Below the pieces are notes generated by a model, which worked only from the letters and a program-made list of their open reading frames with translations, had not been told where the DNA came from and did no database searches. From contig NZ_QDDL01000003.1 in NCBI RefSeq assembly GCF_003097315.1, forward strand, positions 248,001 to 312,000: DNA of 64,000 nucleotides, read 5' to 3'. Position 1 is the first letter of the stretch; each line of letters begins with the position of its first letter. The DNA comes from Pelagibaculum spongiae. GTDB lineage: Bacteria > Pseudomonadota > Gammaproteobacteria > Enterobacterales > Pelagibaculaceae. Below, one piece after another: positions 1-64,000 of this stretch. The position numbers and the translations under genes are program-made.

Positions 1-1
1 G

Positions 2-67
2 GTAATCTGCAAGAGCTGTATGCCAGAGGTTCGCGATGGTCGTAGTTCTTTCGAAGTTGAGGAATAA
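2..67 (+). CDS. 3' end of an unidentified gene (partial)
   Basis: The reading frame is open from base 2 to a TAA at 65-67 and gives a 21-residue tail with the pattern ICKSCMPEV and an acidic end (SSFEVEE). The start lies outside the window. The Cys-x-x-Cys pair could belong to a metal-binding or zinc-ribbon tail, but nothing so short can be assigned. It is followed by about 450 bases without a gene, consistent with a gene end. Confidence 0.35.
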   Translation, partial: VICKSCMPEVRDGRSSFEVEE

Positions 68-529
68 TCGATGGATCTTCGCCACATAGCCACCCTCGCC
101 TAACGCATCTTGAACATGCATGAATATATGGATTGGCTTTTGGATCAAACACTCTTCATCTTAAAATCATTCACGCGGTGTCGGCATAATAACTTTGGAT
201 CGATTTATTAAGTGGATGCTTAATAATCAGATTCCACTCCAGCTCATTTCAGTGGTTAATTGAGATTAGCTGGAATAGAGCATTTCGGGAAATCAAATGT
301 TTTTAGGATGTCATAGAAAAACCTTTGGCTGGCAGTTGTTTTTTTGTTGAGAAAAAGGCGGGTTAAAAACCGACCAAAAACCGCAAAAAATATATGCGCC
401 CAAATCTTCAGCCATAAAAAAACCCGACCCTAATGAATCGAGCTTTGGTTTTTTATCGGCAACCGTGATCTTAGCTTAGACCATACAGCGCGCTAAAATT
501 TCGACTGAAAGTAGTTTTTCTTTGTATGT
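68..529. other. Intergenic stretch with a degenerate terminator copy
   Basis: No convincing coding sequence is seen on either strand. The stretch is AT-rich and stop-rich. From 409 to 484 it carries a diverged copy of the sequence found just downstream of glpC (1827-1902). See the separate repeat entry. Confidence 0.5.
409..484. repeat. Diverged copy of the glpC terminator region
   Basis: This segment aligns by eye over about 75 bases with 1827-1902. Both have CAGCCA, an A-run, AACCCGA, then TATGAATCG or TAATGAATCG, TTTGGTTTTTTAT, and GGCAACCG. In the 1827 copy the arms AACCCGAT and ATCGGGTT form a perfect terminator hairpin. Here the right arm has decayed (ATCGAGCT), so the hairpin is weak. 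The two copies flank the accessory genes at 530-1588. Confidence 0.6.
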
Positions 530-877
530 TTACAAACCAAAAACATTAACAAAAAACTGTTCTCCATCATCCGTTCTTTCAACTGTGTAAGTGATGGGTA
601 TTTCATTTGTTATGCCTGTATTACTTGCCGTAATACCTAGCTGTGCTGCACAATCATAAGATCCTGTTGCATTATCCTCATGAGTTGTTCGAATAGCATT
701 TACAGAGTAAGAAATTAATTTTGCAGCCTCACTACCAAGCTGAGCGGCCATTTCTCTACCTGATATTTCTTTCACTAAATCAGTAGCATCATCACTCCCG
801 CATTTAGGTGTTGATTGCGAGCACCCCCCAACAGCTAGGCCAATCAATATTGTTGAAATTATGATAGATTTTTTCAT
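530..877 (-). CDS. Small lipoprotein of unknown function
   Basis: A 115-residue product when read from the ATG at 877; a GTG four codons upstream is possible, but a GGGA ribosome site sits about 7 bases before the ATG. The N-terminus has two lysines, a hydrophobic stretch and a lipobox (VGGC), so the mature protein should be a lipid-anchored periplasmic or outer-membrane protein. The mature part (CSQSTPKCGSDD, then an Ala-rich region and a predicted beta-rich tail) has a few cysteines and no motif I recognise. Together with the next gene it lies between two copies of a terminator-like repeat, suggesting an accessory insertion. Confidence 0.7.
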   Translation of the reverse strand: MKKSIIISTILIGLAVGGCSQSTPKCGSDDATDLVKEISGREMAAQLGSEAAKLISYSVNAIRTTHEDNATGSYDCAAQLGITASNTGITNEIPITYTVERTDDGEQFFVNVFGL

Positions 878-946
878 TTTAATTCCCACTGATAAATGAA
901 ATTATTTACAAGCATATAAAAATATAGCAACAATCAGTTTTGAATA

Positions 947-1588
947 TTACTCTTCAGCAGGAGCGGCAGCAGGAGCGGCAGCAGGAGCGGCAGCAGGAGC
1001 GGCAGCAGGAGCGGCAGCAGGAGCGGCAGCAGGAGCGGCAGCAGGAGCGGCAGCAGGAGCGGCAGCAGGAGCGGCAGCAGGAGCGGCAGCAGGAGCGGCA
1101 GCAGGAGCGGCAGCAGGAGCGGCAGCAGGAGCGGCAGCTTTATTACCTGTTAAAATTTCTTGCTTTCGCTTTGCTTCTGGAAGGTCATTCATACAATAAT
1201 TAATGTAATAAACAGTAAATAAAAACGTGTAAAAACCATTCATTCTTAAATCTATTTTATGTTCATTTAGTGCATATTCCTGTAGTACAGTTTTAGCTTT
1301 AAATGCCCAAACCACATACAAAACAATTGCACCAATACTAAAGAGCCCAGCAATTATATCTAAAGCCTCTTCTCCGCTTCCCGCTAATGCACCACCGAGA
1401 CCGGCACATACAGCAAGCCAAATAATAAACACACTATCAAAAATTTTATTCTTAGTTATCGATTCAATAACCGGACCATTCCTATACAACCAAAGAATGG
1501 GATAAATTCCTGCAGTTGCCATTGTGAGCAAAAACAAATTTACAGTTTTTGTACTGATTGCATCTTTCAATTCAGTGATGTTTGGCAT
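947..1588 (-). CDS. DUF4234-like membrane protein with an (AAAP)n tail
   Basis: 213 residues. An SD (AAGGAA) lies just upstream of the ATG. Residues 1-145 contain about four hydrophobic segments. The opening TVNLFLLTMATAGIYPILW resembles the DUF4234 family of small bacterial membrane proteins, whose function is unknown. From about residue 150 to the end the protein is an uninterrupted run of about 15 AAAP units ending AEE, encoded by a perfect 12-bp tandem array. Such a tail could be a flexible cytoplasmic linker. The family assignment is by resemblance; the repeat is directly visible. Confidence 0.7.
   Translation of the reverse strand: MPNITELKDAISTKTVNLFLLTMATAGIYPILWLYRNGPVIESITKNKIFDSVFIIWLAVCAGLGGALAGSGEEALDIIAGLFSIGAIVLYVVWAFKAKTVLQEYALNEHKIDLRMNGFYTFLFTVYYINYCMNDLPEAKRKQEILTGNKAAAPAAAPAAAPAAAPAAAPAAAPAAAPAAAPAAAPAAAPAAAPAAAPAAAPAAAPAAAPAEE
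961..1138. repeat. 12-bp tandem repeat array, about 15 copies
   Basis: The unit GAGCGGCAGCAG repeats without any internal mismatch from 961 to 1138, where the last unit loses its final two bases. It encodes AAAP on the minus strand within the DUF4234-like gene and would read QQER on the plus strand. Because 12 is a multiple of 3, copy-number changes would alter tail length but not frame. The perfect identity suggests recent expansion. Confidence 0.95.
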
Positions 1589-1826
1589 AACGTTCCTTTA
1601 TTTTTATGCTTTAGAAATTTAAGTTAACAACTGAGGAGCGCGTTCTAAAATCGATCTAGAAAAGCATTCCATCAATACATAAGCCTTTGATTTTAAGTGC
1701 AAGTTTTATCAGTCGGCCGTCAAGACTCTATACTTGTAAGCCTTATGTTTTACCACGCTGTCGGCAGAAAAGGAGTCTAACTGTTGTGAACAACATAATA
1801 AAGACAAGTCGTCACTTTTTTTGTTT

Positions 1827-1902
1827 CAGCCACAAAAAAACCCGATCCTTATGAATCGGGTTTTGGTTTTTTATTGGCAACCGCGATCGGTTTAGCCAAT
1901 GC
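1827..1902. terminator. glpC downstream terminator (and repeat partner of 409-484)
   Basis: The arms AACCCGAT and ATCGGGTT (about 1839-1863) form a strong hairpin with an A-run on the left and a T-run on the right, so it can terminate in both directions. It lies about 75 bases past the glpC stop. The whole segment has a diverged copy at 409-484. Confidence 0.75.
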
Positions 1903-1936
1903 CCTTGCTAAGAGTTCGGTACAAATAAATCAACAA

Positions 1937-3217
1937 CTAAGCCAATGCTCTTGCTAACAGCTCAATCGGGTGAAGTACTTCTTTAGTGGTGCTCATTTCT
2001 ACCTGCCAGCGGCAAGTTTCGCAGTCGGTGATCACATAATCGCAGCCACTTTCTTCAATTTGTTTAAACACTGGCGAGCCAATTTTTTGCGAGGTCTCAT
2101 AGTTTTCTTCTTTAAAACCATAAGTGCCTGCAATGCCACAGCAGTTCGGGTCAAGCCGGATTAAATTAATACCGGGAATTCTACTGAGTAGTTCCAAGGT
2201 ATAAATAACACCGCCAGAGCGCTCGAGGTGACATGGTGTATGGTAAGCCAACGTCAGGTTCAATGGCTTTAATTTCGGCATATTGCCAGCATCAAATTCG
2301 TTAATTAGGTAACGAGAGAAAAACTGTAAGTTTTTCTTAAAGGGTTCGTTATCTAGCCCTAAAACATGATCATATTCATCTGACAGCATGTAACTGCAAG
2401 AAGAAGATGTTGCGATAATGGTGCCTGGCTGACGTTCGAGCTCATCTTTATAAACCTCGATATTAGCCGTAGCATTTTTCATCGCTTTATCTTTAAAGCC
2501 ATTGGCTACCAAAGGCACGCCGCAACATTTAGCTTTTTTGGCAATTTGCACGCCAATGTTCATTTTATTGAGGACTTCTACCAATGCATGGCCCAGTTCT
2601 GGCATATTGTAGTTAACCGAGCAACCATGAAAATAATGCACCTGGCGTTCAAACTGGTTTTGCGTTGCTTCCTGCTTTTTGTACCAGCTAACGAAGCTTT
2701 GCTCGGCATATTTTGGAAAGGTTCGCTGCGCCGAAACACCAATGGTTTTTTCCATTACCACTTTAATCGGCTTTAAAGCCACCACCTTATTGACGATTTT
2801 CGCCAATGGGTTAGCAACCATTCCGCCCATTAAATCGGTACTAGACAGGATATAATCTCGAACACGCTTGGGGCTAATCGCGCCGCTGTTTTTCCAGCCG
2901 CCTTCGGTATTGGTTAATTTTGCCTGAGCAATAATATCGCCAATATTCACTCCGGAAGGACAAGCAATTTCACAGCGCTTGCAGTTGGTGCACAACTTTA
3001 AATAATCATCAAATAATGCGGGATCTTTCCGTCGAACACGCTCACCATCTGGGCCGCTTTGCTTTGGCCCCGGGTAATTAGGGTTCGCCTTGGCAACTGG
3101 GCAATACACTGTGCAAACAGTACATTTGATGCATTTTTCAAACGATCCATCTAAAGATGATTTGCTCAGAGCAGCCATATCCAAAGGTGAGGTGGGAGAA
3201 TTACCATCGGCACTCAT
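1937..3217 (-). CDS. glpC: Anaerobic glycerol-3-phosphate dehydrogenase subunit C
   Basis: 426 residues, slightly longer than E. coli GlpC (about 396). GlpC anchors the GlpAB dehydrogenase to the membrane and passes electrons to quinone. Two ferredoxin-type cysteine clusters are visible in the N-terminal quarter (CIKCTVCTVYCP and CTNCKRCEIACP), followed by two CCG domains (CCGVP near residue 233 and CCGIAG near residue 364), the family architecture. The start ATG overlaps the glpB stop by one base (TAATG), indicating translational coupling. It is the last gene of glpABC and is followed by a bidirectional terminator. Confidence 0.95.
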   Translation of the reverse strand: MSADGNSPTSPLDMAALSKSSLDGSFEKCIKCTVCTVYCPVAKANPNYPGPKQSGPDGERVRRKDPALFDDYLKLCTNCKRCEIACPSGVNIGDIIAQAKLTNTEGGWKNSGAISPKRVRDYILSSTDLMGGMVANPLAKIVNKVVALKPIKVVMEKTIGVSAQRTFPKYAEQSFVSWYKKQEATQNQFERQVHYFHGCSVNYNMPELGHALVEVLNKMNIGVQIAKKAKCCGVPLVANGFKDKAMKNATANIEVYKDELERQPGTIIATSSSCSYMLSDEYDHVLGLDNEPFKKNLQFFSRYLINEFDAGNMPKLKPLNLTLAYHTPCHLERSGGVIYTLELLSRIPGINLIRLDPNCCGIAGTYGFKEENYETSQKIGSPVFKQIEESGCDYVITDCETCRWQVEMSTTKEVLHPIELLARALA

Positions 3218-4503
3218 TATACCGCCTCCTTCTTACGCCAGTTTTCCAGAATTTGTTCTGCGGCATAAAAACCAGTTGAAGCAGCAACACCACTTCCACT
3301 ACCTTCTTTCACTGGATCATAGCCAGACAATACGCTACCAACACAGTATAAGTTATCAATCACTTCGCCTTGCAGGCTAGGATTGAGGAATTGATTGGTT
3401 TCAACGCCCGCATCCATAAATGGATGACTCATTGGATCAAAGAATTTTTCGCTATGCCATTCATTACGTGCAACCGGTGCTATGACATCTAGTCCGAAAA
3501 TAGCTTCCCGAATTTGCTGGCGATCGCCGACTAATCCTTTGCTGAAATAACTACCACTGGCCAGAACAAAATGATCGGCCCGGAAGCGCTGGTCACCTTG
3601 CTGACGGGTCATTACCGATTTTAATTGGCCTTGCTCAAACTCACCGCTAATCACTCGGTCACCTTGTAGCAATACACCGCCTAGCGCTTGAAAACGTGCT
3701 TTTAAAGCGTCTGCCAAACGAATGCCGGGCAATGAGGGTGGCATGGTCGGTACTTCGGTCAGTTTTAAACCGCTTTGCAGTTCTAGGCTTTGCTGCATCG
3801 CAATGCCTTCTTTAACACCCAATACCGAAGGAATTGCTACTAGATCTGCACCTTGTGCTTGATTGCGCAGTTTTTTAGCAATTTCTGCTAAATAATCACC
3901 CTGCTGCAAAATATAGGCAATGTCGCTAGAACGGAATTCACATGGATTACGTTTAACGGTTTTAAATGCATCTAGATCAATACTGCCGGTGGTGATTTTT
4001 AATTTATCACCAAACTGCTTTCGCAATGCTGCAACGGCTAATGCCGGTTGGAAATCACGAAAACCATCGATAGTAATTAAAGCGACACTTTTTAAATTAG
4101 TATGCGGCTGAAGACGTTTAACTGTTTTCTGTGATAACCAAGTCGGGCGCATCACACCCAATGTGCCTAAACGCAAGTGGTTTGATTCACCTTCGCCGTC
4201 CATTTCAATGCCTTCAGCGCCTAATAATCCGGCCATCCAGTTCATTGCATCACGCACCCGGTTTACGCCAACACAGGCATAAGGATGGTTTGGCCGGGTT
4301 TCGGCCATTTTTTCGATTACCTGAAACGGTCGATGAACCGGTTCACCGTCTAAAGCACCTAACAAATCCAGAGAGCCAGAGGCAAAGTGCAGAGCATTTT
4401 GCCCTTCACTAATCAGCGCAGTTTTCATCCCTGCTTCAAGGCAGCGAATCGCACAACTTAAGCCAGCGGTACCACCGCCAATAATCAGCGCATCATATTT
4501 CAT
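3217..4503 (-). CDS. glpB: Anaerobic glycerol-3-phosphate dehydrogenase subunit B
   Basis: 428 residues (E. coli about 419). The N-terminus has the dinucleotide-binding fingerprint GGGTAGLSCAIRC, and the C-terminus has a second flavoprotein segment (CVGSVLSGYDPVKEGSGSG). In the GlpABC complex this flavin-binding subunit works with GlpA to oxidise sn-glycerol-3-phosphate to dihydroxyacetone phosphate during anaerobic respiration. It overlaps glpA by 4 bases (ATGA) and glpC by 1 base, so the three subunits are translationally coupled. Confidence 0.94.
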   Translation of the reverse strand: MKYDALIIGGGTAGLSCAIRCLEAGMKTALISEGQNALHFASGSLDLLGALDGEPVHRPFQVIEKMAETRPNHPYACVGVNRVRDAMNWMAGLLGAEGIEMDGEGESNHLRLGTLGVMRPTWLSQKTVKRLQPHTNLKSVALITIDGFRDFQPALAVAALRKQFGDKLKITTGSIDLDAFKTVKRNPCEFRSSDIAYILQQGDYLAEIAKKLRNQAQGADLVAIPSVLGVKEGIAMQQSLELQSGLKLTEVPTMPPSLPGIRLADALKARFQALGGVLLQGDRVISGEFEQGQLKSVMTRQQGDQRFRADHFVLASGSYFSKGLVGDRQQIREAIFGLDVIAPVARNEWHSEKFFDPMSHPFMDAGVETNQFLNPSLQGEVIDNLYCVGSVLSGYDPVKEGSGSGVAASTGFYAAEQILENWRKKEAV

Positions 4504-6134
4504 AGCAATATCTCTCGATCCTGATCGGCTATATCACCAAGGCCAAATAAGCCCTGGTATACCCAATATGCGTATTCTGCTTCACGCAGTGTGTCGTTCC
4601 ACAGAACCGGCTTACAGCCCTTCCAACGCTCTTCCAGAAAATCTGCCAATAATTGGACAGATTCCATTTCACTGGCAGCGCCAAATTCATTAAACAATCC
4701 AGCAGCCCGGTAAGCGCACATTTCGCCCTGACACGGCCCCATACCCAAACGAGTACGGCGGCGTAAATCAACCATGTTGTCGACTTTTAACTCGCGAATG
4801 GCATATTCAATTTCACCGCGAGTGACCATTTCACATTCACAAATTAATGCGCTGTCTTGGTCAGTGTTTTTATCTTCAAGAATTTTTTTGCCGCGGGTAC
4901 CGTGACGGTAAATGGCTGAACCAGAAACCGAGCGAGAAGTTTTGCTGGCTAAAGTGGTTGCAGTGGTTTCAACATCGGAACCTGGCAAGGCAATTTCTGC
5001 GGTACGACAGGGTTCGCTGTTACCGAGTTTTTTCGCCAACAAGTCGGTGGTTCTTTCAGCCATCAAGCGATAAGTCATTAACTTGCCGCCAGTGATGGTG
5101 ACAAAACCATCTAAACCATCCCGCTCATGGTGATCAAGCAGGACAATACCGCGGGTAATATTACGCCCCGAATCATCATCGCCCAGCGACACCAGCGGAC
5201 GAACACCAGCATAGGCGCGTAACACACGAGCATGTTCCATCGACGGACAAAGCTTGCTGCCTTCGGCCATTAGCAAATCAACTTCTTCAGGGGTACAACT
5301 GAGATGTTCGATTTGGTCGTATGGGATGCGTGTTGAGGTGGTACCAATCACTGAAACTGTGTCACCTGGCACCAATATGTCGGCGTCAGCAGGCTTACGG
5401 CAGCGGTTAATTACCATGTTATTCATGCGGTGTTCCAGAATTAGCAAAGCACCCTTGGCTGGGAACATTCGTACCCGCAAGTCTGCATATTCACTAATAC
5501 CTTGGCCCCAAATACCGGCGGCATTCACCACATATTGGCAACGAATTTCTACCAATTCGCCATTGCGCAAATCACGCGCAATCACACCATTAATGCGGCC
5601 CTGTTCTCTTATCAGAGATTCGACACGGGTGTGATTAAAAATCTGACCGCCACGCTCAATGCCATCTAGCATGTTCGAAGCGGCTAACCGAAAAGGATCG
5701 ACCGTGCCATCGGGCACTTTTACTGCAGCAGTCAGCAACGGATTGGCACTTGGCTCCATTTGCAATGCTTGGGCAGGATCCATTCGCTCGGCTTGAATTC
5801 CAGCACTGGTGCAGGCCGAAACAAAATTGTCGACATACGCTAGGTCATCTTCCGGCAGGGTAATAAACAAGCCATTAGTCGGCTCGATACAGTGCCTGGC
5901 AACCTGTTTTAAGATCATGTTTTCTTTTATGCATTCTGCGGCCGAGTGTTGGTCGGTCACGGCATAACGCGCACCGGAATGGAGTAGTCCGTGATTGCGG
6001 CCTGTGGCACCCGACGCAATGTCATATTGCTCCAGCAAAATACATTTGATACCGCGCATTGCGCAATCTCGCATGACTCCTGCACCAGTGGCACCGCCAC
6101 CTATGATGACAACATCGGTCTCTAATTTTTTCAT
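4500..6134 (-). CDS. glpA: Anaerobic glycerol-3-phosphate dehydrogenase subunit A
   Basis: 544 residues (E. coli 542). An FAD-binding motif (IIGGGATGAGVMRDCAMRG) sits at residues 11-29, followed by the DAO-type oxidase fold. The C-terminal part has the BFD-like iron-sulfur domain with CECEMVTRGE and GPCQGEMC cysteines. It is the catalytic subunit oxidising glycerol-3-phosphate, used with fumarate or nitrate respiration. It is first in the operon; the ribosome site upstream is weak. A possible FNR-like half-perfect site lies about 140 bases upstream. Assignment is firm from motifs and operon order. Confidence 0.95.
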   Translation of the reverse strand: MKKLETDVVIIGGGATGAGVMRDCAMRGIKCILLEQYDIASGATGRNHGLLHSGARYAVTDQHSAAECIKENMILKQVARHCIEPTNGLFITLPEDDLAYVDNFVSACTSAGIQAERMDPAQALQMEPSANPLLTAAVKVPDGTVDPFRLAASNMLDGIERGGQIFNHTRVESLIREQGRINGVIARDLRNGELVEIRCQYVVNAAGIWGQGISEYADLRVRMFPAKGALLILEHRMNNMVINRCRKPADADILVPGDTVSVIGTTSTRIPYDQIEHLSCTPEEVDLLMAEGSKLCPSMEHARVLRAYAGVRPLVSLGDDDSGRNITRGIVLLDHHERDGLDGFVTITGGKLMTYRLMAERTTDLLAKKLGNSEPCRTAEIALPGSDVETTATTLASKTSRSVSGSAIYRHGTRGKKILEDKNTDQDSALICECEMVTRGEIEYAIRELKVDNMVDLRRRTRLGMGPCQGEMCAYRAAGLFNEFGAASEMESVQLLADFLEERWKGCKPVLWNDTLREAEYAYWVYQGLFGLGDIADQDREILL

Positions 6135-6209
6135 ATTGCAAACCGGCTGATAGCTACTTCAACACCCTATTTGGTATGCGGGACAGGTTTGTTACAACAA
6201 ACTTACGAG

Positions 6210-6395
6210 TCACATGCCAAAGTTTGAGTGAGTTCGAATTCCTATAAGAACATCGGAACCGAAAATTTCGATTGATTTATGACAAGGCAGCCCAGCATTT
6301 TTTCGCAAACGCGCCAAAATACCTCTAAAGAGATAAATGCTCACTAAAATGGCGAACGAAAACAACAAAACCGAAAATATGAAATAAGTCAACAT
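6210..6395 (-). CDS. Possible small membrane protein
   Basis: A 61-codon frame from an ATG at 6395 (a TTG lies two codons upstream). It begins with one clear hydrophobic segment (TYFIFSVLLFSFAILVSIYL) followed by a basic stretch (RGILARLRKN) and a polar tail, a shape typical of single-pass small membrane proteins. A weak purine-rich site (AGGT) precedes it. It lies in the region upstream of glpA on the same strand, so it could equally be chance coding in a promoter/leader region. No family recognised. Confidence 0.3.
   Translation of the reverse strand: MLTYFIFSVLLFSFAILVSIYLFRGILARLRKNAGLPCHKSIEIFGSDVLIGIRTHSNFGM
6272..6285. promoter_or_regulatory. Possible FNR-like site upstream of glpA
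   Basis: TTGAT-TTAT-GACAA matches the FNR/ANR consensus TTGAT-N4-ATCAA at 8 of 10 core positions. It lies about 140 bases before the glpA start. E. coli glpACB is FNR-activated, which makes the site plausible. It overlaps the doubtful small reading frame at 6210-6395. Confidence 0.25.
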
Positions 6396-6458
6396 GAACA
6401 AACAATCGAACCTATTGTTTTTCTTAAATAATTTACTTCATCAAAAACCATCTATTCG

Positions 6459-7034
6459 CTACTCTGTCAGGTTAAGCGAAAATACTGGCTGATAAATTGA
6501 ACCCGTATGATCTAACTGACTATGGAATAACGTGACAGTTTGTGAAATATCGGTTGGTAAATTTACTGACATAGGCAATGGGCTTTGATCACCATTAGCT
6601 TCAAACGAACTTGAATCAAGTTTTGCAAGCGTAATATGTGGTCGAAAAATACGTGCTTCAGATTCAACACCCAACTTGAGCAATACCTGCTCAACTTTTG
6701 CCAACAAATCTAATAAAGAAAGGTTTGGCTCAGCCATTAAAGCCAGATATTGAGGGTCGTTGGCGCAAGGGAATAATTTTAGCTGATAGGGCGCAATGAT
6801 TACCTGACTGAGACTGGGCTGGATATGTTGTAACGCCTGCGACAACTGCTGCAAAAATTCCATGCTGCGCTGGCCCAAAAACGCCAAGGTTAAATGCAAT
6901 TTTTCTGGCGAATATAAAGCCACATCTTTGGGCAGTGTGGGTAGGTTTTGCTTGGCCCATTGGCAGATAGATGCTGCTTGAGCAGCGGAAGGCTGCAAAG
7001 CAATAAAACTTCGATATTGATCACTGGATACCAT
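6459..7034 (-). CDS. thpR: RNA 2',3'-cyclic phosphodiesterase (LigT/ThpR family)
   Basis: 191 residues from the ATG at 7034. The upstream TTG at 7052 is unlikely to be the start because a strong GGAGGT site lies inside that extension, about 10 bases before the ATG. The two family motifs are present: HLTLAFLG near residue 44 and HITLAKL near residue 133, each giving a catalytic HxT. These 2H phosphoesterases open 2',3'-cyclic phosphates in RNA and can join 2'-5' linkages in vitro; the cellular role is unclear. The gene stands alone upstream of the glp operon on the same strand. Confidence 0.9.
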   Translation of the reverse strand: MVSSDQYRSFIALQPSAAQAASICQWAKQNLPTLPKDVALYSPEKLHLTLAFLGQRSMEFLQQLSQALQHIQPSLSQVIIAPYQLKLFPCANDPQYLALMAEPNLSLLDLLAKVEQVLLKLGVESEARIFRPHITLAKLDSSSFEANGDQSPLPMSVNLPTDISQTVTLFHSQLDHTGSIYQPVFSLNLTE

Positions 7035-7126
7035 TTTAATTACTACCTCCAAAAGCAGATCAATCGGTCTCTGTCAGTTACTAAATTGTTGGTTAGCAGT
7101 AAGCCTCGAGGTTAATTTGGAGTACC

Positions 7127-7170
7127 GTCATCCCGTATAGGGATTGCGGGACCCAGCTGCCATGGATGGT
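7127..7170. repeat. Short dispersed repeat, copy 1
   Basis: GTCATCCC, then GGATTGCGGGACCCAG, TGCCATGGATGGT. A clearly related copy is at 57721-57764 with GTCATTCC, GGATGCCGGAACCCAG, TGCCAAGGATGGT. Both copies are intergenic. The family is not one I can name. Confidence 0.5.
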
Positions 7171-7258
7171 AATAGTTAAAGCTCGTACATACTTTTGCAG
7201 ATAAAAGCACCAACTTGAAGCTGCGCCATTATCCCCGCCAAATTTTTCCGAATCGTTT

Positions 7259-7385
7259 TATAGCCAAAGTAATTGGAGATGCAGGCAGGCGGCAAACGAG
7301 CGAAGCCCCATGAGCTTACAGTTGTAAGTGATTGGGGTGAGCGAAAGCAGCCAACGCATCTGCACCTTCAAGTACGACAGGTATA
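7259..7385. repeat. ERIC (IRU) element, full length
   Basis: 127 bases, the standard ERIC length. It starts TATAGCC and ends GGTATA. It contains CGAAGCCCCATGAGCTTAC and TAAGTGATTGGGGTGAGCG, which match the two conserved ERIC core arms with few changes, and the flanks GCAGGCAGGCGGCAA and GCAGCCAACGCATCTGCA. The element is palindromic at its centre, so RNA across it should fold. It sits between thpR and the RND operon. Confidence 0.9.
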
Positions 7386-7627
7386 TTGATTCAACCATCT
7401 TGCCTAACAGTAGGATCTAAAAGATAACCGCTAACTTAGCAAGCAACAAACCTGACAATTACCAAACGTTTAGAAAAGCCGACCGCTTTACAAATAGTTA
7501 CAAGATACCATAACAGAAATAACCACAGCAAATATCTGATAAAACAAGAAATAATTGTGAGTTATCTTGCTTGGCGGTATAATTCCTTAAATCAATATCA
7601 CCTGTCACCTTTGAGCAGATCCAGCAC

Positions 7628-8701
7628 ATGAAACAGATTTTCAAGCTTGTCACTTTGGCCCTTGGCCTGATGCTTGGTTTAAATGGATGTAGTAAGAGCG
7701 AACCGGTAGAACAACTTCCTATAAGCGAGAATGCACGGCCGGTAAAGCTGTTTCAGGTGAGTTCTGATGCTGCGGCAGAACGAATTTTCTCAGCACATAT
7801 CGAAGCCGCCGAACAATCACAACTGGCTTTTCGAGTGCATGGCACCGTTTCAGAATTACTAGTGAACCCAGGTCAAACAGTAAAAGAAGGTGATTTACTT
7901 GCTGCACTTGATCCAACCGACTTCCAGTTAAATTTAAAAGAAAAACAAACTCGATTAGATAAAGCACGTGCCGATTATGGCCGCGCCCAACAGCTTAAAA
8001 ATGAACATACCTTGTCTCAATCTCGGTTCGACAGCACTCAAGCTGCATTTCGCCTTGCTGAAGTCGCGTACGAAAATGCACAAAATCAATTAGATTACAC
8101 CCATTTACGTGCGCCCTTCTCTGGAGTAATTGCACGTAATATGGTCGACCCTTTTCAAGATATTACTGCTAAGCAACCGATTTTATTAATTCAGAAAATT
8201 GATCAGTTAGAAGTTATCTTTCAAATTCCTGAACAAAGCATGTCGCAACTGCGCCGCAATACTCAGCCACCAGTTGCACAAGTTTCTTTTGATGGTATTC
8301 AAGGCAGATTCAAAGCCGTTTATAAAGAGCACAACACCCAGCCAGATCCTAGTACTTTAGCCTACCAAATCAGCTATATAATGACTCGGCCTTCTATTGC
8401 CAATTTATTACCCGGCATGACCGCCGCTATTCATTTGAAAATCCCAGATTATCGCCGACCACAAGGTTTGGCCGTGCCGGCTGCTGCGGTGTTTGCCGAT
8501 GCTGCGGGTGATACTTTTATTTGGAAAGTTACCCCTGAAATGACGGTTAATAAATCAGCAGTTTCTGTTGGTCAATTATCGGGTGAAATGATCAATATTA
8601 TCCAAGGCATAGATAAAGGCGATAAAATTGTTGCAGCCGGCGTTCATTTTTTACAGCCCGGTCAAAAAATTCAGCAATTACCTCGGGAACGGGGAATTTA
8701 A
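7628..8701 (+). CDS. RND efflux periplasmic adaptor (membrane fusion) lipoprotein
   Basis: 357 residues. The N-terminal signal ends in a lipobox (LNGC), so the adaptor is lipid-anchored and periplasmic. A lipoyl-type half motif (VSELLVNPGQTVKEGDLLA) precedes a helical hairpin (residues about 95-140), then the second half (YTHLRAPFSGVIARNMV) and a beta-barrel region, the HlyD/AcrA layout. It bridges the inner-membrane pump to an outer-membrane channel. The pump gene follows after 3 bases; no channel gene is present, so a TolC-like protein from elsewhere must serve. The substrate cannot be deduced. Confidence 0.92.
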   Translation: MKQIFKLVTLALGLMLGLNGCSKSEPVEQLPISENARPVKLFQVSSDAAAERIFSAHIEAAEQSQLAFRVHGTVSELLVNPGQTVKEGDLLAALDPTDFQLNLKEKQTRLDKARADYGRAQQLKNEHTLSQSRFDSTQAAFRLAEVAYENAQNQLDYTHLRAPFSGVIARNMVDPFQDITAKQPILLIQKIDQLEVIFQIPEQSMSQLRRNTQPPVAQVSFDGIQGRFKAVYKEHNTQPDPSTLAYQISYIMTRPSIANLLPGMTAAIHLKIPDYRRPQGLAVPAAAVFADAAGDTFIWKVTPEMTVNKSAVSVGQLSGEMINIIQGIDKGDKIVAAGVHFLQPGQKIQQLPRERGI

Positions 8702-8704
8702 TCA

Positions 8705-11700
8705 ATGAAAATTGCAGATTATTTTATTCATCGACGACCAATTGCCTGGTTGCTTACCTTAGCCATTGTTGTTTTTGGCGGCATTAGCTACCAAGACCTT
8801 GGCCGATTAGAAGACCCGGAATTCACGGTAAAAGAAGCCAGAATTTACACTCGTTATCCGGGTGCAACACCGACTGAAGTCGAAGAAGAAATCACTCACC
8901 ATATAGAAGATGCGGTACAGCAGCTCAGCCAGTTAAAACGCGTCACATCTAGCTCATGGAATGGTCTGTCTGAAGTTAAGGTTGTGATTCGCGACCAGTT
9001 TCGTGCTGATTCTCTGCCACAAATCTGGGATGAGTTACGGCGAAAGGTTAATGACATCAGTCGCAAGCTACCACCAGGTGCCAGCAAGCCAGTTGTAGTT
9101 GATGACTTTGGTGATGTTTACGGTATTTACTTGGCATTAACCGGCGAAGGATTTTCTAACCGGGAGTTATACGACCAAGCGCGTTTTTTAAAACGTGAAT
9201 TATTGCAAGTTGCTAATGTGGCAAAAATACAAATTGCCGGTCAAATTCCACAGCAAATTAAAGTGGAAATTTCTCGTAGCCGATTATCTGGGCTGGGCAT
9301 TCACCCACTGGCGATTAGCGATTTGCTATATCGGCACAATTTAGTCAGCGATTCTGGTCATCTAAGAATTGGCGATGAAAGTATTCAGATTTTACCAAAC
9401 GGCGGCCCACAAGCGGTCGAGGCACTGGCAAATTTAACCCTGCAAGGCCGCGAAGGCTTAGTCCGGCTGGGTGATATTACTCATATTGAACAAGAGTACC
9501 GAGAAGAACCCTCGCAATTAATTCGCAACCAAGGCCGCGCTGCCGTCACGTTGGCGCTGTCTAATGTGCCGGGCAGCAACATTGTCACGCTAGGCGATGC
9601 AGTTGATCAAAAACTACTGGAATTAGAACAACGTTTGCCTGCAGGCATGCAATTAGAATCGATCTATTCTCAGCCGAGTGCAGTAAAACTGTCGGTTGCT
9701 GAATTTATTAAAAATTTAGTTGAAGCGGTGGCAATTGTTATTGCCGTTTTATTATTAGCAATGGGGTTTCGCTCTGGTTTGCTAATTGGCGGCGTATTGC
9801 TGCTAACGATTGGCGCGACTTTCATTGTAATGCAGGTGTTAGATATCAACTTGCAACGGGTTTCACTCGGTGCATTAATTATTGCCATGGGTATGTTGGT
9901 CGATAATGCGATTGTGGTTTGCGAAGGCATTTTAGTTCGCATGGAGCAAGGGCAAAACCCAATTGATGCTTCTCGGCGAGTGATTAGCCAAACCGCCTCA
10001 CCTTTATTGGGCGCAACATTGGTGGGGATTTTAGCCTTTGCCGCCATTGGCTTATCTAACGATAACACCGGCGAATATACCGCTTCGATGTTTTATGTGA
10101 TTTTAATCTCGCTGATGCTCAGCTGGATTTTAGCGGTTACCCTAACGCCAGTTTATTGCATTACCTTTTTAAAAGGCGGCAATGCTTCTGCCGATAGCCT
10201 TTATCAGGGCGTTATTTATAGTGCATATAAATCGCTTTTAGAGCTGGTTTTAAAATATCGAATTACTACCATCATCCTGATGCTTGCACTACTGGCTATG
10301 TCGGTGGCTGGCTTTGGTTTAGTAAAACGCAGCTTTTTTCCAAACAGCACTCAACCGGTATTTTATCTCGATTATTGGCGCGCTGAAGCGACTGATATTC
10401 GTGCAACCAATCAAGACATATTAAAAATAGAAAAATGGTTAGCGACACAACCAGAAGTAGTTAATTACACCAGTTTTGTCGGTCGTGGTGCGGCGCGTCA
10501 TATGCTGGTTTATTCACCAAAATATGATAATTCAAGTTATGCGCAAATTATGATTCGCAGTGAATCTGCTGATCAAATTGATGCAATTGGCGAAAAGCTC
10601 GTCAGCTGGTTAGATGAAAACTTGCCAGATGCCGAACCTAAAGTGCGTCGCATTCGCCTTGGCCCAGGCCGGGAAGCTAAAATTGAAGCCCGGTTTAGCG
10701 GCGCAGATCCTGATGTATTGCGATCATTGTCTGAGCAAGCTAAGCAGATTATGCGCGATAGTCAAAATGCCGCGAATGTGCGAGATGACTGGCGACAAAA
10801 AATCAAACAGTTACAACCCGATTTTTCTGCCCAACAAGCACGAAGAACTGGTTTGAGTCGTCAGGATTTAATTCAGGCATTGCAGCAAAACTTTTCGGGT
10901 ACAACGGTTGGCCTGTATCGCGACGGCACCCGATTAATGCCGATTGTAATGCAAGCGCAAAAAAAAGATCGACTAAATCTCGATCAAATTCATGATTTGC
11001 CGGTTTGGGGGCGCAATAGAAGTAAACCTGTGCCTTTAGGCGAGCTGGTATCCAATGTTGAATTAAACTGGATTGACCCGATTATTCAGCGGCGCAACCG
11101 TAAACGAACCATGACAACATCATGTGACCAGCAAGCTGGCCTAGCTAGTGAGCTGTTCGCGAAAATCAAACCACAAATTGAAGCGATTCCATTACCACCC
11201 GGTTATCAACTTGCTTGGGGCGGTGAATACGAAGATTCAACAAAGGCCAACCAAGCGCTGGGTAAAAAATTACCTCTAAGTTTTTTGGCGATGCTTGCTA
11301 CGGTTATTCTGCTGTTTGGGCGCTTAAAGCAAAGCTTGGTAATTTGGCTAATCGTACCTTTGAGCTTGGTCGGTATTACTGCTGGCTTACTAGGTAGCGG
11401 ACTGCCATTTGGCTTTATGGCTTTGCTGGGCGCATTGAGCCTTTCTGGCATGTTGATTAAAAATGCCATTGTGCTGGTAGATCAAATAGATCAAGAGATT
11501 GCACAAGGTAAACCGAGGATGGATGCGATTGTCCATTCAGCACTTAGTCGAGCTCGCCCAGTATTAATGGCTGCACTTACCACCATCCTTGGTATGCTAC
11601 CTCTTTTGTCAGATGCCTTTTTTAATGCGATGGCGGTGGTTATTATGGCAGGACTGGCCTTCGCAACCTTATTGACATTGCTGGTTGCTCCGCTGCTGTA

Positions 11701-11743
11701 CGCGGTTATTTTCAAAATATCCGCCACCGAAACAACAGGATAG
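8705..11743 (+). CDS. RND-family efflux pump, inner-membrane permease
   Basis: 1012 residues, typical for AcrB-type pumps. One N-terminal membrane helix is followed by a periplasmic porter domain (YPGATPTEVEEEI), a helix bundle near residues 335-490, a second porter region, and a C-terminal bundle (from about residue 855). The proton-relay helix reads GMLVDNAIVVCE; AcrB has two consecutive Asp there, but D-N is common in other branches. An SD (GGGGAA) lies before the ATG. Forms an operon with the adaptor upstream and the LysR gene 10 bases downstream. Confidence 0.93.
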   Translation: MKIADYFIHRRPIAWLLTLAIVVFGGISYQDLGRLEDPEFTVKEARIYTRYPGATPTEVEEEITHHIEDAVQQLSQLKRVTSSSWNGLSEVKVVIRDQFRADSLPQIWDELRRKVNDISRKLPPGASKPVVVDDFGDVYGIYLALTGEGFSNRELYDQARFLKRELLQVANVAKIQIAGQIPQQIKVEISRSRLSGLGIHPLAISDLLYRHNLVSDSGHLRIGDESIQILPNGGPQAVEALANLTLQGREGLVRLGDITHIEQEYREEPSQLIRNQGRAAVTLALSNVPGSNIVTLGDAVDQKLLELEQRLPAGMQLESIYSQPSAVKLSVAEFIKNLVEAVAIVIAVLLLAMGFRSGLLIGGVLLLTIGATFIVMQVLDINLQRVSLGALIIAMGMLVDNAIVVCEGILVRMEQGQNPIDASRRVISQTASPLLGATLVGILAFAAIGLSNDNTGEYTASMFYVILISLMLSWILAVTLTPVYCITFLKGGNASADSLYQGVIYSAYKSLLELVLKYRITTIILMLALLAMSVAGFGLVKRSFFPNSTQPVFYLDYWRAEATDIRATNQDILKIEKWLATQPEVVNYTSFVGRGAARHMLVYSPKYDNSSYAQIMIRSESADQIDAIGEKLVSWLDENLPDAEPKVRRIRLGPGREAKIEARFSGADPDVLRSLSEQAKQIMRDSQNAANVRDDWRQKIKQLQPDFSAQQARRTGLSRQDLIQALQQNFSGTTVGLYRDGTRLMPIVMQAQKKDRLNLDQIHDLPVWGRNRSKPVPLGELVSNVELNWIDPIIQRRNRKRTMTTSCDQQAGLASELFAKIKPQIEAIPLPPGYQLAWGGEYEDSTKANQALGKKLPLSFLAMLATVILLFGRLKQSLVIWLIVPLSLVGITAGLLGSGLPFGFMALLGALSLSGMLIKNAIVLVDQIDQEIAQGKPRMDAIVHSALSRARPVLMAALTTILGMLPLLSDAFFNAMAVVIMAGLAFATLLTLLVAPLLYAVIFKISATETTG

Positions 11744-11753
11744 ATGAAGTATT

Positions 11754-12773
11754 ATGGAAATTGATGAACTTTCCCGAATCGACCTGAACTTGTTAGTGGC
11801 GCTTAATGCGTTATCTGAAGAGAAAAGCGTTTCCAAGGCAGCTCGGCGACTGAGAATTACTCAGCCAGCAATGAGTAAAACCTTACAACGCTTGCGCGAC
11901 ACATTAGACGATCCACTATTTGTTCGTACTGCCTATGGTTTGATCCCCACGCCGCGTACTGAACAACTACAAGAACCATTGGCTAGAATTTTAGAGCAAG
12001 TGACTCAGTTGATTACGCCGGAAAATTTTAATCCTGCGCCGCTGAAACGTCATTTTCATCTGGCAATGATGGATGTAATTTCCCAGACATTTGTTTCTTC
12101 TGTTCTGAGTAAATTGCAACAGCAGGCGCCGGGTGTGACCTTGACCATTAGCGAATGGTCACGGGAAAGCCTAGTTCAGCTAAGTCATGACCGACTAGAC
12201 CTAGCAATTAGTCTATTAGGGCAACAGCCAGCCAGTATTTCTTCCAGCCCATTGTTTGATGATGAGGTGATGTGTTTTATGCGCAAAGATCACCCATTAG
12301 TTGGCCAAGAGCTCTCTGCTGAAAAATTGGTGCAATACCCCCATCTTAAATTGCTGATTGAAGGGTATAACGACCACACCAGCCGTATGGATGAGTTGTT
12401 TAAAAACCTAGGCACTGAACGACGTATTGCGCTGGAAACTCCGCATATCATGACTGCATTAAGCGCATTGCAAGGCAGTGATATGTTGGTGTTTGCAGGT
12501 AGCTGTGCCAATGCATTTCCTCCGGTTCGGAAAAACCTGCATGCGGTACGCTTGCCTGCATTTTTAAAAGTTGAACCGATTGAATTGAAAATGCTATGGC
12601 ATAAACGAAATGACCACGACCCAGCTCACCAATGGTTTCGCACTTTAATTAGTGAAGAAGTGCCTAAGCCGGTACAGCAATCCGCACAGCCTATGCAACC
12701 AGCAGAACCACAGCCAAAAGCGCAGCAAAGTCATTTGTCACTTGATGGTTTCAGAAAAGAAATCGTCGATTAG
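11754..12773 (+). CDS. LysR-family transcriptional regulator
   Basis: 339 residues, longer than the usual 300 or so. The N-terminal helix-turn-helix (ARRLRITQPAMSKTLQRLRD, residues about 30-50) and the substrate-binding domain are typical of the NodD/LeuO-like branch. The last 40 residues form a Gln/Pro/Ala-rich tail (QSAQPMQPAEPQPKAQQ) not usual in the family. The gene starts 10 bases after the RND pump on the same strand, so it is probably co-transcribed and likely regulates the pump; that role is inferred from position only. Confidence 0.88.
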   Translation: MEIDELSRIDLNLLVALNALSEEKSVSKAARRLRITQPAMSKTLQRLRDTLDDPLFVRTAYGLIPTPRTEQLQEPLARILEQVTQLITPENFNPAPLKRHFHLAMMDVISQTFVSSVLSKLQQQAPGVTLTISEWSRESLVQLSHDRLDLAISLLGQQPASISSSPLFDDEVMCFMRKDHPLVGQELSAEKLVQYPHLKLLIEGYNDHTSRMDELFKNLGTERRIALETPHIMTALSALQGSDMLVFAGSCANAFPPVRKNLHAVRLPAFLKVEPIELKMLWHKRNDHDPAHQWFRTLISEEVPKPVQQSAQPMQPAEPQPKAQQSHLSLDGFRKEIVD

Positions 12774-12892
12774 AGGTCGCTTCTGTGGCGTTTAATTCTT
12801 TGTTTCGTAAGTTGTGCTCAGCCTGTGGCGACGATCACATGGATGTGGAAGGTAGAGCGACGCAGGATGCCAAAGCCTAATTACAACAAATA

Positions 12893-12927
12893 AAAACCGC
12901 CGTTACTGAGAAGTAATAGCGGTTTTT
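12893..12927 (+). terminator. Rho-independent terminator after the LysR gene
   Basis: Arms AAAACCGC...GTTACT and AGTAAT..GCGGTTTT close a small GAGA loop, followed by a T-run. It ends the adaptor-pump-LysR transcript. Confidence 0.8.
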
Positions 12928-13118
12928 TGTGACGCTTATTAAAGCAACAAAATATATTACTAGCCCACACGTCACCAATAGCGCTTAGATCTCGCTACAT
13001 CCGATCGAAATGACAGCTCCGGACTAAACGGCGATATAGTTGTTACCTCAGCATTTAATCTGACCTTGCTTTCTGTCGACGATTAACTGAGTCTGGTCTG
13101 GTTTAATTTATTCAGTCA

Positions 13119-13176
13119 TATATCCAAATCACTTCAAAATGCATGAACGTATACCTTGAAGTGGCTTAGGTATATA
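13119..13176. repeat. Short palindromic element with TATA ends, copy 1
   Basis: It begins TATATCCAAATCACTTCAA and ends CCTTGAAGTGG...GGTATATA, so the ends are inverted repeats. A related copy is at 33183-33236. The ends resemble ERIC ends but the centre does not. Confidence 0.55.
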
Positions 13177-13215
13177 CCGCATACTGACCATATCAGGGTG
13201 AAAAATAAAAATAAT

Positions 13216-14274
13216 ATGAAAACACTGATTTCAGTACCAATCCTTCGATTTATTCTTTTGCTGACCATGCTCGCTGCCACCGGTTGTAGCCAATTGATCT
13301 ACAAACCTGCTGGCTGGGTTGCGTCTGATTTTGCTCAGCGCCATTTAATTCCAGACATGATGAATAGCGACCGGCTTGATAGCGGCTGTGCGCTTAGTTT
13401 GGCTGGCCAGCCAGTGTTTTCATCACTCGATCAAATTGCCGATATGCCAGCAGATATATCGATAATGCTCGATCTGTCGAATGGTTTTTGCTTGCAACAA
13501 CAGGCATGGGAAAAGCAGTTAGAAGTGATCCGCTATCAAAAATCCGGCCAGCTTAGCCAAGCTCGAGATAGTCGGATTGCTGCCCAGCGCTTATGGCAAG
13601 TCGCTGCTAAACGATTGCAAAATGCTTGGGTACTTTTCGAGCAAGATCAGCTAGCCAATCGTCCTGCTGGCCAATGCGACCTTTCCGAACAACAACAGCT
13701 TTCCTGGATTATGGGCATTTCAGCTGGCATGCAAGCGGTGTATAGCGATACTCAAGCAGCTAGCGGTATGAATGTTTCTCGAGAGATTGTAATAAAGGCC
13801 TGGAAAAACTTACCTTGCTTGGATAATCAGCGTTGGTGGGGAATTCCAAATGCAATGCAAGCCAGCATCGAAATTATGCTGCCACATTTACAAAACACCC
13901 CTCGCAATTTATCCCAACAACAGGATAATTCTGCCAACCAGCAGTCACCTGAAGCTTTACTACAAACAGCTTTGAACACTGGCGAACAACAGGGCATTCA
14001 CCTTGCTCACTTACTAGCAATGCAGGTTGCAATCAATCAACAAAATAATCAGCAAGTTAAGCAGCTGATTCGTCAATATGCCAATGCAGCTCCAGTACAG
14101 CAACCAGAAAATGGCATGCTGTTTGAAACCATGGCCCAACTGCAAATTCAGGCAATCTCCGATCAAATATGGACCGAAGAAATAGGCTACAGAACCCCGC
14201 CCGGTCAATTAGGTAAATTCTCCAGCGATCCAGTCGCTAAAAAAGAAACAATTGAGATTGACGATTTACTTTAA
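13216..14274 (+). CDS. Helix-rich lipoprotein, possibly a TatT-like TRAP accessory protein
   Basis: 352 residues from the ATG at 13216, which starts a good signal peptide with a lipobox (LAATGC). The apparent upstream extension has no signal sequence and overlaps a repeat element. The mature protein is rich in Gln, Ala and Leu with predicted helical hairpins (e.g. EQLEVIRYQKSGQLSQARD-like segments), suggesting a TPR or alpha-solenoid fold. It precedes a solute-binding protein and a TRAP large permease on the same strand. Known TRAP systems can include a TPR lipoprotein (TatT, PF16811). That link is inference from fold style and position. Confidence 0.7.
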   Translation: MKTLISVPILRFILLLTMLAATGCSQLIYKPAGWVASDFAQRHLIPDMMNSDRLDSGCALSLAGQPVFSSLDQIADMPADISIMLDLSNGFCLQQQAWEKQLEVIRYQKSGQLSQARDSRIAAQRLWQVAAKRLQNAWVLFEQDQLANRPAGQCDLSEQQQLSWIMGISAGMQAVYSDTQAASGMNVSREIVIKAWKNLPCLDNQRWWGIPNAMQASIEIMLPHLQNTPRNLSQQQDNSANQQSPEALLQTALNTGEQQGIHLAHLLAMQVAINQQNNQQVKQLIRQYANAAPVQQPENGMLFETMAQLQIQAISDQIWTEEIGYRTPPGQLGKFSSDPVAKKETIEIDDLL

Positions 14275-14365
14275 AACGATCCTAGCTAAATTATGATTGC
14301 CAGATAAAAAAACAAACTTAACCTTGGCATTCAAATTAATAAAAATACGACCACAGGAAGTTGTT

Positions 14366-15424
14366 ATGAAATTCAGATTGACCACCACTCGCCTACTTCC
14401 TGCTTTGATTGCTGCAATAAGTTGCATGATTTTTAGCAGTCAAATTCTGGCAGCAGACACTGCCAACAATTCTCTAACATCACAACAGCCGGTCAAAAGA
14501 AGCCTATGCGTATTTGATGTGGTAGGTGCCAATGGCGATATTTTTAATATGATGAAAGATTATCGCCTTGATGTTTTGCAATGGGGTGTTGATCTTCAAT
14601 TAAAGGCCTATACCGATGAACGTGTTGCATCGGACGATTTTAAAACAGGCCAATGTGATTCGGTATTAATGACCGGCACCCGCGCACGTGCTTACAATCA
14701 TTTCACTGGTACTTTAGAAGCACTCGGTGCGATTCCCAGCTACCAGGAATTAAAATTAATTCTCAATACATTACTTAGCCCCAGAGCGGCAAAATTAATG
14801 GTTCAGGATGACTATGAAGTAGTTGGAATTATGCCAGCTGGCGGTGTGTATTTATTTGTACGCGACCGTAAAAATGATAATTTATCGACCATGGCTGGCA
14901 AGCGTGTTGCCACATTAGATTACGACCCGGCATCTTTAGAAATGGTACGGCAAGTCGGCGCTTCGGTAGTCAGTTCTAGCACCACCAGCTTTGCCGGAAA
15001 ATTCAATAATGGCAGTGTCGATATTGCTTATGCACCTGCAGCAGCTTATAAACCGCTCGAACTTTACCACGGCATAAAACCCAATGGCGGCGTTATTAAT
15101 CACGTGGTTAGCCAGCTCAATTTACAAATGCTGATTCGTAAGGATTTATTTCCAGAGGGCTTTGGCAAAAAATCCCGCGCACACACACTAAAGCAACTTG
15201 ATATGGCTTTTGAAATTATTTTGAAAGCAGATCAAGAAATTGAAGAAGAATATTGGATTACCCCGCCGCTTAGCAGCGTTCACAAGAGTGAATTACTTTT
15301 CCGAAAAGTCCGAACTTCTTTAAAAGACAACGGAACCTACAACCCTAAAGCATTAGCATTTATGAAAAAAGTGCGTTGCAAGGTGAGCCCCGCTGCCGCT
15401 GAATGTAGTCAAAAAAGCGATTAA
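14366..15424 (+). CDS. Putative solute-binding protein (DUF6091-like) of a TRAP-type system
   Basis: 352 residues from the ATG at 14366, which has an AGGA site 8-9 bases upstream and opens a clear signal peptide ending near ILAADT. The mature protein begins RSLCVFDVVGANGDIFNMM and contains a type-2 periplasmic binding protein style core (AGKRVATLDYDPASLEMV). It resembles the DUF6091 'putative solute-binding protein' family, which I recall being encoded beside TRAP large permeases. It probably captures a small organic substrate in the periplasm and delivers it to the permease 6 bases downstream. The substrate is unknown. Confidence 0.8.
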   Translation: MKFRLTTTRLLPALIAAISCMIFSSQILAADTANNSLTSQQPVKRSLCVFDVVGANGDIFNMMKDYRLDVLQWGVDLQLKAYTDERVASDDFKTGQCDSVLMTGTRARAYNHFTGTLEALGAIPSYQELKLILNTLLSPRAAKLMVQDDYEVVGIMPAGGVYLFVRDRKNDNLSTMAGKRVATLDYDPASLEMVRQVGASVVSSSTTSFAGKFNNGSVDIAYAPAAAYKPLELYHGIKPNGGVINHVVSQLNLQMLIRKDLFPEGFGKKSRAHTLKQLDMAFEIILKADQEIEEEYWITPPLSSVHKSELLFRKVRTSLKDNGTYNPKALAFMKKVRCKVSPAAAECSQKSD

Positions 15425-15430
15425 TTCAAT

Positions 15431-17512
15431 ATGGATCAACCAGCGCCTATCGAACTGCTCAAACAAAGAAGCCTGCAAGAATGGGCCTCTACCTTACCGG
15501 CATTTATCCTACTGATCGCTATTGTTTTTTTTAGTAGCGCCGGAATGATGCACGCTCGAATGATGGAGCTAGGTAATCTTTGGTGGTCTGATTATGTCGA
15601 GCTGCGCAGCGATCTTGTTCAACCGACCTGTAATATCAATATTAATGTTGACGCTCGAGTTGCAGAGCTTGCTGCAAATGCTAACCAGCAAGTACCTGAT
15701 GAATTGGATTTATTATTTGATGAAGCGCCAGCTGCGGTTGACCATTCTGCTTTAAAGCAATCAGTTGAACAGTCGTTGGCCGAGTGTCAAAATTCCCACC
15801 AAAAATGGCAAAGTTTAAGTAACGGTTTAACACCTTCGTTAATCGTATGGCGCTGGGTTGAGCATCAATTCGAAGCGATTACCAAAGTCGGCGTAGAACA
15901 GCAAAGATTATTGTTAGCTGCATTAGTTTTGCTGTGCGGTCTGACGACGGCATTAGCTCGCAAGCATATTTCTCTCAGACCTTGCCATAGTAAAATTGAT
16001 TATCGAGTTAGCGCCTTCTCGCAGATGGTCGCCTCGATCATTATGCTAATTTCAATCACCTCATTTCGTAATCAAACATTAGCTTCTGGCATAGCAGTCC
16101 CTACAATTCATGAAATACTATTGCTTTGCTGGAGCGGTGGCTTTTCAGTTTTAACCCTGGTCAGCCTCTGGCAATGCATTTCAGTACCCAAAGAAACCAG
16201 TGGCGATGAAAGCTTTTCCAAGGCATTAGCTTGCATTCCACTTTACGCATTTATGTGCGGCATCTCTGGTGGTTATTTCTTTTACACCGGTCATTTTTCT
16301 GGATTGGGCATTTACCTGAATCAGATGATGGAATTATCGCAACTGTTTCTAAATGTTGGCTTATACGTCTGGATCGGCATGATGCTAAAACAGACTCGAT
16401 TAGCAGAATTGGTTTTTGATGTACTCAGGCCCTGGCAGCTTCCAGCAGAATTATTAGGCGTAATTACATTATTGATTGCTGCCTGGCCAACCGCCTGGAC
16501 CGGCGCATCAGGCATATTTGTTATTGCTGTTGCCGCGATGGTTTATCAAGAATTACGCCGCGCAGGCGCCAGAAGACAGTTAGCACTTGCTACCACTGCA
16601 ATGGCTGGCAGCATGGGCGTTGTGTTGCGCCCTTGCTTGTTAGTCGTGATTATTGCGGCTCTGAACAAACAAGTAACGACGAGGGAATTATTCGACTGGG
16701 GTATCTGGGTTTTCCTGCTCAGCATAGGCTTATTTTTGCTAATTGTTCTGCTCACTAGCAAAATCAATTGGCAACTCACCCATTGGAAAAACGCACTGCC
16801 ACAAAGCCTCGCTGCTGCGAAAAAACTGATTCCTTATATACTGATTTGTGCTGTTGTCCTGGTTTTATATCAACTAGTGCTAGGCGCAGCACTGGACGAA
16901 TTTAACGCACCGGTCATTCTGCCGGTTATTATGCTGTCATTACTGCTTTACGATCGTCGCTTACGAAAGCGCGAGCCACACGAATCTGATGACCAAGCAC
17001 CCTTTGCTTTCTTATTAAGAATTCGACTAGCAACCAACGAAACCACCGTTCATATCGGCGCATTACTATTAATGATGGGCATGACGATTAGTATTGGCGG
17101 TGTATTTGATCGGGCAGAAATTATGTCGCTGGCACCGGCGCAATTAGCCAATCCATGGCTGGCCATGTCACTGCTAGTTTGCTTGCTAGTGTTATTAGGG
17201 ATGGTAATGGACCCTTACGGCGCAGTAATTTTGGTAACGGCATCTATTACCTCGTTAGCCTATCAAAGCGGCATAAACCCGGTGCATTTTTGGATGGTTG
17301 CACTGGTGGCATTTGAGCTCGGTTATCTAAGTCCGCCGGTTGCGCTAAACCACCTGCTTACTAGGCAAGTAATCGGTGGTAGAGAAGTCTGGCTAGCCGC
17401 CCACGAACACCACAAAAGCTTTTGGCGACGTCATGAGCGCTACCTGCTGCCGATGACGACTATGGGGATTACCTTGTTACTGGTGGCATATGTGCCTTTG
17501 TTTTTTTATTAA
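15431..17512 (+). CDS. TRAP transporter large permease with an extended N-terminus
   Basis: 693 residues, much longer than a standard DctM (about 430). A first membrane helix near residues 20-38 is followed by a roughly 115-residue polar domain, then many hydrophobic helices. The C-terminal part has DctM-like features, including AWPTAWTGASGIFVIA and a late ELGYLSPPVALNHLL segment matching the conserved PPVG region. The extra N-terminal helices may replace the separate small DctQ subunit, since no DctQ gene is present. It follows the solute-binding protein by 6 bases. Likely a sodium-driven importer of an unidentified acid. Confidence 0.85.
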   Translation: MDQPAPIELLKQRSLQEWASTLPAFILLIAIVFFSSAGMMHARMMELGNLWWSDYVELRSDLVQPTCNININVDARVAELAANANQQVPDELDLLFDEAPAAVDHSALKQSVEQSLAECQNSHQKWQSLSNGLTPSLIVWRWVEHQFEAITKVGVEQQRLLLAALVLLCGLTTALARKHISLRPCHSKIDYRVSAFSQMVASIIMLISITSFRNQTLASGIAVPTIHEILLLCWSGGFSVLTLVSLWQCISVPKETSGDESFSKALACIPLYAFMCGISGGYFFYTGHFSGLGIYLNQMMELSQLFLNVGLYVWIGMMLKQTRLAELVFDVLRPWQLPAELLGVITLLIAAWPTAWTGASGIFVIAVAAMVYQELRRAGARRQLALATTAMAGSMGVVLRPCLLVVIIAALNKQVTTRELFDWGIWVFLLSIGLFLLIVLLTSKINWQLTHWKNALPQSLAAAKKLIPYILICAVVLVLYQLVLGAALDEFNAPVILPVIMLSLLLYDRRLRKREPHESDDQAPFAFLLRIRLATNETTVHIGALLLMMGMTISIGGVFDRAEIMSLAPAQLANPWLAMSLLVCLLVLLGMVMDPYGAVILVTASITSLAYQSGINPVHFWMVALVAFELGYLSPPVALNHLLTRQVIGGREVWLAAHEHHKSFWRRHERYLLPMTTMGITLLLVAYVPLFFY

Positions 17513-17961
17513 AATCTGTCGCAGCTTTAGAAAAAATATTCCTGAAAATCATTTTCCTGCGCATCATTCCATCGCCATCACGCAATAGTCGATCAGTACG
17601 ATGCAGGATGCTCAAACTGAATTACAGCATTAGAGAGAAAGCTGCTAACACACCAATAAATTAAATGCTTACCTACTCTGTATCAACTATCGATTTTTAG
17701 GAAAAAATACCGTAACTCCTCTCCCTAAACTCCACTTCTAAAATCCAAAAAACCATTTGACTCATGGCAATTTTTATACTCTAGATAATTTTTCGCAACA
17801 ATCAGTTTTCTTTTTTTTCATATAGATAGAATAAAATGAATTAGGCGCATAAAAAGTATAATTGACGCAAGTCAATTATAAAAAATATCAATACATTTAT
17901 TATGGATTACAGAGAACAACCAACAGAATCGAATTCACAAAACTACAAGAAGGCCTCTGTA
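17513..17961. other. Intergenic and promoter region upstream of ompW
   Basis: No gene is visible. The AT-rich part close to ompW carries a near-perfect FNR-like palindrome at 17857-17880. A fragment near 17600-17625 (GATGCAGGATGCTCAAAC) weakly resembles 12870-12890. Confidence 0.5.
17857..17880. promoter_or_regulatory. FNR/ANR-type operator upstream of ompW
   Basis: TATAATTGAC-GCAA-GTCAATTATA is a 24-base palindrome interrupted only by its 4-base centre. The core TTGAC-N4-GTCAA fits the FNR/CRP family of sites. It lies about 85 bases before the ompW start. OmpW expression is known to respond to oxygen through FNR in enterobacteria, so an anaerobic regulator is the likely ligand; a CRP-family relative cannot be excluded. 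Confidence 0.65.
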
Positions 17962-18657
17962 ATGAAAGTATTCTCACCTGTTTTATCTGCTGTTGCTGCC
18001 CTTTTCCTTATTGCGCCACTTTCAGCATCTGCTGATATGTATCAGGAAGGCGACATTATAGTTCGTGCCGGTATCGGTGTGGTTGAGCCAAACGATGATA
18101 GCGGCCCTGTATTAGCAGCCTCTAATGGTGTTGGTGTGAAATCTGATACTCAATTAGCTATAACTGGTTCTTATATGCTAAGTAAGCACTTCGGTGTTGA
18201 ACTGCTTGCAGCCACTCCATTTAAACACGAACTAGTTGGAACTGGTGGCTTATCTGGTGTAAGCATCGGTGAAACCAAACATTTACCACCAACCATTTCG
18301 TTCCAGTATTATTTTCCAAATGCCGACTTGCCAATTCACCCATATATCGGTGCAGGCGTGAACTACACCGCATTTTTTAGTGAGAAAACCGATGCTGGCT
18401 TGGCTGCAACACTAGATGGCGCATTGAGCAATCCGGGTATCACTTCAACGGACATTGAGCTAGATAATTCATTCGGTTTGGCATTCCAAGCTGGTATGGA
18501 TATCGAACTTAATGAAAATTGGTCATTAAGCGGAGCTGTTTGGTACATCGATATTGATACCGAAGCAACCATCACAACAAATACTGCCGCTAGCGTGAAA
18601 GTTGACGTTGATATAGACCCATGGGTCTATATGGCTGGCATTTCGTACCGCTACTAA
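17962..18657 (+). CDS. ompW: OmpW-family outer membrane protein
   Basis: 231 residues from the ATG at 17962, preceded by AAGAAGG and opening a signal peptide that ends SASA-DMYQ. The mature protein begins EGDIIVRAGIGVVEP and shows alternating beta strands typical of the 8-stranded OmpW barrel, including FQYYFPNADLPIHPYIGAG and the terminal aromatic signature ending in YRY. OmpW forms a small hydrophobic channel in the outer membrane. It has its own promoter region with an FNR-like palindrome and its own terminator, so it is a single-gene unit. Confidence 0.93.
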   Translation: MKVFSPVLSAVAALFLIAPLSASADMYQEGDIIVRAGIGVVEPNDDSGPVLAASNGVGVKSDTQLAITGSYMLSKHFGVELLAATPFKHELVGTGGLSGVSIGETKHLPPTISFQYYFPNADLPIHPYIGAGVNYTAFFSEKTDAGLAATLDGALSNPGITSTDIELDNSFGLAFQAGMDIELNENWSLSGAVWYIDIDTEATITTNTAASVKVDVDIDPWVYMAGISYRY

Positions 18658-18965
18658 ATCTGGCACTCTCAAGCCTGATTCAAAGCCCGCTGATGCGGGC
18701 TTTTTTATGCTTGTAATTTGATAGCACTTCTATTTTATGAATCTAAGATATTCCAACATTGAATCAGTAGCATTCAAAATAGTGCCCTTGAAGATCAATC
18801 GATTCAAATATCACAAGATTGAGTAATACACACTACTTGATAACTCTGCTGTTAATATAATTAGCAGCCCAGAGATTTTTTTTGCGGTTATCACAGCAAA
18901 TTCATTGAGCAAACTTGCCTCAACCGATATGTTAGCTGCATCATCTCCAACAAGAACAGCAACTG
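18658..18965. other. Intergenic region after ompW
   Basis: Apart from the ompW terminator at 18683-18706, no feature is recognised in this AT-rich stretch. Confidence 0.4.
18683..18706 (+). terminator. Terminator of ompW
   Basis: AAGCCCGC-TGAT-GCGGGCTT followed by TTTT: a perfect 8-bp stem with a tetraloop. Confidence 0.9.
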
Positions 18966-20018
18966 ATGACTCAGCAGTTAATTGATAGCTCCGGACAACC
19001 TGTATTTGGTGTACTAGACCCCTGCCCACAAACCATCAATGCTTATGATTTTGACTATCGTTCACCGATGGGTCGCAAGTTGGGAATACTGTCTAAAAAA
19101 ATCAAACTGAACCGGTTTCAATTCTTTGGTTTAGTCTCTGACGAATATGCTGTCGGTGTCGCTATTGTTCATTTAGGCTGGGTTAGCAGTGCTTTCTGTT
19201 ATCTGCTTCATAAAGAACGAGGCATGTTGCTTGAAGCCAATTTACAAGCACCCTTCGCACTTGGTACAAAGGCAGGCCTTCAGCCAGATCAAGATAGCTG
19301 GTCATTCAAACAAGGCAATAAGCGCATATCAATTCGCCCGCTTGAAAATGGCGACCGGCAAATTAACGTGGCAATTGGCAATCGATTAAAACTGCAATGC
19401 CAGCTTCATCAACCGGCTAATTTTGAGCCTTTATCTGTTTGCACTAAAACTGGAATTAACGGCTGGACTTTTACTCGAAAAAGCGCAGGCTTGCCGGTAA
19501 CAGGAATACTGGATTTTGAAAACCAACAAACCGACTTACAGCAGGCTGGCTTTTTAGGCTCGCTAGACTGGAGCTGTGGTTATATGCGCCGCGAAACCTG
19601 TTGGAATTGGGTTTGCATTAGTGGAAAATTAGCTAATGGAAAAAACTTTGGGGTTAATTTAGCCGCTGGCGTTAACGAAACTGGCTTCACAGAAAATGTC
19701 ATGTGGGTCGATAATCAAAGAATCAAGCTGGACATGGCTTTATTCAACTATCAGCAGGGTGATGATAAAAAACCTTGGAAAATCATCACTTCAGATGGAA
19801 ATCTTGAACTAGAGTTTATCCCTGCAAGCCACTACGGTCGAAAATTAAAAACCGGCCTGATTGATACTAGATTCAAGCAGTATTACGGCCATTTTAAAGG
19901 TCGCGCTAGAATCAATACCACCGATCAATATGGCAAAACAATCGGTGCAGAGGCCGAAGAATGGATTGATTTCGAAGCTTTGCCCGGATTTACTGAAGAG
20001 CATTATGCCCGCTGGTAG
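18966..20018 (+). CDS. DUF2804 domain-containing protein
   Basis: 350 residues, cytoplasmic by appearance. Features of the DUF2804 family are visible: an N-terminal LIDSSGQPVFGVLDP stretch, YDFDYRSPMGRKLGIL, a central WSCGYMRRETCWNWVC segment and a basic C-terminal part. The family resembles the lipocalin/hydroxysteroid-like DUF2804 proteins found in many marine bacteria, but no reaction is established. It is monocistronic as far as can be seen. Confidence in the family is good; the function is unknown. Confidence 0.85.
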   Translation: MTQQLIDSSGQPVFGVLDPCPQTINAYDFDYRSPMGRKLGILSKKIKLNRFQFFGLVSDEYAVGVAIVHLGWVSSAFCYLLHKERGMLLEANLQAPFALGTKAGLQPDQDSWSFKQGNKRISIRPLENGDRQINVAIGNRLKLQCQLHQPANFEPLSVCTKTGINGWTFTRKSAGLPVTGILDFENQQTDLQQAGFLGSLDWSCGYMRRETCWNWVCISGKLANGKNFGVNLAAGVNETGFTENVMWVDNQRIKLDMALFNYQQGDDKKPWKIITSDGNLELEFIPASHYGRKLKTGLIDTRFKQYYGHFKGRARINTTDQYGKTIGAEAEEWIDFEALPGFTEEHYARW

Positions 20019-20105
20019 CTTACAGCCACCAAGGTAACGAACGTTCTTTTACAGCAACATTTTTACGATAATTCCGATTTGGAAAGGATTCTAAAGGATA
20101 TCAGT

Positions 20106-20321
20106 ATGTGTATTTCAGCAGAAGCAGTTGAATGGATGTGTGCCTCTTGGATTGAACTGGATTACCAGCAACTTGAACAAGCCATTCAAGCTAGTTTTAT
20201 CGTGCCGATTGCTGCAAATAGTAAAATTTTCCAGCGTGAAAAAATGACAATTCAAACGACTAGCCAGCCAGCAAACGATTACTCAGCTCAGCTTGAGGTA
20301 GCATTAAAAAAGTCGGCCTAG
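20106..20321 (+). CDS. Small hypothetical protein
   Basis: 71 residues from the ATG at 20106, which has AAAGGA 8 bases upstream; the longer TTG-initiated reading is less likely. The product begins CISAEAVEWMCASWIELDY, predicted helical, with a polar C-terminus. No family is recognised. It is bounded downstream by a strong terminator, supporting a real transcription unit. Confidence 0.55.
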   Translation: MCISAEAVEWMCASWIELDYQQLEQAIQASFIVPIAANSKIFQREKMTIQTTSQPANDYSAQLEVALKKSA

Positions 20322-20353
20322 TAGCAAAACGGTCTAATCAGTGACTGAGACTG

Positions 20354-20388
20354 AAAATGGCTCTGGGCAACCAGAGCCATTTTTTTCA
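20354..20388 (+). terminator. Strong terminator after the small hypothetical gene
   Basis: AAAATGGCTCTGG-GCAA-CCAGAGCCATTTT followed by more T: a 13-bp stem with a tetraloop, capable of acting in both directions. Confidence 0.9.
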
Positions 20389-20695
20389 ACTATCAAACCC
20401 TTGCCACAACAATACTCTTCTTTTAGCTCACACTACTTAATTTTCGTCGTGTATTAATGCCACGATATTTAGAAAAGACCTGGCATGCAGCACAATTATG
20501 GCAATCAGTGTTTATCTGCCCCGAAGCTTGATCTGCTTATATATATTAAGCCAGGCCATCTGAAAATAGCTAGAACCCCAAAATCTGAAAAATCGATCAA
20601 AACAATAAACAGTATTCGTTTTGTATTTAATCATATAAAATTCACGGACAACTGACGGAGCAGATTAGCCTCCACCACTTCAGAAAGAGGTCAAA
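20389..20695. other. Intergenic stretch, nothing recognised
   Basis: An AT-rich stretch with no credible coding potential, hairpin or repeat on either strand. A GAAAGAGG ribosome site at its end serves the lipoprotein gene at 20696. Confidence 0.4.
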
Positions 20696-21139
20696 ATGAA
20701 CAAAGTAGTACTCATGATAAAAATACTTATCGCATCATTTTTATTGGGTGGCTGTACCACTGCAATGTATGCCGATAAGAGCCTCCCTGATAGCGAAATT
20801 GCTTTAATCAAGTCAGATGATGCCATTATTCTTTTTGTTGATGACATTGAAGTTCCCTACAGCGGCGGAAATTACGCCAAAATCAAAGTACTTCCTGGCA
20901 TGAGAAAAATCACTGTTAGACTAAATGATATTGACCAACATCGCTCAGCAATCATGCACCAATCTACATATTTCAATGCTCTGGGCGGTGATACCTATAT
21001 TGTCAAACCACAATACAGGGATATTTACTGGTTCCCGGTCATTATTAACGAAGCCACCGGCGAAGTTATCAGCTCAAAAAAAAAACTAAATTCCTGTTCA
21101 AAAAAGCTTTGGGTTTCTCCAAAGCTTTTCTCAAAATAA
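20696..21139 (+). CDS. Small lipoprotein with an A10 run near its 3' end
   Basis: 147 residues in the plain reading. A strong SD (AGAGGT) precedes the ATG. The signal ends in a lipobox (LLGGC), so it is lipid-anchored. The mature part has a PEGA-like or DUF2846-like look (DDAIILFVDDIEVPYSGGNY, then LPGMRKITVRLND). A run of ten A at 21076-21085 occurs 18 codons before the stop and is followed by a perfect 11-bp hairpin. A -1 slip there would replace the short tail by a 90-residue extension ending at 21357. Function unknown. Confidence 0.7.
   Translation: MNKVVLMIKILIASFLLGGCTTAMYADKSLPDSEIALIKSDDAIILFVDDIEVPYSGGNYAKIKVLPGMRKITVRLNDIDQHRSAIMHQSTYFNALGGDTYIVKPQYRDIYWFPVIINEATGEVISSKKKLNSCSKKLWVSPKLFSK
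21076..21129 (+). other. A10 slippery run followed by a perfect hairpin
   Basis: Ten consecutive A at 21076-21085, then 16 bases, then AAAAGCTTTGG (21102-21112), a 6-base loop and CCAAAGCTTTT (21119-21129). The arrangement is like a slippage or -1 frameshift signal. The -1 frame stays open for 90 codons to 21357. Confidence 0.45.
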
Positions 21140-21395
21140 AATCAACAAAAAAGTTTCAGCCATCAACCCAGATCACTGAAAAAAAACTGACAATCACAAT
21201 AGAAGACCGATACTTTTTACTGCAACAGGCAGAGTTACCTCGTCATCTTCTAACGAAAACGCATGCAAGAGAGAGGCTGCTATCAGTAACTCAATCTATC
21301 GCAGTGGCTTTTACACTTACATTTTTTTGTTTTTATTGTGCCGCTGCTTATGCATAAGAAAAGCTGTTTGTTACCTATTTCAGCAAACCTCATAC

Positions 21396-21432
21396 AAAAA
21401 AAAGGCTTTGGTTTTCACCAAAGCCTTTTTTG
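21396..21432. terminator. Bidirectional terminator between the lipoprotein gene and purC
   Basis: An A-run, GGCTTTGGT, a TTTC loop, ACCAAAGCC and a T-run. It serves convergent transcripts from both sides. Confidence 0.9.
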
Positions 21433-21445
21433 CTCAACCTGACGA

Positions 21446-22159
21446 TTAAGGCAGCTCGCAACCAATACGGCGCGCAACTTCTTCATAGGCTTCGATTACG
21501 CCACCCAGACCTTGGCGGAAGCGGTCTTTATCCATTTTCTCGAGGGTTTCAGCATCCCATAAACGACAGCCATCGGGAGAGAATTCATCACCCAAATAGA
21601 CTTGGCCATTTTGCACGCCAAATTCCAGCTTATAATCCACTAGAATTAAACCGGCCTTGGCGAACAGCGGCTTTAAAATGTCATTGATTTTAAAAGTCAG
21701 CGCTTTCATTTCGGCAATCACATCTTTATCAGCCCAACCAAAGCTTTCAATGTGATGTTCGTTAATCATTGGATCGTGTAACGCATCGTTTTTCAGGAAA
21801 AACTCAAAAGTAGGCGGCGTTAATTCCAGCCCTTCTTTTACACCCAGTCGCTTACAGATTGAACCTGCAGCTCGGTTACGCACCACACACTCTACTGGCA
21901 CCATATCCAAACGCTTTACCAAAGACTCAGTCTCTGACAACAATTCGACCTGATGTACCGGAATACCGGCTTTGGCTAATTGCTGCATGATAAATGCGTT
22001 GAAATAATTATTAACCAAACCTTTACGGTTCAGCTGTTCAATTATGGCGCCATCGAATGCAGAAGTATCATTGCGGTACTCGATAATCACCAGTTCAGGA
22101 TTATCGGTGGTAAATACCGATTTGGCTTTACCTGCATAGAGCTCGTCACGTTTTTCCAT
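21446..22159 (-). CDS. purC: Phosphoribosylaminoimidazole-succinocarboxamide synthase
   Basis: 237 residues, the usual length for bacterial SAICAR synthetase. It ligates aspartate to CAIR with ATP in purine biosynthesis. Conserved segments visible are [14 protein letters not shown] at the N-terminus, [18 protein letters not shown] near residue 93 and LVDYKLEFG near residue 178, with SPDGCRLWD following. It lies 11 bases after the MBL hydrolase gene on the same strand, in the purC-MBL-bamC-dapA order I recall from Pseudomonas. Confidence 0.96.
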
Positions 22160-22170
22160 CAGCGTTGCCT

Positions 22171-22932
22171 TCAGTTGATGTGCTTCCAGCCAAAACCTTC
22201 ACCTTGACTGGCTATAGTAATATCAAACCCACGCTGACCGAATTGCTGTTGCAGCATTTCAGCCACTTGAGTTGGCGAATTGTTTTCCTGACTAATATGA
22301 CCAGCCACTAGATGCTGCAGTTTGCTTAAATCCAGCTGCTGCAAAATATCTAGTGCCTGCTGATTATTTAGATGCCCAAAAAGTCCAGCAACCCGCTGTT
22401 TTAATCTTGGCGGATAAGGACCTTGATTGAGCATTTTCAGATCATGATTAAATTCCAACAACAAACCATCACATTTATTTAATGATTGCAAAATGTATGG
22501 CGTCCAATTGCCGGTATCGGTTAACAATCCCAGTTTTTTATTATTTGCTTGAAACACATACTGAACCGGTTCTGCCGCATCATGGGGAACCGGAACGGGT
22601 AAGACGGTAATCTCACCTATTGTAAATTCTGAATGGCTGCAAATTACTTCAGCCTGCGCCAGTTTATTTAACAGCTTGTGGGACAAAGTACCTCGAGTTG
22701 CCCATACAGGCAGCTTAAACCGCCGCGATAAAACACCCACACCAGAAGCATGGTCGCTATGCTCATGAGTCACCAAAATGCCGGTTATCTGAGCTGGCGT
22801 TAAATCCAACAACTGCATTCTGGCTTCTAATTGTTTGAGGCTGAATCCGCAATCGATCAACAACAATTGATCACCACTAGCTACCAGCGTTGCGTTTCCT
22901 TTACTGCCACTTCCCAGAGACGCGAATTTCAA
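22171..22932 (-). CDS. MBL-fold metallo-hydrolase (YycJ/WalJ-like)
   Basis: 253 residues. The metal-binding motif HEHSDHASG (residues about 56-64) is the HxHxDH signature, with further ligands in PVPHDAAEP and [10 protein letters not shown]. The N-terminus [15 protein letters not shown] matches the YycJ branch of single-domain MBL hydrolases, cytoplasmic proteins thought to act on nucleic acids or nucleotides. It sits between bamC and purC, as in Pseudomonas; a housekeeping role is likely but unproven. Confidence 0.9.
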
Positions 22933-23228
22933 TCCTGAACCCGTATTTTATGCAAAACTAATAAAATTCATTGACCAACATTTTATGAGTTAATTTTGAG
23001 CGCTTATTTCTAGCCCAAAGCAATTAATCCAGCGATAAGTTATGAATTTTAAATAGGGTTTGCTTGTTCATTTAGCGATAAAAAATTACTGGCAATCAAA
23101 CCATCAACTATTCAGTTATTTAATTAATAAAAGTCAACGATAAACAAACTGCCGATAATTAAAAGTTATAGAAAAGGTGCAACCAGCCAAAAGCCAGCGA
23201 CACCTTATCTATTTATCATCTGGTATTA
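22933..23228. other. AT-rich gap between bamC and the MBL gene
   Basis: No coding continuation of bamC could be read here. An imperfect hairpin with outer arms AAGGTG/CACCTT (about 23174-23206) just after the bamC stop may terminate the dapA-bamC transcript. Confidence 0.4.
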
Positions 23229-23459
23229 CTACGGCTTAACTGTAATCACCTGAGGTGGTTGAACTAGCGTTTCATCAAACTGCTTTGGCGATTGCGCTTG
23301 GTCTTCACCAGGGATGACCAACTGGCGCTGTTTTAACAATCCATTACCTACCACCGGGCCGCGAGCCTCTGCTTTCAGATAATTGTCACTGTAATCTGGT
23401 AATAAACTACAACCTGCCAGTGTGACCAATGCCAATCCAATCAATGCTGTTCGCATCAT
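23229..23459 (-). CDS. bamC: Minimal BamC-like outer-membrane assembly lipoprotein
   Basis: Only 76 residues, against about 340-370 for full BamC. The signal ends in a lipobox (LAGC), and the mature N-terminus CSLLPDYSDNYLKAEA followed by a polar segment containing a VIPG motif matches the lipidated, unstructured N-terminal region of BamC, the part known to bind BamD. Both helix-grip domains are missing, and the downstream gap has no visible remnant. Its ATG overlaps the dapA stop by one base (TAATG). Position after dapA agrees with bamC in Pseudomonas. The name is therefore by position plus N-terminal resemblance. Confidence 0.7.
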   Translation of the reverse strand: MMRTALIGLALVTLAGCSLLPDYSDNYLKAEARGPVVGNGLLKQRQLVIPGEDQAQSPKQFDETLVQPPQVITVKP

Positions 23460-24340
23460 TAAGCCAATGCTCCTGATTCAACTAGTGCTTCTCTAACCGA
23501 AGCATGTTGTTCTTGAGATAACATGGTTAATGGTAAACGAATGCCATGACCCATCTTACCCATTTCAGCCAATGCCCATTTCACTGGAATTGGATTGCTT
23601 TCACAGAATAACCGTGAATGCAGTAGTTCCAGCCGCGTATTAATTTGCTCAGCACGTGCTCTGTCACCTGCTAAAGCTGCCGCACACATTTCAGCCATAT
23701 CATGTGGCACCACATTATTGGTGACAGAAATTGCGCCATTACCACCCGCTAACAAAAATTCAACTGTCGTCGCGTCATCGCCGGTGTAAAGTGCAAAATC
23801 ATTGCCACACAGTTCACGCAAAGCTGCCACACGAGAAACATCACCCGTGGCTTCTTTAATACCAACAATGTTGTCGATTTGAGCCAAACGGCCAACCGTT
23901 TCTGGCAACATATCGCAAGCGGTACGGCCAGGAACATTATATAAAATTTGAGGAATTAACGGTTCAGCTTCGGCAATTGCCTTAAAGTGCTGATACAAAC
24001 CTTCTGGAGTTGGCTTGTTGTAATAAGGAGTCACCAATAGGCAAGCATCTGCCCCAGCAATACGAGCGCTATGCGTCAGCTCAATTGCTTCATGGGTGGC
24101 ATTAGCACCAGTACCTGCAATAACAGGAACACGCCCAGCAGATTTTCGAACGACCTGATAGATCACGTCCATATGTTCACGAGGCGTCAGGGTTGCTGAT
24201 TCTCCAGTGGTGCCCACTGCAACAATCGCATCTGTTCCCTGCTCGATGTGCCACTCAACCAGGTTGTCTAACGCTGCTTCATCCACTCCACCCTGATCAG
24301 TCATCGGGGTGACCAGTGCAACGATACTGCCGGTTATCAT
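23459..24340 (-). CDS. dapA: 4-hydroxy-tetrahydrodipicolinate synthase
   Basis: 293 residues. DapA condenses pyruvate and aspartate semialdehyde in lysine and diaminopimelate synthesis. Visible signatures are [10 protein letters not shown] (residues about 43-52), [18 protein letters not shown] with the catalytic Tyr, and [12 protein letters not shown] with the Schiff-base Lys near residue 161. The gene is divergent from bcp and is coupled by a one-base overlap to bamC downstream. No lysine riboswitch was evident in the upstream region. Confidence 0.97.
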
Positions 24341-24562
24341 GCTATTACCCTCTATAGGTTTCCGACCGGCATGTTACTGCCCGCTAGTAGCAAACTCAAG
24401 CTGTCGGTTTGCTTTCTCTGTTAGCTAACGTTCAGTCAGCTGACAGGGCTTGTCAATCAATAATCGGCCAGAATACCTTTTGAAACTGTTTATCGGTTGA
24501 GCTGATGAAATCAGCAACCAGTGTTAGACTGGAGTTCTGATAATGAGAAAAGGAACTCATCG

Positions 24563-25030
24563 ATGTTAAAACCATTAGAAGTGGGTGACGTTGCACCTAA
24601 TTTCAGCTTGCTAGATCAAAATGAAAAAATGATCTCTCTTGCCGATTTTCAAGGGCAAAAAACACTGGTGTACTTTTATCCTAAAGCGCTCACCCCTGGC
24701 TGAATTATTCAAGCTGAAGGGCTGCGTGACAGCCATAAAGAATATGCCGATGCAGGCATTCTGGTGATCGGAATTAGCCCCGATGCACCCGCAAAGCTCA
24801 AACGATTTGAAGAAAAAAAATCGCTCAATTTCACCCTATTGTCAGATCAAGATCATGCAGTTGCTGATGCTTTTGGTGTTTGGGGGCTGAAGAAATTCAT
24901 GGGCAAAGAATATGATGGTATTCATCGCATGAGCTTCCTGATCGATCAACAGGGAAAAATAATGCAAGTGATGAAAAAAGTTAAAACCAAAAGCCATCAC
25001 ACTGACATTTTGGCCCTGCTAGAAGATTAA
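24563..25030 (+). CDS. bcp: Bcp-type peroxiredoxin with in-frame TGA at the peroxidatic position (probable selenoprotein)
   Basis: 155 residues if TGA at 24701-24703 is read as selenocysteine (U47). The start ATG has AAGGA upstream. The product is very close to E. coli Bcp (156 residues): the motif PKALTPG-U keeps PxxxTxxC with the TGA exactly at the peroxidatic Cys. The frame is then intact to the normal C-terminus (LNFTLLSDQDHAVADAFGVWG, KEYDGIHRMSFLID). The resolving-Cys position is Glu (QAEGLRD) and no cysteine remains anywhere. Thiol peroxidase, reducing hydroperoxides. The alternative is a recent TGC/TGT-to-TGA nonsense mutation. It lies in the Pseudomonas-like order between dapA and perM. 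Decoding needs selABCD elsewhere in the genome. Confidence 0.75.
24720..24734 (+). promoter_or_regulatory. Candidate bacterial SECIS hairpin
   Basis: GGCTG-CGTGA-CAGCC forms a 5-bp GC-rich stem. Its loop starts 21 bases after the TGA, and G is the second loop base. Both agree with published bacterial SECIS search rules (loop 16-37 bases after UGA, a G among the first two loop bases). An alternative pairing TGGCTG...CAGCCA would include the TGA itself. It is a short stem and unproven. Confidence 0.45.
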
Positions 25031-25094
25031 CTATCTTGGCATATCCGGTAGTACTAATAGTTCTAGCAGCGTCAGCTTTAATGGCATTACCAGC

Positions 25095-25132
25095 AAAAAG
25101 GGCTGGCACAAATTGTGCCAGCCCTTTTTTTA
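25095..25132. terminator. Bidirectional terminator between bcp and perM
   Basis: AAAAAGGGCTGGCAC, AAATT loop, GTGCCAGCCCTTTTTTT. A strong stem with A and T runs on both sides, serving the convergent bcp and perM transcripts. Confidence 0.93.
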
Positions 25133-25216
25133 TTTACACCGATATAACGTAAGCCTCAAAGAAACCGAGACAGGTATTCATCAGGCTTTGTGCTTTAAAA
25201 CATTGTGCTTTAAAAA

Positions 25217-26290
25217 TTAGTCACGCTCGACTGATCCAACTTCCTTAGCCGATGGCCAAGCGTTCATTATCGCTTTGACTAATGTTGCCAAAGGAATGGC
25301 GAAGAACACACCCCAAAAGCCCCAAACACCGCCAAAAATCAGCACCGCAGCAATAATAGCAATCGGGTGTAAATTGACCGCCTCAGAAAACAGCAATGGC
25401 ACCAACAAGTTGCCATCCAGCGCCTGAATAATTAGATAAGCCGTGGTCAACCAGTAAAAATCAGTACTCAAACCCCACTGGAAAAATGCCACCAACAACA
25501 CCGGCAAGGTGACAACTGTTGCACCAATATAAGGAATCAACACAGAGAAGCCAACCAGCACCGCCAACAGAAGTGCGTAGTTCAAGCCCATCAACGCAAA
25601 AACCACATAACTGGCGCCACCAACAATCAGAATTTCCGCCACTTTACCGCGAATATAATTACCAATCTGATCATTCATTTCTTCCCAGACTTGCTCTGCT
25701 AACTCATGGTGGCTCGGCATAAAACTGACGAACCATTCCATCAATAGTTTTTTATCCTTGAGCATAAAAAACACAATCACAGGAAGCAGCACTAAATACA
25801 CAACCAACGTTAGCAAATCAGAAATGGATGACAACGAAGTTGATACCAGCACTTGTCCGTAACTGGCCGCTTTTTCAGTAATTAGTTGGCTGACTTTTTC
25901 AATATCAGCTGGCGACATCACCATATGGTATTGCTGCATCAATTCAATAATCGATGTTTGCGCATTATTCAGCATATTGGGCAGCTCAGAAATCAATGCT
26001 GAAACTTGTCGCCACAATAACGGGGTGAGTACCGCGACCAGCAAAACCATGCCACCAAGGAAGGTTGAAAAAGCGATGGTCAGAGCAACATTTTTTGCCA
26101 CCCCAGCTTTGTGCATGCGACTAATTGTCCAATCCAGCACGTAAGCCATAATCAGCGCGGCAAAAATTGGCGTTAAATAGCGGCCCAGAAACAAAAAAGC
26201 CGCAAAGCTCATCAGCAAGATCATAATCAGGCTGACAGTTTGCGGATTGGATGACCAGCGTTTGTACCAGCTGGCAAACATATTGACCAT
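25217..26290 (-). CDS. perM: AI-2E family transporter (PerM-like permease)
   Basis: 357 residues with about eight hydrophobic segments in the PerM/YdiK pattern: two near the N-terminus, a long amphipathic central part, and a C-terminal bundle containing LVGFSVLIPYIGATVVTLPV and GGVWGFWGVFFAIPLATLVKAI, both typical of PF01594. Family members are proposed transporters, some linked to autoinducer-2 export or Na+/H+ exchange; the substrate here is unknown. The position beside bcp and near tusA/bepA matches Pseudomonas. Confidence 0.9.
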   Translation of the reverse strand: MVNMFASWYKRWSSNPQTVSLIMILLMSFAAFLFLGRYLTPIFAALIMAYVLDWTISRMHKAGVAKNVALTIAFSTFLGGMVLLVAVLTPLLWRQVSALISELPNMLNNAQTSIIELMQQYHMVMSPADIEKVSQLITEKAASYGQVLVSTSLSSISDLLTLVVYLVLLPVIVFFMLKDKKLLMEWFVSFMPSHHELAEQVWEEMNDQIGNYIRGKVAEILIVGGASYVVFALMGLNYALLLAVLVGFSVLIPYIGATVVTLPVLLVAFFQWGLSTDFYWLTTAYLIIQALDGNLLVPLLFSEAVNLHPIAIIAAVLIFGGVWGFWGVFFAIPLATLVKAIMNAWPSAKEVGSVERD

Positions 26291-26355
26291 ATACTTCTCG
26301 AATTATAAATAGGTAGGAATCAGCTGCTAATTATCATAATCGACAGATCAATATG

Positions 26356-26401
26356 GCAAAAGCCCCTATATCGCTTGCGCTACGTCGCTTGGGCATTTTT
26401 G
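26356..26401 (-). terminator. Possible terminator of the LysR gene at 26416
   Basis: Outer arms GCAAAAGCCC and GGGCATTTTTG enclose a long loop. The match is imperfect, so confidence is low. Confidence 0.35.
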
Positions 26402-26415
26402 TTACTAATAGCGAG

Positions 26416-27318
26416 TTAAGTTGTCGTTTTTTGCAAATATTCTGCAGCATAATTTAATAATTCTTCCATTGCTCGTAAATGGAACTTCTGGTTTTTATAG
26501 ACAAAGGTTACTGGCACTTTCAGGTCTGGCTCAAGGCGGATCATCTTATAACCATTTTGTCGGTAGTCATGTTCGCATGCAATACGCGGCATTAGGGCCG
26601 CACCATGACCTGCTGCAACCGCAGTTTTTACTGCTTCATTGCTGCCCAACTCCATCGCGATTTCCAGTCGATCTGGATCCACGCCCTGCCCGGTCAAATA
26701 GCTCTGAACGATTTCTCGGATACCCGAGCCACGCTCTCTCCCTACCCATTCGAGGTGCATCATCTCTGTAGGACCAATAGATTGACGCATCGACAATGGA
26801 TGCGATGAAGGCAAGATGACACATAAAGGTTGGTCACCATAAATACGCGTAGCGAAATGTTTATTATTCGGGAAATACTCAACCAGCGCGATATCAGCCA
26901 AATTATGCTCAACCATCGACAACACTGTATCGCAGTTGCCCACTTTCATTCTGATGGTGACATCAGGGTATTGCTTGCGGAATTTACCTAACATTGGCGT
27001 TAAAATATGCTGACCTACCGAGGTGCTCGCAGCAACCACCAGAACACCGCCGACCTCACCGGTAATTTCTTTTACCGAGTTTTCCATTTCGCTATATAAC
27101 GTAAAAATTCTTTCAGAATATTGGTAAGCACGCTTGCCAGCTTCAGTCAGTCGGATCCGGTTATGGGTTCGGTCAAACAGTCTTGCGGCAAAGTATTCTT
27201 CCAGTTGGCGGATCTGAAATGTTACCGCTGGCTGCGTCATATGAAGCACTTCCGCCGCCTTGGTAAAACTCAATACCCTCGCAACCGTGTGAAACACCTG
27301 CAATCGTCGATCTGCCAT
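26416..27318 (-). CDS. LysR-family transcriptional regulator
   Basis: 300 residues from the ATG at 27318, which carries an AAGGGG ribosome site. The longer upstream reading is not supported by family length. The winged HTH (SFTKAAEVLHMTQPAVTFQIRQLEE, residues about 17-41) and the binding domain (VAASTSVGQHILTPMLGKF, GHGAALMPRIACEHDY) resemble the CysB/CbbR-like branch. It lies between perM and tusA, an addition to the order I recall from Pseudomonas. Target genes cannot be deduced. Confidence 0.88.
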   Translation of the reverse strand: MADRRLQVFHTVARVLSFTKAAEVLHMTQPAVTFQIRQLEEYFAARLFDRTHNRIRLTEAGKRAYQYSERIFTLYSEMENSVKEITGEVGGVLVVAASTSVGQHILTPMLGKFRKQYPDVTIRMKVGNCDTVLSMVEHNLADIALVEYFPNNKHFATRIYGDQPLCVILPSSHPLSMRQSIGPTEMMHLEWVGRERGSGIREIVQSYLTGQGVDPDRLEIAMELGSNEAVKTAVAAGHGAALMPRIACEHDYRQNGYKMIRLEPDLKVPVTFVYKNQKFHLRAMEELLNYAAEYLQKTTT

Positions 27319-27481
27319 TCCTTGCCCCTTATGAGCTGGCCAAACTATAAACATAAGGAAGGGATAGCACAGGGAAACTAATGGCGCCATTAAATAAAAA
27401 AATACCTAATCTCACATAGTTAGCAATTACTCAACTAGGTAAATCAGGTACTAAGCAGTCACCGTATCCAGACACTTTTAA

Positions 27482-27700
27482 TTAGTTTTTTTCTACCTGA
27501 ATCACATAATGATCTGGCTTTTCAACACAACTAATTAACTGATGGCCAACTTGACGACAAAATGCCGGTATATCCTTAATTGATCCAGAATCGGTGGTCA
27601 TAATAGTGACCGATTCACCACTAGCTACTTCTGTCAGCGCTCTCTTTAATCGCAACAAAGGTAAAGGGCAAGCTAGATCACGGGCATCAACACAATTCAT
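27482..27700 (-). CDS. tusA: TusA-family sulfur carrier protein
   Basis: 72 residues from the ATG at 27700; the longer form has an unlikely extension overlapping the divergent bepA upstream region. The motif DARDLACPLPLLRLKRAL has the CPxP active-site Cys near residue 10 that carries persulfide sulfur. Such proteins pass sulfur to tRNA thiolation, molybdenum cofactor or other pathways. The orthologue in this position in P. aeruginosa (PA1006, as I recall) affects molybdenum enzymes, so a role in molybdoenzyme maturation is possible. Divergent from bepA. Confidence 0.87.
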   Translation of the reverse strand: MNCVDARDLACPLPLLRLKRALTEVASGESVTIMTTDSGSIKDIPAFCRQVGHQLISCVEKPDHYVIQVEKN

Positions 27701-27819
27701 ATGAATTTCCAGAATCGAAACATATCCGCAGCCGAATGCTGCTGGTTGGTTTATCATACATTCAGGAACCATGGGCGACCACGCCTGTCACAGCTGCAGA
27801 CACCAGCCGAGACTATTTA

Positions 27820-29256
27820 ATGTACAAACTGCTTCAATCTTTGATTCTATCCAGCACATTGATGTTGGCTACTTCGGTTCAGGGACAGGGAGAAAGTGAG
27901 CACTTCCCTCAGCTTCCTGATCTTGGCGACAGCTCTTTGGCGACTATTTCTCTGGAAAAAGAAGCCATGCTCGGCAGAAGTTTTATGCAGTCACTTCGAC
28001 GGCAATTACCTTTTGAAAGCGACCCCTTGATAGAAGACTATGTTGAATCACTTGGCTATCGACTGGCAGCCGGTGCCGATGACAAATTGCGTTTTCAATT
28101 TTTTGTGGTGCGTAACAAAGAGGTCAATGCGTTTGCTGGCCCTGGCGGTTATATCGGCATCCATACCGGTTTGATTACCACTGCTGAAAACGAAAGCGAA
28201 TTGGCTTCAGTATTGGCCCACGAAATCGCCCACGTCACCCAGCGTCATATTGCCCGTCGAATTGAAGAAAATTCTCAATTAAGCATTCCAGCCATTGCCG
28301 CCATTTTCGCCGCCATTGCAGTTGCTAGCACCAGTCCCGATGCAGCCAGTGCTTTGTTAATTGGTAGCCAAGCTGGTTTGATTCAAAACCAGATTAACTT
28401 CACCCGAAAAAATGAAAAAGAAGCTGATCGAATTGGCATGCAGCTGCTCACCAATGCCAAATTAGACCCTTCAGGAATGTTTCGTTTTTTTCAGCGGATG
28501 CAAAAATCCACCCGATTGTATAGCCGGGAAATTCCAGAGTTCTTGCTAACTCACCCAGTAACTGACAGTCGTGTTGCCGATGCACAAGCACGCGCCGCGC
28601 AACTCGGAAAACCTGATAATTTAAACAATTTATCATTTGAATTAGCCAAAGCTCGGCTGGAAGTACTTCAAATGAGAGAAGGCCAAGTTAAACAAGCTTT
28701 ATATAGCCATTACAAAGGTCAAAATACCGTTCAGGCAAGATATTATCGCGCCATGATCAATTTACGCCAAAAAGATTATATTAAAGCGATATCTGAACTA
28801 AGTGAATTACAAAAACAGTTTCCATCAGAAGTTTTCATTAATGTGCCATTAGCCACTGCATTAAGTAAAGATGGCCATCCAAAACAAGCATTATTATTAC
28901 TGACAGAACAACTCTCTTTAATGCCTGGCAACCATCCGTTAACCATGGCACTCGCTAGCTTATACCTTGAACAGAAAACACCAGAAAAAGCCAGGAAACT
29001 ACTGGCAAGCCATATTCGCAACCATCCGGTTCCGCGTGTATATCAACAACTTTGGTTAGCTCAAGGGCGTAGCGGAAAGAATACCCTGGCAAAAATCAGT
29101 CAGGCTGAGTTTTATGTGTTGCTCGGTGATTATCGTTCTGCTCGCCAGCATTTAAAACAAGCATTAAAAACTGAAGATTTAAATGCTCAATTAAAAAGTG
29201 AGATACAAGCGCGACTGACTGAAATTAACCAAGAAGCAAAAAAACTGAGGTCGTAG
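27820..29256 (+). CDS. bepA: Periplasmic M48 metalloprotease/chaperone BepA
   Basis: 478 residues from the ATG at 27820 (E. coli BepA 487), which opens a signal peptide ending near SVQGQG. The zinc site HEIAHVTQRH (HExxH) is at residues about 132-141, followed by the third ligand region KEADRIGMQLL. The C-terminal half is TPR-like (QARYYRAMINLRQKDYIKAI). BepA clears stalled outer-membrane proteins such as LptD at the BAM complex. It is divergent from tusA and sits in the same block as bamC. Confidence 0.94.
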   Translation: MYKLLQSLILSSTLMLATSVQGQGESEHFPQLPDLGDSSLATISLEKEAMLGRSFMQSLRRQLPFESDPLIEDYVESLGYRLAAGADDKLRFQFFVVRNKEVNAFAGPGGYIGIHTGLITTAENESELASVLAHEIAHVTQRHIARRIEENSQLSIPAIAAIFAAIAVASTSPDAASALLIGSQAGLIQNQINFTRKNEKEADRIGMQLLTNAKLDPSGMFRFFQRMQKSTRLYSREIPEFLLTHPVTDSRVADAQARAAQLGKPDNLNNLSFELAKARLEVLQMREGQVKQALYSHYKGQNTVQARYYRAMINLRQKDYIKAISELSELQKQFPSEVFINVPLATALSKDGHPKQALLLLTEQLSLMPGNHPLTMALASLYLEQKTPEKARKLLASHIRNHPVPRVYQQLWLAQGRSGKNTLAKISQAEFYVLLGDYRSARQHLKQALKTEDLNAQLKSEIQARLTEINQEAKKLRS

Positions 29257-29285
29257 AAATAGTACTGTAAAAAATAATCGAGTAG

Positions 29286-29426
29286 AAAGCTTTTGCAGCC
29301 TATGGCACGTTTACCGTGTACGAAGGGTCAGGCGAACTCGTTGCGATCACTGTCGATACAGCGCCACGACTGCAAGAGATCACAGCACTTAATACAATGA
29401 TGGACGAAGAACCTGACACCGACTGA
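29286..29426 (+). pseudogene. Coding remnant without a start, 46 codons
   Basis: A frame open from just after a TAG at 29283 to a TGA at 29424 encodes a protein-like sequence (AYGTFTVYEGSGELVAITVD...). It has no convincing start or ribosome site, and base use is richer in G and C than its neighbours. It looks like the surviving 3' end of a gene from an inserted element between bepA and nadA. Family unknown. Confidence 0.4.
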
Positions 29427-29505
29427 CCAAGCGTTAAACACCATTTAGAATATCGACTTGTCGGAGTAAATTTGACTTGGGTAGGTCTGTCTGGTCTAGG
29501 CCCTA

Positions 29506-29538
29506 GGGAGCGCGAAAGCGCGCCCCCCTCCTTTTTTT
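29506..29538 (+). terminator. Terminator with GAAA tetraloop
   Basis: GGGAGCGC-GAAA-GCGCGCCC followed after a short C/T stretch by a seven-T run. It ends plus-strand transcription through the 29286-29426 remnant. Confidence 0.75.
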
Positions 29539-29553
29539 ATGCCTGCATTTTAG

Positions 29554-30015
29554 CTAGTCGCGGTCGAATCCATAGACGCGGAAGCCGAACGCTTCCATAA
29601 CGTCGGGCAAGGCTTTCTGACAGCCGATCCAGCTTGTGTAGATGTAGGAGAATATCCCACGCTCTGCCAAGAATTGAAGCCCAATGGTGGTACCACCAGC
29701 AGCCGGCGAGCTTACCCAAGTATCATGCAGACCACCGGTGCCCTGCTCAGTAGTATTGACGCGCACGCGAATGCTGTAAGCATTTTGCGGGTTGTTATCG
29801 GGGTTATCGAGGATAGCGCAATCGATCTCGCGCACCGAAGTTATAGGCACCAAAGAGTTAGGCCGTTCGCCTGCGGTACCCTTAGCGCCCACCCAGGGCA
29901 GTGCTAGAAACAGCGGCTGGTTAGGTGCTAGCGAGGGGTAGGGGTAGGTGTACTCGCTGGCGTTAGCCGTAGCTGCTAGCATGATCGCTAGCAACATTGC
30001 AGTTATGTATTTCAT
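29554..30015 (-). CDS. Secreted hypothetical protein in a small genomic island
   Basis: 153 residues. An AGGAT ribosome site lies about 10 bases before the ATG. A clear signal peptide (ITAMLLAIMLAATANA) precedes a mature protein beginning SEYTYPYPSLAPNQP. Two cysteines (residues about 74 and 133) could form a disulfide. No family is recognised. Its G+C-richer composition, the neighbouring gene fragments and its position inside an otherwise conserved bepA-nadA junction suggest horizontally acquired DNA, possibly phage-derived. Confidence 0.65.
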   Translation of the reverse strand: MKYITAMLLAIMLAATANASEYTYPYPSLAPNQPLFLALPWVGAKGTAGERPNSLVPITSVREIDCAILDNPDNNPQNAYSIRVRVNTTEQGTGGLHDTWVSSPAAGGTTIGLQFLAERGIFSYIYTSWIGCQKALPDVMEAFGFRVYGFDRD

Positions 30016-30098
30016 GATCTTTTATCCTATTGTTTCGGCTTGATTAAGGCGCACACAGTTTCACTTTGTGCTACCGGGTTCAGGAATGCAGAGAAGAA

Positions 30099-30360
30099 TC
30101 AGTTAGCGTCGAGATCGCTCCCGCAAACACTGTCTTGCTTCGCTTTCCATAGTGAAGCCGTATTTAAGATAAGTTCAGCACGTTCTACATAGTTGCTATA
30201 TCGGTCGTCTTTCTCGGTATCGAAGTAGTACTACGCCTCTGACATTGCGTCCAGGGCACGGCTTCGACTGCAGCACATAGCGACTATCTTTTCTTTCCGA
30301 AAGTTGCGATTGCAAATATTTACACCTGCCTCTGCCTCCTTTCGATAACCATTACGTCCC
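30099..30360 (-). pseudogene. Degraded gene with an in-frame TAG
   Basis: Reading the minus strand, a protein-like frame runs from about 30360 (NGYRKEAEAGVNICNRNF) through an in-frame TAG at 30231-30233 to a TGA at 30099-30101 (ending KQDSVCGSDLDAN). A single change from a sense codon such as CAG to TAG would explain the interruption. The start is lost near the terminator at 30370. It belongs to the same island as 29286-30015. Family unknown. Confidence 0.4.
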
Positions 30361-30366
30361 GGTAAA

Positions 30367-30397
30367 TAAAACGGAGCAATTAACGCTCCGTTTTATT
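30367..30397. terminator. Terminator hairpin downstream of nadA
   Basis: AAATAAAACGGAGC-AATTAA-CGCTCCGTTTTATTT: a near-perfect long inverted repeat with A and T runs, suitable for terminating nadA and anything entering from the left. Confidence 0.9.
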
Positions 30398-30437
30398 TGA
30401 ATAAGTCTTACTGAAAAAAAACTCAGCTAGCTTTTAA

Positions 30438-31502
30438 TCAAGCATTGCCTTTCAAGCGAATATTCATATCAACCGAAAAATCCAACATCTTTTGCAAAGG
30501 TTTCATTGCTTTAATTCGCAATGCATCTCCAACAAAAACCTCAGTATTTTTCGCATCGAAGATTTCAGCCAGATTTTGCAGATTGTTCATTGCCATCCAC
30601 GGACAATGGGCGCAGCTACGACACGTCGCACCATTGCCACCCGTGGGTGCCAATAACAATTCTTTATCTGGTGCGGCCTGCTGCATTTTGTAAAAAATAC
30701 CGCCATCGGTCGCCACAATCATCTGCGGGTGTGGCAGCGTTTGTGCCGCTTTAATCAATTGGGAGGTTGAACCTACGGCATCAGCCATATCGATCACTGA
30801 AGAAGGAGATTCTGGATGCACCAGCACTGCAGCTTGCGGATACAAATGCTTCATCTGCTCGAGTGCCTGGCTAGAAAACTCATCATGCACCACGCATTCG
30901 CCCTGCCATAACAACATGTCACAGCCCGTTTGTTGCTGCACATATCGGCCTAGATGACGGTCTGGTGCCCAAAGAATTTTGTGTCCTTGATCTGATAAAT
31001 GCTCAACCACTTCCAGCGCAATACTCGAAGTTACCACCCAATCCGCCCGAGCTTTAACTGCAGCAGAAGTATTAGCATAGACCACTACTTTATGATCTGG
31101 GTGAGCATCGCAATAGGCGGCAAACTCAACCGGCTCACAGCCTTCATCCAGCGAACAGGTCGCTTCCAACGTAGGCATGAGCACTCGCTTTTCTGGCGAG
31201 AGGATTTTAGCCGTCTCCCCCATAAAGCGCACACCACAAACAATCAAGGTGTCTGCCGGATGGTTTTTACCAAAACGAGCCATTTCCAGAGAGTCAGCGA
31301 CTACTCCGCCCGTTTCTTCAGCTAACGCTTGTAGCTCAGGGTCGGTGTAATAGTGGGCCACCATGACCGCGTTATGCTGCTTGAGTAGGTCGCGGATTTG
31401 CTGCTTGAGTTGCTGCTTTTGCTGATCATTCGGCGACTGATCCGCCATCTGACGCGCTTTATCCAAAGCCTGCTGCTCTGCCAGACGCACATTACAAACC
31501 AT
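30438..31502 (-). CDS. nadA: Quinolinate synthase A
   Basis: 354 residues. NadA makes quinolinate from iminoaspartate and dihydroxyacetone phosphate in NAD synthesis, using a 4Fe-4S cluster. Visible motifs are [42 protein letters not shown] and, near the C-terminus, [17 protein letters not shown]; the conserved cluster cysteines lie within these. It closes the Pseudomonas-like block (in P. aeruginosa nadA is adjacent to bepA, as I recall), here separated from bepA by an island. Confidence 0.96.
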
Positions 31503-31707
31503 TGATTACTTCCCGGGATCAACCCAACTCTGTGTTATTCGACTGATTCTATCCAAGCCAGCCCGGTCATAAAAGGGTCATGCAAAAAAACGACGCAAAT
31601 TCATATAAAATCTCATATAAATTGCGCCGCTCAGTAAACCCTTTTATTCGGCTGGTCTTTCAAAACGATTGCTTAAACCTAAGCAATCATCCAAACCCGT
31701 CTTATCG

Positions 31708-33078
31708 TTAATTGACAATCTGATAACAAGGCACGTATTCACCTTCAATCTTCATTCGGCGCTGCTCTACGAAAAATCTTAATAGCTGATCCAGCGGCTC
31801 TAAAACATCCGGTGCGCCATGAATCTGATAAGGGCCACGTTCTTTTACTCGCGCAATGCCTTCAGCCTTGACGTTTCCAGCCACTACAACTGAGAAAATT
31901 CGACGTAAATTAGCCGCCAACTGGTCTGCTGGCATTTCTCTGTCTAGCTGCAATGCAGCAACTGCCGTATGTTCTGGCTCAAATGGGAATTGCTGAACCG
32001 GATCAATCCGCAGCCGCCAGTTAAAGTGATAAGCATCTTTATGTTCTTTACGATATTCGCGTACCTGCTCCATGTTTTGACTCATGTGACGGGCAACTTC
32101 TTCTGGCTGGTTAACCATGATTTTGTAGTAATCACGAACATGTTCGCCGAGCAGCCCCACTAAAAATGCATCTATCTTTGCGAAGTAATCCTTGCTCGAT
32201 GCAGGGCCAGTCATTACAAATGGGAAAGGAATGCCGTGGTTTGCTGGGTCCATTAAAATACCCAACAAATACAGAATTTCTTCGGCAGTTCCCGGACCAC
32301 CAGGAAATACAATCATGCCGTGGCCCATACGAACAAATGCTTCCAGTCGCTTTTCAATGTCCGGCAAAATCACCAATTCATTAACAATAGGGTTTGGCGA
32401 TTCTGCAGCAATAATGCCTGGCTCACTTACACCGACATATCGGCCATCATCAATTCGCTGCTTAGCGTGCGCAACTTGGGCACCTTTCATTGGCCCTTTC
32501 ATGGCGCCAGGGCCGCAACCGGTACAAATATCCATCGCTCGCAAGCCCAACTGGTAACCTACAGATTTACTATATTCATATTCTTCTCGGGAAATTGCAT
32601 GACCACCCCAGCAAATAATTAACTTAGGGTCGCGGGCAGACTTCATTGCCTCTGCATTACGTAAAATGCGGAAAACCGAGTCAGTAATCGCTTCTGGTCG
32701 CTGGCTTAAATCTAACCCCGAGGCCTGCAGTTTATGATTGACATAAACAATGTCGCGTAACACAGAGAATAAATGCTCACGAATACCGTTAATTATTACA
32801 CCGTCAACAAATGCACTGGCGGGAGCATGCTGTAAATGCAATTGAATACCACGATCACGCTCGATCAAATTAACCGTAAAATCAGGGTATTGTTGCAACA
32901 ATGCATGACCATCATCCATTTCACTGCCGCAATTCAAAACTGCCAGCAGGCAATTTCGCAATAAGTCATAACAATTGCTATGGCCAAATCGGCTCAGTGA
33001 TTGAATTTCATGCTGAGAAAGAATTTCCAGACTACCTGCTGGTGAAACAAATGCATCGACTGTAGGAAATTTCGCCAT
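31708..33078 (-). CDS. ppnN: Nucleotide 5'-monophosphate nucleosidase (PpnN/YgdH)
   Basis: 456 residues (E. coli PpnN 454). The LOG-family active site FPGGPGTAEEILYLLG is present near residue 270, preceded by CTGCGPGAMKGPMKGA. The extra N-terminal and C-terminal domains are those of PpnN rather than the short LOG proteins. PpnN cleaves purine and pyrimidine nucleoside monophosphates to base and ribose 5-phosphate, and in E. coli is stimulated by (p)ppGpp. It appears to be a single-gene unit. Confidence 0.94.
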   Translation of the reverse strand: MAKFPTVDAFVSPAGSLEILSQHEIQSLSRFGHSNCYDLLRNCLLAVLNCGSEMDDGHALLQQYPDFTVNLIERDRGIQLHLQHAPASAFVDGVIINGIREHLFSVLRDIVYVNHKLQASGLDLSQRPEAITDSVFRILRNAEAMKSARDPKLIICWGGHAISREEYEYSKSVGYQLGLRAMDICTGCGPGAMKGPMKGAQVAHAKQRIDDGRYVGVSEPGIIAAESPNPIVNELVILPDIEKRLEAFVRMGHGMIVFPGGPGTAEEILYLLGILMDPANHGIPFPFVMTGPASSKDYFAKIDAFLVGLLGEHVRDYYKIMVNQPEEVARHMSQNMEQVREYRKEHKDAYHFNWRLRIDPVQQFPFEPEHTAVAALQLDREMPADQLAANLRRIFSVVVAGNVKAEGIARVKERGPYQIHGAPDVLEPLDQLLRFFVEQRRMKIEGEYVPCYQIVN

Positions 33079-33504
33079 ATTTTTTTGCTCTTTTCATTCC
33101 ATGTCCCATAGCTATAAGCCGCGCGCCATGCTGCGTCAATTCGACTGCTACCAAACGGAATCATTCAGGCGTAAGCGGTGTGTATATCCAAACCACCTCA
33201 AGTGCAGGATTCAGCTAGCCTTGAGGTGGTTCGGGCACAAACTAAGCCGCTAAAGCTTGAAGTAGATCCCGTATCAATTGGTGCTTAATCAACTAGACTT
33301 GATTGCTAACTTGGGCTTTTTGCCTAGCTCACTTGGCCAGCGCCTTAGTCAAAAGCTAATTTGCTGCAGTAGTGATTGTAAGAGCGACAGTAAAACAAAT
33401 CATTGCGTTTTAATTCGACTTTAGTGATAAAAAACCATCATTAATCCCAATCAAACAGACACAAATTGGCATAGTCATACAATAAGCCAGCCAAGGAGTT
33501 ACTA
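33079..33504. other. Intergenic region with one palindromic repeat
   Basis: No gene is seen. The only structure is the palindromic element at 33183-33236. A GCCAAGGAG ribosome site at the right end belongs to elbB. Confidence 0.5.
33183..33236. repeat. Short palindromic element, copy 2
   Basis: TATATCCAAACCACCTCAAG, a 16-base centre, then CCTTGAGGTGGTTCGG. The arms CCAAACCACCTCAAG and CTTGAGGTGGTTCGG pair almost perfectly. It is related to 13119-13176, sharing the TATATCCAAA start and CCTTGA(A/G)GTGG right arm. Confidence 0.6.
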
Positions 33505-34158
33505 ATGAAAGTTGCCGTTATTCTTTCCGGTTGTGGTGCTTTTGATGGATCAGAAATTTATGAAACTACTCTAACACTACTGGCTATTGATCAGGCAGAT
33601 GAAAGCTATCAATGCATGGCACCCAATATTGAGCAGTTTGATATCATCAATCATCTCACCGGTGATATCGGGGCGGCAGAAAGCCGAAATGTATTGACTG
33701 AATCCGCAAGGTTAGCTCGGGGAGAAATTATCGATTTAGAGCAAGCTGAACCAGACGATTACCAAGCGGTCATTATTCCTGGTGGTTTTGGCGCAGCAAT
33801 AAATTTGAGTGATTTTGCTAGTAAAGGCGCAGAACTGTCTATCGACCCCCATGTCAGAAACTTTATTCAAGCGATGCATCGCCAACAAAAACCAATTGGC
33901 CTTATTGGCATCGCACCGGCATTATCTGCAGAACTATTTGGCCCAGGCGTTGGCTGCAGCATAGGCAATGACCCTCAAACTGCTGAAGCAATCGAAACCA
34001 GCGGCGCAAAACATCACACTTGCGAAGTCGATGACATTTTTATCGATCTGCAAAACAAACTAGTCACCACGCCAGCTTATATGCTAGCCAGCCGAATCAG
34101 CGAAGCTGCAACCGGCATTAATAAGCTGGTTCAAGCAGTGATTAAATTAGCTCATTAA
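33505..34158 (+). CDS. elbB: Glyoxalase ElbB (DJ-1/PfpI superfamily)
   Basis: 217 residues, the same as E. coli ElbB. The N-terminus KVAVILSGCGAFDGSEIYE is characteristic, and VIIPGGFGAAINLSDFA and IGLIGIAPAL give the DJ-1 like core. In many DJ-1 proteins the nucleophile is a Cys in a GIC-type turn; here that turn reads GIAP, as in ElbB. It is a cytoplasmic glyoxalase-like enzyme once linked to isoprenoid synthesis. Strong SD (AAGGAG). Confidence 0.93.
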   Translation: MKVAVILSGCGAFDGSEIYETTLTLLAIDQADESYQCMAPNIEQFDIINHLTGDIGAAESRNVLTESARLARGEIIDLEQAEPDDYQAVIIPGGFGAAINLSDFASKGAELSIDPHVRNFIQAMHRQQKPIGLIGIAPALSAELFGPGVGCSIGNDPQTAEAIETSGAKHHTCEVDDIFIDLQNKLVTTPAYMLASRISEAATGINKLVQAVIKLAH

Positions 34159-34175
34159 AAACAATTGAAATCTAA

Positions 34176-34607
34176 TCAAACCTCACTGGAAAAATAAGCC
34201 ATTATTTCTGCAGTAGTCATCTGTTTAGTTTTATTAGAAAAACAATAATAGTCAGGTCGTTGATCACTGAAATATTGCATACTCATTTTGGGTGCATCTA
34301 ACTGAGAAAACAAACCAATCGGCATATTATAACTACTGGTTTTATTCAACTGGTAAAACAAATGGCTGCCACATTGACTACAAAAACCCCGAGTGGCCCA
34401 GTCAGATGAAGCATAACGAGTAATACTTTCTTCCCCTGAAAACGAAACATCTTCACCACACTGCACAGCAAAAAATGGCCCACCACCCCAGCGACGACAG
34501 GTATCACAATGACAGACAGTGAACTGCGGATTCACCGCTGCAACCGTTATTTTAACCGCGCCACATAAACATTCCGCTTGGCAATTCTTATTGGTGTTAT
34601 TTGACAT
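34176..34607 (-). CDS. GFA/CENP-V domain protein
   Basis: 143 residues from the ATG at 34607, which has AAGGGT upstream. Zinc-binding cysteines of the glutathione-dependent formaldehyde-activating fold are visible: CLCGAVKI, CHCDTCRRWGGGP and GFCSQCGSHLF. Family members are small cytoplasmic zinc proteins, some carbon-sulfur lyases, but most have no known substrate. Convergent with elbB. Confidence 0.9.
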   Translation of the reverse strand: MSNNTNKNCQAECLCGAVKITVAAVNPQFTVCHCDTCRRWGGGPFFAVQCGEDVSFSGEESITRYASSDWATRGFCSQCGSHLFYQLNKTSSYNMPIGLFSQLDAPKMSMQYFSDQRPDYYCFSNKTKQMTTAEIMAYFSSEV

Positions 34608-34729
34608 GCTTGACCCTTGTTCGCACTTCGATTTCGAAATTGAAACCATTCTGTATCAGAATCGAAATAATAAAAATATGCCAGGCATAATTTTATTAAT
34701 CTAAACATAAAATTTATTTTGTCATATAC

Positions 34730-35845
34730 CTAACAACTATTACCACCACTTTGCATCCAAAACTGACGCAACAGTTTCGCATAGGCCTTAAGCTTATCAG
34801 GCCTACCTGCTGCTCGCGCCCATCGCTTACCCGAATTACTCATCTGATTTACCCATAGCTGATTATCGATATCTAATCGTTTTAAAATCCCTGGAATATC
34901 TTCTGATATCGAGGCCTTGCCAGAAATAATCACTCGTGCAGTAGCATCAACCAGCTCCAAATAATCCTTGAAAGAAAAAGGAATATTTTCTACCTGTGGA
35001 TTATTTGACTTAAAATCTTTTAATTTGGGGTAATGGTTTTGACCATCCTGAGGCTGTACCTTTCGCTTATTTTTCTTTGCTAAACCTGAGTCAGCCGAAG
35101 AATATTTTTCAATTCGCTGTTTAATTGAAGTGAAATCTGACTCTTCTGGAGTATCGGCAATTCCAGCACGAAGCGGGTTTAAATCTACATAGGCCATACA
35201 ACTGGCAACTGCCTGTTCATCTAACAGTGCTTGTGCAGTAAATCTGCCTTGCCAGAAATGGCCTGTACACTCATCTTCCCGGTTAGCCATTCTTGCTAGC
35301 GGTTCATTTAATGCTCGCATAAACCAGCTTAAATCAACCAGTCGTTGCCGATATTCTTCAACAAATGTTTCTACATATTTTATTTCTGATGGCATTAAAT
35401 TATCACCATCTAGATATCGGCGAACTATTTGAGGCCCCTTAAATACCTGACACCAGCGATACAACACCTCATCACCCGACCAAGATTTTGCCTGCTCTAG
35501 GTTAACGCACAATACCAAATGATAGTGATTACTCATGATGGCATAACTGGCAATTTCGATTGAAAAAGCTTTAGCTAGCACGGCTAATCGATCAAGAATC
35601 CATTGCCGTCGATGCTGGTAACTTTCCCCGGTCTGCGCATCAACACCACAAAGCATCGCTTTGCGACAACAGCGACTGATACAGTGAAACCAATGACAAT
35701 ACTTTGGGTTCATCCCAGCACGCCGCGGGCCGACTTTATTAATTTCTGTTTTATCAACATACCGACGACCAAAATCAAATTTTGAAATAGAAGGCGCTTC
35801 AGAAGAAGTTAACGTGGAGTTTGAAGCTGATGAAAAATCTCTCAT
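34730..35845 (-). CDS. REP-associated tyrosine transposase (RAYT, Y1 family)
   Basis: 371 residues with a strong GGAGG ribosome site. The HUH-type motif appears as SNHYHLVL near residue 107, and a segment with ECTGHFWQGRFTAQALLDEQAVASCMAYVDLNPLRAGI is typical of the Y1_Tnp RAYT proteins. RAYTs cut single-stranded hairpin repeats (REPs) and are thought to spread them; they are usually single-copy and domesticated. Three hairpin-bearing repeats lie 1.2-1.9 kb to the right. The N-terminal 45 residues are an extra polar segment. Confidence 0.88.
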   Translation of the reverse strand: MRDFSSASNSTLTSSEAPSISKFDFGRRYVDKTEINKVGPRRAGMNPKYCHWFHCISRCCRKAMLCGVDAQTGESYQHRRQWILDRLAVLAKAFSIEIASYAIMSNHYHLVLCVNLEQAKSWSGDEVLYRWCQVFKGPQIVRRYLDGDNLMPSEIKYVETFVEEYRQRLVDLSWFMRALNEPLARMANREDECTGHFWQGRFTAQALLDEQAVASCMAYVDLNPLRAGIADTPEESDFTSIKQRIEKYSSADSGLAKKNKRKVQPQDGQNHYPKLKDFKSNNPQVENIPFSFKDYLELVDATARVIISGKASISEDIPGILKRLDIDNQLWVNQMSNSGKRWARAAGRPDKLKAYAKLLRQFWMQSGGNSC

Positions 35846-36085
35846 AACACAGCCTCCGCAAAGCTATTAACGATATAATTCATAGTACAACGAATAGTAT
35901 TATTACCTAAACATATGAACGATTGTTTGACCATACCGAAAATACAAGCTGCTGAGAAATCAAAAGATCTGATCTTTATTCAAAGTGATTAACTGAATTA
36001 TGCCTGACATATTTTTTGAAGAAAATTGCCATGAAATATTACCTCGATTAGGCTAAGTCCATCCCTCATTCGATTGAAACCCGCC

Positions 36086-37009
36086 ATGACACATTTTTAT
36101 CCTATCGGCCAGCCTAACCAGCCCTGGCAAGCATCAGAAAAACAAGCTTGGTTCAAGCAAGCCCAGCTAAAACGTGAATTTAAGACTGAGGTAATCTACA
36201 AGCTTCATGCCTTAAGCAGTAATTTTCAGGTAAGCCAGTATGGTTCATTACCGGTCAATCCAATGCGATATCCGCTATACGCACTTACCTCAAAAAACTG
36301 GCAAACAACAAAACACACCGTTCTGATCACTGGCGGCGTACATGGTTATGAAACCAGTGGCGTGCAGGGCGCTTTGTTATTTGCCAAACAATTCGCCGAC
36401 CAATATATTCATCAGTTTAATTTGATCATTCTTCCCTGCATCAGCCCTTGGGGCTACGAAACCATTAATCGATGGAACGCTAATGCAATTGACCCGAATC
36501 GATCATTTTATGTCGACAGCCCTTGCGAAGAAGCGGCACAGGCAATGGCATTCGTTGCCAGTTTGGATACAGAGATCTTGGCGCATATCGATTTACATGA
36601 AACCACCGATTCAGATGAGGACGAATTCAGGCCAGCACTAGCCGCAAGAGATGGCATCACCTACCAACCCGGCAGCATACCTGATGGCTTTTATTTAGTT
36701 GGTGATTCTGAAAATCCGCAGCCAGAATTTCAGAAAGCCATTCTTCAATCGGTGCAAAATATTACTTATATTGCACCTACCGATAGCAATGGTCAGATAA
36801 TCGGCTCAGCAGCTGTGCAACCTGGCGTTATTAACTACTCAAATCGAACATTAGGTTTATGCGCAGGTTTTAGTGAAAATCGCTATTGCAGCACGACTGA
36901 AGTCTATCCAGACAGCCCCAATGTAACTGAAGAACAATGCAACTTGGCACAAGTAGCCGCCGTTACCGGCGCACTGGATTATTTATTGAATCGAAAAGAA
37001 AGCGAATAA
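36086..37009 (+). CDS. M14-family zinc carboxypeptidase-like protein
   Basis: About 307 residues from the ATG at 36086. The zinc site HGYETSGVQGA (HxxE) lies near residue 90 and the second histidine in HIDLHETTD near residue 173. These fit the M14/AstE-type carboxypeptidase or amidohydrolase fold, acting on a peptide or acyl-amino acid substrate. No signal peptide is seen, so it is probably cytoplasmic. Its 3' third is duplicated at 37258-37599, and both copies are followed by the same roughly 80-bp repeat. Confidence 0.85.
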   Translation: MTHFYPIGQPNQPWQASEKQAWFKQAQLKREFKTEVIYKLHALSSNFQVSQYGSLPVNPMRYPLYALTSKNWQTTKHTVLITGGVHGYETSGVQGALLFAKQFADQYIHQFNLIILPCISPWGYETINRWNANAIDPNRSFYVDSPCEEAAQAMAFVASLDTEILAHIDLHETTDSDEDEFRPALAARDGITYQPGSIPDGFYLVGDSENPQPEFQKAILQSVQNITYIAPTDSNGQIIGSAAVQPGVINYSNRTLGLCAGFSENRYCSTTEVYPDSPNVTEEQCNLAQVAAVTGALDYLLNRKESE

Positions 37010-37038
37010 CATTGCAGAGCATCCAACTCAAACATCAG

Positions 37039-37120
37039 TAGATTGGTAGGTTTTTACCAGCCTACTAGGGATTAATTATATTTGGGCAAGGATTGGCAAG
37101 ATTATGGCTGGCATGTTTTT
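37039..37120. repeat. Hairpin-bearing repeat, copy 1
   Basis: It starts TAGATTGGTAGG-TTTTTACCAG-CCTACTAGGG and continues ATTAATTATATTTGG to TTATGGCTGGCA. It follows the M14 gene. Copies 2 and 3 are nearly identical. Confidence 0.85.
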
Positions 37121-37169
37121 TCTTGAATCAAGAATAAGGCAAATAATGTTAGCCGCGCATCTAATCCAG

Positions 37170-37250
37170 CAGTCTGGTAGCTTTTTACCAGTCTACTAGG
37201 GATTAATTATATTTGGATAAGGATTGAAAAGATTATGGCTGGCATATTTC
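37170..37250. repeat. Hairpin-bearing repeat, copy 2
   Basis: AGTCTGGTAGC-TTTTTACCAGTCTACTAGGG then the same AT-rich body to TTATGGCTGGCA. It directly precedes the partial gene copy at 37258. The CTGGTA/TACCAG pairing is kept. Confidence 0.85.
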
Positions 37251-37257
37251 TTACTAA

Positions 37258-37599
37258 CCCGACAGCATACCTGATGGATTTTATTTAGTTGGTGATACTG
37301 AAAACCTGCAGTCGGAATTTAAAAAAGCGATTATTCAATCGGTGAAAAAAATCACCCATATTGCGCCAGCAGAAGCTGATAGCCAACTATTAAGCAAACC
37401 AATTGCACAGGAAGGTGTAATTAACTACCCGGCTCGCGAACTGGGTCTATGCGCAGGATTTAGCAATAACCAATATTGCACCACCACTGAAGTTTATCCC
37501 GACAGCAGCCACGTGACAGAAGAACAATGTAACTTGGCACAAGTCGCCGCCATAACTGGTGGGCTGGATTATTTATTGGGTCGAGAAGAAAGCGAATAA
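37258..37599 (+). pseudogene. Partial duplicate of the M14 gene (3' third only)
   Basis: From 37251 the DNA closely matches 36660 onward (TAACCCGACAGCATACCTG against CCAACCCGGCAGCATACCTG), and the two stay collinear to the repeat after each copy, about 461 bases in all. The frame is open to a TAA at 37597-37599 and reads DGFYLVGDTENLQ... to GLDYLLGREESE. It lacks the zinc-binding N-terminal two thirds and a proper start, so it cannot be an enzyme. Confidence 0.85.
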
Positions 37600-37913
37600 T
37601 ATTGGTAGCCCACTCAAGCCAACAATCAATAGACTGATAGCTTTTTACCAGTCTACTAGGGATTAATTATATTTGGATAAGGATTAAAAAAATTATGGCT
37701 GGCACGTTTTACTTTCCCGCTCATGGGATGGTGTGAAAGCGTATTGCAGAATCCGGAGCTATATATCGACCTGCCAAAAACATGGGGTCGGTGTTGGGGA
37801 GGCTTTGTCGTTATTATTCGCGGGTAAATGGCCGGACTTTATTCAGGAGAAATTGGATCGATTGGTGTGACATGCTGAATGGTTACGAAGGTTTTTCTGT
37901 AGGGTTTTTCTTA
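37600..37913. other. Intergenic region with repeat copy 3 and unassigned remnant-like DNA
   Basis: Repeat copy 3 lies at 37629-37710. The following 200 bases (e.g. ACATGGGGTCGGTGTTGG near 37779) have short open stretches and richer composition but no start or recognisable product. Confidence 0.4.
37629..37710. repeat. Hairpin-bearing repeat, copy 3
   Basis: TAGACTGATAGC-TTTTTACCAGTCTACTAGGG and the same body to TTATGGCTGGCA. It follows the partial M14 copy exactly as copy 1 follows the intact gene. Confidence 0.85.
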
Positions 37914-38726
37914 TTAAACCCTTCCAACATCTACAAAAAGATCAAAACCGGATGGTGAGCGAACAATTTTTTTAAAAACAATGTTTCGACCAGATAATTT
38001 TTCTTTCAAATCATTAATGTTCTTATCTTCAGAGTTAAAACCAAAAATAATGCAGTCTACAGCATCAACGTCATGCCTTAAAACCCTATATAAATCATCA
38101 TCTCCGTCAGCAACATCAGAATGAACAAGACGAAACTCTTCTTCGTATTGCCAATCTTTAGCCTTTTTAAACAAAACCTCTGTCGGTAGATTCCTTTGGT
38201 TTGGTTCAACCAGCTGCTCAATCAAAGAGATAGGTTGGCCGTCGTAATTTACAGAATCGGCCTTATATATGCATTCACTATTGATTAATTGTTCTTTTTT
38301 ATACCTTACACAAAAACCAGAATGCGCACTGGCATAATGTGACCACATTAGAGTGTTCTTACCTGTTTGAGATAAACAATGCACAAATGAGCGAGACATA
38401 TGATCAAAAACGGCATCAGCTAGCCAGCCTAGCTCATGATCTTGGTAGCGCCCTTCAAGCAATAACTTTTCAGTGTCTTCGAGATACTGTTCACTAATTT
38501 GTTCCATCTGCATTCGCGTTAGATGCCCCGAATCAACAAACCTCTGAGCCAACGTTTGTTTTTTCATGAACTTCATCATGCCTACTTTATCAATAAATGT
38601 AACCGGCACATTCAAAGAGCAATCAAATGGATCATTAAATGTAACACCTCTAGAAAACCAAAGCTGGTTATTCACCAAAGCCTTAATATGGTTAGCCTCA
38701 AAGCTACGATACTTATAAAGGTGCAT
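37914..38726 (-). CDS. DUF2971 domain-containing protein
   Basis: 270 residues. The N-terminus LYKYRSFEANHIKALVNNQLWFSRG, followed by FNDPFDC and later MWSHYASAHSGFCVRY, is the DUF2971 signature. Proteins of this family are common in accessory and defence-like regions of bacterial genomes, but the activity is unknown. It stands alone, next to repeat-rich DNA and on the border of the phosphate regulon, so it is probably an accessory gene. Confidence 0.88.
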   Translation of the reverse strand: MHLYKYRSFEANHIKALVNNQLWFSRGVTFNDPFDCSLNVPVTFIDKVGMMKFMKKQTLAQRFVDSGHLTRMQMEQISEQYLEDTEKLLLEGRYQDHELGWLADAVFDHMSRSFVHCLSQTGKNTLMWSHYASAHSGFCVRYKKEQLINSECIYKADSVNYDGQPISLIEQLVEPNQRNLPTEVLFKKAKDWQYEEEFRLVHSDVADGDDDLYRVLRHDVDAVDCIIFGFNSEDKNINDLKEKLSGRNIVFKKIVRSPSGFDLFVDVGRV

Positions 38727-39103
38727 TTTTGGTGCCTGTCACTAATGAAATAGGATTCAATCAACACTTAACATTCTACATTTTTTATTTGTTTTTGCTT
38801 AAAAATTTCCAGCTTGGAAAATAGTCGATACAAAGAGCTGAAACATTTTCTATCCGGGTTGTCTTCTCACTCACCTTTTGAGCCTTTCTATTCTATCCCC
38901 ACAGCCCTATCGAGGTTGACGCGGGGGCTAGCAATTAATTGCCGCGTCTAGACAACACCCCACCCTCCACAAAAAAAACGAGAACCAGCCCCACGCTAGT
39001 TCTCGTTCCTGTTGCCTTATAAAGCGTTTCATATAAATGCCTTACAAAGTTTCTGCGGCGATATCGCTGCTTTAATCGCCATCACCAACCGCCACTACCA
39101 CCA
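38727..39103. other. Intergenic region between the DUF2971 gene and phoU
   Basis: Contains the phoU terminator at 38971-39008. No further gene or repeat was recognised. Confidence 0.5.
38971..39008 (-). terminator. Terminator of the pstCAB-phoU operon
   Basis: Read on the minus strand: GGAACGAGAACTAG, loop, CTGGTTCTCGTTTTTTTT. A long stem followed by eight T. Confidence 0.88.
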
Positions 39104-39820
39104 TCACCGCTTCTGCTGCACCAAGCTTTCCATTGCTTCAATGCTGGTGTGGCGTACATCTTTACCTTTGACGTAGTAAATAATGTATTCACAAATATTG
39201 CAGCAGCGATCACCGATACGTTCTAAAGCCCGCGCTGACCACATAATGTCGAGAATGCCGGGAATTGAGCGGACATCTTCCATCATGTAAGTCATTAGCT
39301 GGCGCATCACGCTTTCATATTCACGGTCAACGCCTTCATCCATTTTGGCGATGCGTACGGCGGCATCAGCATCCATTCTGGCTAGGGCGTCGAGCACTTC
39401 ATGCAGCATATCTTGCACATAGCGGCCGATATGTTTCAGGCTGGCTAGTTGTGATTTTTGCGCACCGGTTTGGTTAATATGCAAGCACATACGACCAATT
39501 CGTTCTGCTTCATCGCCGATACGCTCAAGGTCGGTAATGGTTTTAATTACCACCATAATTAACCGCAAATCCGATGCAGTCGGCTGGCGCTTAGCTATAA
39601 CTTGGGTGCACTCTTCGTCTAACGACACTTCTAGCGCATTAATTTTATGGTCGCTCATCACTACATGCTGAGCAATGGCAATATCTTGTTTAATGAGTGC
39701 AGTAGTTGCGTCTTCTAGTTGCTTTTCAACCAAGCCACCCATTACCATCACTCGATTACGAATACTTTCGAGTTCCTCATTGAACTGGCCGGAAATATGC
39801 TGTCCGCTGACTCTTTCCAT
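39104..39820 (-). CDS. phoU: Phosphate signalling protein PhoU
   Basis: 238 residues from the ATG at 39820, which has GGAG 10 bases upstream and gives the normal PhoU length; a longer reading exists but is unlikely. Two PhoU repeats of three-helix bundles are visible, each with the ERIGDxAxRI-type metal-binding signature (LERIGDEAERIGRM and LERIGDRCCNICEY). PhoU links the PstSCAB transporter to PhoR and represses the Pho regulon when phosphate is plentiful. Last gene of pstC-pstA-pstB-phoU. Confidence 0.95.
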   Translation of the reverse strand: MERVSGQHISGQFNEELESIRNRVMVMGGLVEKQLEDATTALIKQDIAIAQHVVMSDHKINALEVSLDEECTQVIAKRQPTASDLRLIMVVIKTITDLERIGDEAERIGRMCLHINQTGAQKSQLASLKHIGRYVQDMLHEVLDALARMDADAAVRIAKMDEGVDREYESVMRQLMTYMMEDVRSIPGILDIMWSARALERIGDRCCNICEYIIYYVKGKDVRHTSIEAMESLVQQKR

Positions 39821-39964
39821 TATTTCTTTCTCCAGCAGTTGCTTATATTTAATAAACAACTGCAAAAATTTGTCGCTATTACCATCAAAATAACTTGATC
39901 GTGTTAAAGGCATTGTTGTGATTGGCTTTCCGCTCAACACAACCTATGTTAAAGCCTTAGCGAA

Positions 39965-40828
39965 TTATCCATAACGACCGGTAATATAATCTTCTGTGGC
40001 TTTTTTACTTGGCGCAGTAAACAGGGTATTAGTGTCGTCAAATTCAACAATATCACCCAGATACATAAATGCGGTGTAATCAGACACTCGCGCTGCTTGT
40101 TGCATATTGTGCGTCACAATGACGATGGTGAAATCTTTTTTCAACTCATTGATTAACTCTTCAATTTTTAAAGTTGAAATGGGGTCAAGTGCCGATGCGG
40201 GTTCATCAAGCAATAATACTTCTGGCTTGATGGCAATGGCTCGGGCAATCACCAAACGTTGCTGCTGACCACCGGATAAACCCAGTGCACTTTCATGCAA
40301 ACGATCTTTTACTTCATCCCACAAGGCAGCGCCTTTTAATGAAATTTCTACTGTTTCATCTAGCACGCGACGGTCGTTAATCCCTTGAATACGTAAGCCA
40401 TAGGCGACGTTTTCATAAATCGACTTAGGGAACGGATTAGGCCGTTGAAATACCATACCGACATTACGGCGCAGCTCAGAAATATCGATGCCTTTGCCGT
40501 AGATATTCTCACCCTTGAGTAAAATCTCACCTTCGATATTGACACCATCAACCAAATCATTCATCCGGTTAAAACAACGTAATAAGGTCGATTTACCACA
40601 ACCTGACGGGCCGATAAATGCAGTTACTCGGTTTTTCGGTACTTGCAGGTTAATGTTCTTTAACGCCTGCTTATCGCCGTAGTACAAATTAAGGTCTTTC
40701 ACCTCAACGGCTATCTTTTCTTGTTGCAGTGTCAATTTATCTGACTGCCGATCCAGCATCGTCATATCCATACCGTGAGTAGGCACCTGGCGAGCGGTTT
40801 GTAATTTTTGTTCGTTCAACATAGTCAT
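39965..40828 (-). CDS. pstB: Phosphate ABC transporter ATP-binding protein
   Basis: 287 residues from the ATG at 40828, which has GAGGT 6 bases upstream. Walker A ([15 protein letters not shown]), signature ([14 protein letters not shown]) and Walker B ([12 protein letters not shown]) are intact. The protein has about 30 extra N-terminal residues compared with E. coli PstB (257). It energises phosphate import through PstCA. Encoded between pstA and phoU. Confidence 0.96.
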
Positions 40829-40866
40829 TGAATACCTCAACGATTACCAGTTTGATTACTGGTTCT

Positions 40867-42519
40867 CTAGCTTTCCAGGGCACGATATTTTTCGCGCAGG
40901 TTATTTCGAATTCTGATCGCTGCCAAGTTCAAAAAGATAATCACCAATACCAGCAATAATGCGGTGGCAAATACCAATGGACGGGCTGCTTCAACATTTG
41001 GACTTTGGAAACCTACATCGTAGATATGAAAGCCAAGGTGCATAAATTTACGATCCAGATGCAAGAAGGGTGAATTACCATCCAGCGGCAATGAAGGCGC
41101 TAGCTTAACCACACCCACTAGCATCAGCGGTGCCACTTCACCTGCAGCTCGGGCAACCGCCAGAATCAAACCGGTAATCATGGCTGGAGAAGCCATCGGC
41201 AATACCACGCGCCACAAGGTTTCTGCTTTAGTCGCACCGAGTGCCATTGAGCCTTCACGTATCGCACGAGGAATTCGGTTTAAACCTTCTTCAGTTGCCA
41301 CAATAACCACTGGAACGGTTAATAACGCCAAAGTAATTGCTGACCAGATAATGCCCGGCGTACCAAAAGTCGGTGAAGGCAAAGCTTCTGCATAAAATAA
41401 CTGGTCCAATTGTCCGCCCAGCATATAAACAAAGAAACCCAAACCGAACACGCCATAAACAATCGATGGCACACCAGCTAGATTGATTACTGCAATTCGA
41501 ATCATGCGGGTTAATAAACCTTGATGGGCATATTCTTTGAGATAAATTGCCGCGATAACACCAAATGGCGTCACAATAACCGCCATTAGCATTACCATTA
41601 ATACGGTTCCGAAAATTGCCGGAAATACACCACCTTCAGTGTTGGCTTCCCGGGGGTCATCGAATACAAACTCATTTAATCGGTCGAAATAAATGCCAAT
41701 TTTTTCTGAAGCATTCATTGCATTGGGCTGATAGACTCGCACCAATTTGGCAAAAGAAATATCAACGTGTAAGCCACTCATGGTACGACCGACTAAAACA
41801 TCACTATTGATTTTGCCATAAAGTGCAATTAACCGATCTTCTAGTTCTTTATAATCGGCCTGCAATATTTTACGTTTTGCGGCGAAATCGGTTATTTTTT
41901 GTTCAGTTAATTCGTTATCCAATTCTAAAGAACGCTGGTTAAGGCGTAATTTTTCCAATTGGTAGTTAATTTTACCAATTTCACCCACTTCAATTTCACG
42001 AATTTTCGCATGCAATACATCGGCACGTGCTAGGCGAGCATTCATGGTTTCGATCAGATTATCACCGCTGGCAATCACTTCGCCATTTGACTTTACCGCC
42101 ACCGGATAACCGTAAAAATTACCCCATTCACGTCGCTCGGCAACCATTAAATCTTTTGGCATTGAGCGTTCGGTGATCAAATCATCCACTAACCAGCGGA
42201 AATCTAGCCCAAGAATATCTCGGTTACCGGTACGAATCAGGTAGCGCGTTGTGACTTCGTCATCTGACTTTAAATCAATGCCAATATCTTTTAAGCGCTG
42301 AACTGGCACCAGTTCTTGATCATAAATCTGACCAATCACTGTTTTTTGCGAACCCGCTGCATCTTTATATTCAAACTGATAAATATCGGATGGCCAGAAA
42401 TGCTCTAGCCCGCGCCAGGTAATTAGCGATAACAGCCCTACCACCATGATTAAACACAGGCTGACTGCGCCAGCTGTTAACCAGATCCATGGAGAACCGG
42501 AGTCAAACCACTTTTTCAT
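40867..42519 (-). CDS. pstA: Phosphate ABC transporter permease PstA, long form
   Basis: 550 residues from the ATG at 42519, with a GGGGGA site before it. E. coli PstA is about 296 residues; the extra length is an N-terminal region with one membrane helix and a large periplasmic part containing a predicted coiled coil (residues about 185-245, EIGKINYQLEKLRLNQRSLEL). The C-terminal permease core has the EAA-type loop (IREGSMALGATKAETLWRVVLP). Long PstA and PstC forms are known from Vibrio and Pseudomonas relatives. Confidence 0.94.
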   Translation of the reverse strand: MKKWFDSGSPWIWLTAGAVSLCLIMVVGLLSLITWRGLEHFWPSDIYQFEYKDAAGSQKTVIGQIYDQELVPVQRLKDIGIDLKSDDEVTTRYLIRTGNRDILGLDFRWLVDDLITERSMPKDLMVAERREWGNFYGYPVAVKSNGEVIASGDNLIETMNARLARADVLHAKIREIEVGEIGKINYQLEKLRLNQRSLELDNELTEQKITDFAAKRKILQADYKELEDRLIALYGKINSDVLVGRTMSGLHVDISFAKLVRVYQPNAMNASEKIGIYFDRLNEFVFDDPREANTEGGVFPAIFGTVLMVMLMAVIVTPFGVIAAIYLKEYAHQGLLTRMIRIAVINLAGVPSIVYGVFGLGFFVYMLGGQLDQLFYAEALPSPTFGTPGIIWSAITLALLTVPVVIVATEEGLNRIPRAIREGSMALGATKAETLWRVVLPMASPAMITGLILAVARAAGEVAPLMLVGVVKLAPSLPLDGNSPFLHLDRKFMHLGFHIYDVGFQSPNVEAARPLVFATALLLVLVIIFLNLAAIRIRNNLREKYRALES

Positions 42520-42534
42520 TGTTCGATCCCCCAA

Positions 42535-44760
42535 TTAAAGTGAGCTGTATTTTTTACGCAATCGCTGACGAACCACTTCAGCCACTGTGTTAAATGCAAA
42601 AGTAAATATAAAGAGTACAAATGCCGCTAAGAACAGAATTCGATAATGGCTCGAACCTACTTCTGATTCTGGCATTTCTACTGCGATATTCGCCGAAAGT
42701 GTCCGCATACCTTGGAACACAGAGAAATCCATTACCGGCGTATTACCTGTCGCCATCAATACAATCATGGTTTCGCCAACTGCGCGGCCTAACCCAATCA
42801 TCACTGCTGAGAAAATACCTGGGCTTGCGGTGAGCAATACCACTTTAATTAGGGTTTGCCATGGTGTTGCGCCTAGCGCTAGCGAACCTTGTGTTAAGTG
42901 CTTGGGAACAGAGAACACCGCATCTTCGGCGATTGAGAAAATCGTCGGAATGACCGCAAATCCCATCGCAATACCTACTACTAAAGAGTTGCGCTGATCA
43001 AAGCTGATGCCTTGCGAGGTTAACCATGAACGGGTATTACCATCAAACAAGATTATTTCTATTACTGGGCTAATCGCAATTGAGAACCAGCCAATTAATA
43101 GAATCACCGGCACCAATAAAATGGCTTGCTTACCATCGCCTACTCTGTGGCGGAAATCTTTTGGCAATAAACTCCATAAATAAGCAGCCAACATAACACC
43201 TGGCGGCAGCATTAATACCAGCACAACAATGCCGGGCAAGTTTTCTTCCATCATCGGTGCCAGCCATAGTCCGGCTAAAAAGCCAAGAATTACCGTTGGT
43301 AAAGCTTCCATAATTTCAATGGTTGGCTTAACCATGGTTCGCACACCGGGTGACATAAAGTATGCGGTGTAGCAGGCACCAAAAATCGATAGCGGCACTG
43401 CAAATAGCATGGCGTAAAACGCCGCTTTAAGCGTACCGAAAGAAATTGGAGTTAATGAGAACTTGGGCTCGAAATCGTTACTGGCCGAAGATGACTGCCA
43501 AACAAAATCTGGCTCTTTATAACCTTCGTACCAAATTTCGCCCCAAATGGCTGCCAAGGTCACTTCTGGGTGTTCGTTATGCACTTTTACAAAATGCATT
43601 TTGCCATCGGCAGATTCAGCAATCACTGCATTGGCGCGCGGCGCAATCGCCAGCTTACGAATGGGCTGGTCGGTAATTCTGCCATTAAATACCAGATTGT
43701 TCGATGTCGAATGCCAAATCGCCACATCGCCCTTTTGGTCAACACCAAAAAAACCTTTTCGATATAGCTCGGTTTCAATGCTGGTGACATTACCCAGTGG
43801 ATTTTCAAATTGGCGAATATCTTGCATTCTCATATCGCCATTGCTGTTACGCACCGAAAACCATTGGCTAAGCTCGCCTTGGTTATTGGCGACTAGTAGA
43901 GAAATATCACCGGTGAGGAAGCTCACCTGGGAAAGTTCGCTTGAGTCAGGCGTTAAATCGAAGGTTTCAACCAGCTCGGCTTCGCCATCAATAATTCGAT
44001 AATGCTCTGTGGTGCCATCTTGGCTAATCACCATTAAACGGTCACGATCTTTTGGCAGCATTAACGATTGCAAGTTAGCCGGCGCATCGCCAATCCGGGT
44101 TTTCTCAACCTGCCACACCGTATCACCGGAAAGGAAATCTTCTTCCTTAATCAGATTTGCCAACCAAACACCGCCATTTGCCACGTAAGCCAGCGTACTG
44201 CCTTCTTCTGGGTCAGCAGCAAAGCTCAGTGCTTCAATTGCTGCGCCAGTGTCATCAAGCTGTAGCGGCGATTCGCCAAGTGGGAAATCAATTTGCGGGG
44301 TGATTAAACGCTGATCATTTGGAAAGGTGACCTTGTAGCCATAATGCACCACCAACGCTCGACCATCTTCCGTGGCCAATGCAACCAGACCGGTCGATGA
44401 CTCAGCTTCAGCTGCCACGGTAATCTGCGGCAGCCCAAGATCATAATTAGCGATGAGTTTGCCATCGGCGGTAGAGAAAAATGCCAACTTGCCCTGATCG
44501 GTAATTTGTAGTGCTTGCTCAGTTTGTTCCTCGATTGACAGCACTAATGTTTGTCCCTGCTCAGCTCTTTCAAAGCTGGCTACCGGCTCAATACCCGGCG
44601 CTACAAACAACGGCTGAATCACATACAGAAGATAAAGGAAGATCAATAGCAAGGCGGCGATTACGCTCATCCCGCCCAGACCCACCATGTACCTGGCACT
44701 TAAATCTTTGAAGGTTCGCCACTTGCGGCGGAGAACCATGTTGGCAAGCTCTTGGCTCAT
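42535..44760 (-). CDS. pstC: Phosphate ABC transporter permease PstC, long form
   Basis: 741 residues, against about 320 in E. coli. One membrane helix (residues about 30-50) is followed by a roughly 370-residue periplasmic region with repeated beta-strand segments (e.g. TLAYVANGGVWLANLI, GDVAIWHSTSNN), suggesting a propeller-like fold. The C-terminal permease core has the EAA loop (LTQGSLALGATPWQTLIKVVL). Forms the channel with PstA. First gene of the operon, directly behind a Pho box. Confidence 0.94.
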   Translation of the reverse strand: MSQELANMVLRRKWRTFKDLSARYMVGLGGMSVIAALLLIFLYLLYVIQPLFVAPGIEPVASFERAEQGQTLVLSIEEQTEQALQITDQGKLAFFSTADGKLIANYDLGLPQITVAAEAESSTGLVALATEDGRALVVHYGYKVTFPNDQRLITPQIDFPLGESPLQLDDTGAAIEALSFAADPEEGSTLAYVANGGVWLANLIKEEDFLSGDTVWQVEKTRIGDAPANLQSLMLPKDRDRLMVISQDGTTEHYRIIDGEAELVETFDLTPDSSELSQVSFLTGDISLLVANNQGELSQWFSVRNSNGDMRMQDIRQFENPLGNVTSIETELYRKGFFGVDQKGDVAIWHSTSNNLVFNGRITDQPIRKLAIAPRANAVIAESADGKMHFVKVHNEHPEVTLAAIWGEIWYEGYKEPDFVWQSSSASNDFEPKFSLTPISFGTLKAAFYAMLFAVPLSIFGACYTAYFMSPGVRTMVKPTIEIMEALPTVILGFLAGLWLAPMMEENLPGIVVLVLMLPPGVMLAAYLWSLLPKDFRHRVGDGKQAILLVPVILLIGWFSIAISPVIEIILFDGNTRSWLTSQGISFDQRNSLVVGIAMGFAVIPTIFSIAEDAVFSVPKHLTQGSLALGATPWQTLIKVVLLTASPGIFSAVMIGLGRAVGETMIVLMATGNTPVMDFSVFQGMRTLSANIAVEMPESEVGSSHYRILFLAAFVLFIFTFAFNTVAEVVRQRLRKKYSSL

Positions 44761-44798
44761 TGGCTTACTGCTCTTATATGATGTATTTCACGCCAGCA

Positions 44799-44831
44799 TA
44801 TTAAGACAGTTGTATGACACTAAAATGACGA
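44799..44831 (-). promoter_or_regulatory. Pho box upstream of pstC
   Basis: Read on the minus strand, three 11-base direct repeats: TCGTCATTTTA, GTGTCATACAA, CTGTCTTAATA. Each fits the PhoB half-site CTGTCAT with AT-rich spacing. Lies 39-71 bases before the pstC start. Confidence 0.85.
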
Positions 44832-44906
44832 TGGAGAAGACATTTAAAATTTATTAACATCCTCTCCACCTTTCCAACAAAAAATCGCCTTCAAAGCATT
44901 CTAAGA

Positions 44907-45965
44907 TTATCTAAATTTATTTGCCCTCTGCGAAAATATTTCATTATTGGTGTTCCACTGGGCAAAGCCAACTTTATTATCATCTGTTAGGCAGCTGATG
45001 ACTTTATCCATCACACCGCGCAGCAAGTCACCTTCAGCAGTGGCCGGATAACTAAACGCGCCATATTCAACCTGTTGCCGATCAATAACAGCAACCTTTA
45101 ACTCAACGCCTTCATCTTGAACCGATGCAACCTGATTGCCAATTTCTCCTCGGGCAAATCCATCGATATCGCCAGATTCAAGCGCTAGCAACGCATCAAA
45201 TTCATTGTTAAAATAAATAATTTGCGGAAGGTTTCTTTCTTCATATGATAACGAGACCCGACCAGCTAAGGATTGCGATTGCACTGCTGCACTTAACACA
45301 TCACCTTGATGACTTTCTAACTTAATATCCAGTGGGTAACCTACCAATGATCCCACCGATAAATAGCCCGCATCATCTACATAACCGACCAATTCTAATA
45401 GGCGAACTTCTCCAGTAGTCCCGGCTAACACACCTATTTTATGGCCATGATTTAGCTCATGATAATTCGTAATCTCAAAATTTTCTCTGGTTAATAATGA
45501 CTGGCGAAAACTCACGTGCCCCACACCAAAAGTAATTAATGGTGAGCTGTGATCTGAGCCTACATACCTTCGATTTTCCAAAGCGGTAATACCACCACCC
45601 ACCAAGTCAAAATCGGTTGATGCACTATCTAACCAAATACCTTTAAAAGGATTGGGAATGGCAATGGATTGGAACTGCAGCGCACCTTTTCCAAACAAAG
45701 AAACGGCCTTGATTAAGCTAGGCTCATAGCCCAAGGGATCATTTGCTTCTGAACTAAATTCATTCAGAGTTGCGGCATAACTAAGCGGATTAAAATCAGA
45801 GAAAAAACCGTAACGTAAACTTTGCGTCACCGGCATTGTACTCACGGCAGAACGTGCTTCACTACAAATTGGATTTTCGTTAGATGATAAAAAATTGCCA
45901 GAACCTGGGAAATTTGCGCAAGCCGTTAATGAAAAACACAATGCAATTAATGGTAATTTTTTCAT
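44907..45965 (-). CDS. Family 3 solute-binding lipoprotein between pstS and pstC
   Basis: 352 residues from the ATG at 45965, which has AGAGGG upstream and opens a signal with a lipobox (LTAC). The body has the family 3 solute-binding fold: LRYGFFSDFNPLSYAATL, LIKAVSLFGKGALQF, FDLVGGGITALENRRY, KIGVLAGTTGEVRL, and LLALESGDIDGFARGE. These usually bind amino acids or small polar solutes. It is not a standard Pst component, yet lies inside the phosphate gene cluster with the same orientation. No Pho box was found directly before it. Confidence 0.8.
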   Translation of the reverse strand: MKKLPLIALCFSLTACANFPGSGNFLSSNENPICSEARSAVSTMPVTQSLRYGFFSDFNPLSYAATLNEFSSEANDPLGYEPSLIKAVSLFGKGALQFQSIAIPNPFKGIWLDSASTDFDLVGGGITALENRRYVGSDHSSPLITFGVGHVSFRQSLLTRENFEITNYHELNHGHKIGVLAGTTGEVRLLELVGYVDDAGYLSVGSLVGYPLDIKLESHQGDVLSAAVQSQSLAGRVSLSYEERNLPQIIYFNNEFDALLALESGDIDGFARGEIGNQVASVQDEGVELKVAVIDRQQVEYGAFSYPATAEGDLLRGVMDKVISCLTDDNKVGFAQWNTNNEIFSQRANKFR

Positions 45966-46356
45966 AAAACCCTCTGCCGATAAAACCCACACCGGCTATA
46001 AATAAATATCAAATAAAAAGGTGATCAAACGAAAGAATGTAGTTTAATTTTTTTGGCACTTTTATTGACCGGCCATCACATTCAGCCCTTACAATCAATT
46101 ACACACAACCTTTACGATAAGATACAAATTCTTATCGAGCAAAGACATAATAAAACTCAACCCGATCGTTTTAATAGATTGCAATAACTTGATATTTTGT
46201 CAGATTAAAATCAAATGCTAAGAAGTGGCACTGGCTGTTGCTAGGCAAATTTAACGCTTATTCTAAGCAGGCTGTGCGTTATAAGCACAGCAAACGACAC
46301 AGCAAAAAAAAACCACCCGAAGGTGGTTTTTTTAGCTTTGATTCAACTATTTAAAG
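45966..46356. other. Intergenic region downstream of pstS
   Basis: Holds the pstS terminator (46311-46328). The rest is AT-rich, with no gene, Pho box or repeat that I can support. Confidence 0.45.
46311..46328 (-). terminator. Terminator of pstS
   Basis: AACCACC-CGAA-GGTGGTT flanked by A and T runs: a 7-bp stem with a stable tetraloop, usable in both directions. Confidence 0.88.
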
Positions 46357-47337
46357 TTACTTAATACCTAATCGAGCTAGGTCTTGCTGAATCACTTTGG
46401 CTGGTACTGGGATGTAACCATCCTTGATTACAGAACGCTGACCGATCTGAGAAAGAACCATCTTGATAAACTCACGCTCCATTGGAGGCAATGGCTTATT
46501 TGGGTGCTTGTTTACGTAAACGTAAAGGAAGCGAGACAGTGGATACTTACCCGTCACAGCATTTTCAGGCGTTGCCGCAATAAATGCACCACCGGCTTTC
46601 TTAGCTAAAGGCACTGCTTTAACACCCGCAGTCTTATAACCGATACCCGAATAACCAATCGCATTTAAAGAAGTTGCTACTGACTGAACAACTGAAGCAG
46701 AACCTGGCTGCTCATTTACTGTATTTTTGTAGTCACCTTTACACAGGCCTTTCTTTTTGAAATAGCCATAAGTACCTGAAACTGAGTTACGACCATAAAG
46801 CTGGATGTCACGACCCTTCCATGAACCGGTCAAACCTAAGTCACCCCAGTTATGGGCGGTATCACGACCACCACACTTACGAGTTGAAGAGAACACCGCA
46901 TCAATATCAGCAATTGACATGCCCTTGATTGGGTTATCTTTGTGGGTGTAAACCGCCAACGCATCGATTGCAACACGAACTGGTGTTGGCTTGTAACCAA
47001 AACGTTTTTCAAAAGATTCGATTTCTTTTTGCTTCATCTTGCGGCTCATTGGGCCGAAGTTTGAAGTGTTTTCAGTTAATGCTGGTGGCGCAGTAGAAGA
47101 GCCTGCCGCCTGAATTTGAGTATTTACATTTGGGTAAAAGCGTTTGAATTCTTCAGTCCAAAATGCCATTAAGTTAGCCAAAGTATCTGAACCAACACTA
47201 GACAGATTGCCTGATACGCCGCTCGCGCGCTGATATTCAGGCACTGCTTTTTCGATATCTACTGCTGCTGAAGCTGGGGTAGCTACTACACTGGCAGCGA
47301 CCAGACCCATGGCTCCGATAATTTTTGCAAGACGCAT
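46357..47337 (-). CDS. pstS: Phosphate-binding protein PstS
   Basis: 326 residues from the ATG at 47337 (GGAG 7 bases upstream; a GTG one codon earlier is possible). The signal peptide ends near PASA-AVD. Phosphate-site segments typical of PstS appear: [28 protein letters not shown], and [19 protein letters not shown]. It captures periplasmic phosphate for PstCAB. It is transcribed separately from pstCAB and has its own Pho box and terminator. Confidence 0.95.
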
Positions 47338-47458
47338 CACTTAGCTCCAATTGTTTTTTAGTATGGTCTGAATTACCCAAACCAGCTCATGATCTGAGCT
47401 CTGCATTTTAAGTCGGCTTGGTAACGACGCAGTGAAGAATGAACCTAGTGAATGACCA

Positions 47459-47480
47459 TTAAATGTCGGAAATGTGACAG
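47459..47480 (-). promoter_or_regulatory. Pho box upstream of pstS
   Basis: On the minus strand: CTGTCACATTT followed by CCGACATTTAA, two 11-base PhoB half-sites; a weaker third (TGGTCATTCAC) follows. About 120 bases before the pstS start, just inside the ERIC element at 47491. Confidence 0.8.
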
Positions 47481-47490
47481 TTTTATTATA

Positions 47491-47617
47491 TATACCCAAG
47501 GTGACTGGAGATGTCGCCAAGCCATAAGCGAGCGAAGCCCCATGAGCCTGATGCAGTAAGCGATTGAGATGAAAAAGGAAAGCAGGCAACACCCAGCAGC
47601 TTCAAGTACGACCGATA
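47491..47617. repeat. Diverged ERIC element at the 3' end of phoR
   Basis: It starts TATACCCAAGGTGACTGGAG, contains GCGAGCGAAGCCCCATGAGC and CAGTAAGCGATTGAGATG, and ends CAGCTTCAAGTACGACCGATA. The layout and length (about 127 bases) match the ERIC at 7259-7385, though the right core arm has diverged. The last codons and TGA of phoR lie in its right end. Confidence 0.8.
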
Positions 47618-48954
47618 CATTTGGATACTGCAGGCTTGGAAACCACTTCATCAGAGAAATGACAGCTGAAATTACTACCCTGCCCCAATTCACTGGTGAT
47701 TTTCAATTCACCGCTATTGCGCCTTACGGCATGCTTAACAATCGCTAAGCCTAAACCACTACCACCGGTATCGCGCGATCGTCCTTTATCAACTCGATAA
47801 AAACGCTCAGTCAACCGAGGCAAGTCATTCACTGAAATACCGACACCATCATCGACCACCGACAGCACAGCACTGGTTGACTCACCATCCTGACTTTTCA
47901 GTGTTTGCGCACGCCAATGCACCAGAATATTGCCGCCATCCGGCGTGTAATGAACCGCATTAGCGACCAGATTTAAAAAGGCACTGCGCAATTCAGATTC
48001 ATTACCTTTTAATGAACAATCACACTCCAACAGCAATTCGATATTGTGTTTTCGTTCGCCACTTAAAACCTGGCATTCACGAATAATATTTTGCAGCATG
48101 GAAGGAATATCGACCGTGCGCTGTAAATAATCATTTGAAGTATTCTCCAACCGAGATAACACCAATAATTGATCGATTAACTGACTCATTCTCTGGGTTT
48201 GATCACCCATCAAGCTAATCGCTCTCAGCCACATGGGGTCAAGATCGCTATCAGACATAGTTTCCAAATAACCGCGCACCACAGTTAATGGGGTTTTCAA
48301 TTCATGGGAAACATTGGCTACAAAGTCGCGGCGGGTTTGTTCTAAATTGACCAGCTGGGTGACATCACGGGCAATCAACAAATTTTGCCGTTGACCATAA
48401 GGCACTACCCGAACTTCAAGGTGCAGCAAACGATCTTTGGGAGAATTAATGGTGATTGGCTGATCGAATTGATTACTTTCTAGATATTCGGTGAATTTGG
48501 GGTCACGCACTAAATTAACCAGCCGCTGGCCATTATCTTGCGGCCACTGCAAACCAAGTAGTGGGCCTGCCATTTCACCACACCAGAGAATCTCACCTTG
48601 GCTATCGAGCATAACCGCGCCATCTGGCAGCGCCGAAATAACCCGGCGAAAACGGCGCAACAAGCTAGCAAGCCGACGCCTTCTGGAGCGGTTTCTCACT
48701 TGCAACAGGTAAACGCCGTAGAGCACATTGCCCCAAATACCGGTCGATTGCGGCGGATAAAGCTTATGCCCCTTATGCAACCAAACTTGCAGCCTTTGCA
48801 GTTGTATATAGTGCCAACCGAGCAACCCCAGCGCACCGATCAATAACCACCAAGGCAAACCACCAAACAATAAACCTGCGGTGGTCCAACCAAGGAAATA
48901 CAACAACAGGCGACTCACTACACCGAAGCTACCGGTCCGTGAATAGAGCGCCAT
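47602..48954 (-). CDS. phoR: Phosphate regulon sensor histidine kinase PhoR
   Basis: 450 residues from the ATG at 48954, supported by AAGGAG 7 bases upstream; an ATG 6 codons earlier would contain that site. Two N-terminal membrane helices, a PAS-like domain (PDGAVMLDSQGEILWCGEMA), the H-box VANVSHELKTPLTVV, N-box LVANAVHYTPDGG and G-boxes (VVDDGVGIS, GGSGLGLAIVKHA) are intact. PhoR phosphorylates PhoB when phosphate is scarce. Its final residues CIGRT and stop are encoded by an ERIC element. Confidence 0.95.
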   Translation of the reverse strand: MALYSRTGSFGVVSRLLLYFLGWTTAGLLFGGLPWWLLIGALGLLGWHYIQLQRLQVWLHKGHKLYPPQSTGIWGNVLYGVYLLQVRNRSRRRRLASLLRRFRRVISALPDGAVMLDSQGEILWCGEMAGPLLGLQWPQDNGQRLVNLVRDPKFTEYLESNQFDQPITINSPKDRLLHLEVRVVPYGQRQNLLIARDVTQLVNLEQTRRDFVANVSHELKTPLTVVRGYLETMSDSDLDPMWLRAISLMGDQTQRMSQLIDQLLVLSRLENTSNDYLQRTVDIPSMLQNIIRECQVLSGERKHNIELLLECDCSLKGNESELRSAFLNLVANAVHYTPDGGNILVHWRAQTLKSQDGESTSAVLSVVDDGVGISVNDLPRLTERFYRVDKGRSRDTGGSGLGLAIVKHAVRRNSGELKITSELGQGSNFSCHFSDEVVSKPAVSKCIGRT

Positions 48955-49012
48955 ATCACTCTCCTTAATCATTCAAGCGGTAAGCAGATTCGCTACCACC
49001 TTGACTGAATTA

Positions 49013-49705
49013 CTAGTTCACCTTGGCCGAAAAACGATAACCTGCACCACGAACTGTCTGGATTAATCGCTCATGACCATGTCCGGTAATTGCTTTGCGC
49101 AATCGCCTGATATGCACATCAACAGTACGCTCTTCAACGAATACATTGGTGCCCCAAACATAATCCAGCAATTGTGAACGACTATAAACACGCTCAGGAT
49201 GGGTCATAAAGAAATGCAACAAACGAAATTCTGTTGGCCCCATATCTAAAGGCTCATTCACTGAAGTTACTCGATGGGCAATTGGATCTAGCTTTAAGCC
49301 TTCTACCTCAATTGCATCTTCACCATTCAATGGTGAAGCACGGCGCATAACGGCATTAATTCGAGCAAGCAGTTCACGGGGCGAAAAAGGTTTGGTGACA
49401 TAATCATCGGCACCTACTTCCAGCCCTTTGATCTTGTCTTCTTCTTCACCACGAGCGGTAACCATGATAATTGGCACTTCTCGGTATTGTTCATCTGCCT
49501 TCAGCTTCTGTGCTAACCGAACACCAGAACCATCTGGCAACATCCAGTCGAGTAGAATTAAATCGGGTAATTTGTCTTGTAGGGAACTCACCGTTTCGGC
49601 AACGGTTCCTGCTTCCGAGACTTCGAAGTCAGCCTGGGATAAGGCAAAAGCCAACATTTCCCTAATCGGCGCTTCATCATCAACAACCAGCACTCTTCTT
49701 GGCAT
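49013..49705 (-). CDS. phoB: Phosphate regulon response regulator PhoB
   Basis: 230 residues from the ATG at 49705, which has GGAGG at ideal spacing; a GTG two codons upstream is less likely. The receiver domain shows [10 protein letters not shown], the phosphoacceptor in [11 protein letters not shown] (about residue 54) and the conserved Lys in [11 protein letters not shown]. The C-terminal winged helix contains [21 protein letters not shown]. It binds Pho boxes, one of which lies before its own gene. phoR follows after 58 bases. Confidence 0.96.
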
Positions 49706-49749
49706 GATCACCTCCGGTGAATGGGTCCATTGTGCTTATAGGTTGCACA

Positions 49750-49782
49750 TTAAATGTCATCCCGATGACAGTAATATGACAA
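49750..49782 (-). promoter_or_regulatory. Pho box upstream of phoB
   Basis: On the minus strand: TTGTCATATTA, CTGTCATCGGG, ATGACATTTAA, three consecutive 11-base units, the first two being near-consensus PhoB half-sites. Implies phosphate-starvation autoregulation of phoBR. Confidence 0.85.
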
Positions 49783-49805
49783 GAGCGAACTATATTGCTA
49801 TTTCT

Positions 49806-50159
49806 TTATTTTTTGCTGGCCAATGCAGTGACTAATGCTGCAATCAACCAGCCCAACATCAGCAAACTGCCGCCGATGGGCGCTAGCTGCACTGGCCACC
49901 AATCAATATGCAACGCTTTGCAATAAAGGCTGCCGCTGAAAAAAATTATCCCTAGCCAAAAAAAAGGCACGCTCCATAGCAAACGCTGCAGTCCAGCTTG
50001 CCGACTGGCAACCAGACAAATCAGCGCCGCTAGCACATGCCAAAACTGATAAGAAACGGCGGTTTGCCACAACAACAGCATATCTTGAGGTATCAGGTGA
50101 CTGCCTGCGGCCCCTAGTGCGACTGCGGATAGGCCCAATAGAAAGGTAAAGGAGAACAT
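49806..50159 (-). CDS. DUF423 family membrane protein
   Basis: 117 residues, four hydrophobic helices. The start FSFTFLLGLSAVALGAAGSHLI and the segment WSVPFFWLGIIFFSGSLY are the DUF423 (YgdD-like) signatures. Inner-membrane protein of unknown role. It lies upstream of phoB in the same orientation but with its own spacing; the phoB Pho box is between them. Confidence 0.9.
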   Translation of the reverse strand: MFSFTFLLGLSAVALGAAGSHLIPQDMLLLWQTAVSYQFWHVLAALICLVASRQAGLQRLLWSVPFFWLGIIFFSGSLYCKALHIDWWPVQLAPIGGSLLMLGWLIAALVTALASKK

Positions 50160-50439
50160 TAGGAAAGCTTGTTATAAATTATGCTGCCAGTATCACAAAT
50201 CCATCTGGAAATTGAAATCTTTGATATCGAGCAATCACACGATTTAGAACGACTCGTCGTGATTTTTCTAACAAACCGCTGATACAACGGATCGACAGTT
50301 CATCAGAGCACTTAAAGGCAGTTGATAAAATTCTGGAACTACAAGCCGAGTTGACGATCTATATTTACATCTAGCAACTGGGCAATAGGCTGACAACAAG
50401 CCAGTCCCGGCTCAAAAGTAAAAACCAAAGGAGTGTTAC

Positions 50440-50907
50440 ATGAACTTTTCCACTCAAGGAATCCCTTCTATTAGCAAATTGCTGTTGGTCGCATTCTTAA
50501 TGATTGCGCCAGGCTTGGCTCAAGCAAAAAGTGAAATTTACACCAGTTACTTCAGTAGCACGGCTGTGAGCGGCTATGACACTGTTGCTTATTTTACAGA
50601 AAGCAAGCCGGTTAAAGGTAGTAAGAAGTTCTCAACTAAATACAAAGGTACCAAGTGGCAGTTTAAAAATGCTGAAAACTTGGCACTTTTTAAAGCAGAT
50701 CCGGCCAAATATGCACCGCAATACGGCGGGTATTGCGCTTGGGCAGTGGCACAAAACGATACCGCGAAGGGCGATCCAACCCAGTGGACAGTTCATGAGG
50801 GAAAGTTGTATTTGAATTACGATGCAACCGTTCAGAAAAAATGGGTTGCGGATAAAGAAAAATTCATTATAAAGGCCGATGGTTACTGGCCAAAAGTGCT
50901 TAACTAA
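50440..50907 (+). CDS. Secreted YHS-domain protein
   Basis: 155 residues with a signal peptide ending near LAQA-KSE. The mature protein has the YHS-like pattern seen in periplasmic members: VSGYDTVAYFTESKPVKGSKKF, WQFKNAENLALFKADPAKYAPQYGGYCAWAVA. One Cys in GGYCAWA. YHS domains are small metal-associated modules; the periplasmic proteins are common in marine bacteria and often precede DoxX or redox genes. It may be co-transcribed with the membrane protein 66 bases downstream. Confidence 0.85.
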   Translation: MNFSTQGIPSISKLLLVAFLMIAPGLAQAKSEIYTSYFSSTAVSGYDTVAYFTESKPVKGSKKFSTKYKGTKWQFKNAENLALFKADPAKYAPQYGGYCAWAVAQNDTAKGDPTQWTVHEGKLYLNYDATVQKKWVADKEKFIIKADGYWPKVLN

Positions 50908-50973
50908 TACAACTAATACCAGCCAAGGCGGCACTTTGAAAACATCTTGCCGCCTCACCCGGGAAACGGACTT

Positions 50974-51474
50974 ATGAAAAAACAAGTGATCACTATTTTT
51001 AGCTGGATTATTACTCTCTGGACTGCAAAAGTATTTTTATCTTCGCTGCCATACAAATTTAGCTTACACCCAGATACACAACACATCTTCGGCACTATTG
51101 GTGGCTGGATGCAGGGCATTGTAGGTGACACTATCGGCGTGTGGTTTGCTCATTATGGTTCATACGCAGTCGGCATTGCGGAGCTTATAGCTTCCAGTAT
51201 TCTTTTGGCTCCCGCTGTACTCTTCCTACTAAAGAAAGTTGCCAAAGTAGATCTTGGTATTGATCGCAGTGTATTCCATTGTATTGGTGGTTTATTTTCA
51301 GCTTGTGTAATGGCTGGTGCAGTATTCTTCCACTTGATAACACCTTTAGGAATTGAAGTTTTACACCAAGGCAAAAGTGACGGCGGCTCTTTATTCTACG
51401 CCGCAGTATCAATCCTTATTCTTGGCTCAGTAATGGCGATTGCCAACTTCAGTTTGATCAAAGATAAAAGCTAA
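50974..51474 (+). CDS. Four-helix membrane protein, DoxX-like
   Basis: 166 residues from the ATG at 50974, preceded by a purine-rich GGGAAACGGA. Four hydrophobic segments (residues about 6-24, 60-85, 92-118, 132-158) with AELIASSILLAPAVLFLL, a shape resembling the DoxX/DUF417 group. No catalytic residue is evident. The gene lies between the YHS protein and the ATP-grasp operon, all on the same strand. Confidence 0.7.
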   Translation: MKKQVITIFSWIITLWTAKVFLSSLPYKFSLHPDTQHIFGTIGGWMQGIVGDTIGVWFAHYGSYAVGIAELIASSILLAPAVLFLLKKVAKVDLGIDRSVFHCIGGLFSACVMAGAVFFHLITPLGIEVLHQGKSDGGSLFYAAVSILILGSVMAIANFSLIKDKS

Positions 51475-51543
51475 CCCATATAACATCCGTTGCACTGTAT
51501 AGTGTCGCCAATATAGCGAGCAATACAGGGAGAAAAGTCCGGC

Positions 51544-52404
51544 ATGATTACTCGAATTTTGATTGTAGCGCTGTATATCGCAGCTTGTCTTCGGCTTAGA
51601 GCCAAGCCTTGGTTGTATTTCCAGCTGAATGCCGAGCATTTCAATAAGGCCAAAGGGATCTTCTCTAAACTGGACATTGACCAGTTAATCCCTGCTCGCT
51701 GGCGGCTAGATCAGTTCCGAGATTCAGGTAGTGAGCAGCCAACTCACTACCCGGTTTTCATTAAACCGGAATGGGGCCAAAACTCAGCAGGCATCGTAAG
51801 GGCTGATAATCTTGAACAATTACAAGAGCATCGTAAAGGCCGCGATCTATCTGCAATGCCATTTTTGGTTCAAGAAAGTGCTACTGAAAACTGTGAATTC
51901 GAAATCTACGTGATTCGTGATGAAGAAAACGAGCACCAGTTTTCTTTAATGTCGATTACCGAAACGGTTAATCACAGTGATGATGAATTTCCAATCAATG
52001 GCATTTACAACAACAACACCAGCTACCGTGATCTCAACGATTTAATATCTGACGAAACTCGTCAGAAAATCTGGTCACATATTAAACAGATAAATAATTT
52101 TAGAGTGGCGCGTTTTGGTATGCGCGCCAACTCGATTGAAGAAGTGGCTACAGGAAAATTTCATATTATAGAAATCAACCTATTTCTGCCGATGCCTCTT
52201 TACTTGGAAACCGCCGGCTTAACCTCGACTGACAAGTTGCGCTTCTTACTAAAAAACGCTCACTTACTGGCCAAAGTTACCCGTAGTATCCCCAAATACC
52301 ATAAAAGTAAGTCGGTGTTCTTTAGAAAACTTTATGTTCACCGTACAACCAGTCAAAGTAGTCGCACAGAAAGTGTTGATCGGCAGAAAGGTGTCGCCTT
52401 GTGA
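51544..52404 (+). CDS. ATP-grasp family ligase, first of a pair
   Basis: 286 residues with an SD (AGGGAG). The ATP-grasp core is visible in YPVFIKPEWGQNSAGIVRA (nucleotide-binding Lys and glycine-rich loop) and FHIIEINLFLPMPLYLE (metal-binding Glu-x-Asn). An N-terminal hydrophobic stretch (ILIVALYIAACLRL) could associate it with the membrane. Such enzymes join a carboxylate to an amine via an acyl phosphate. The stop overlaps the next gene's GTG start by four bases, so the two ligases are translationally coupled. Substrates are not deducible. Confidence 0.75.
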   Translation: MITRILIVALYIAACLRLRAKPWLYFQLNAEHFNKAKGIFSKLDIDQLIPARWRLDQFRDSGSEQPTHYPVFIKPEWGQNSAGIVRADNLEQLQEHRKGRDLSAMPFLVQESATENCEFEIYVIRDEENEHQFSLMSITETVNHSDDEFPINGIYNNNTSYRDLNDLISDETRQKIWSHIKQINNFRVARFGMRANSIEEVATGKFHIIEINLFLPMPLYLETAGLTSTDKLRFLLKNAHLLAKVTRSIPKYHKSKSVFFRKLYVHRTTSQSSRTESVDRQKGVAL

Positions 52405-53309
52405 AATCGCTGAAAAAGTATGTATACGGATATATCAGTAAGACGTTTATGGATGGCTGCAGTAGCTACAATAGCCTGGAAGTCAGAAAGAGCTGCCGTT
52501 CTAAAGAGCAAGCACGCGATGCATTTGCCGAGCACGATGTTCCTCATGCTAAAGGTTTGATTTTTGTAAACCCTTTAAAGGCACATCAGTTCGCTAAACA
52601 GCACGGCTTCCCTTTGGTAGTAAAACCTAATGTCGGTGGTTTTTCTCGCGGCAGTTATTTTCCGATTACTAATTACAAGCAACTTTGGAAAGCCATTTTC
52701 CTAGCTAAAATCTGGTGGCCAGCGACAGTCGTTGAGCAATACCTTGAAGGGAAAAATTATCGTGTTTTGGTGGCAAATGGCAAAATCATTTCGGTAATTG
52801 AACGGTTTGCACCTTATGTAATTGGAAATGGTCAGTCCACCATTAGTCAGTTAATTGATGAAGAAAATCAAATTCGCCAGCAGATGAATTTATTCCCCGT
52901 TATTCATCCGCTTTCTAAAAGTCAGGTCACTGTCGATTTTCTAAAAAAACAAAAACTGACAATCGATTCAGTTTTAGAACAAGGTCAGCTGGTTAAATTA
53001 TTCCATCGAATTTCTTTAGCACCTGGCGGAATTATTTCAACCATCGACAAACAAACTGTTCACCCAGATAACATTGAATTAATGGAAAAAGTGTTAGGTA
53101 TTTTCAAAGCTAACATTTTAGGCATTGATGTCATTTTAGAAAAAGGGATCGAGCACAGCCACCTTGAACAAAAAGGTATTTTGCTGGAAGTCAATTCTCG
53201 CCCTTACATTAAAATGCACAATCACCCTCGTTACGGTGAAAAAGAAGATTTATCGAAGCATTTTGAAGCACTAGAAAAATTAGAAGTTGCTCAGGCAGAT
53301 ATTTTTTAA
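52401..53309 (+). CDS. ATP-grasp family ligase, second of a pair
   Basis: 302 residues from a GTG start. It resembles the ATP-grasp domain of cyanophycin synthetase and GshF-type ligases: FPLVVKPNVGGFSRGSY, VVEQYLEGKNYRVLVANGKIISVIER, and a C-terminal ILGIDVILEKG...LLEVNSRPYIKMH with the Glu-x-Asn metal site. Those relatives add amino acids to peptides or amines. It is coupled to the preceding ATP-grasp gene by a 4-base overlap and to the transporter gene by a 1-base overlap, so the three probably form one pathway. Confidence 0.85.
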   Translation: MKSLKKYVYGYISKTFMDGCSSYNSLEVRKSCRSKEQARDAFAEHDVPHAKGLIFVNPLKAHQFAKQHGFPLVVKPNVGGFSRGSYFPITNYKQLWKAIFLAKIWWPATVVEQYLEGKNYRVLVANGKIISVIERFAPYVIGNGQSTISQLIDEENQIRQQMNLFPVIHPLSKSQVTVDFLKKQKLTIDSVLEQGQLVKLFHRISLAPGGIISTIDKQTVHPDNIELMEKVLGIFKANILGIDVILEKGIEHSHLEQKGILLEVNSRPYIKMHNHPRYGEKEDLSKHFEALEKLEVAQADIF

Positions 53310-54544
53310 TGCTGATAAACATTCGCTATTTTTATCAATTTTCCGGCCTGCATGCGCTACTGATTGGTCTACTACCATTTTTCATCCCGGTGATTTTATG
53401 GCGGCAGCAACAATCTTTAGCCCAAGTAGCTTGGTTCATTTCAATCTCAGGCTTTAGTTTTCTGATTGCATTGGGCTTATGGGAAAAACTGAGAAATAGT
53501 CGTTTTAATCATTCGATGATCAAACTGGCTTTTTTCAGCGAATGTTTGCTGGTGGGTATGCTGGTTCTTATGCCACAAACCAGTTTTCAAATATTGGTAT
53601 TAGCAGTATTGAATGGCGTTTATAGCTGTTGCTATTGGCTTCCCCAGCGAATGTTATTTAAAAAGCTCAGCACCAGCCAAAATTCAGGCAATGAGTTTGG
53701 AAATTTCCAAATATTGGTAGGCATCCTGCTCAAAATAGGTATTTTAACCGGCGGCTACTTATTAGAAAATCATGGCGGAAGCTGGTTACTCGCTTTAAGC
53801 CTGCTAATTTCTGCTGTTGGTTTATGGATGCAACAATCGGTAAACAATCGTCAGCAAATCGACCAGGCTGTCGGTCAACAAACTGTCGAGACAGTTCCTT
53901 TATCGGAAGTGATACGTTTTAAGGATTCGCAAAATTCTCGCGGCGTATTTATTGTTGATGGATTGTTTCTGTTTCTGGAAAGCTATTTCTGGCTACTTTC
54001 GTTATTTTTTATTGGCCAGCAAAGCTTCAGTCGACTTAGTTTAATTATTGTGACCTTGACGATTTGTTTGTCAGTAATATTCTTCCTGATCAAACGTCAG
54101 ATCGACAAAGTCGATGCTTATAAACTATTTCAAGCAGCGACTGTCTTATATATTGCATCATGGATATTACGAGGCTGGGTCTCACCAGATCATAACAACC
54201 TGATGCTATCGATAGCCATCGTGGCAATCGCATTTTTTACTAGCTTGTTTCGACTGGCGTTTAACAAGCTTTTCTTCGATCTTGCAGACAAACAGCCAAC
54301 TCAGCGCTATCTTCTAGCAAAAAGCTGGTTCACCCAATTGGGTGTTGGGGTGTTTTTCGCAGCCGTTGCACTGCTGCTACAACTGCTATCGAACAGCCAA
54401 CTTGGCTTGCCATTTAACTATGACCAGCTAAATAATAATCAAACTGTTTTAAGCTGGATTTACTGGGCTAGCGCCCCATTAGCGAGCATTTACTTTTTAT
54501 ACGCACGACAAAATGCTTATCAGCTGGCTCAGAACTACAGATAA
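53309..54544 (+). CDS. MFS-like transporter coupled to the ATP-grasp pair
   Basis: 411 residues with about 11-12 hydrophobic segments, starting GLHALLIGLLPFFIPVILW and including LAVLNGVYSCCYWLPQRML. The general shape is that of a major facilitator transporter, but classic MFS motif A is not clear. Its ATG overlaps the ligase stop by one base (TAATG). In this setting export of the product made by the two ligases is the simplest idea; this is inference. Confidence 0.75.
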   Translation: MLINIRYFYQFSGLHALLIGLLPFFIPVILWRQQQSLAQVAWFISISGFSFLIALGLWEKLRNSRFNHSMIKLAFFSECLLVGMLVLMPQTSFQILVLAVLNGVYSCCYWLPQRMLFKKLSTSQNSGNEFGNFQILVGILLKIGILTGGYLLENHGGSWLLALSLLISAVGLWMQQSVNNRQQIDQAVGQQTVETVPLSEVIRFKDSQNSRGVFIVDGLFLFLESYFWLLSLFFIGQQSFSRLSLIIVTLTICLSVIFFLIKRQIDKVDAYKLFQAATVLYIASWILRGWVSPDHNNLMLSIAIVAIAFFTSLFRLAFNKLFFDLADKQPTQRYLLAKSWFTQLGVGVFFAAVALLLQLLSNSQLGLPFNYDQLNNNQTVLSWIYWASAPLASIYFLYARQNAYQLAQNYR

Positions 54545-54561
54545 TTTTTTGGAATCCGCAC

Positions 54562-55077
54562 ATGCACACGATTGTAAAAGGCAATATTGAAACCATCGAT
54601 CAACTGAGTGAATTTATAGAAAAGCTCAGCGAACAAGACTATCAATACACCGGTAGTAGCTTGTTTGAAAGCTCGATTGGCCAACACTTGCGACATATCC
54701 TGGATCTTTATATGGCAATGATGCATCCATTGCAGAATGGCCTGATCGATTACGATGTTCGCCGTCGTGGGATTCCTTTAGAAACGGATAAATCAGTAGG
54801 TTTGTTAGAGCTTCAGCAAACGCGTAACTGGCTAGAAACTTTAACGGAACAAACTTTGTTTGAGCCGATTGAAGTGAAATCTGAAGTGATGCTATCTAGC
54901 ACCCAAAGCATTCAAGTGACTTCAACGCTGGGTCGTGAACTATGCTTTACTTCCAGCCACTTGGTTCACCATTTAGCGATTATGGCGGCAATTGCCCGCT
55001 TAATTGGTCATCAAGTTGACTCAGCAATTGGTCAAGCTCCAACGACTGCATCGTTTAATCGATCCCAGCAAGCTTAA
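54562..55077 (+). CDS. DinB-like four-helix protein
   Basis: 171 residues. Histidines at positions typical for the DinB/YfiT metal site occur in SSIGQHLRHILDLYMAM and SSHLVHHLAIMAAIARLIG, within a four-helix layout. DinB-like proteins are metal-dependent enzymes, often thiol-dependent transferases, with varied substrates. It lies 17 bases after the transporter gene and shortly before the NRDE gene, so it could belong to the same transcript. Confidence 0.82.
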   Translation: MHTIVKGNIETIDQLSEFIEKLSEQDYQYTGSSLFESSIGQHLRHILDLYMAMMHPLQNGLIDYDVRRRGIPLETDKSVGLLELQQTRNWLETLTEQTLFEPIEVKSEVMLSSTQSIQVTSTLGRELCFTSSHLVHHLAIMAAIARLIGHQVDSAIGQAPTTASFNRSQQA

Positions 55078-55155
55078 TAGCTGCGGATCGGTTCTCTAGG
55101 CATTCAAAACATCTTTTGTTTTATTTCTCTTACTGTATAAAAGTCGAAATTATCC

Positions 55156-55890
55156 ATGTGTACTGTCAGTTGGTTATTTGATAACGCTGGTTATCAGCTG
55201 TTTTTCAATCGCGATGAACAGCGCACTCGAGCCCTTGCCGAACCTCCATCACTGTATAGCGAATCCAGCTCACTGACAGGTCAACACTGCAATTTTCTGA
55301 TGCCGATAGATCCGGTAGGAAAAGGTAGCTGGATTGCAGTTAATGAAACGGGTTTGAGCCTTTGTTTGTTAAATTTTTACCAAGGCGAAATGCCAAAAGG
55401 CCCGCTGGTTTCCCGCGGTCAACTGGTGCGTAACCTAATCGGTTGTAAAGATTACCTTCAGCTGGAAAGCACTGTAACAAATATGGATATGAGCCATTTT
55501 GCACCTTTTACACTGGTGGCTTTTTTCCCAGAAATAAATCAAGCGAGTTTTTTCCAATGGAGTGGCCAGCAGCTGGAAACATTCAGCAAAAAAGATGCGC
55601 CATTTACTTCATCCTCAGTTAAATTCCCTGAAGTTAGCCAGGTTCGTTTTGCTGCTTGGGCAACACTGCCAGAGAAAAAAACAGCCAAAGATCTGCTGGC
55701 ATTTCATCGTTACCACGGTGAACACCCCAATCATTTATCTATTTGCTTACACCGGGACGACGCAACCTCGGTTAGCCTGAGTCATATTGCGGTGAGCAGT
55801 GGTCAGATCTGTTTTGATTATTACGGCGGATCGCCGTGTGAAACATTTACAGCAATCAGCAACAAACTGGATATGATTCCACAAGGCTAG
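55156..55890 (+). CDS. NRDE (TANGO2) family protein
   Basis: 244 residues. The N-terminus CTVSWLFDNAGYQLFFNRDEQRTRALAE has the catalytic-like Cys2 and the NRDE motif of the family, an N-terminal nucleophile-like fold. TANGO2 proteins are linked to heme handling in eukaryotes; the bacterial role is not settled. The stop is inside a strong terminator hairpin, marking the end of the run of genes from 51544. Confidence 0.88.
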   Translation: MCTVSWLFDNAGYQLFFNRDEQRTRALAEPPSLYSESSSLTGQHCNFLMPIDPVGKGSWIAVNETGLSLCLLNFYQGEMPKGPLVSRGQLVRNLIGCKDYLQLESTVTNMDMSHFAPFTLVAFFPEINQASFFQWSGQQLETFSKKDAPFTSSSVKFPEVSQVRFAAWATLPEKKTAKDLLAFHRYHGEHPNHLSICLHRDDATSVSLSHIAVSSGQICFDYYGGSPCETFTAISNKLDMIPQG

Positions 55891-55912
55891 GCATTGCCTA
55901 GCCTTGTATTTT
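55882..55912 (+). terminator. Terminator overlapping the NRDE stop codon
   Basis: CAAGGCTAGGCATTGCCTAGCCTTG is an almost perfect 25-base inverted repeat followed by TATTTTT. Confidence 0.9.
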
Positions 55913-56004
55913 TCAACTACCACCATTCAATCCGTATTTGTTATTTTCACACGATGCTTTAAATCGGGCTTATAAACTCAGCTCCATTATCACAGCGGAC
56001 TATT

Positions 56005-56700
56005 CTACGGAGGGACAATACCACCTTCAAACTCCTCGACAACCCAAACAGTTAAACCAACAACTCCATAAAAAACCGCCAGCAAATAGGGATTGGTTGA
56101 AGCCATCAGCGACAAGTCTTTTTTGAGCATAAATGGAGTAAGTGATATTTTAGTTAAAGTAGCCCCGTATTCATTATTATTTTCATCATAGCTTATTGAT
56201 ATATCTGGAAACCCAACATCCAGATAGGCAGCATCTAGTTCATCTTTATCATAATCAAATCGCTTTCCTGAAACCCGAAGATCCAGCTCGTAGTAGCCTA
56301 ATGCATTTTTCATGAAACCATTTCTCACTAACTCTTTTTCGGCTATTTCATCAAGGATAAGACGCTTACAATAACAATCAGGTGCTACGGTTACGGTCAC
56401 CCTAGTATTAAAGTTATTATTGAACCCTAGACTGAGCTTCGAAAATGATGTTCGGTAGGGCAAAACATGATCATAAATTGGTTGAAACGAATTGAAATCC
56501 CTATCCTTTTCAAACAAATATGCATATTCAAGCCCTAGCAGTAAAAACTCATTTTTTTCTGAATGATAATAACCCGCTATCACTGGGTCTAAAACCACCG
56601 ACGTAAAACTATTTTCTTCTTTTTCATCAATTTTCCACATAGCGTAAGTGGCACATCCATTCAAAAAGAACATCAAGATTAGCAACAGCGATTTTTTCAC
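56005..56700 (-). CDS. Hypothetical lipoprotein, paralogue of the next gene
   Basis: 231 residues from a GTG start with AAGGAA upstream. The signal ends in a lipobox (LNGC). The mature protein is beta-rich with two adjacent cysteines (DCYCKRL) and a C-terminal hydrophobic helix (YLLAVFYGVVGLTVWVV), so it may be anchored at both ends. It shares a pattern with the pseudogene at 56822-57420 (LYDH/LYQH..PYR..F). No named family recognised. Confidence 0.65.
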   Translation of the reverse strand: MKKSLLLILMFFLNGCATYAMWKIDEKEENSFTSVVLDPVIAGYYHSEKNEFLLLGLEYAYLFEKDRDFNSFQPIYDHVLPYRTSFSKLSLGFNNNFNTRVTVTVAPDCYCKRLILDEIAEKELVRNGFMKNALGYYELDLRVSGKRFDYDKDELDAAYLDVGFPDISISYDENNNEYGATLTKISLTPFMLKKDLSLMASTNPYLLAVFYGVVGLTVWVVEEFEGGIVPP

Positions 56701-56821
56701 AATAGTTTCCTTACCATTAAATTATACTGCTGTTTTATTAAATAACGTATTACTGGATAAGCATGCATTAAATTAATACACACTCTAAACAACACACCCC
56801 AAACAACAAGCACACTATCAA

Positions 56822-57420
56822 TCATTTACCAGCCATAATTGTTACTAGAACAAGCCCGAATACAACATAAACAGGCGAAGCCGCGACATCAATAGCCAGC
56901 GCAGCAGGGGTCAAAGCCACTTTTGCCGCTTTTTGTGGAAGCCCCTCCTCAAAATCGACTCTGATCGTACGCCCATCGCATGGTTTCACTAACGTCGTCA
57001 ACTTTGAAATATCAAGTTGATAACTATTCCCTTTAACACCAAATGACGCATAACCGGCATTACTAAAGCCCATTTGTTTTAGCAATTTCGGAGTCTCTGA
57101 GTATAAGTCAGCATTCTCAGCCACATCCATATCAACCTCAATGGTTATATCCGCCGAGAGTGTATTGTCTGTAGCAACCTTGAATCGCCCAAAGTCAATC
57201 CGATAAGGAATGTTATGTTGGTAAAGTGGTTTTAGTTTTTCCAGATCTTCATTCATAGAAATAAAAAAACCATGCTGATCACCCGCTACGATTAACTGAT
57301 GAGATTCTGCTTCTAAAAACTGATTATAAATTTTTCTGAATAGTCATCGTAATCCCAAAGCTTTATCGTTGCACAACTCACAAGAAACAGCGCTAAAACA
57401 GCAACTATGATTCCCTTCAT
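56822..57420 (-). pseudogene. Frameshifted lipoprotein gene, paralogue of 56005-56700
   Basis: The start ATG at 57420 opens a lipoprotein signal (IIVAVLALFLVSC-ATIKLWDYDD). At a run of five T (plus strand 57331-57335) the frame is lost by one base. Reading on in the +1-base-corrected frame gives IYNQFLEAESHQLIVAGDQ and then the intact 144-residue C-terminal part (EDLEKLKPLYQHNIPYRIDFG). One missing A on the coding strand would explain it. Either a pseudogene, a phase-variable gene or a sequencing error. Confidence 0.65.
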
Positions 57421-57544
57421 TCACTTACCCCTGCCTGGCGGTCATTTGCCAGAAAAAACATATAAATGCTCAGATTGGCAGTTTGTTGCCTGAAAGCATC
57501 TGCTCTTTTAAGCTACTTCAGTAGCAGCAAGATTTATTCCATCC

Positions 57545-57577
57545 AAAAAAAATGGCACCTTATTCGGTGCCGTTTTT
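57545..57577. terminator. Bidirectional terminator hairpin
   Basis: An A-run, TGGCACC, loop TTATTC, GGTGCCG and a T-run. Orphan hairpin between two minus-strand units. Confidence 0.75.
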
Positions 57578-57720
57578 TATTCCATGGTAAGGTTTATTTC
57601 TTTCCAAATACCGCAAAACTGATATTTTGCGCAACTTTGATTCCCGGAGAGCCTCTAAGAACGTGTTGAGAATCTTTGAGCTTTAAACCCACCTCCATGT
57701 GACTGGATCCCCCGCACTCT

Positions 57721-57764
57721 GTCATTCCTAGCATGGATGCCGGAACCCAGTTGCCAAGGATGGT
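57721..57764. repeat. Short dispersed repeat, copy 2
   Basis: GTCATTCC, GGATGCCGGAACCCAG, TGCCAAGGATGGT. Partner of 7127-7170, about 24 of 30 matches in the right half. Confidence 0.5.
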
Positions 57765-57889
57765 GTGCCACCGGATATTATCAGTTACTTCAAGCGGTTG
57801 TATTTAAATTTATTTGTTTGAAAATAGATTTTAAACAGCTTCTAACAGAATAAACTGGTTAACATTTCTGCCAATCAAGTTGCTTCTAC

Positions 57890-58309
57890 CTATCTTCGCC
57901 CCGCCATCGGGTGATCTGGATTTAATTGCAATAAATCCCACAAATTTCCGTAGAGATCTTCAAATACAGCGACCGTGCCATAATCTTGCTCGGCGGGTGG
58001 ACGAACAAATTTAATATCCAGCTCTAGCATTCTTTTGTAATCGCGCCAGAAATCATCAGTTTTCAGAAACAAAAAGACCCGACCACCGGCCTGATTGCCG
58101 ACAAATGTTTTTTGCACTGGCTTGGATGCTTTGGCCAACAGCAGGGCTACACCGTTTGAACCTGGCGGAGACACCACCACCCAACGCTTATTCTGTTCTG
58201 GTTGATAGCTGTCTTCAATCAGCTCAAACTTAAGCTTGTTTACATAGAAATCAATCGCTTCATCGTAGTCATTGACTACCAATGCGATATGTACAATTGA
58301 TTGCTTCAT
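57890..58309 (-). CDS. VOC (glyoxalase/dioxygenase) family protein
   Basis: 139 residues from the ATG at 58309, which has AGGAG 6 bases upstream; a TTG two codons earlier is unlikely. The start SIVHIALVVNDYDEAIDFYVNKL and the end DYGTVAVFEDLYGNLWDLLQL give the two betaalphabetabetabeta modules, with His and Glu metal-ligand positions. Typical small lactoylglutathione-lyase-like protein of unknown substrate. Divergent from the LysE gene. Confidence 0.88.
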   Translation of the reverse strand: MKQSIVHIALVVNDYDEAIDFYVNKLKFELIEDSYQPEQNKRWVVVSPPGSNGVALLLAKASKPVQKTFVGNQAGGRVFLFLKTDDFWRDYKRMLELDIKFVRPPAEQDYGTVAVFEDLYGNLWDLLQLNPDHPMAGRR

Positions 58310-58389
58310 CCACAACTCCTCTCTAACTCTTAACTGATGCTATTTTCTGTTACATTGTCGCCGGTTCTTTAATCATTTGTCATTTAGCC

Positions 58390-59022
58390 ATGTCTATTGC
58401 CTTGCTTTCAATCTTCATACCGACCTTTTTCTTTGTCTCGATTACACCGGGCATGTGCATGACACTGGCACTGACCCTTGGCATGTCGATCGGGATTCGC
58501 CGCAGTTTACATATGATGTGGGGTGAATTGATTGGCGTTGGCCTAGTAGCTTCTGCAGCAGCACTGGGCGTGGCAACCATTATGCTCAAACTGCCGGAAG
58601 CTTTTATTGTGCTCAAACTGGCAGGTGGGGCTTATCTGATTTGGCTGGGCATCCAAATGTGGCAATCCAAAGGCAAGCTGGTGCTTCCAGAGCCTGGAAG
58701 CGAGGGCAAAGGCGAACGAGCCCGCCAAGGGAAATGGCAGTTAGCACTGAATGGATTTATCACCGCGATTGCCAACCCTAAGGGCTGGGCATTTTTTATT
58801 ACCCTGCTGCCACCATTTTTAGATAACAGCAAAGCGCTTGTACCACAGTTAATTTCACTGATCGCCATTATTTTAACACTGGAATTTAGCTGTTTATTAA
58901 TTTACGCCAGTGGCGGCAAAGCACTCAGTCATTTTTTAATGAACAAAGATAACGTCAAGCTGATGAACCGCATCGCTGGCAGTTTAATGATGGGCGTCGG
59001 AGTTTGGTTGGCGGTGGGGTGA
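58390..59022 (+). CDS. LysE-family translocator
   Basis: 210 residues, six hydrophobic helices. Family signatures are FVSITPGMCMTLALTLGMSIG near the N-terminus and NPKGWAFFITLLPPFLD near residue 128. LysE/RhtB exporters pump amino acids or homoserine lactones out of the cell; the substrate cannot be predicted. Single gene, divergent from the VOC gene and convergent with the next. Confidence 0.92.
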   Translation: MSIALLSIFIPTFFFVSITPGMCMTLALTLGMSIGIRRSLHMMWGELIGVGLVASAAALGVATIMLKLPEAFIVLKLAGGAYLIWLGIQMWQSKGKLVLPEPGSEGKGERARQGKWQLALNGFITAIANPKGWAFFITLLPPFLDNSKALVPQLISLIAIILTLEFSCLLIYASGGKALSHFLMNKDNVKLMNRIAGSLMMGVGVWLAVG

Positions 59023-59032
59023 ATGAGGCAAA

Positions 59033-59434
59033 CTATAGAGAAAACAAATACTGCCTAATGAAAATAAAAAACAATGCAACAACACCTGCAAATCGATATA
59101 AGCCTTTCAAGCCTAGCCAGGCAATTTTCGCAGGATCAGGGCCAATTTTATAAAGTTGATCGGGAAAAATTACCGCAGCAAATGCCAAACCCGGTAAAAT
59201 AAAAGTTGTATCGCCCCTGATACCGGATCTGAATCCACCCCCTTGATCGTGAAACATTTGCAACGCTTGATCGCTGCCAATCGAGAAAAGCCAGACACAA
59301 TAACCCACCAATAAAATCAGCGGTACAATTTGCCAAAGCCAACTGATTTTCCAGCCAAACTTCTGGCCATCAAAAACAAAGCCACAACCCAGCAAAATTG
59401 TTGGACCAAGCAAAAGCAGATACAACACTGACAT
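59033..59434 (-). CDS. Small membrane protein of unknown function
   Basis: 133 residues with about four hydrophobic segments (YLLLLGPTILLGCGFVF, LWQIVPLILLVGYCVWLF, FILPGLAFAAVIF, FAGVVALFFIFI). No family recognised. The coding frame is supported by its length and position between the LysE gene and the ABC importer, but there is no catalytic motif. Confidence 0.6.
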   Translation of the reverse strand: MSVLYLLLLGPTILLGCGFVFDGQKFGWKISWLWQIVPLILLVGYCVWLFSIGSDQALQMFHDQGGGFRSGIRGDTTFILPGLAFAAVIFPDQLYKIGPDPAKIAWLGLKGLYRFAGVVALFFIFIRQYLFSL

Positions 59435-59500
59435 TATTCCCTTTACTTTAAGAAAATCACACTACAGTCATGCTTCTTTTAAAATGCATTACACCGGTGT

Positions 59501-59537
59501 AAAAAAACCGGAGCCCATTTCTGAACTCCGGTTTTTT
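59501..59537. terminator. Terminator at the end of the BMP-type ABC operon
   Basis: AAAAAACCGGAG, loop, CTCCGGTTTTTTT. A strong bidirectional stem just past the last permease gene. Confidence 0.92.
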
Positions 59538-59576
59538 TAGCATTAAATGCTAAAGCACAAATATTTAAAACAGCAA

Positions 59577-60551
59577 TTAACGCTCTTTAATGTAAGGCTG
59601 ACCGACTGCTTTTGGTGCGACTGCTTTGCCGATAAAGCCAGCCAATAATACAACTGTCAGAACATATGGCAGCGCCGAGAATACCTGAGTTGGCAGCACG
59701 CCAATTCCAGGAATTGCAACACCTTGCATTCGGGTTTCCAAAGCACTTAGGAAGCCGAACAATAAACAGGCAAACAATGCTGTTTTTGGACGCCATTTAC
59801 CGAAGATAACTGCCGCTAAAGCGATATAACCTTGCCCTGCAGTCATGTTTTTACCAAACGCCGCATTTTGCGCAGTTGAATAGTAAGCACCTGCCAGACC
59901 ACAAAAGACACCGGTAAAAGCAATTGCTCGATAACGCATCCAAGCAACTGAAATACCTGCAGTGTCTACTGCATTTGGTTCTTCACCTACCGCACGTAAA
60001 CGCAGACCAAAGCGGGTTTTAAACAACACCCACCAAGTAACGCCAACAATGGCAAATGATAAATAAACCAAAATGTTATGACCAGAAATCACTTCACGGT
60101 ATAACGGGCCAAAGAATGGAATGGTATCACCTAACCATTCAGCGCCTGGCAGCTCGATAGGCAAGAAACGCTGATCGCCAATCAGACCTGGCGTTTGACC
60201 ACCGCGACTAAACCAAGCGTGACCCAATGTGACTGTCATACCAGCAGCAAAGAAATTGACTGCCAAACCAGAGATCACCTGATCGCCACGCATATTGATT
60301 GAGGCATAACCATGCACCATCGATAAGGCAACTGAACCCATGATGCCGGCACACATACCTAACCATGCAGAACCTGTAGCGTAGCTGGTAGCGGCTGCAA
60401 CAAAAGCAGCAAACAGCATTTTACCTTCCAGACCGATATCGACGATACCCGAACGCTCTGAGAAAATACCGCCCATTGCAGCAAAAATCAGTGGCACCGC
60501 CAGACGGATACTTGAATCCAGGGTTGAAAAAATCCAAACACTTGCATCCAT
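59577..60551 (-). CDS. Nucleoside-type ABC importer permease 2
   Basis: 324 residues with about nine helices. Features of the BPD_transp_2/NupQ-like permeases: AAMGGIFSERSGIVDIGLEGKML at the N-terminus and FKTRFGLRLRAVGEEPNAVDTAGI as the cytoplasmic coupling loop. With the BMP-family binding protein and the double ATPase it forms a purine-nucleoside-type importer. It starts 2 bases after the other permease; last gene of the operon. Confidence 0.93.
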   Translation of the reverse strand: MDASVWIFSTLDSSIRLAVPLIFAAMGGIFSERSGIVDIGLEGKMLFAAFVAAATSYATGSAWLGMCAGIMGSVALSMVHGYASINMRGDQVISGLAVNFFAAGMTVTLGHAWFSRGGQTPGLIGDQRFLPIELPGAEWLGDTIPFFGPLYREVISGHNILVYLSFAIVGVTWWVLFKTRFGLRLRAVGEEPNAVDTAGISVAWMRYRAIAFTGVFCGLAGAYYSTAQNAAFGKNMTAGQGYIALAAVIFGKWRPKTALFACLLFGFLSALETRMQGVAIPGIGVLPTQVFSALPYVLTVVLLAGFIGKAVAPKAVGQPYIKER

Positions 60552-60553
60552 GA

Positions 60554-61651
60554 TCAGGCCTCCTCAGTCGACTTTCGCATAAACATTTTCTCTACTGGAT
60601 CACGAACCAATCGATCCAACGCACCAGTAAAGAAGATAACAGCACCCTGAATTACCATAATTAGCTCAGGATTCAGGCTTGGCATATCAAACTGCAGCTC
60701 GGTACCACCCTGATAGAGTGCACCAAACAGAATCGAAGCCAAAATAACGCCAACAGGATGGTTACGCCCCATCAAAGCCACCGCAATACCAATAAAACCA
60801 AAGCCATTAGTAAAGTTCAGAATCAGACGAGACTGAGCGCCATAGACTTCGTTAATTGCCATCATACCGGCCAAAGCACCAGAAATAGCCATGGTGATAA
60901 TGATGATGCGCGCTACGTTAATACCTGCATATTCCGCCGCTTTAGGGTTTTGCCCTACCACGCGAATTGCATAACCAAGACGCGTTCTCCAGATTAACAC
61001 CCACACCAGCCAAGCTGTTATCAATGCAATCAGCAAAGTTGGGTTTAGCAAGGATGAAGGAATATCTGGCCAGATTTCATTTAGCTTAGGGAATACCGAA
61101 GTCGCTGCAAAATAGCGACTATCAGTTGAGTTACCACCCATAGGTGCAATAATTTCGACCAATGCATAACCCATTACTGCTGCAGCAATAAAGTTAAACA
61201 TAATGGTGGTTACTACAATGTGAGAGCCACGCTTAGCTTGCAAGTAGCCGGGAATAACACCCCAAACCGCACCAAACAAAGCACTGATAACAATAATCAT
61301 CGGTGCCATCAGCCAAACATTTAATGTGCTGTCAAAAGTCAGGGCCACAATAGCAACACCTAAACCCGCGACATATGCCTGACCTTCACCACCAATGTTG
61401 AACAAGCCAGCATGGAATGCGACGGCAACGGCTAAACCAGTAAAGATAAAGTTGGTTGCATAATATAAAGTCGATGCCAACCCGCCATATTCTAGATTGG
61501 TCGCGCCATATACCATCAGCTTAAGTGCTTCAATCGGACTCTCACCGACCATTAGCACAACCAAAGATGAAACGGCCAATGCTAGCGTTAACTGAAGTAT
61601 CGGGACTAGCCCTACTCTTACCCATGCAGGACTTTCTTGAAAAGCACTCAT
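60554..61651 (-). CDS. Nucleoside-type ABC importer permease 1
   Basis: 365 residues. The segment FTGLAVAVAFHAGLFNIGGEGQAYVAGLG and the coupling loop WRTRLGYAIRVVGQNPKAAEYAGI identify the NupP-like permease that pairs with the one downstream. Its ATG overlaps the ATPase stop by one base (TAATG). Inner membrane. Confidence 0.93.
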   Translation of the reverse strand: MSAFQESPAWVRVGLVPILQLTLALAVSSLVVLMVGESPIEALKLMVYGATNLEYGGLASTLYYATNFIFTGLAVAVAFHAGLFNIGGEGQAYVAGLGVAIVALTFDSTLNVWLMAPMIIVISALFGAVWGVIPGYLQAKRGSHIVVTTIMFNFIAAAVMGYALVEIIAPMGGNSTDSRYFAATSVFPKLNEIWPDIPSSLLNPTLLIALITAWLVWVLIWRTRLGYAIRVVGQNPKAAEYAGINVARIIIITMAISGALAGMMAINEVYGAQSRLILNFTNGFGFIGIAVALMGRNHPVGVILASILFGALYQGGTELQFDMPSLNPELIMVIQGAVIFFTGALDRLVRDPVEKMFMRKSTEEA

Positions 61652-63195
61652 TAGGCGTTCTCCTCACCCTTACTAACGTTGGCCATTAACAGACCCAGCT
61701 CACGCTCGTTAGTATCTTTAGCCATTACTTCACCAGAAATCCGGCCATCGGATATCACAATAATCCGATCTGCCAGCGACATGATTTCATCTAGTTCAAC
61801 TGATACCAGCAGCACTGCAGCACCTGCATCACGAGCGGCAATCAAGTTACGGTGGATAAATTCAATCGCGCCGATATCGACACCACGTGTCGGCTGACCC
61901 ACCAGCAAAATTTCGTGGTTTTTCAGCATTTCACGGGCCAGTATCAGCTTCTGCTGGTTACCACCAGAGAAGTTAGCGGCTTTCAATGAAGGCAAAGCAG
62001 GGCGAACATCATAGGCTTCCATCATTTCATGGGTGGCCTTTTTAATCGTTTCTGGGTTCAGCAACGGTGTGCCGTACTCATCACGATCTTCATATCCTAA
62101 GATTGCATTTTCTTGAGCAACAAAGGTTTTAACCAAACCTTGTTTTAAACGATCTTCAGGCACGTGCCCCATTGCAATGTGGCGCATCATACGTGAGTCA
62201 CGCAGATCTGACGGCGTAAAGGTATGCGTTTGTCCCATGGTATTGATTACCATGACACCCTCTTGAGGAGTAATCGCACCAGACAACACTTTTAACAACT
62301 CAGATTGGCCATTACCCGAGACACCGGCAACGCCCAAAATCTCACCTGCTTTCAATTCAAAGCTAATGTCTTTTAACAGCTTCACCTTACGATCATCGTA
62401 AAAACTGACATTATTGAGCTTCAGCTTTACATCGCTTGGATTGGCTTCACCTTTATCTACTTCCAACAGAACCTTACGGCCAACCATTAACTCAGCTAGT
62501 TCTTCTGTCGAAGTCTTCACAGTTTCGCGGTGAGCCACGATAGTGCCACGACGCATGACCGAAACCGCATCGGTGATCGCCATAATTTCTTTCAGTTTGT
62601 GGGTGATTAAAAGAATCGTCACACCCTGCTCACGCAATGTATTGAGAATGGCAAATAGCTGATCGGCTTCCTGAGGTGTTAATACACCTGTCGGCTCATC
62701 TAAAATCAGAATTTTCGCACCACGATACAATGCTTTGAGAATTTCTACTCGCTGCTGCAAACCAACTGGTAGTTCACCAACAATGGCATCCGGATCGATA
62801 TCCAGCCCATATTTCTTTTCAATTTCTTTCAGTGCAGTTCGTGCGGTATCCGTGCAGCTGTCTAATAATGCTCCACCTTCCGCACCCAACATCACGTTTT
62901 CCAAAACGGTAAAGGTTTCCACCAACATAAAGTGCTGGTGAACCATGCCGATACCTTTGGCAATCGCTTGTTGAGAATTTCTGATATCAACTTTATTGCC
63001 CGCCATCAGCATATCGCCGCTGTCAGCCGTATAAAAACCATAAAGAATGGACATCAGGGTCGATTTACCCGCACCATTTTCACCGATAATTCCGTGAACG
63101 GTCGCAGGCATCACTTTAAGATCAATATCTTTATTGGCCCAGACAGGACCAAAACGCTTATTGATTTTCTGCAGTTCTATCGCAGGATTCGTCAT
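61651..63195 (-). CDS. Nucleoside-type ABC importer ATPase (two ABC domains)
   Basis: 514 residues from the ATG at 63195, with GGAG 8 bases upstream; a GTG five codons earlier is less likely. First domain: Walker A GENGAGKSTLMSIL, signature LPVGLQQRVEIL, Walker B ILILDEPTGVLTP. Second domain: GVSGNGQSELLKVL, FSGGNQQKLILARE and a divergent Walker B (LLVGQPTRGVD), the asymmetry usual for sugar and nucleoside importers of this class. Follows the binding-protein gene at the right edge. Confidence 0.95.
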   Translation of the reverse strand: MTNPAIELQKINKRFGPVWANKDIDLKVMPATVHGIIGENGAGKSTLMSILYGFYTADSGDMLMAGNKVDIRNSQQAIAKGIGMVHQHFMLVETFTVLENVMLGAEGGALLDSCTDTARTALKEIEKKYGLDIDPDAIVGELPVGLQQRVEILKALYRGAKILILDEPTGVLTPQEADQLFAILNTLREQGVTILLITHKLKEIMAITDAVSVMRRGTIVAHRETVKTSTEELAELMVGRKVLLEVDKGEANPSDVKLKLNNVSFYDDRKVKLLKDISFELKAGEILGVAGVSGNGQSELLKVLSGAITPQEGVMVINTMGQTHTFTPSDLRDSRMMRHIAMGHVPEDRLKQGLVKTFVAQENAILGYEDRDEYGTPLLNPETIKKATHEMMEAYDVRPALPSLKAANFSGGNQQKLILAREMLKNHEILLVGQPTRGVDIGAIEFIHRNLIAARDAGAAVLLVSVELDEIMSLADRIIVISDGRISGEVMAKDTNERELGLLMANVSKGEENA

Positions 63196-63382
63196 GGAGG
63201 GGCGCTCCACTATCAGCCGGATTAATAACAGGTGTCAGAAACAATAAAAAAGTTGTCGATTCAGCCTGATAGTTAAGCACTGAGTCTTCAACTTGAATTA
63301 CCAACGTCGTATCTAACTTATACTCACCCGGCTCAGGCTTATTACCAGGCCGGGCAAGCGATTTATCTTGATCGATCCAAGA
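63196..63382. other. Gap between binding protein and ATPase genes
   Basis: Contains a possible attenuating hairpin near 63328-63358 (CCCGGCTCAGGC and GCCTGGTAATAAGCCTGAGCCGGG on the minus strand), often seen after highly expressed binding-protein genes. No gene. Confidence 0.45.
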
Positions 63383-64000
63383 TTAGTACGTGCAAGACTG
63401 GGTAGTATTCCAATCGTGAACTTTGATCTTACCTGAGATGATTTCTTGGCGCAGCTTATCTAGCTTGCCTTGCATCTCTGGAGAGATTAATGGACGGTTG
63501 TTCTCGTCTAATGCCCAACCCACACCTTCCTGAGCCAGACCCAGAACTTGCAGACCAGGAGTGAACTTGCCCGTTTGAACATCTTCAAATGCAGTACGAA
63601 CTGCAACGTCAACACGCTTAACCATAGAAGTCAGCATGGTACCTGGATGGATATGATTCTGGTTAGAGTCAACACCGATAGCGAACTTACCGCTATCTTT
63701 AGCTGCCTGGTAAACACCAACACCCGTTCCGCCTGCCGCTGCATAAACTACGTCAACGCCTTGGTCGAACTGAGATTTAGCCAGCTCACCACCCTTAGTT
63801 GGGTTGTTCCATGCTGCTGGAGTAGTACCAGTCATATTCTGCAGAACTTTAGTGTCCTTAGAAATATACTTGGCACCTTGCTCGTAACCACAAGCAAACT
63901 TCTTGATCAGAGGAATAGCCATACCACCAACGAAGCCAACTGAATGAGATTCAGACTTCATTGCTGCTAATGCACCTACCAAGAAGGAACCTTCCTGCTC
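63383..64000 (-). CDS. BMP-family nucleoside-binding protein (partial)
   Basis: The C-terminal 205 residues; the start lies beyond the right edge. From the edge it reads EQEGSFLVGALAAMKS, then HSVGFVGGMAIPLIKKFACGYEQG and VDVVYAAAGGTGVGVYQAA, all typical of the BMP/Med substrate-binding family (PnrA/TmpC type). These bind purine nucleosides in the periplasm. It lies upstream of the ATPase and permeases, completing the importer. The protein ends near WNTTQSCTY. Confidence 0.93.
   Translation of the reverse strand, partial: EQEGSFLVGALAAMKSESHSVGFVGGMAIPLIKKFACGYEQGAKYISKDTKVLQNMTGTTPAAWNNPTKGGELAKSQFDQGVDVVYAAAGGTGVGVYQAAKDSGKFAIGVDSNQNHIHPGTMLTSMVKRVDVAVRTAFEDVQTGKFTPGLQVLGLAQEGVGWALDENNRPLISPEMQGKLDKLRQEIISGKIKVHDWNTTQSCTY

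Follow-up and report, generated by a model that had tools for sequence, protein, structure and literature searches.

The closest described systems are peroxiredoxins that carry selenocysteine (Sec), and one of the surveys against which we read our locus is PMC1794560 (Zhang et al. 2006). Bcp-type Sec peroxiredoxins (Prx, COG1225 Bcp, motif TxxU; for example WP_011365628.1) are an established selenoprotein family according to passages of PMC9312934 and PMC13188914, the second of which names the motif PxxxTxxU. In extracts of the available surveys, 91 Sec peroxiredoxins were counted in 78 organisms (PMC5029168), and 12 were described with five Cys-to-Sec events (PMC1794560); the hosts in Table 3 of the latter, which covers selenoprotein-rich organisms only, are Deltaproteobacteria and Clostridia, all anaerobic bar one facultative host. 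Parts of the same survey report transfer of the whole Sec trait in Photobacterium profundum, and state that in organisms which decode Sec but lack FdhA, SelD itself contains Sec. A sel/grd cluster similar to the one considered below is described in an excerpt on Shewanella sp. MTB7 (PMC10059138). We found no gammaproteobacterial Sec-Bcp named in the portions of the literature searched, which is not proof of absence from print.

Here we analyse a gene of the gammaproteobacterium Pelagibaculum spongiae that was flagged in an earlier note, written from the sequence alone, as a probable selenocysteine Bcp. The gene lies in a stretch of 64,000 nucleotides (assembly GCF_003097315.1, contig NZ_QDDL01000003.1, positions 248,001 to 312,000), which we refer to as the window; the assembly comprises 4.99 Mb in 21 contigs and is 99.9% complete, with a contamination value of 0.78. 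We consider it very probable that bcp encodes a selenoprotein of the Bcp/PrxQ type, predicted to be a working enzyme with Sec47 as its sole redox residue, with Sec inserted by SelB at a TGA that probably replaced TGC or TGT in an inherited gene after the sel/grd cluster had been gained.

Set beside the known Sec peroxiredoxins, by description and as far as the cited extracts reach, the protein has in common with them the Bcp domain family, Sec at the peroxidatic position (predicted here), the motif PxxxTxxU and a Sec-decoding bacterial host; it differs in that its host order holds Alteromonadaceae- and Aeromonadaceae-type genomes, as judged from shared proteins, and in that it groups with their Cys forms. 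With the Cys-containing Bcp/PrxQ proteins (NF006960; solved structures 5enu, 5iph and 3gkn) it shares a whole-length match, the pocket residues and a neighbourhood common to many relatives, whereas a TGA stands in place of Cys47 and the protein has no other Cys, although 54 of 126 relatives are single-Cys proteins as well. Sec peroxiredoxins and glycine-reductase selenoproteins are already known; what is notable at this locus is that an inherited gene appears to have exchanged Cys for Sec in place.

A Bcp reading frame with TGA at the peroxidatic codon

The reading frame that starts at position 24563 runs through 46 codons, the TGA and a further 108 codons to a TAA at 25028–25030 (Table 1). 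With the TGA taken as one residue, the read-through protein matched Pfam AhpC-TSA (E 2.8e-35) and, over residues 3–154, the NCBIfam thiol peroxidase model NF006960, a Bcp equivalog model, with 238.8 bits against a cut-off of 140; among solved peroxiredoxins the best match was 5enu (E 5.6e-26), and 5iph, labelled Bcp, was matched at 5.1e-20. Pro40, Thr44 and Arg122, the peroxide-pocket residues of Bcp, are invariant in 126 aligned homologues and are all present here. Columns conserved in at least 90% of the alignment are retained on both sides of the TGA (16/17 before it and 41/43 after it), which, together with the TGA being the only lesion, rules out a pseudogene formed by accumulated damage. 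The description of a full-length Bcp of 155 codons, with no disruption apart from a single TGA at codon 47, is therefore confirmed. The other two matches to the protein within the same genome are only 25–26% identical, leaving this gene as the only Bcp found there. An Rfam search of positions 24000–25500 gave no score near the gathering threshold, and no relative turned up in the viral contigs searched. Annotation with the standard code would presumably split bcp or call the gene broken.

Table 1. Features of the bcp locus and of the sel/grd cluster; positions are those of the window unless a contig is named.
Feature	Position	Strand	Remarks
dapA-type gene, divergent neighbour	23459..24340	-	conserved gene order
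likely ribosome-binding site AAGGA	24550..24554	+	8 nt upstream of ATG; proposed from sequence letters
bcp (prxQ-type thiol peroxidase)	24563..25030	+	155 codons, one internal TGA, TAA end
in-frame TGA, codon 47, predicted selenocysteine at peroxidatic position	24701..24703	+	PKALTPG-U (PxxxTxxU); Cys column in homologues
SECIS-like hairpin GGCUG-CGUGA-CAGCC	24720..24734	+	16 nt past TGA; loop begins 21 nt past TGA
terminator-like hairpin, 16 pairs, 3' of bcp	25095..25129	+	consensus match
PerM-type membrane protein	25217..26290	-	conserved gene order
BepA-type M48 peptidase	27736..29256	+	conserved gene order
sel/grd cluster: selD, selB, selA, selC, PTS_EIIC_2 protein, trxB, trxA, grdA, grdC, grdD, GrdE/GrdG-type, grdB	contig C1, about 472600-487600		~15 kb; L134 9592-19054 and L140 1777-9619

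To place the TGA among relatives, we read the corresponding codon in 127 homologues at about 51–67% identity, 126 of which are in the alignment; the remaining row (L098), absent from it, reads TGT. The column is Cys in 126/126 aligned homologues, so the TGA does fall exactly at the peroxidatic Cys, as had been claimed. A check proposed at the same time, whether the TGA is conserved in homologues, came out the other way, with TGC or TGT in all 127 codons read; this does not refute selenocysteine, since a rare Sec conversion predicts exactly such a pattern.

Residue 52, at the resolving position (CP+5), is Glu, and Cys occurs nowhere else in the protein, both as the earlier note had stated. The note went on to call a Sec-Bcp without a resolving Cys unusual, and this judgement survives in part. 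The apparent in-place setting of the Sec does stand out. The missing resolving Cys does not, as the resolving column is without Cys in 64 of 126 homologues; nor does Sec-Bcp as a kind, being an established family in the passages of PMC9312934 and PMC13188914 cited above. A tie between loss of the resolving Cys and gain of Sec was considered and ruled out, because the loss is common among Cys relatives, including the 54 single-Cys proteins.

In the window, eight frames read through a stop with long open stretches both before and after it; bcp alone among them was recognisable by eye as a protein family. Elsewhere in the window, positions 955–1138 hold a perfect tandem array of 15.3 copies of the 12-bp unit CAGCAGGAGCGG, one frame of which reads as an Ala/Gly repeat.

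Selenocysteine decoding and the glycine-reductase cluster

The machinery for Sec insertion is encoded in the same assembly. One copy of tRNA-Sec (selC) was detected, with an Rfam score of 64.2 bits against a cut-off of 47 and an ARAGORN call of tRNA-SeC with anticodon TCA, and selA (504 bits), selB (262 bits) and selD (436 bits) each score above their own cut-offs; selB and selC, whose absence had been named beforehand as evidence against selenocysteine, are thus both present. In-frame TGA codons occur at the Sec site of selD (HGAG-U-GCK) and at the canonical Sec sites of grdA (CFV-U-TSAG; above cut-off) and grdB (U-GTC), the latter lying just above the cut-off of its glycine-specific model (602.9 against 602.2), and the partner selenoproteins found in this genome are SelD, GrdA and GrdB. 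Taken together, selC, selA, selB, the Sec-type selD and the TGAs of grdA and grdB support the selenocysteine reading that had been proposed for bcp.

Near selC we also found trxB, trxA, grdC and grdD, all above cut-off, as well as the PTS_EIIC_2 protein, while the GrdE/GrdG-type subunit of the cluster, at 566.8 bits, does not reach the cut-off of the model that it matches best. The grdC frame from 4541 on L140 begins to match the GrdC model at position 93 and is open upstream of its first ATG, indicating that the true grdC start lies upstream of 4541. A formate dehydrogenase H-type selenoprotein, another suggested check, was not recovered: the best TIGR01553 match reached 145 bits where the cut-off is 814, and the 12 listed matches are all free of stops. 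In having a Sec-containing SelD and no Sec formate dehydrogenase found, the genome resembles the FdhA-less Sec decoders described in parts of PMC1794560. Similarly, the clustering of sel genes with grdA, grdB, trxA and trxB in a gammaproteobacterium is shared with the clusters of Photobacterium profundum and Shewanella sp. MTB7, as portrayed in extracts of PMC1794560, PMC1242214 and PMC10059138.

We judge from its distribution that the cluster was probably acquired. Genuine GrdA was found in one of 394 sampled genomes of the order, which is the P. spongiae genome itself, and in 18 of 329 genomes of a related family that we take to be Vibrionaceae; the P. spongiae GrdA is 76–78% identical to six loci of that family. 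Two further genomes of the same order gave weak partial GrdA matches without the Sec TGA (L143 of G020 and L144 of G281), which are probably not GrdA. G+C content is 0.44–0.47 in the cluster and 0.44 in the window, so composition is no sign for or against acquisition. Transposase-like ORFs occur 4 to 9 kb before the cluster (L134, 16–999 and 4270–5367), with DDE_Tnp_1 above its cut-off and Y1_Tnp below.

This genomic setting bears directly on other readings of the TGA. One is that bcp is a young pseudogene of the strain, its catalytic codon struck by chance in a recent nonsense mutation. A single base separates TGC or TGT from TGA, only one genome is at hand, and a very recent stop would leave the remainder of the gene intact. 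If codon 47 were TGC or TGT, however, the frame would offer 57 single-base routes to a nonsense codon, eight of them to any TGA and only one to the TGA observed, in agreement with the earlier remark that a random nonsense mutation would rarely strike the catalytic codon. The genome moreover encodes the complete Sec-decoding apparatus and has a TGA at the canonical Sec site of three further genes, and the conserved columns kept past the TGA belong to the only Bcp found; a recent nonsense mutation is in our view very unlikely. A sequencing or assembly error, with TGC or TGT as the true codon 47, would be in line with the codons of all 127 homologues, but a lone substitution error would hardly be expected to fall on just the catalytic codon in a genome that decodes Sec, the gene is otherwise undisrupted, and the completeness and contamination values of the assembly speak against it; we regard such an error as exceedingly improbable.

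The read-through frame alone is silent on which residue is inserted, and UGA could in principle be decoded as another amino acid through a code change or a suppressor. Reassignment of the code is ruled out, as TGA still serves as an ordinary stop in 6 of the 33 genes in the window that encode 250 aa or more. Within the stretches scanned by eye, the internal TGAs of recognisable proteins correspond to known Sec sites or to bcp, and a tRNA-Sec is present, so that we attach virtually no probability to decoding as a residue other than Sec.

The hairpin downstream of the TGA

Measured against the bSECIS rules given in a portion of PMC13188914, the SECIS-like hairpin behind the TGA conforms in loop and stem length, in having G within the first two positions of the loop, in spacing and in energy, the last being taken over 45 nt. 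Applied to the other selenoprotein genes of the genome, the same rules pass selD and grdB and fail grdA; in an excerpt of PMC1242214, two of four known P. profundum selenoproteins likewise escaped the SECIS criterion. The rules also pass 63 of the 127 homologues with Cys, 55 of 151 Cys codons taken from genes of the window and 20% of synonymous recodings of bcp, falling to 25/127, 42/151 and 5.7%, respectively, when a G[G/U] loop rule is added. Too many Cys controls therefore pass for the published rules to serve as a decisive test.

Comparison with Cys homologues gave a graded picture. In a first comparison with 80 of them, 17 had a stem at least as good and 25 a fold at least as stable, and one had all five hairpin pairs at the same place. 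A second comparison returned 8 of 94 Cys homologues and a frequency of 0.0019 under the synonymous null, which fell to 0.0001 when a loop rule modelled on selD and on the E. coli fdhF element was imposed; its thresholds were chosen after the hairpin had been seen, and loci with a minus-strand match are omitted from the 94. For these reasons we rely instead on a test of the best allowed hairpin energy, in which p was 0.0085 against synonymous recoding and 7 of 109 Cys homologues had a hairpin as strong. None of 134 bcp codons has a stronger allowed hairpin, yet at least 12 of them have this same hairpin within reach, so its position is not specific. Folding the region alone gave a z of about -1, and when the six bases before the TGA were added, these paired with the 3' arm of the hairpin in a different best fold. 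We take the hairpin as modest to weak support for Sec insertion, and SECIS evidence alone would be compatible with the pseudogene discussed above.

Descent of bcp and proposed mechanism

The genes around bcp, putatively dapA, perM and bepA, are found in a shared order. Among 80 named loci, bcp has homologues of all three genes around it in 24 and of at least one in 43, within at most 3 kb of flank per locus. The block had been described as Pseudomonas-like; its best named matches, for dapA, bcp, perM and bepA, are instead from Alteromonadaceae, Aeromonadaceae and allies. In a tree of 127 rows, with a midpoint root for drawing only, bcp groups to the same side as 110 Cys rows (support of the split 100/95), and the labelled rows among these 110 are all from its own order. 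It sits there on a long branch (0.99), and the tree tool calls its exact place unsure. The long branch could hint at relaxed constraint; the notion that bcp alone is fast-evolving is not supported, since perM and bepA of this genome are likewise the most divergent rows, with dapA ranking 6 of 39.

Sec-Bcp is seen in one genome only, which is a point against our reading. The genus and family of the host consist of this genome alone. Of the 394 genomes sampled from the order, 374 gave some match to the Bcp protein at E <= 0.001, these matches being partly non-Bcp, and among the matches listed for the 394 genomes a stop was present in P. spongiae only; a narrow DNA pattern run over 369 genomes of the class likewise gave no second Sec-Bcp. 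The 18 grdA-carrying genomes of the related family provide a contrast, as their best Bcp match has Cys in 18/18 (codon TGT in ten and TGC in eight) where P. spongiae has TGA. No stop interrupts the Bcp match in any of them; in two, a further or incomplete Bcp-like match is also listed, likewise free of a stop, and the codon counts cover best matches.

From the tree, the gene order and this distribution we infer vertical descent of bcp with an in-place change from Cys to Sec, as far as sequence comparison can tell. A different origin, equally compatible with selenoprotein function, would be horizontal transfer of a ready-made Sec-Bcp along with the Sec cluster. The cluster does look acquired, given GrdA in a single genome of the order, the match of its TrxA to a clostridial-type model and the nearby transposase-like ORFs, and Sec peroxiredoxins are known from anaerobes in the sections of PMC1794560 cited. 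However, bcp is on contig C3 and the cluster on C1, the bcp neighbourhood is common to relatives, and bcp lies on the tree side of the Cys-Bcp proteins of related genomes, in a tree that holds no Sec-Bcp of other phyla; we therefore consider transfer of a ready-made gene unlikely. In-place conversion would have begun from a vertically inherited Cys-Bcp gene beside dapA, perM and bepA, in which TGC or TGT would have become TGA, presumably after the gain of the Sec and glycine-reductase cluster. It is likely, in our assessment, that after gain of a sel/grd cluster without Sec formate dehydrogenase an inherited housekeeping Bcp independently exchanged its Cys for Sec in place and became a thiol-free '1-Sec' PrxQ, with the hairpin arising within the old gene and other cluster-bearing genomes keeping Cys.

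In the mechanism that we propose, given the complete machinery, SelB with Sec-tRNA-Sec would insert Sec at the UGA, with the downstream hairpin helping. The Sec47 selenolate would then attack H2O2 or an organic peroxide by way of the Pro40-Thr44-Arg122 pocket, yielding a selenenic acid. As Bcp has no resolving Cys, an external reductant would be needed, and the selenenic acid may be reduced by an outside thiol, whether thioredoxin, glutaredoxin or a low-molecular thiol, in the manner of a 1-Cys enzyme.

An ordinary gene in a shared neighbourhood appears to have acquired Sec once its host possessed the machinery, whereas in 18 of 18 grdA-carrying genomes of another family the best Bcp match retains Cys. 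The locus offers a natural case for the origin of a Cys-to-Sec conversion and of a SECIS element, as well as for retention of the Sec trait without a Sec formate dehydrogenase.
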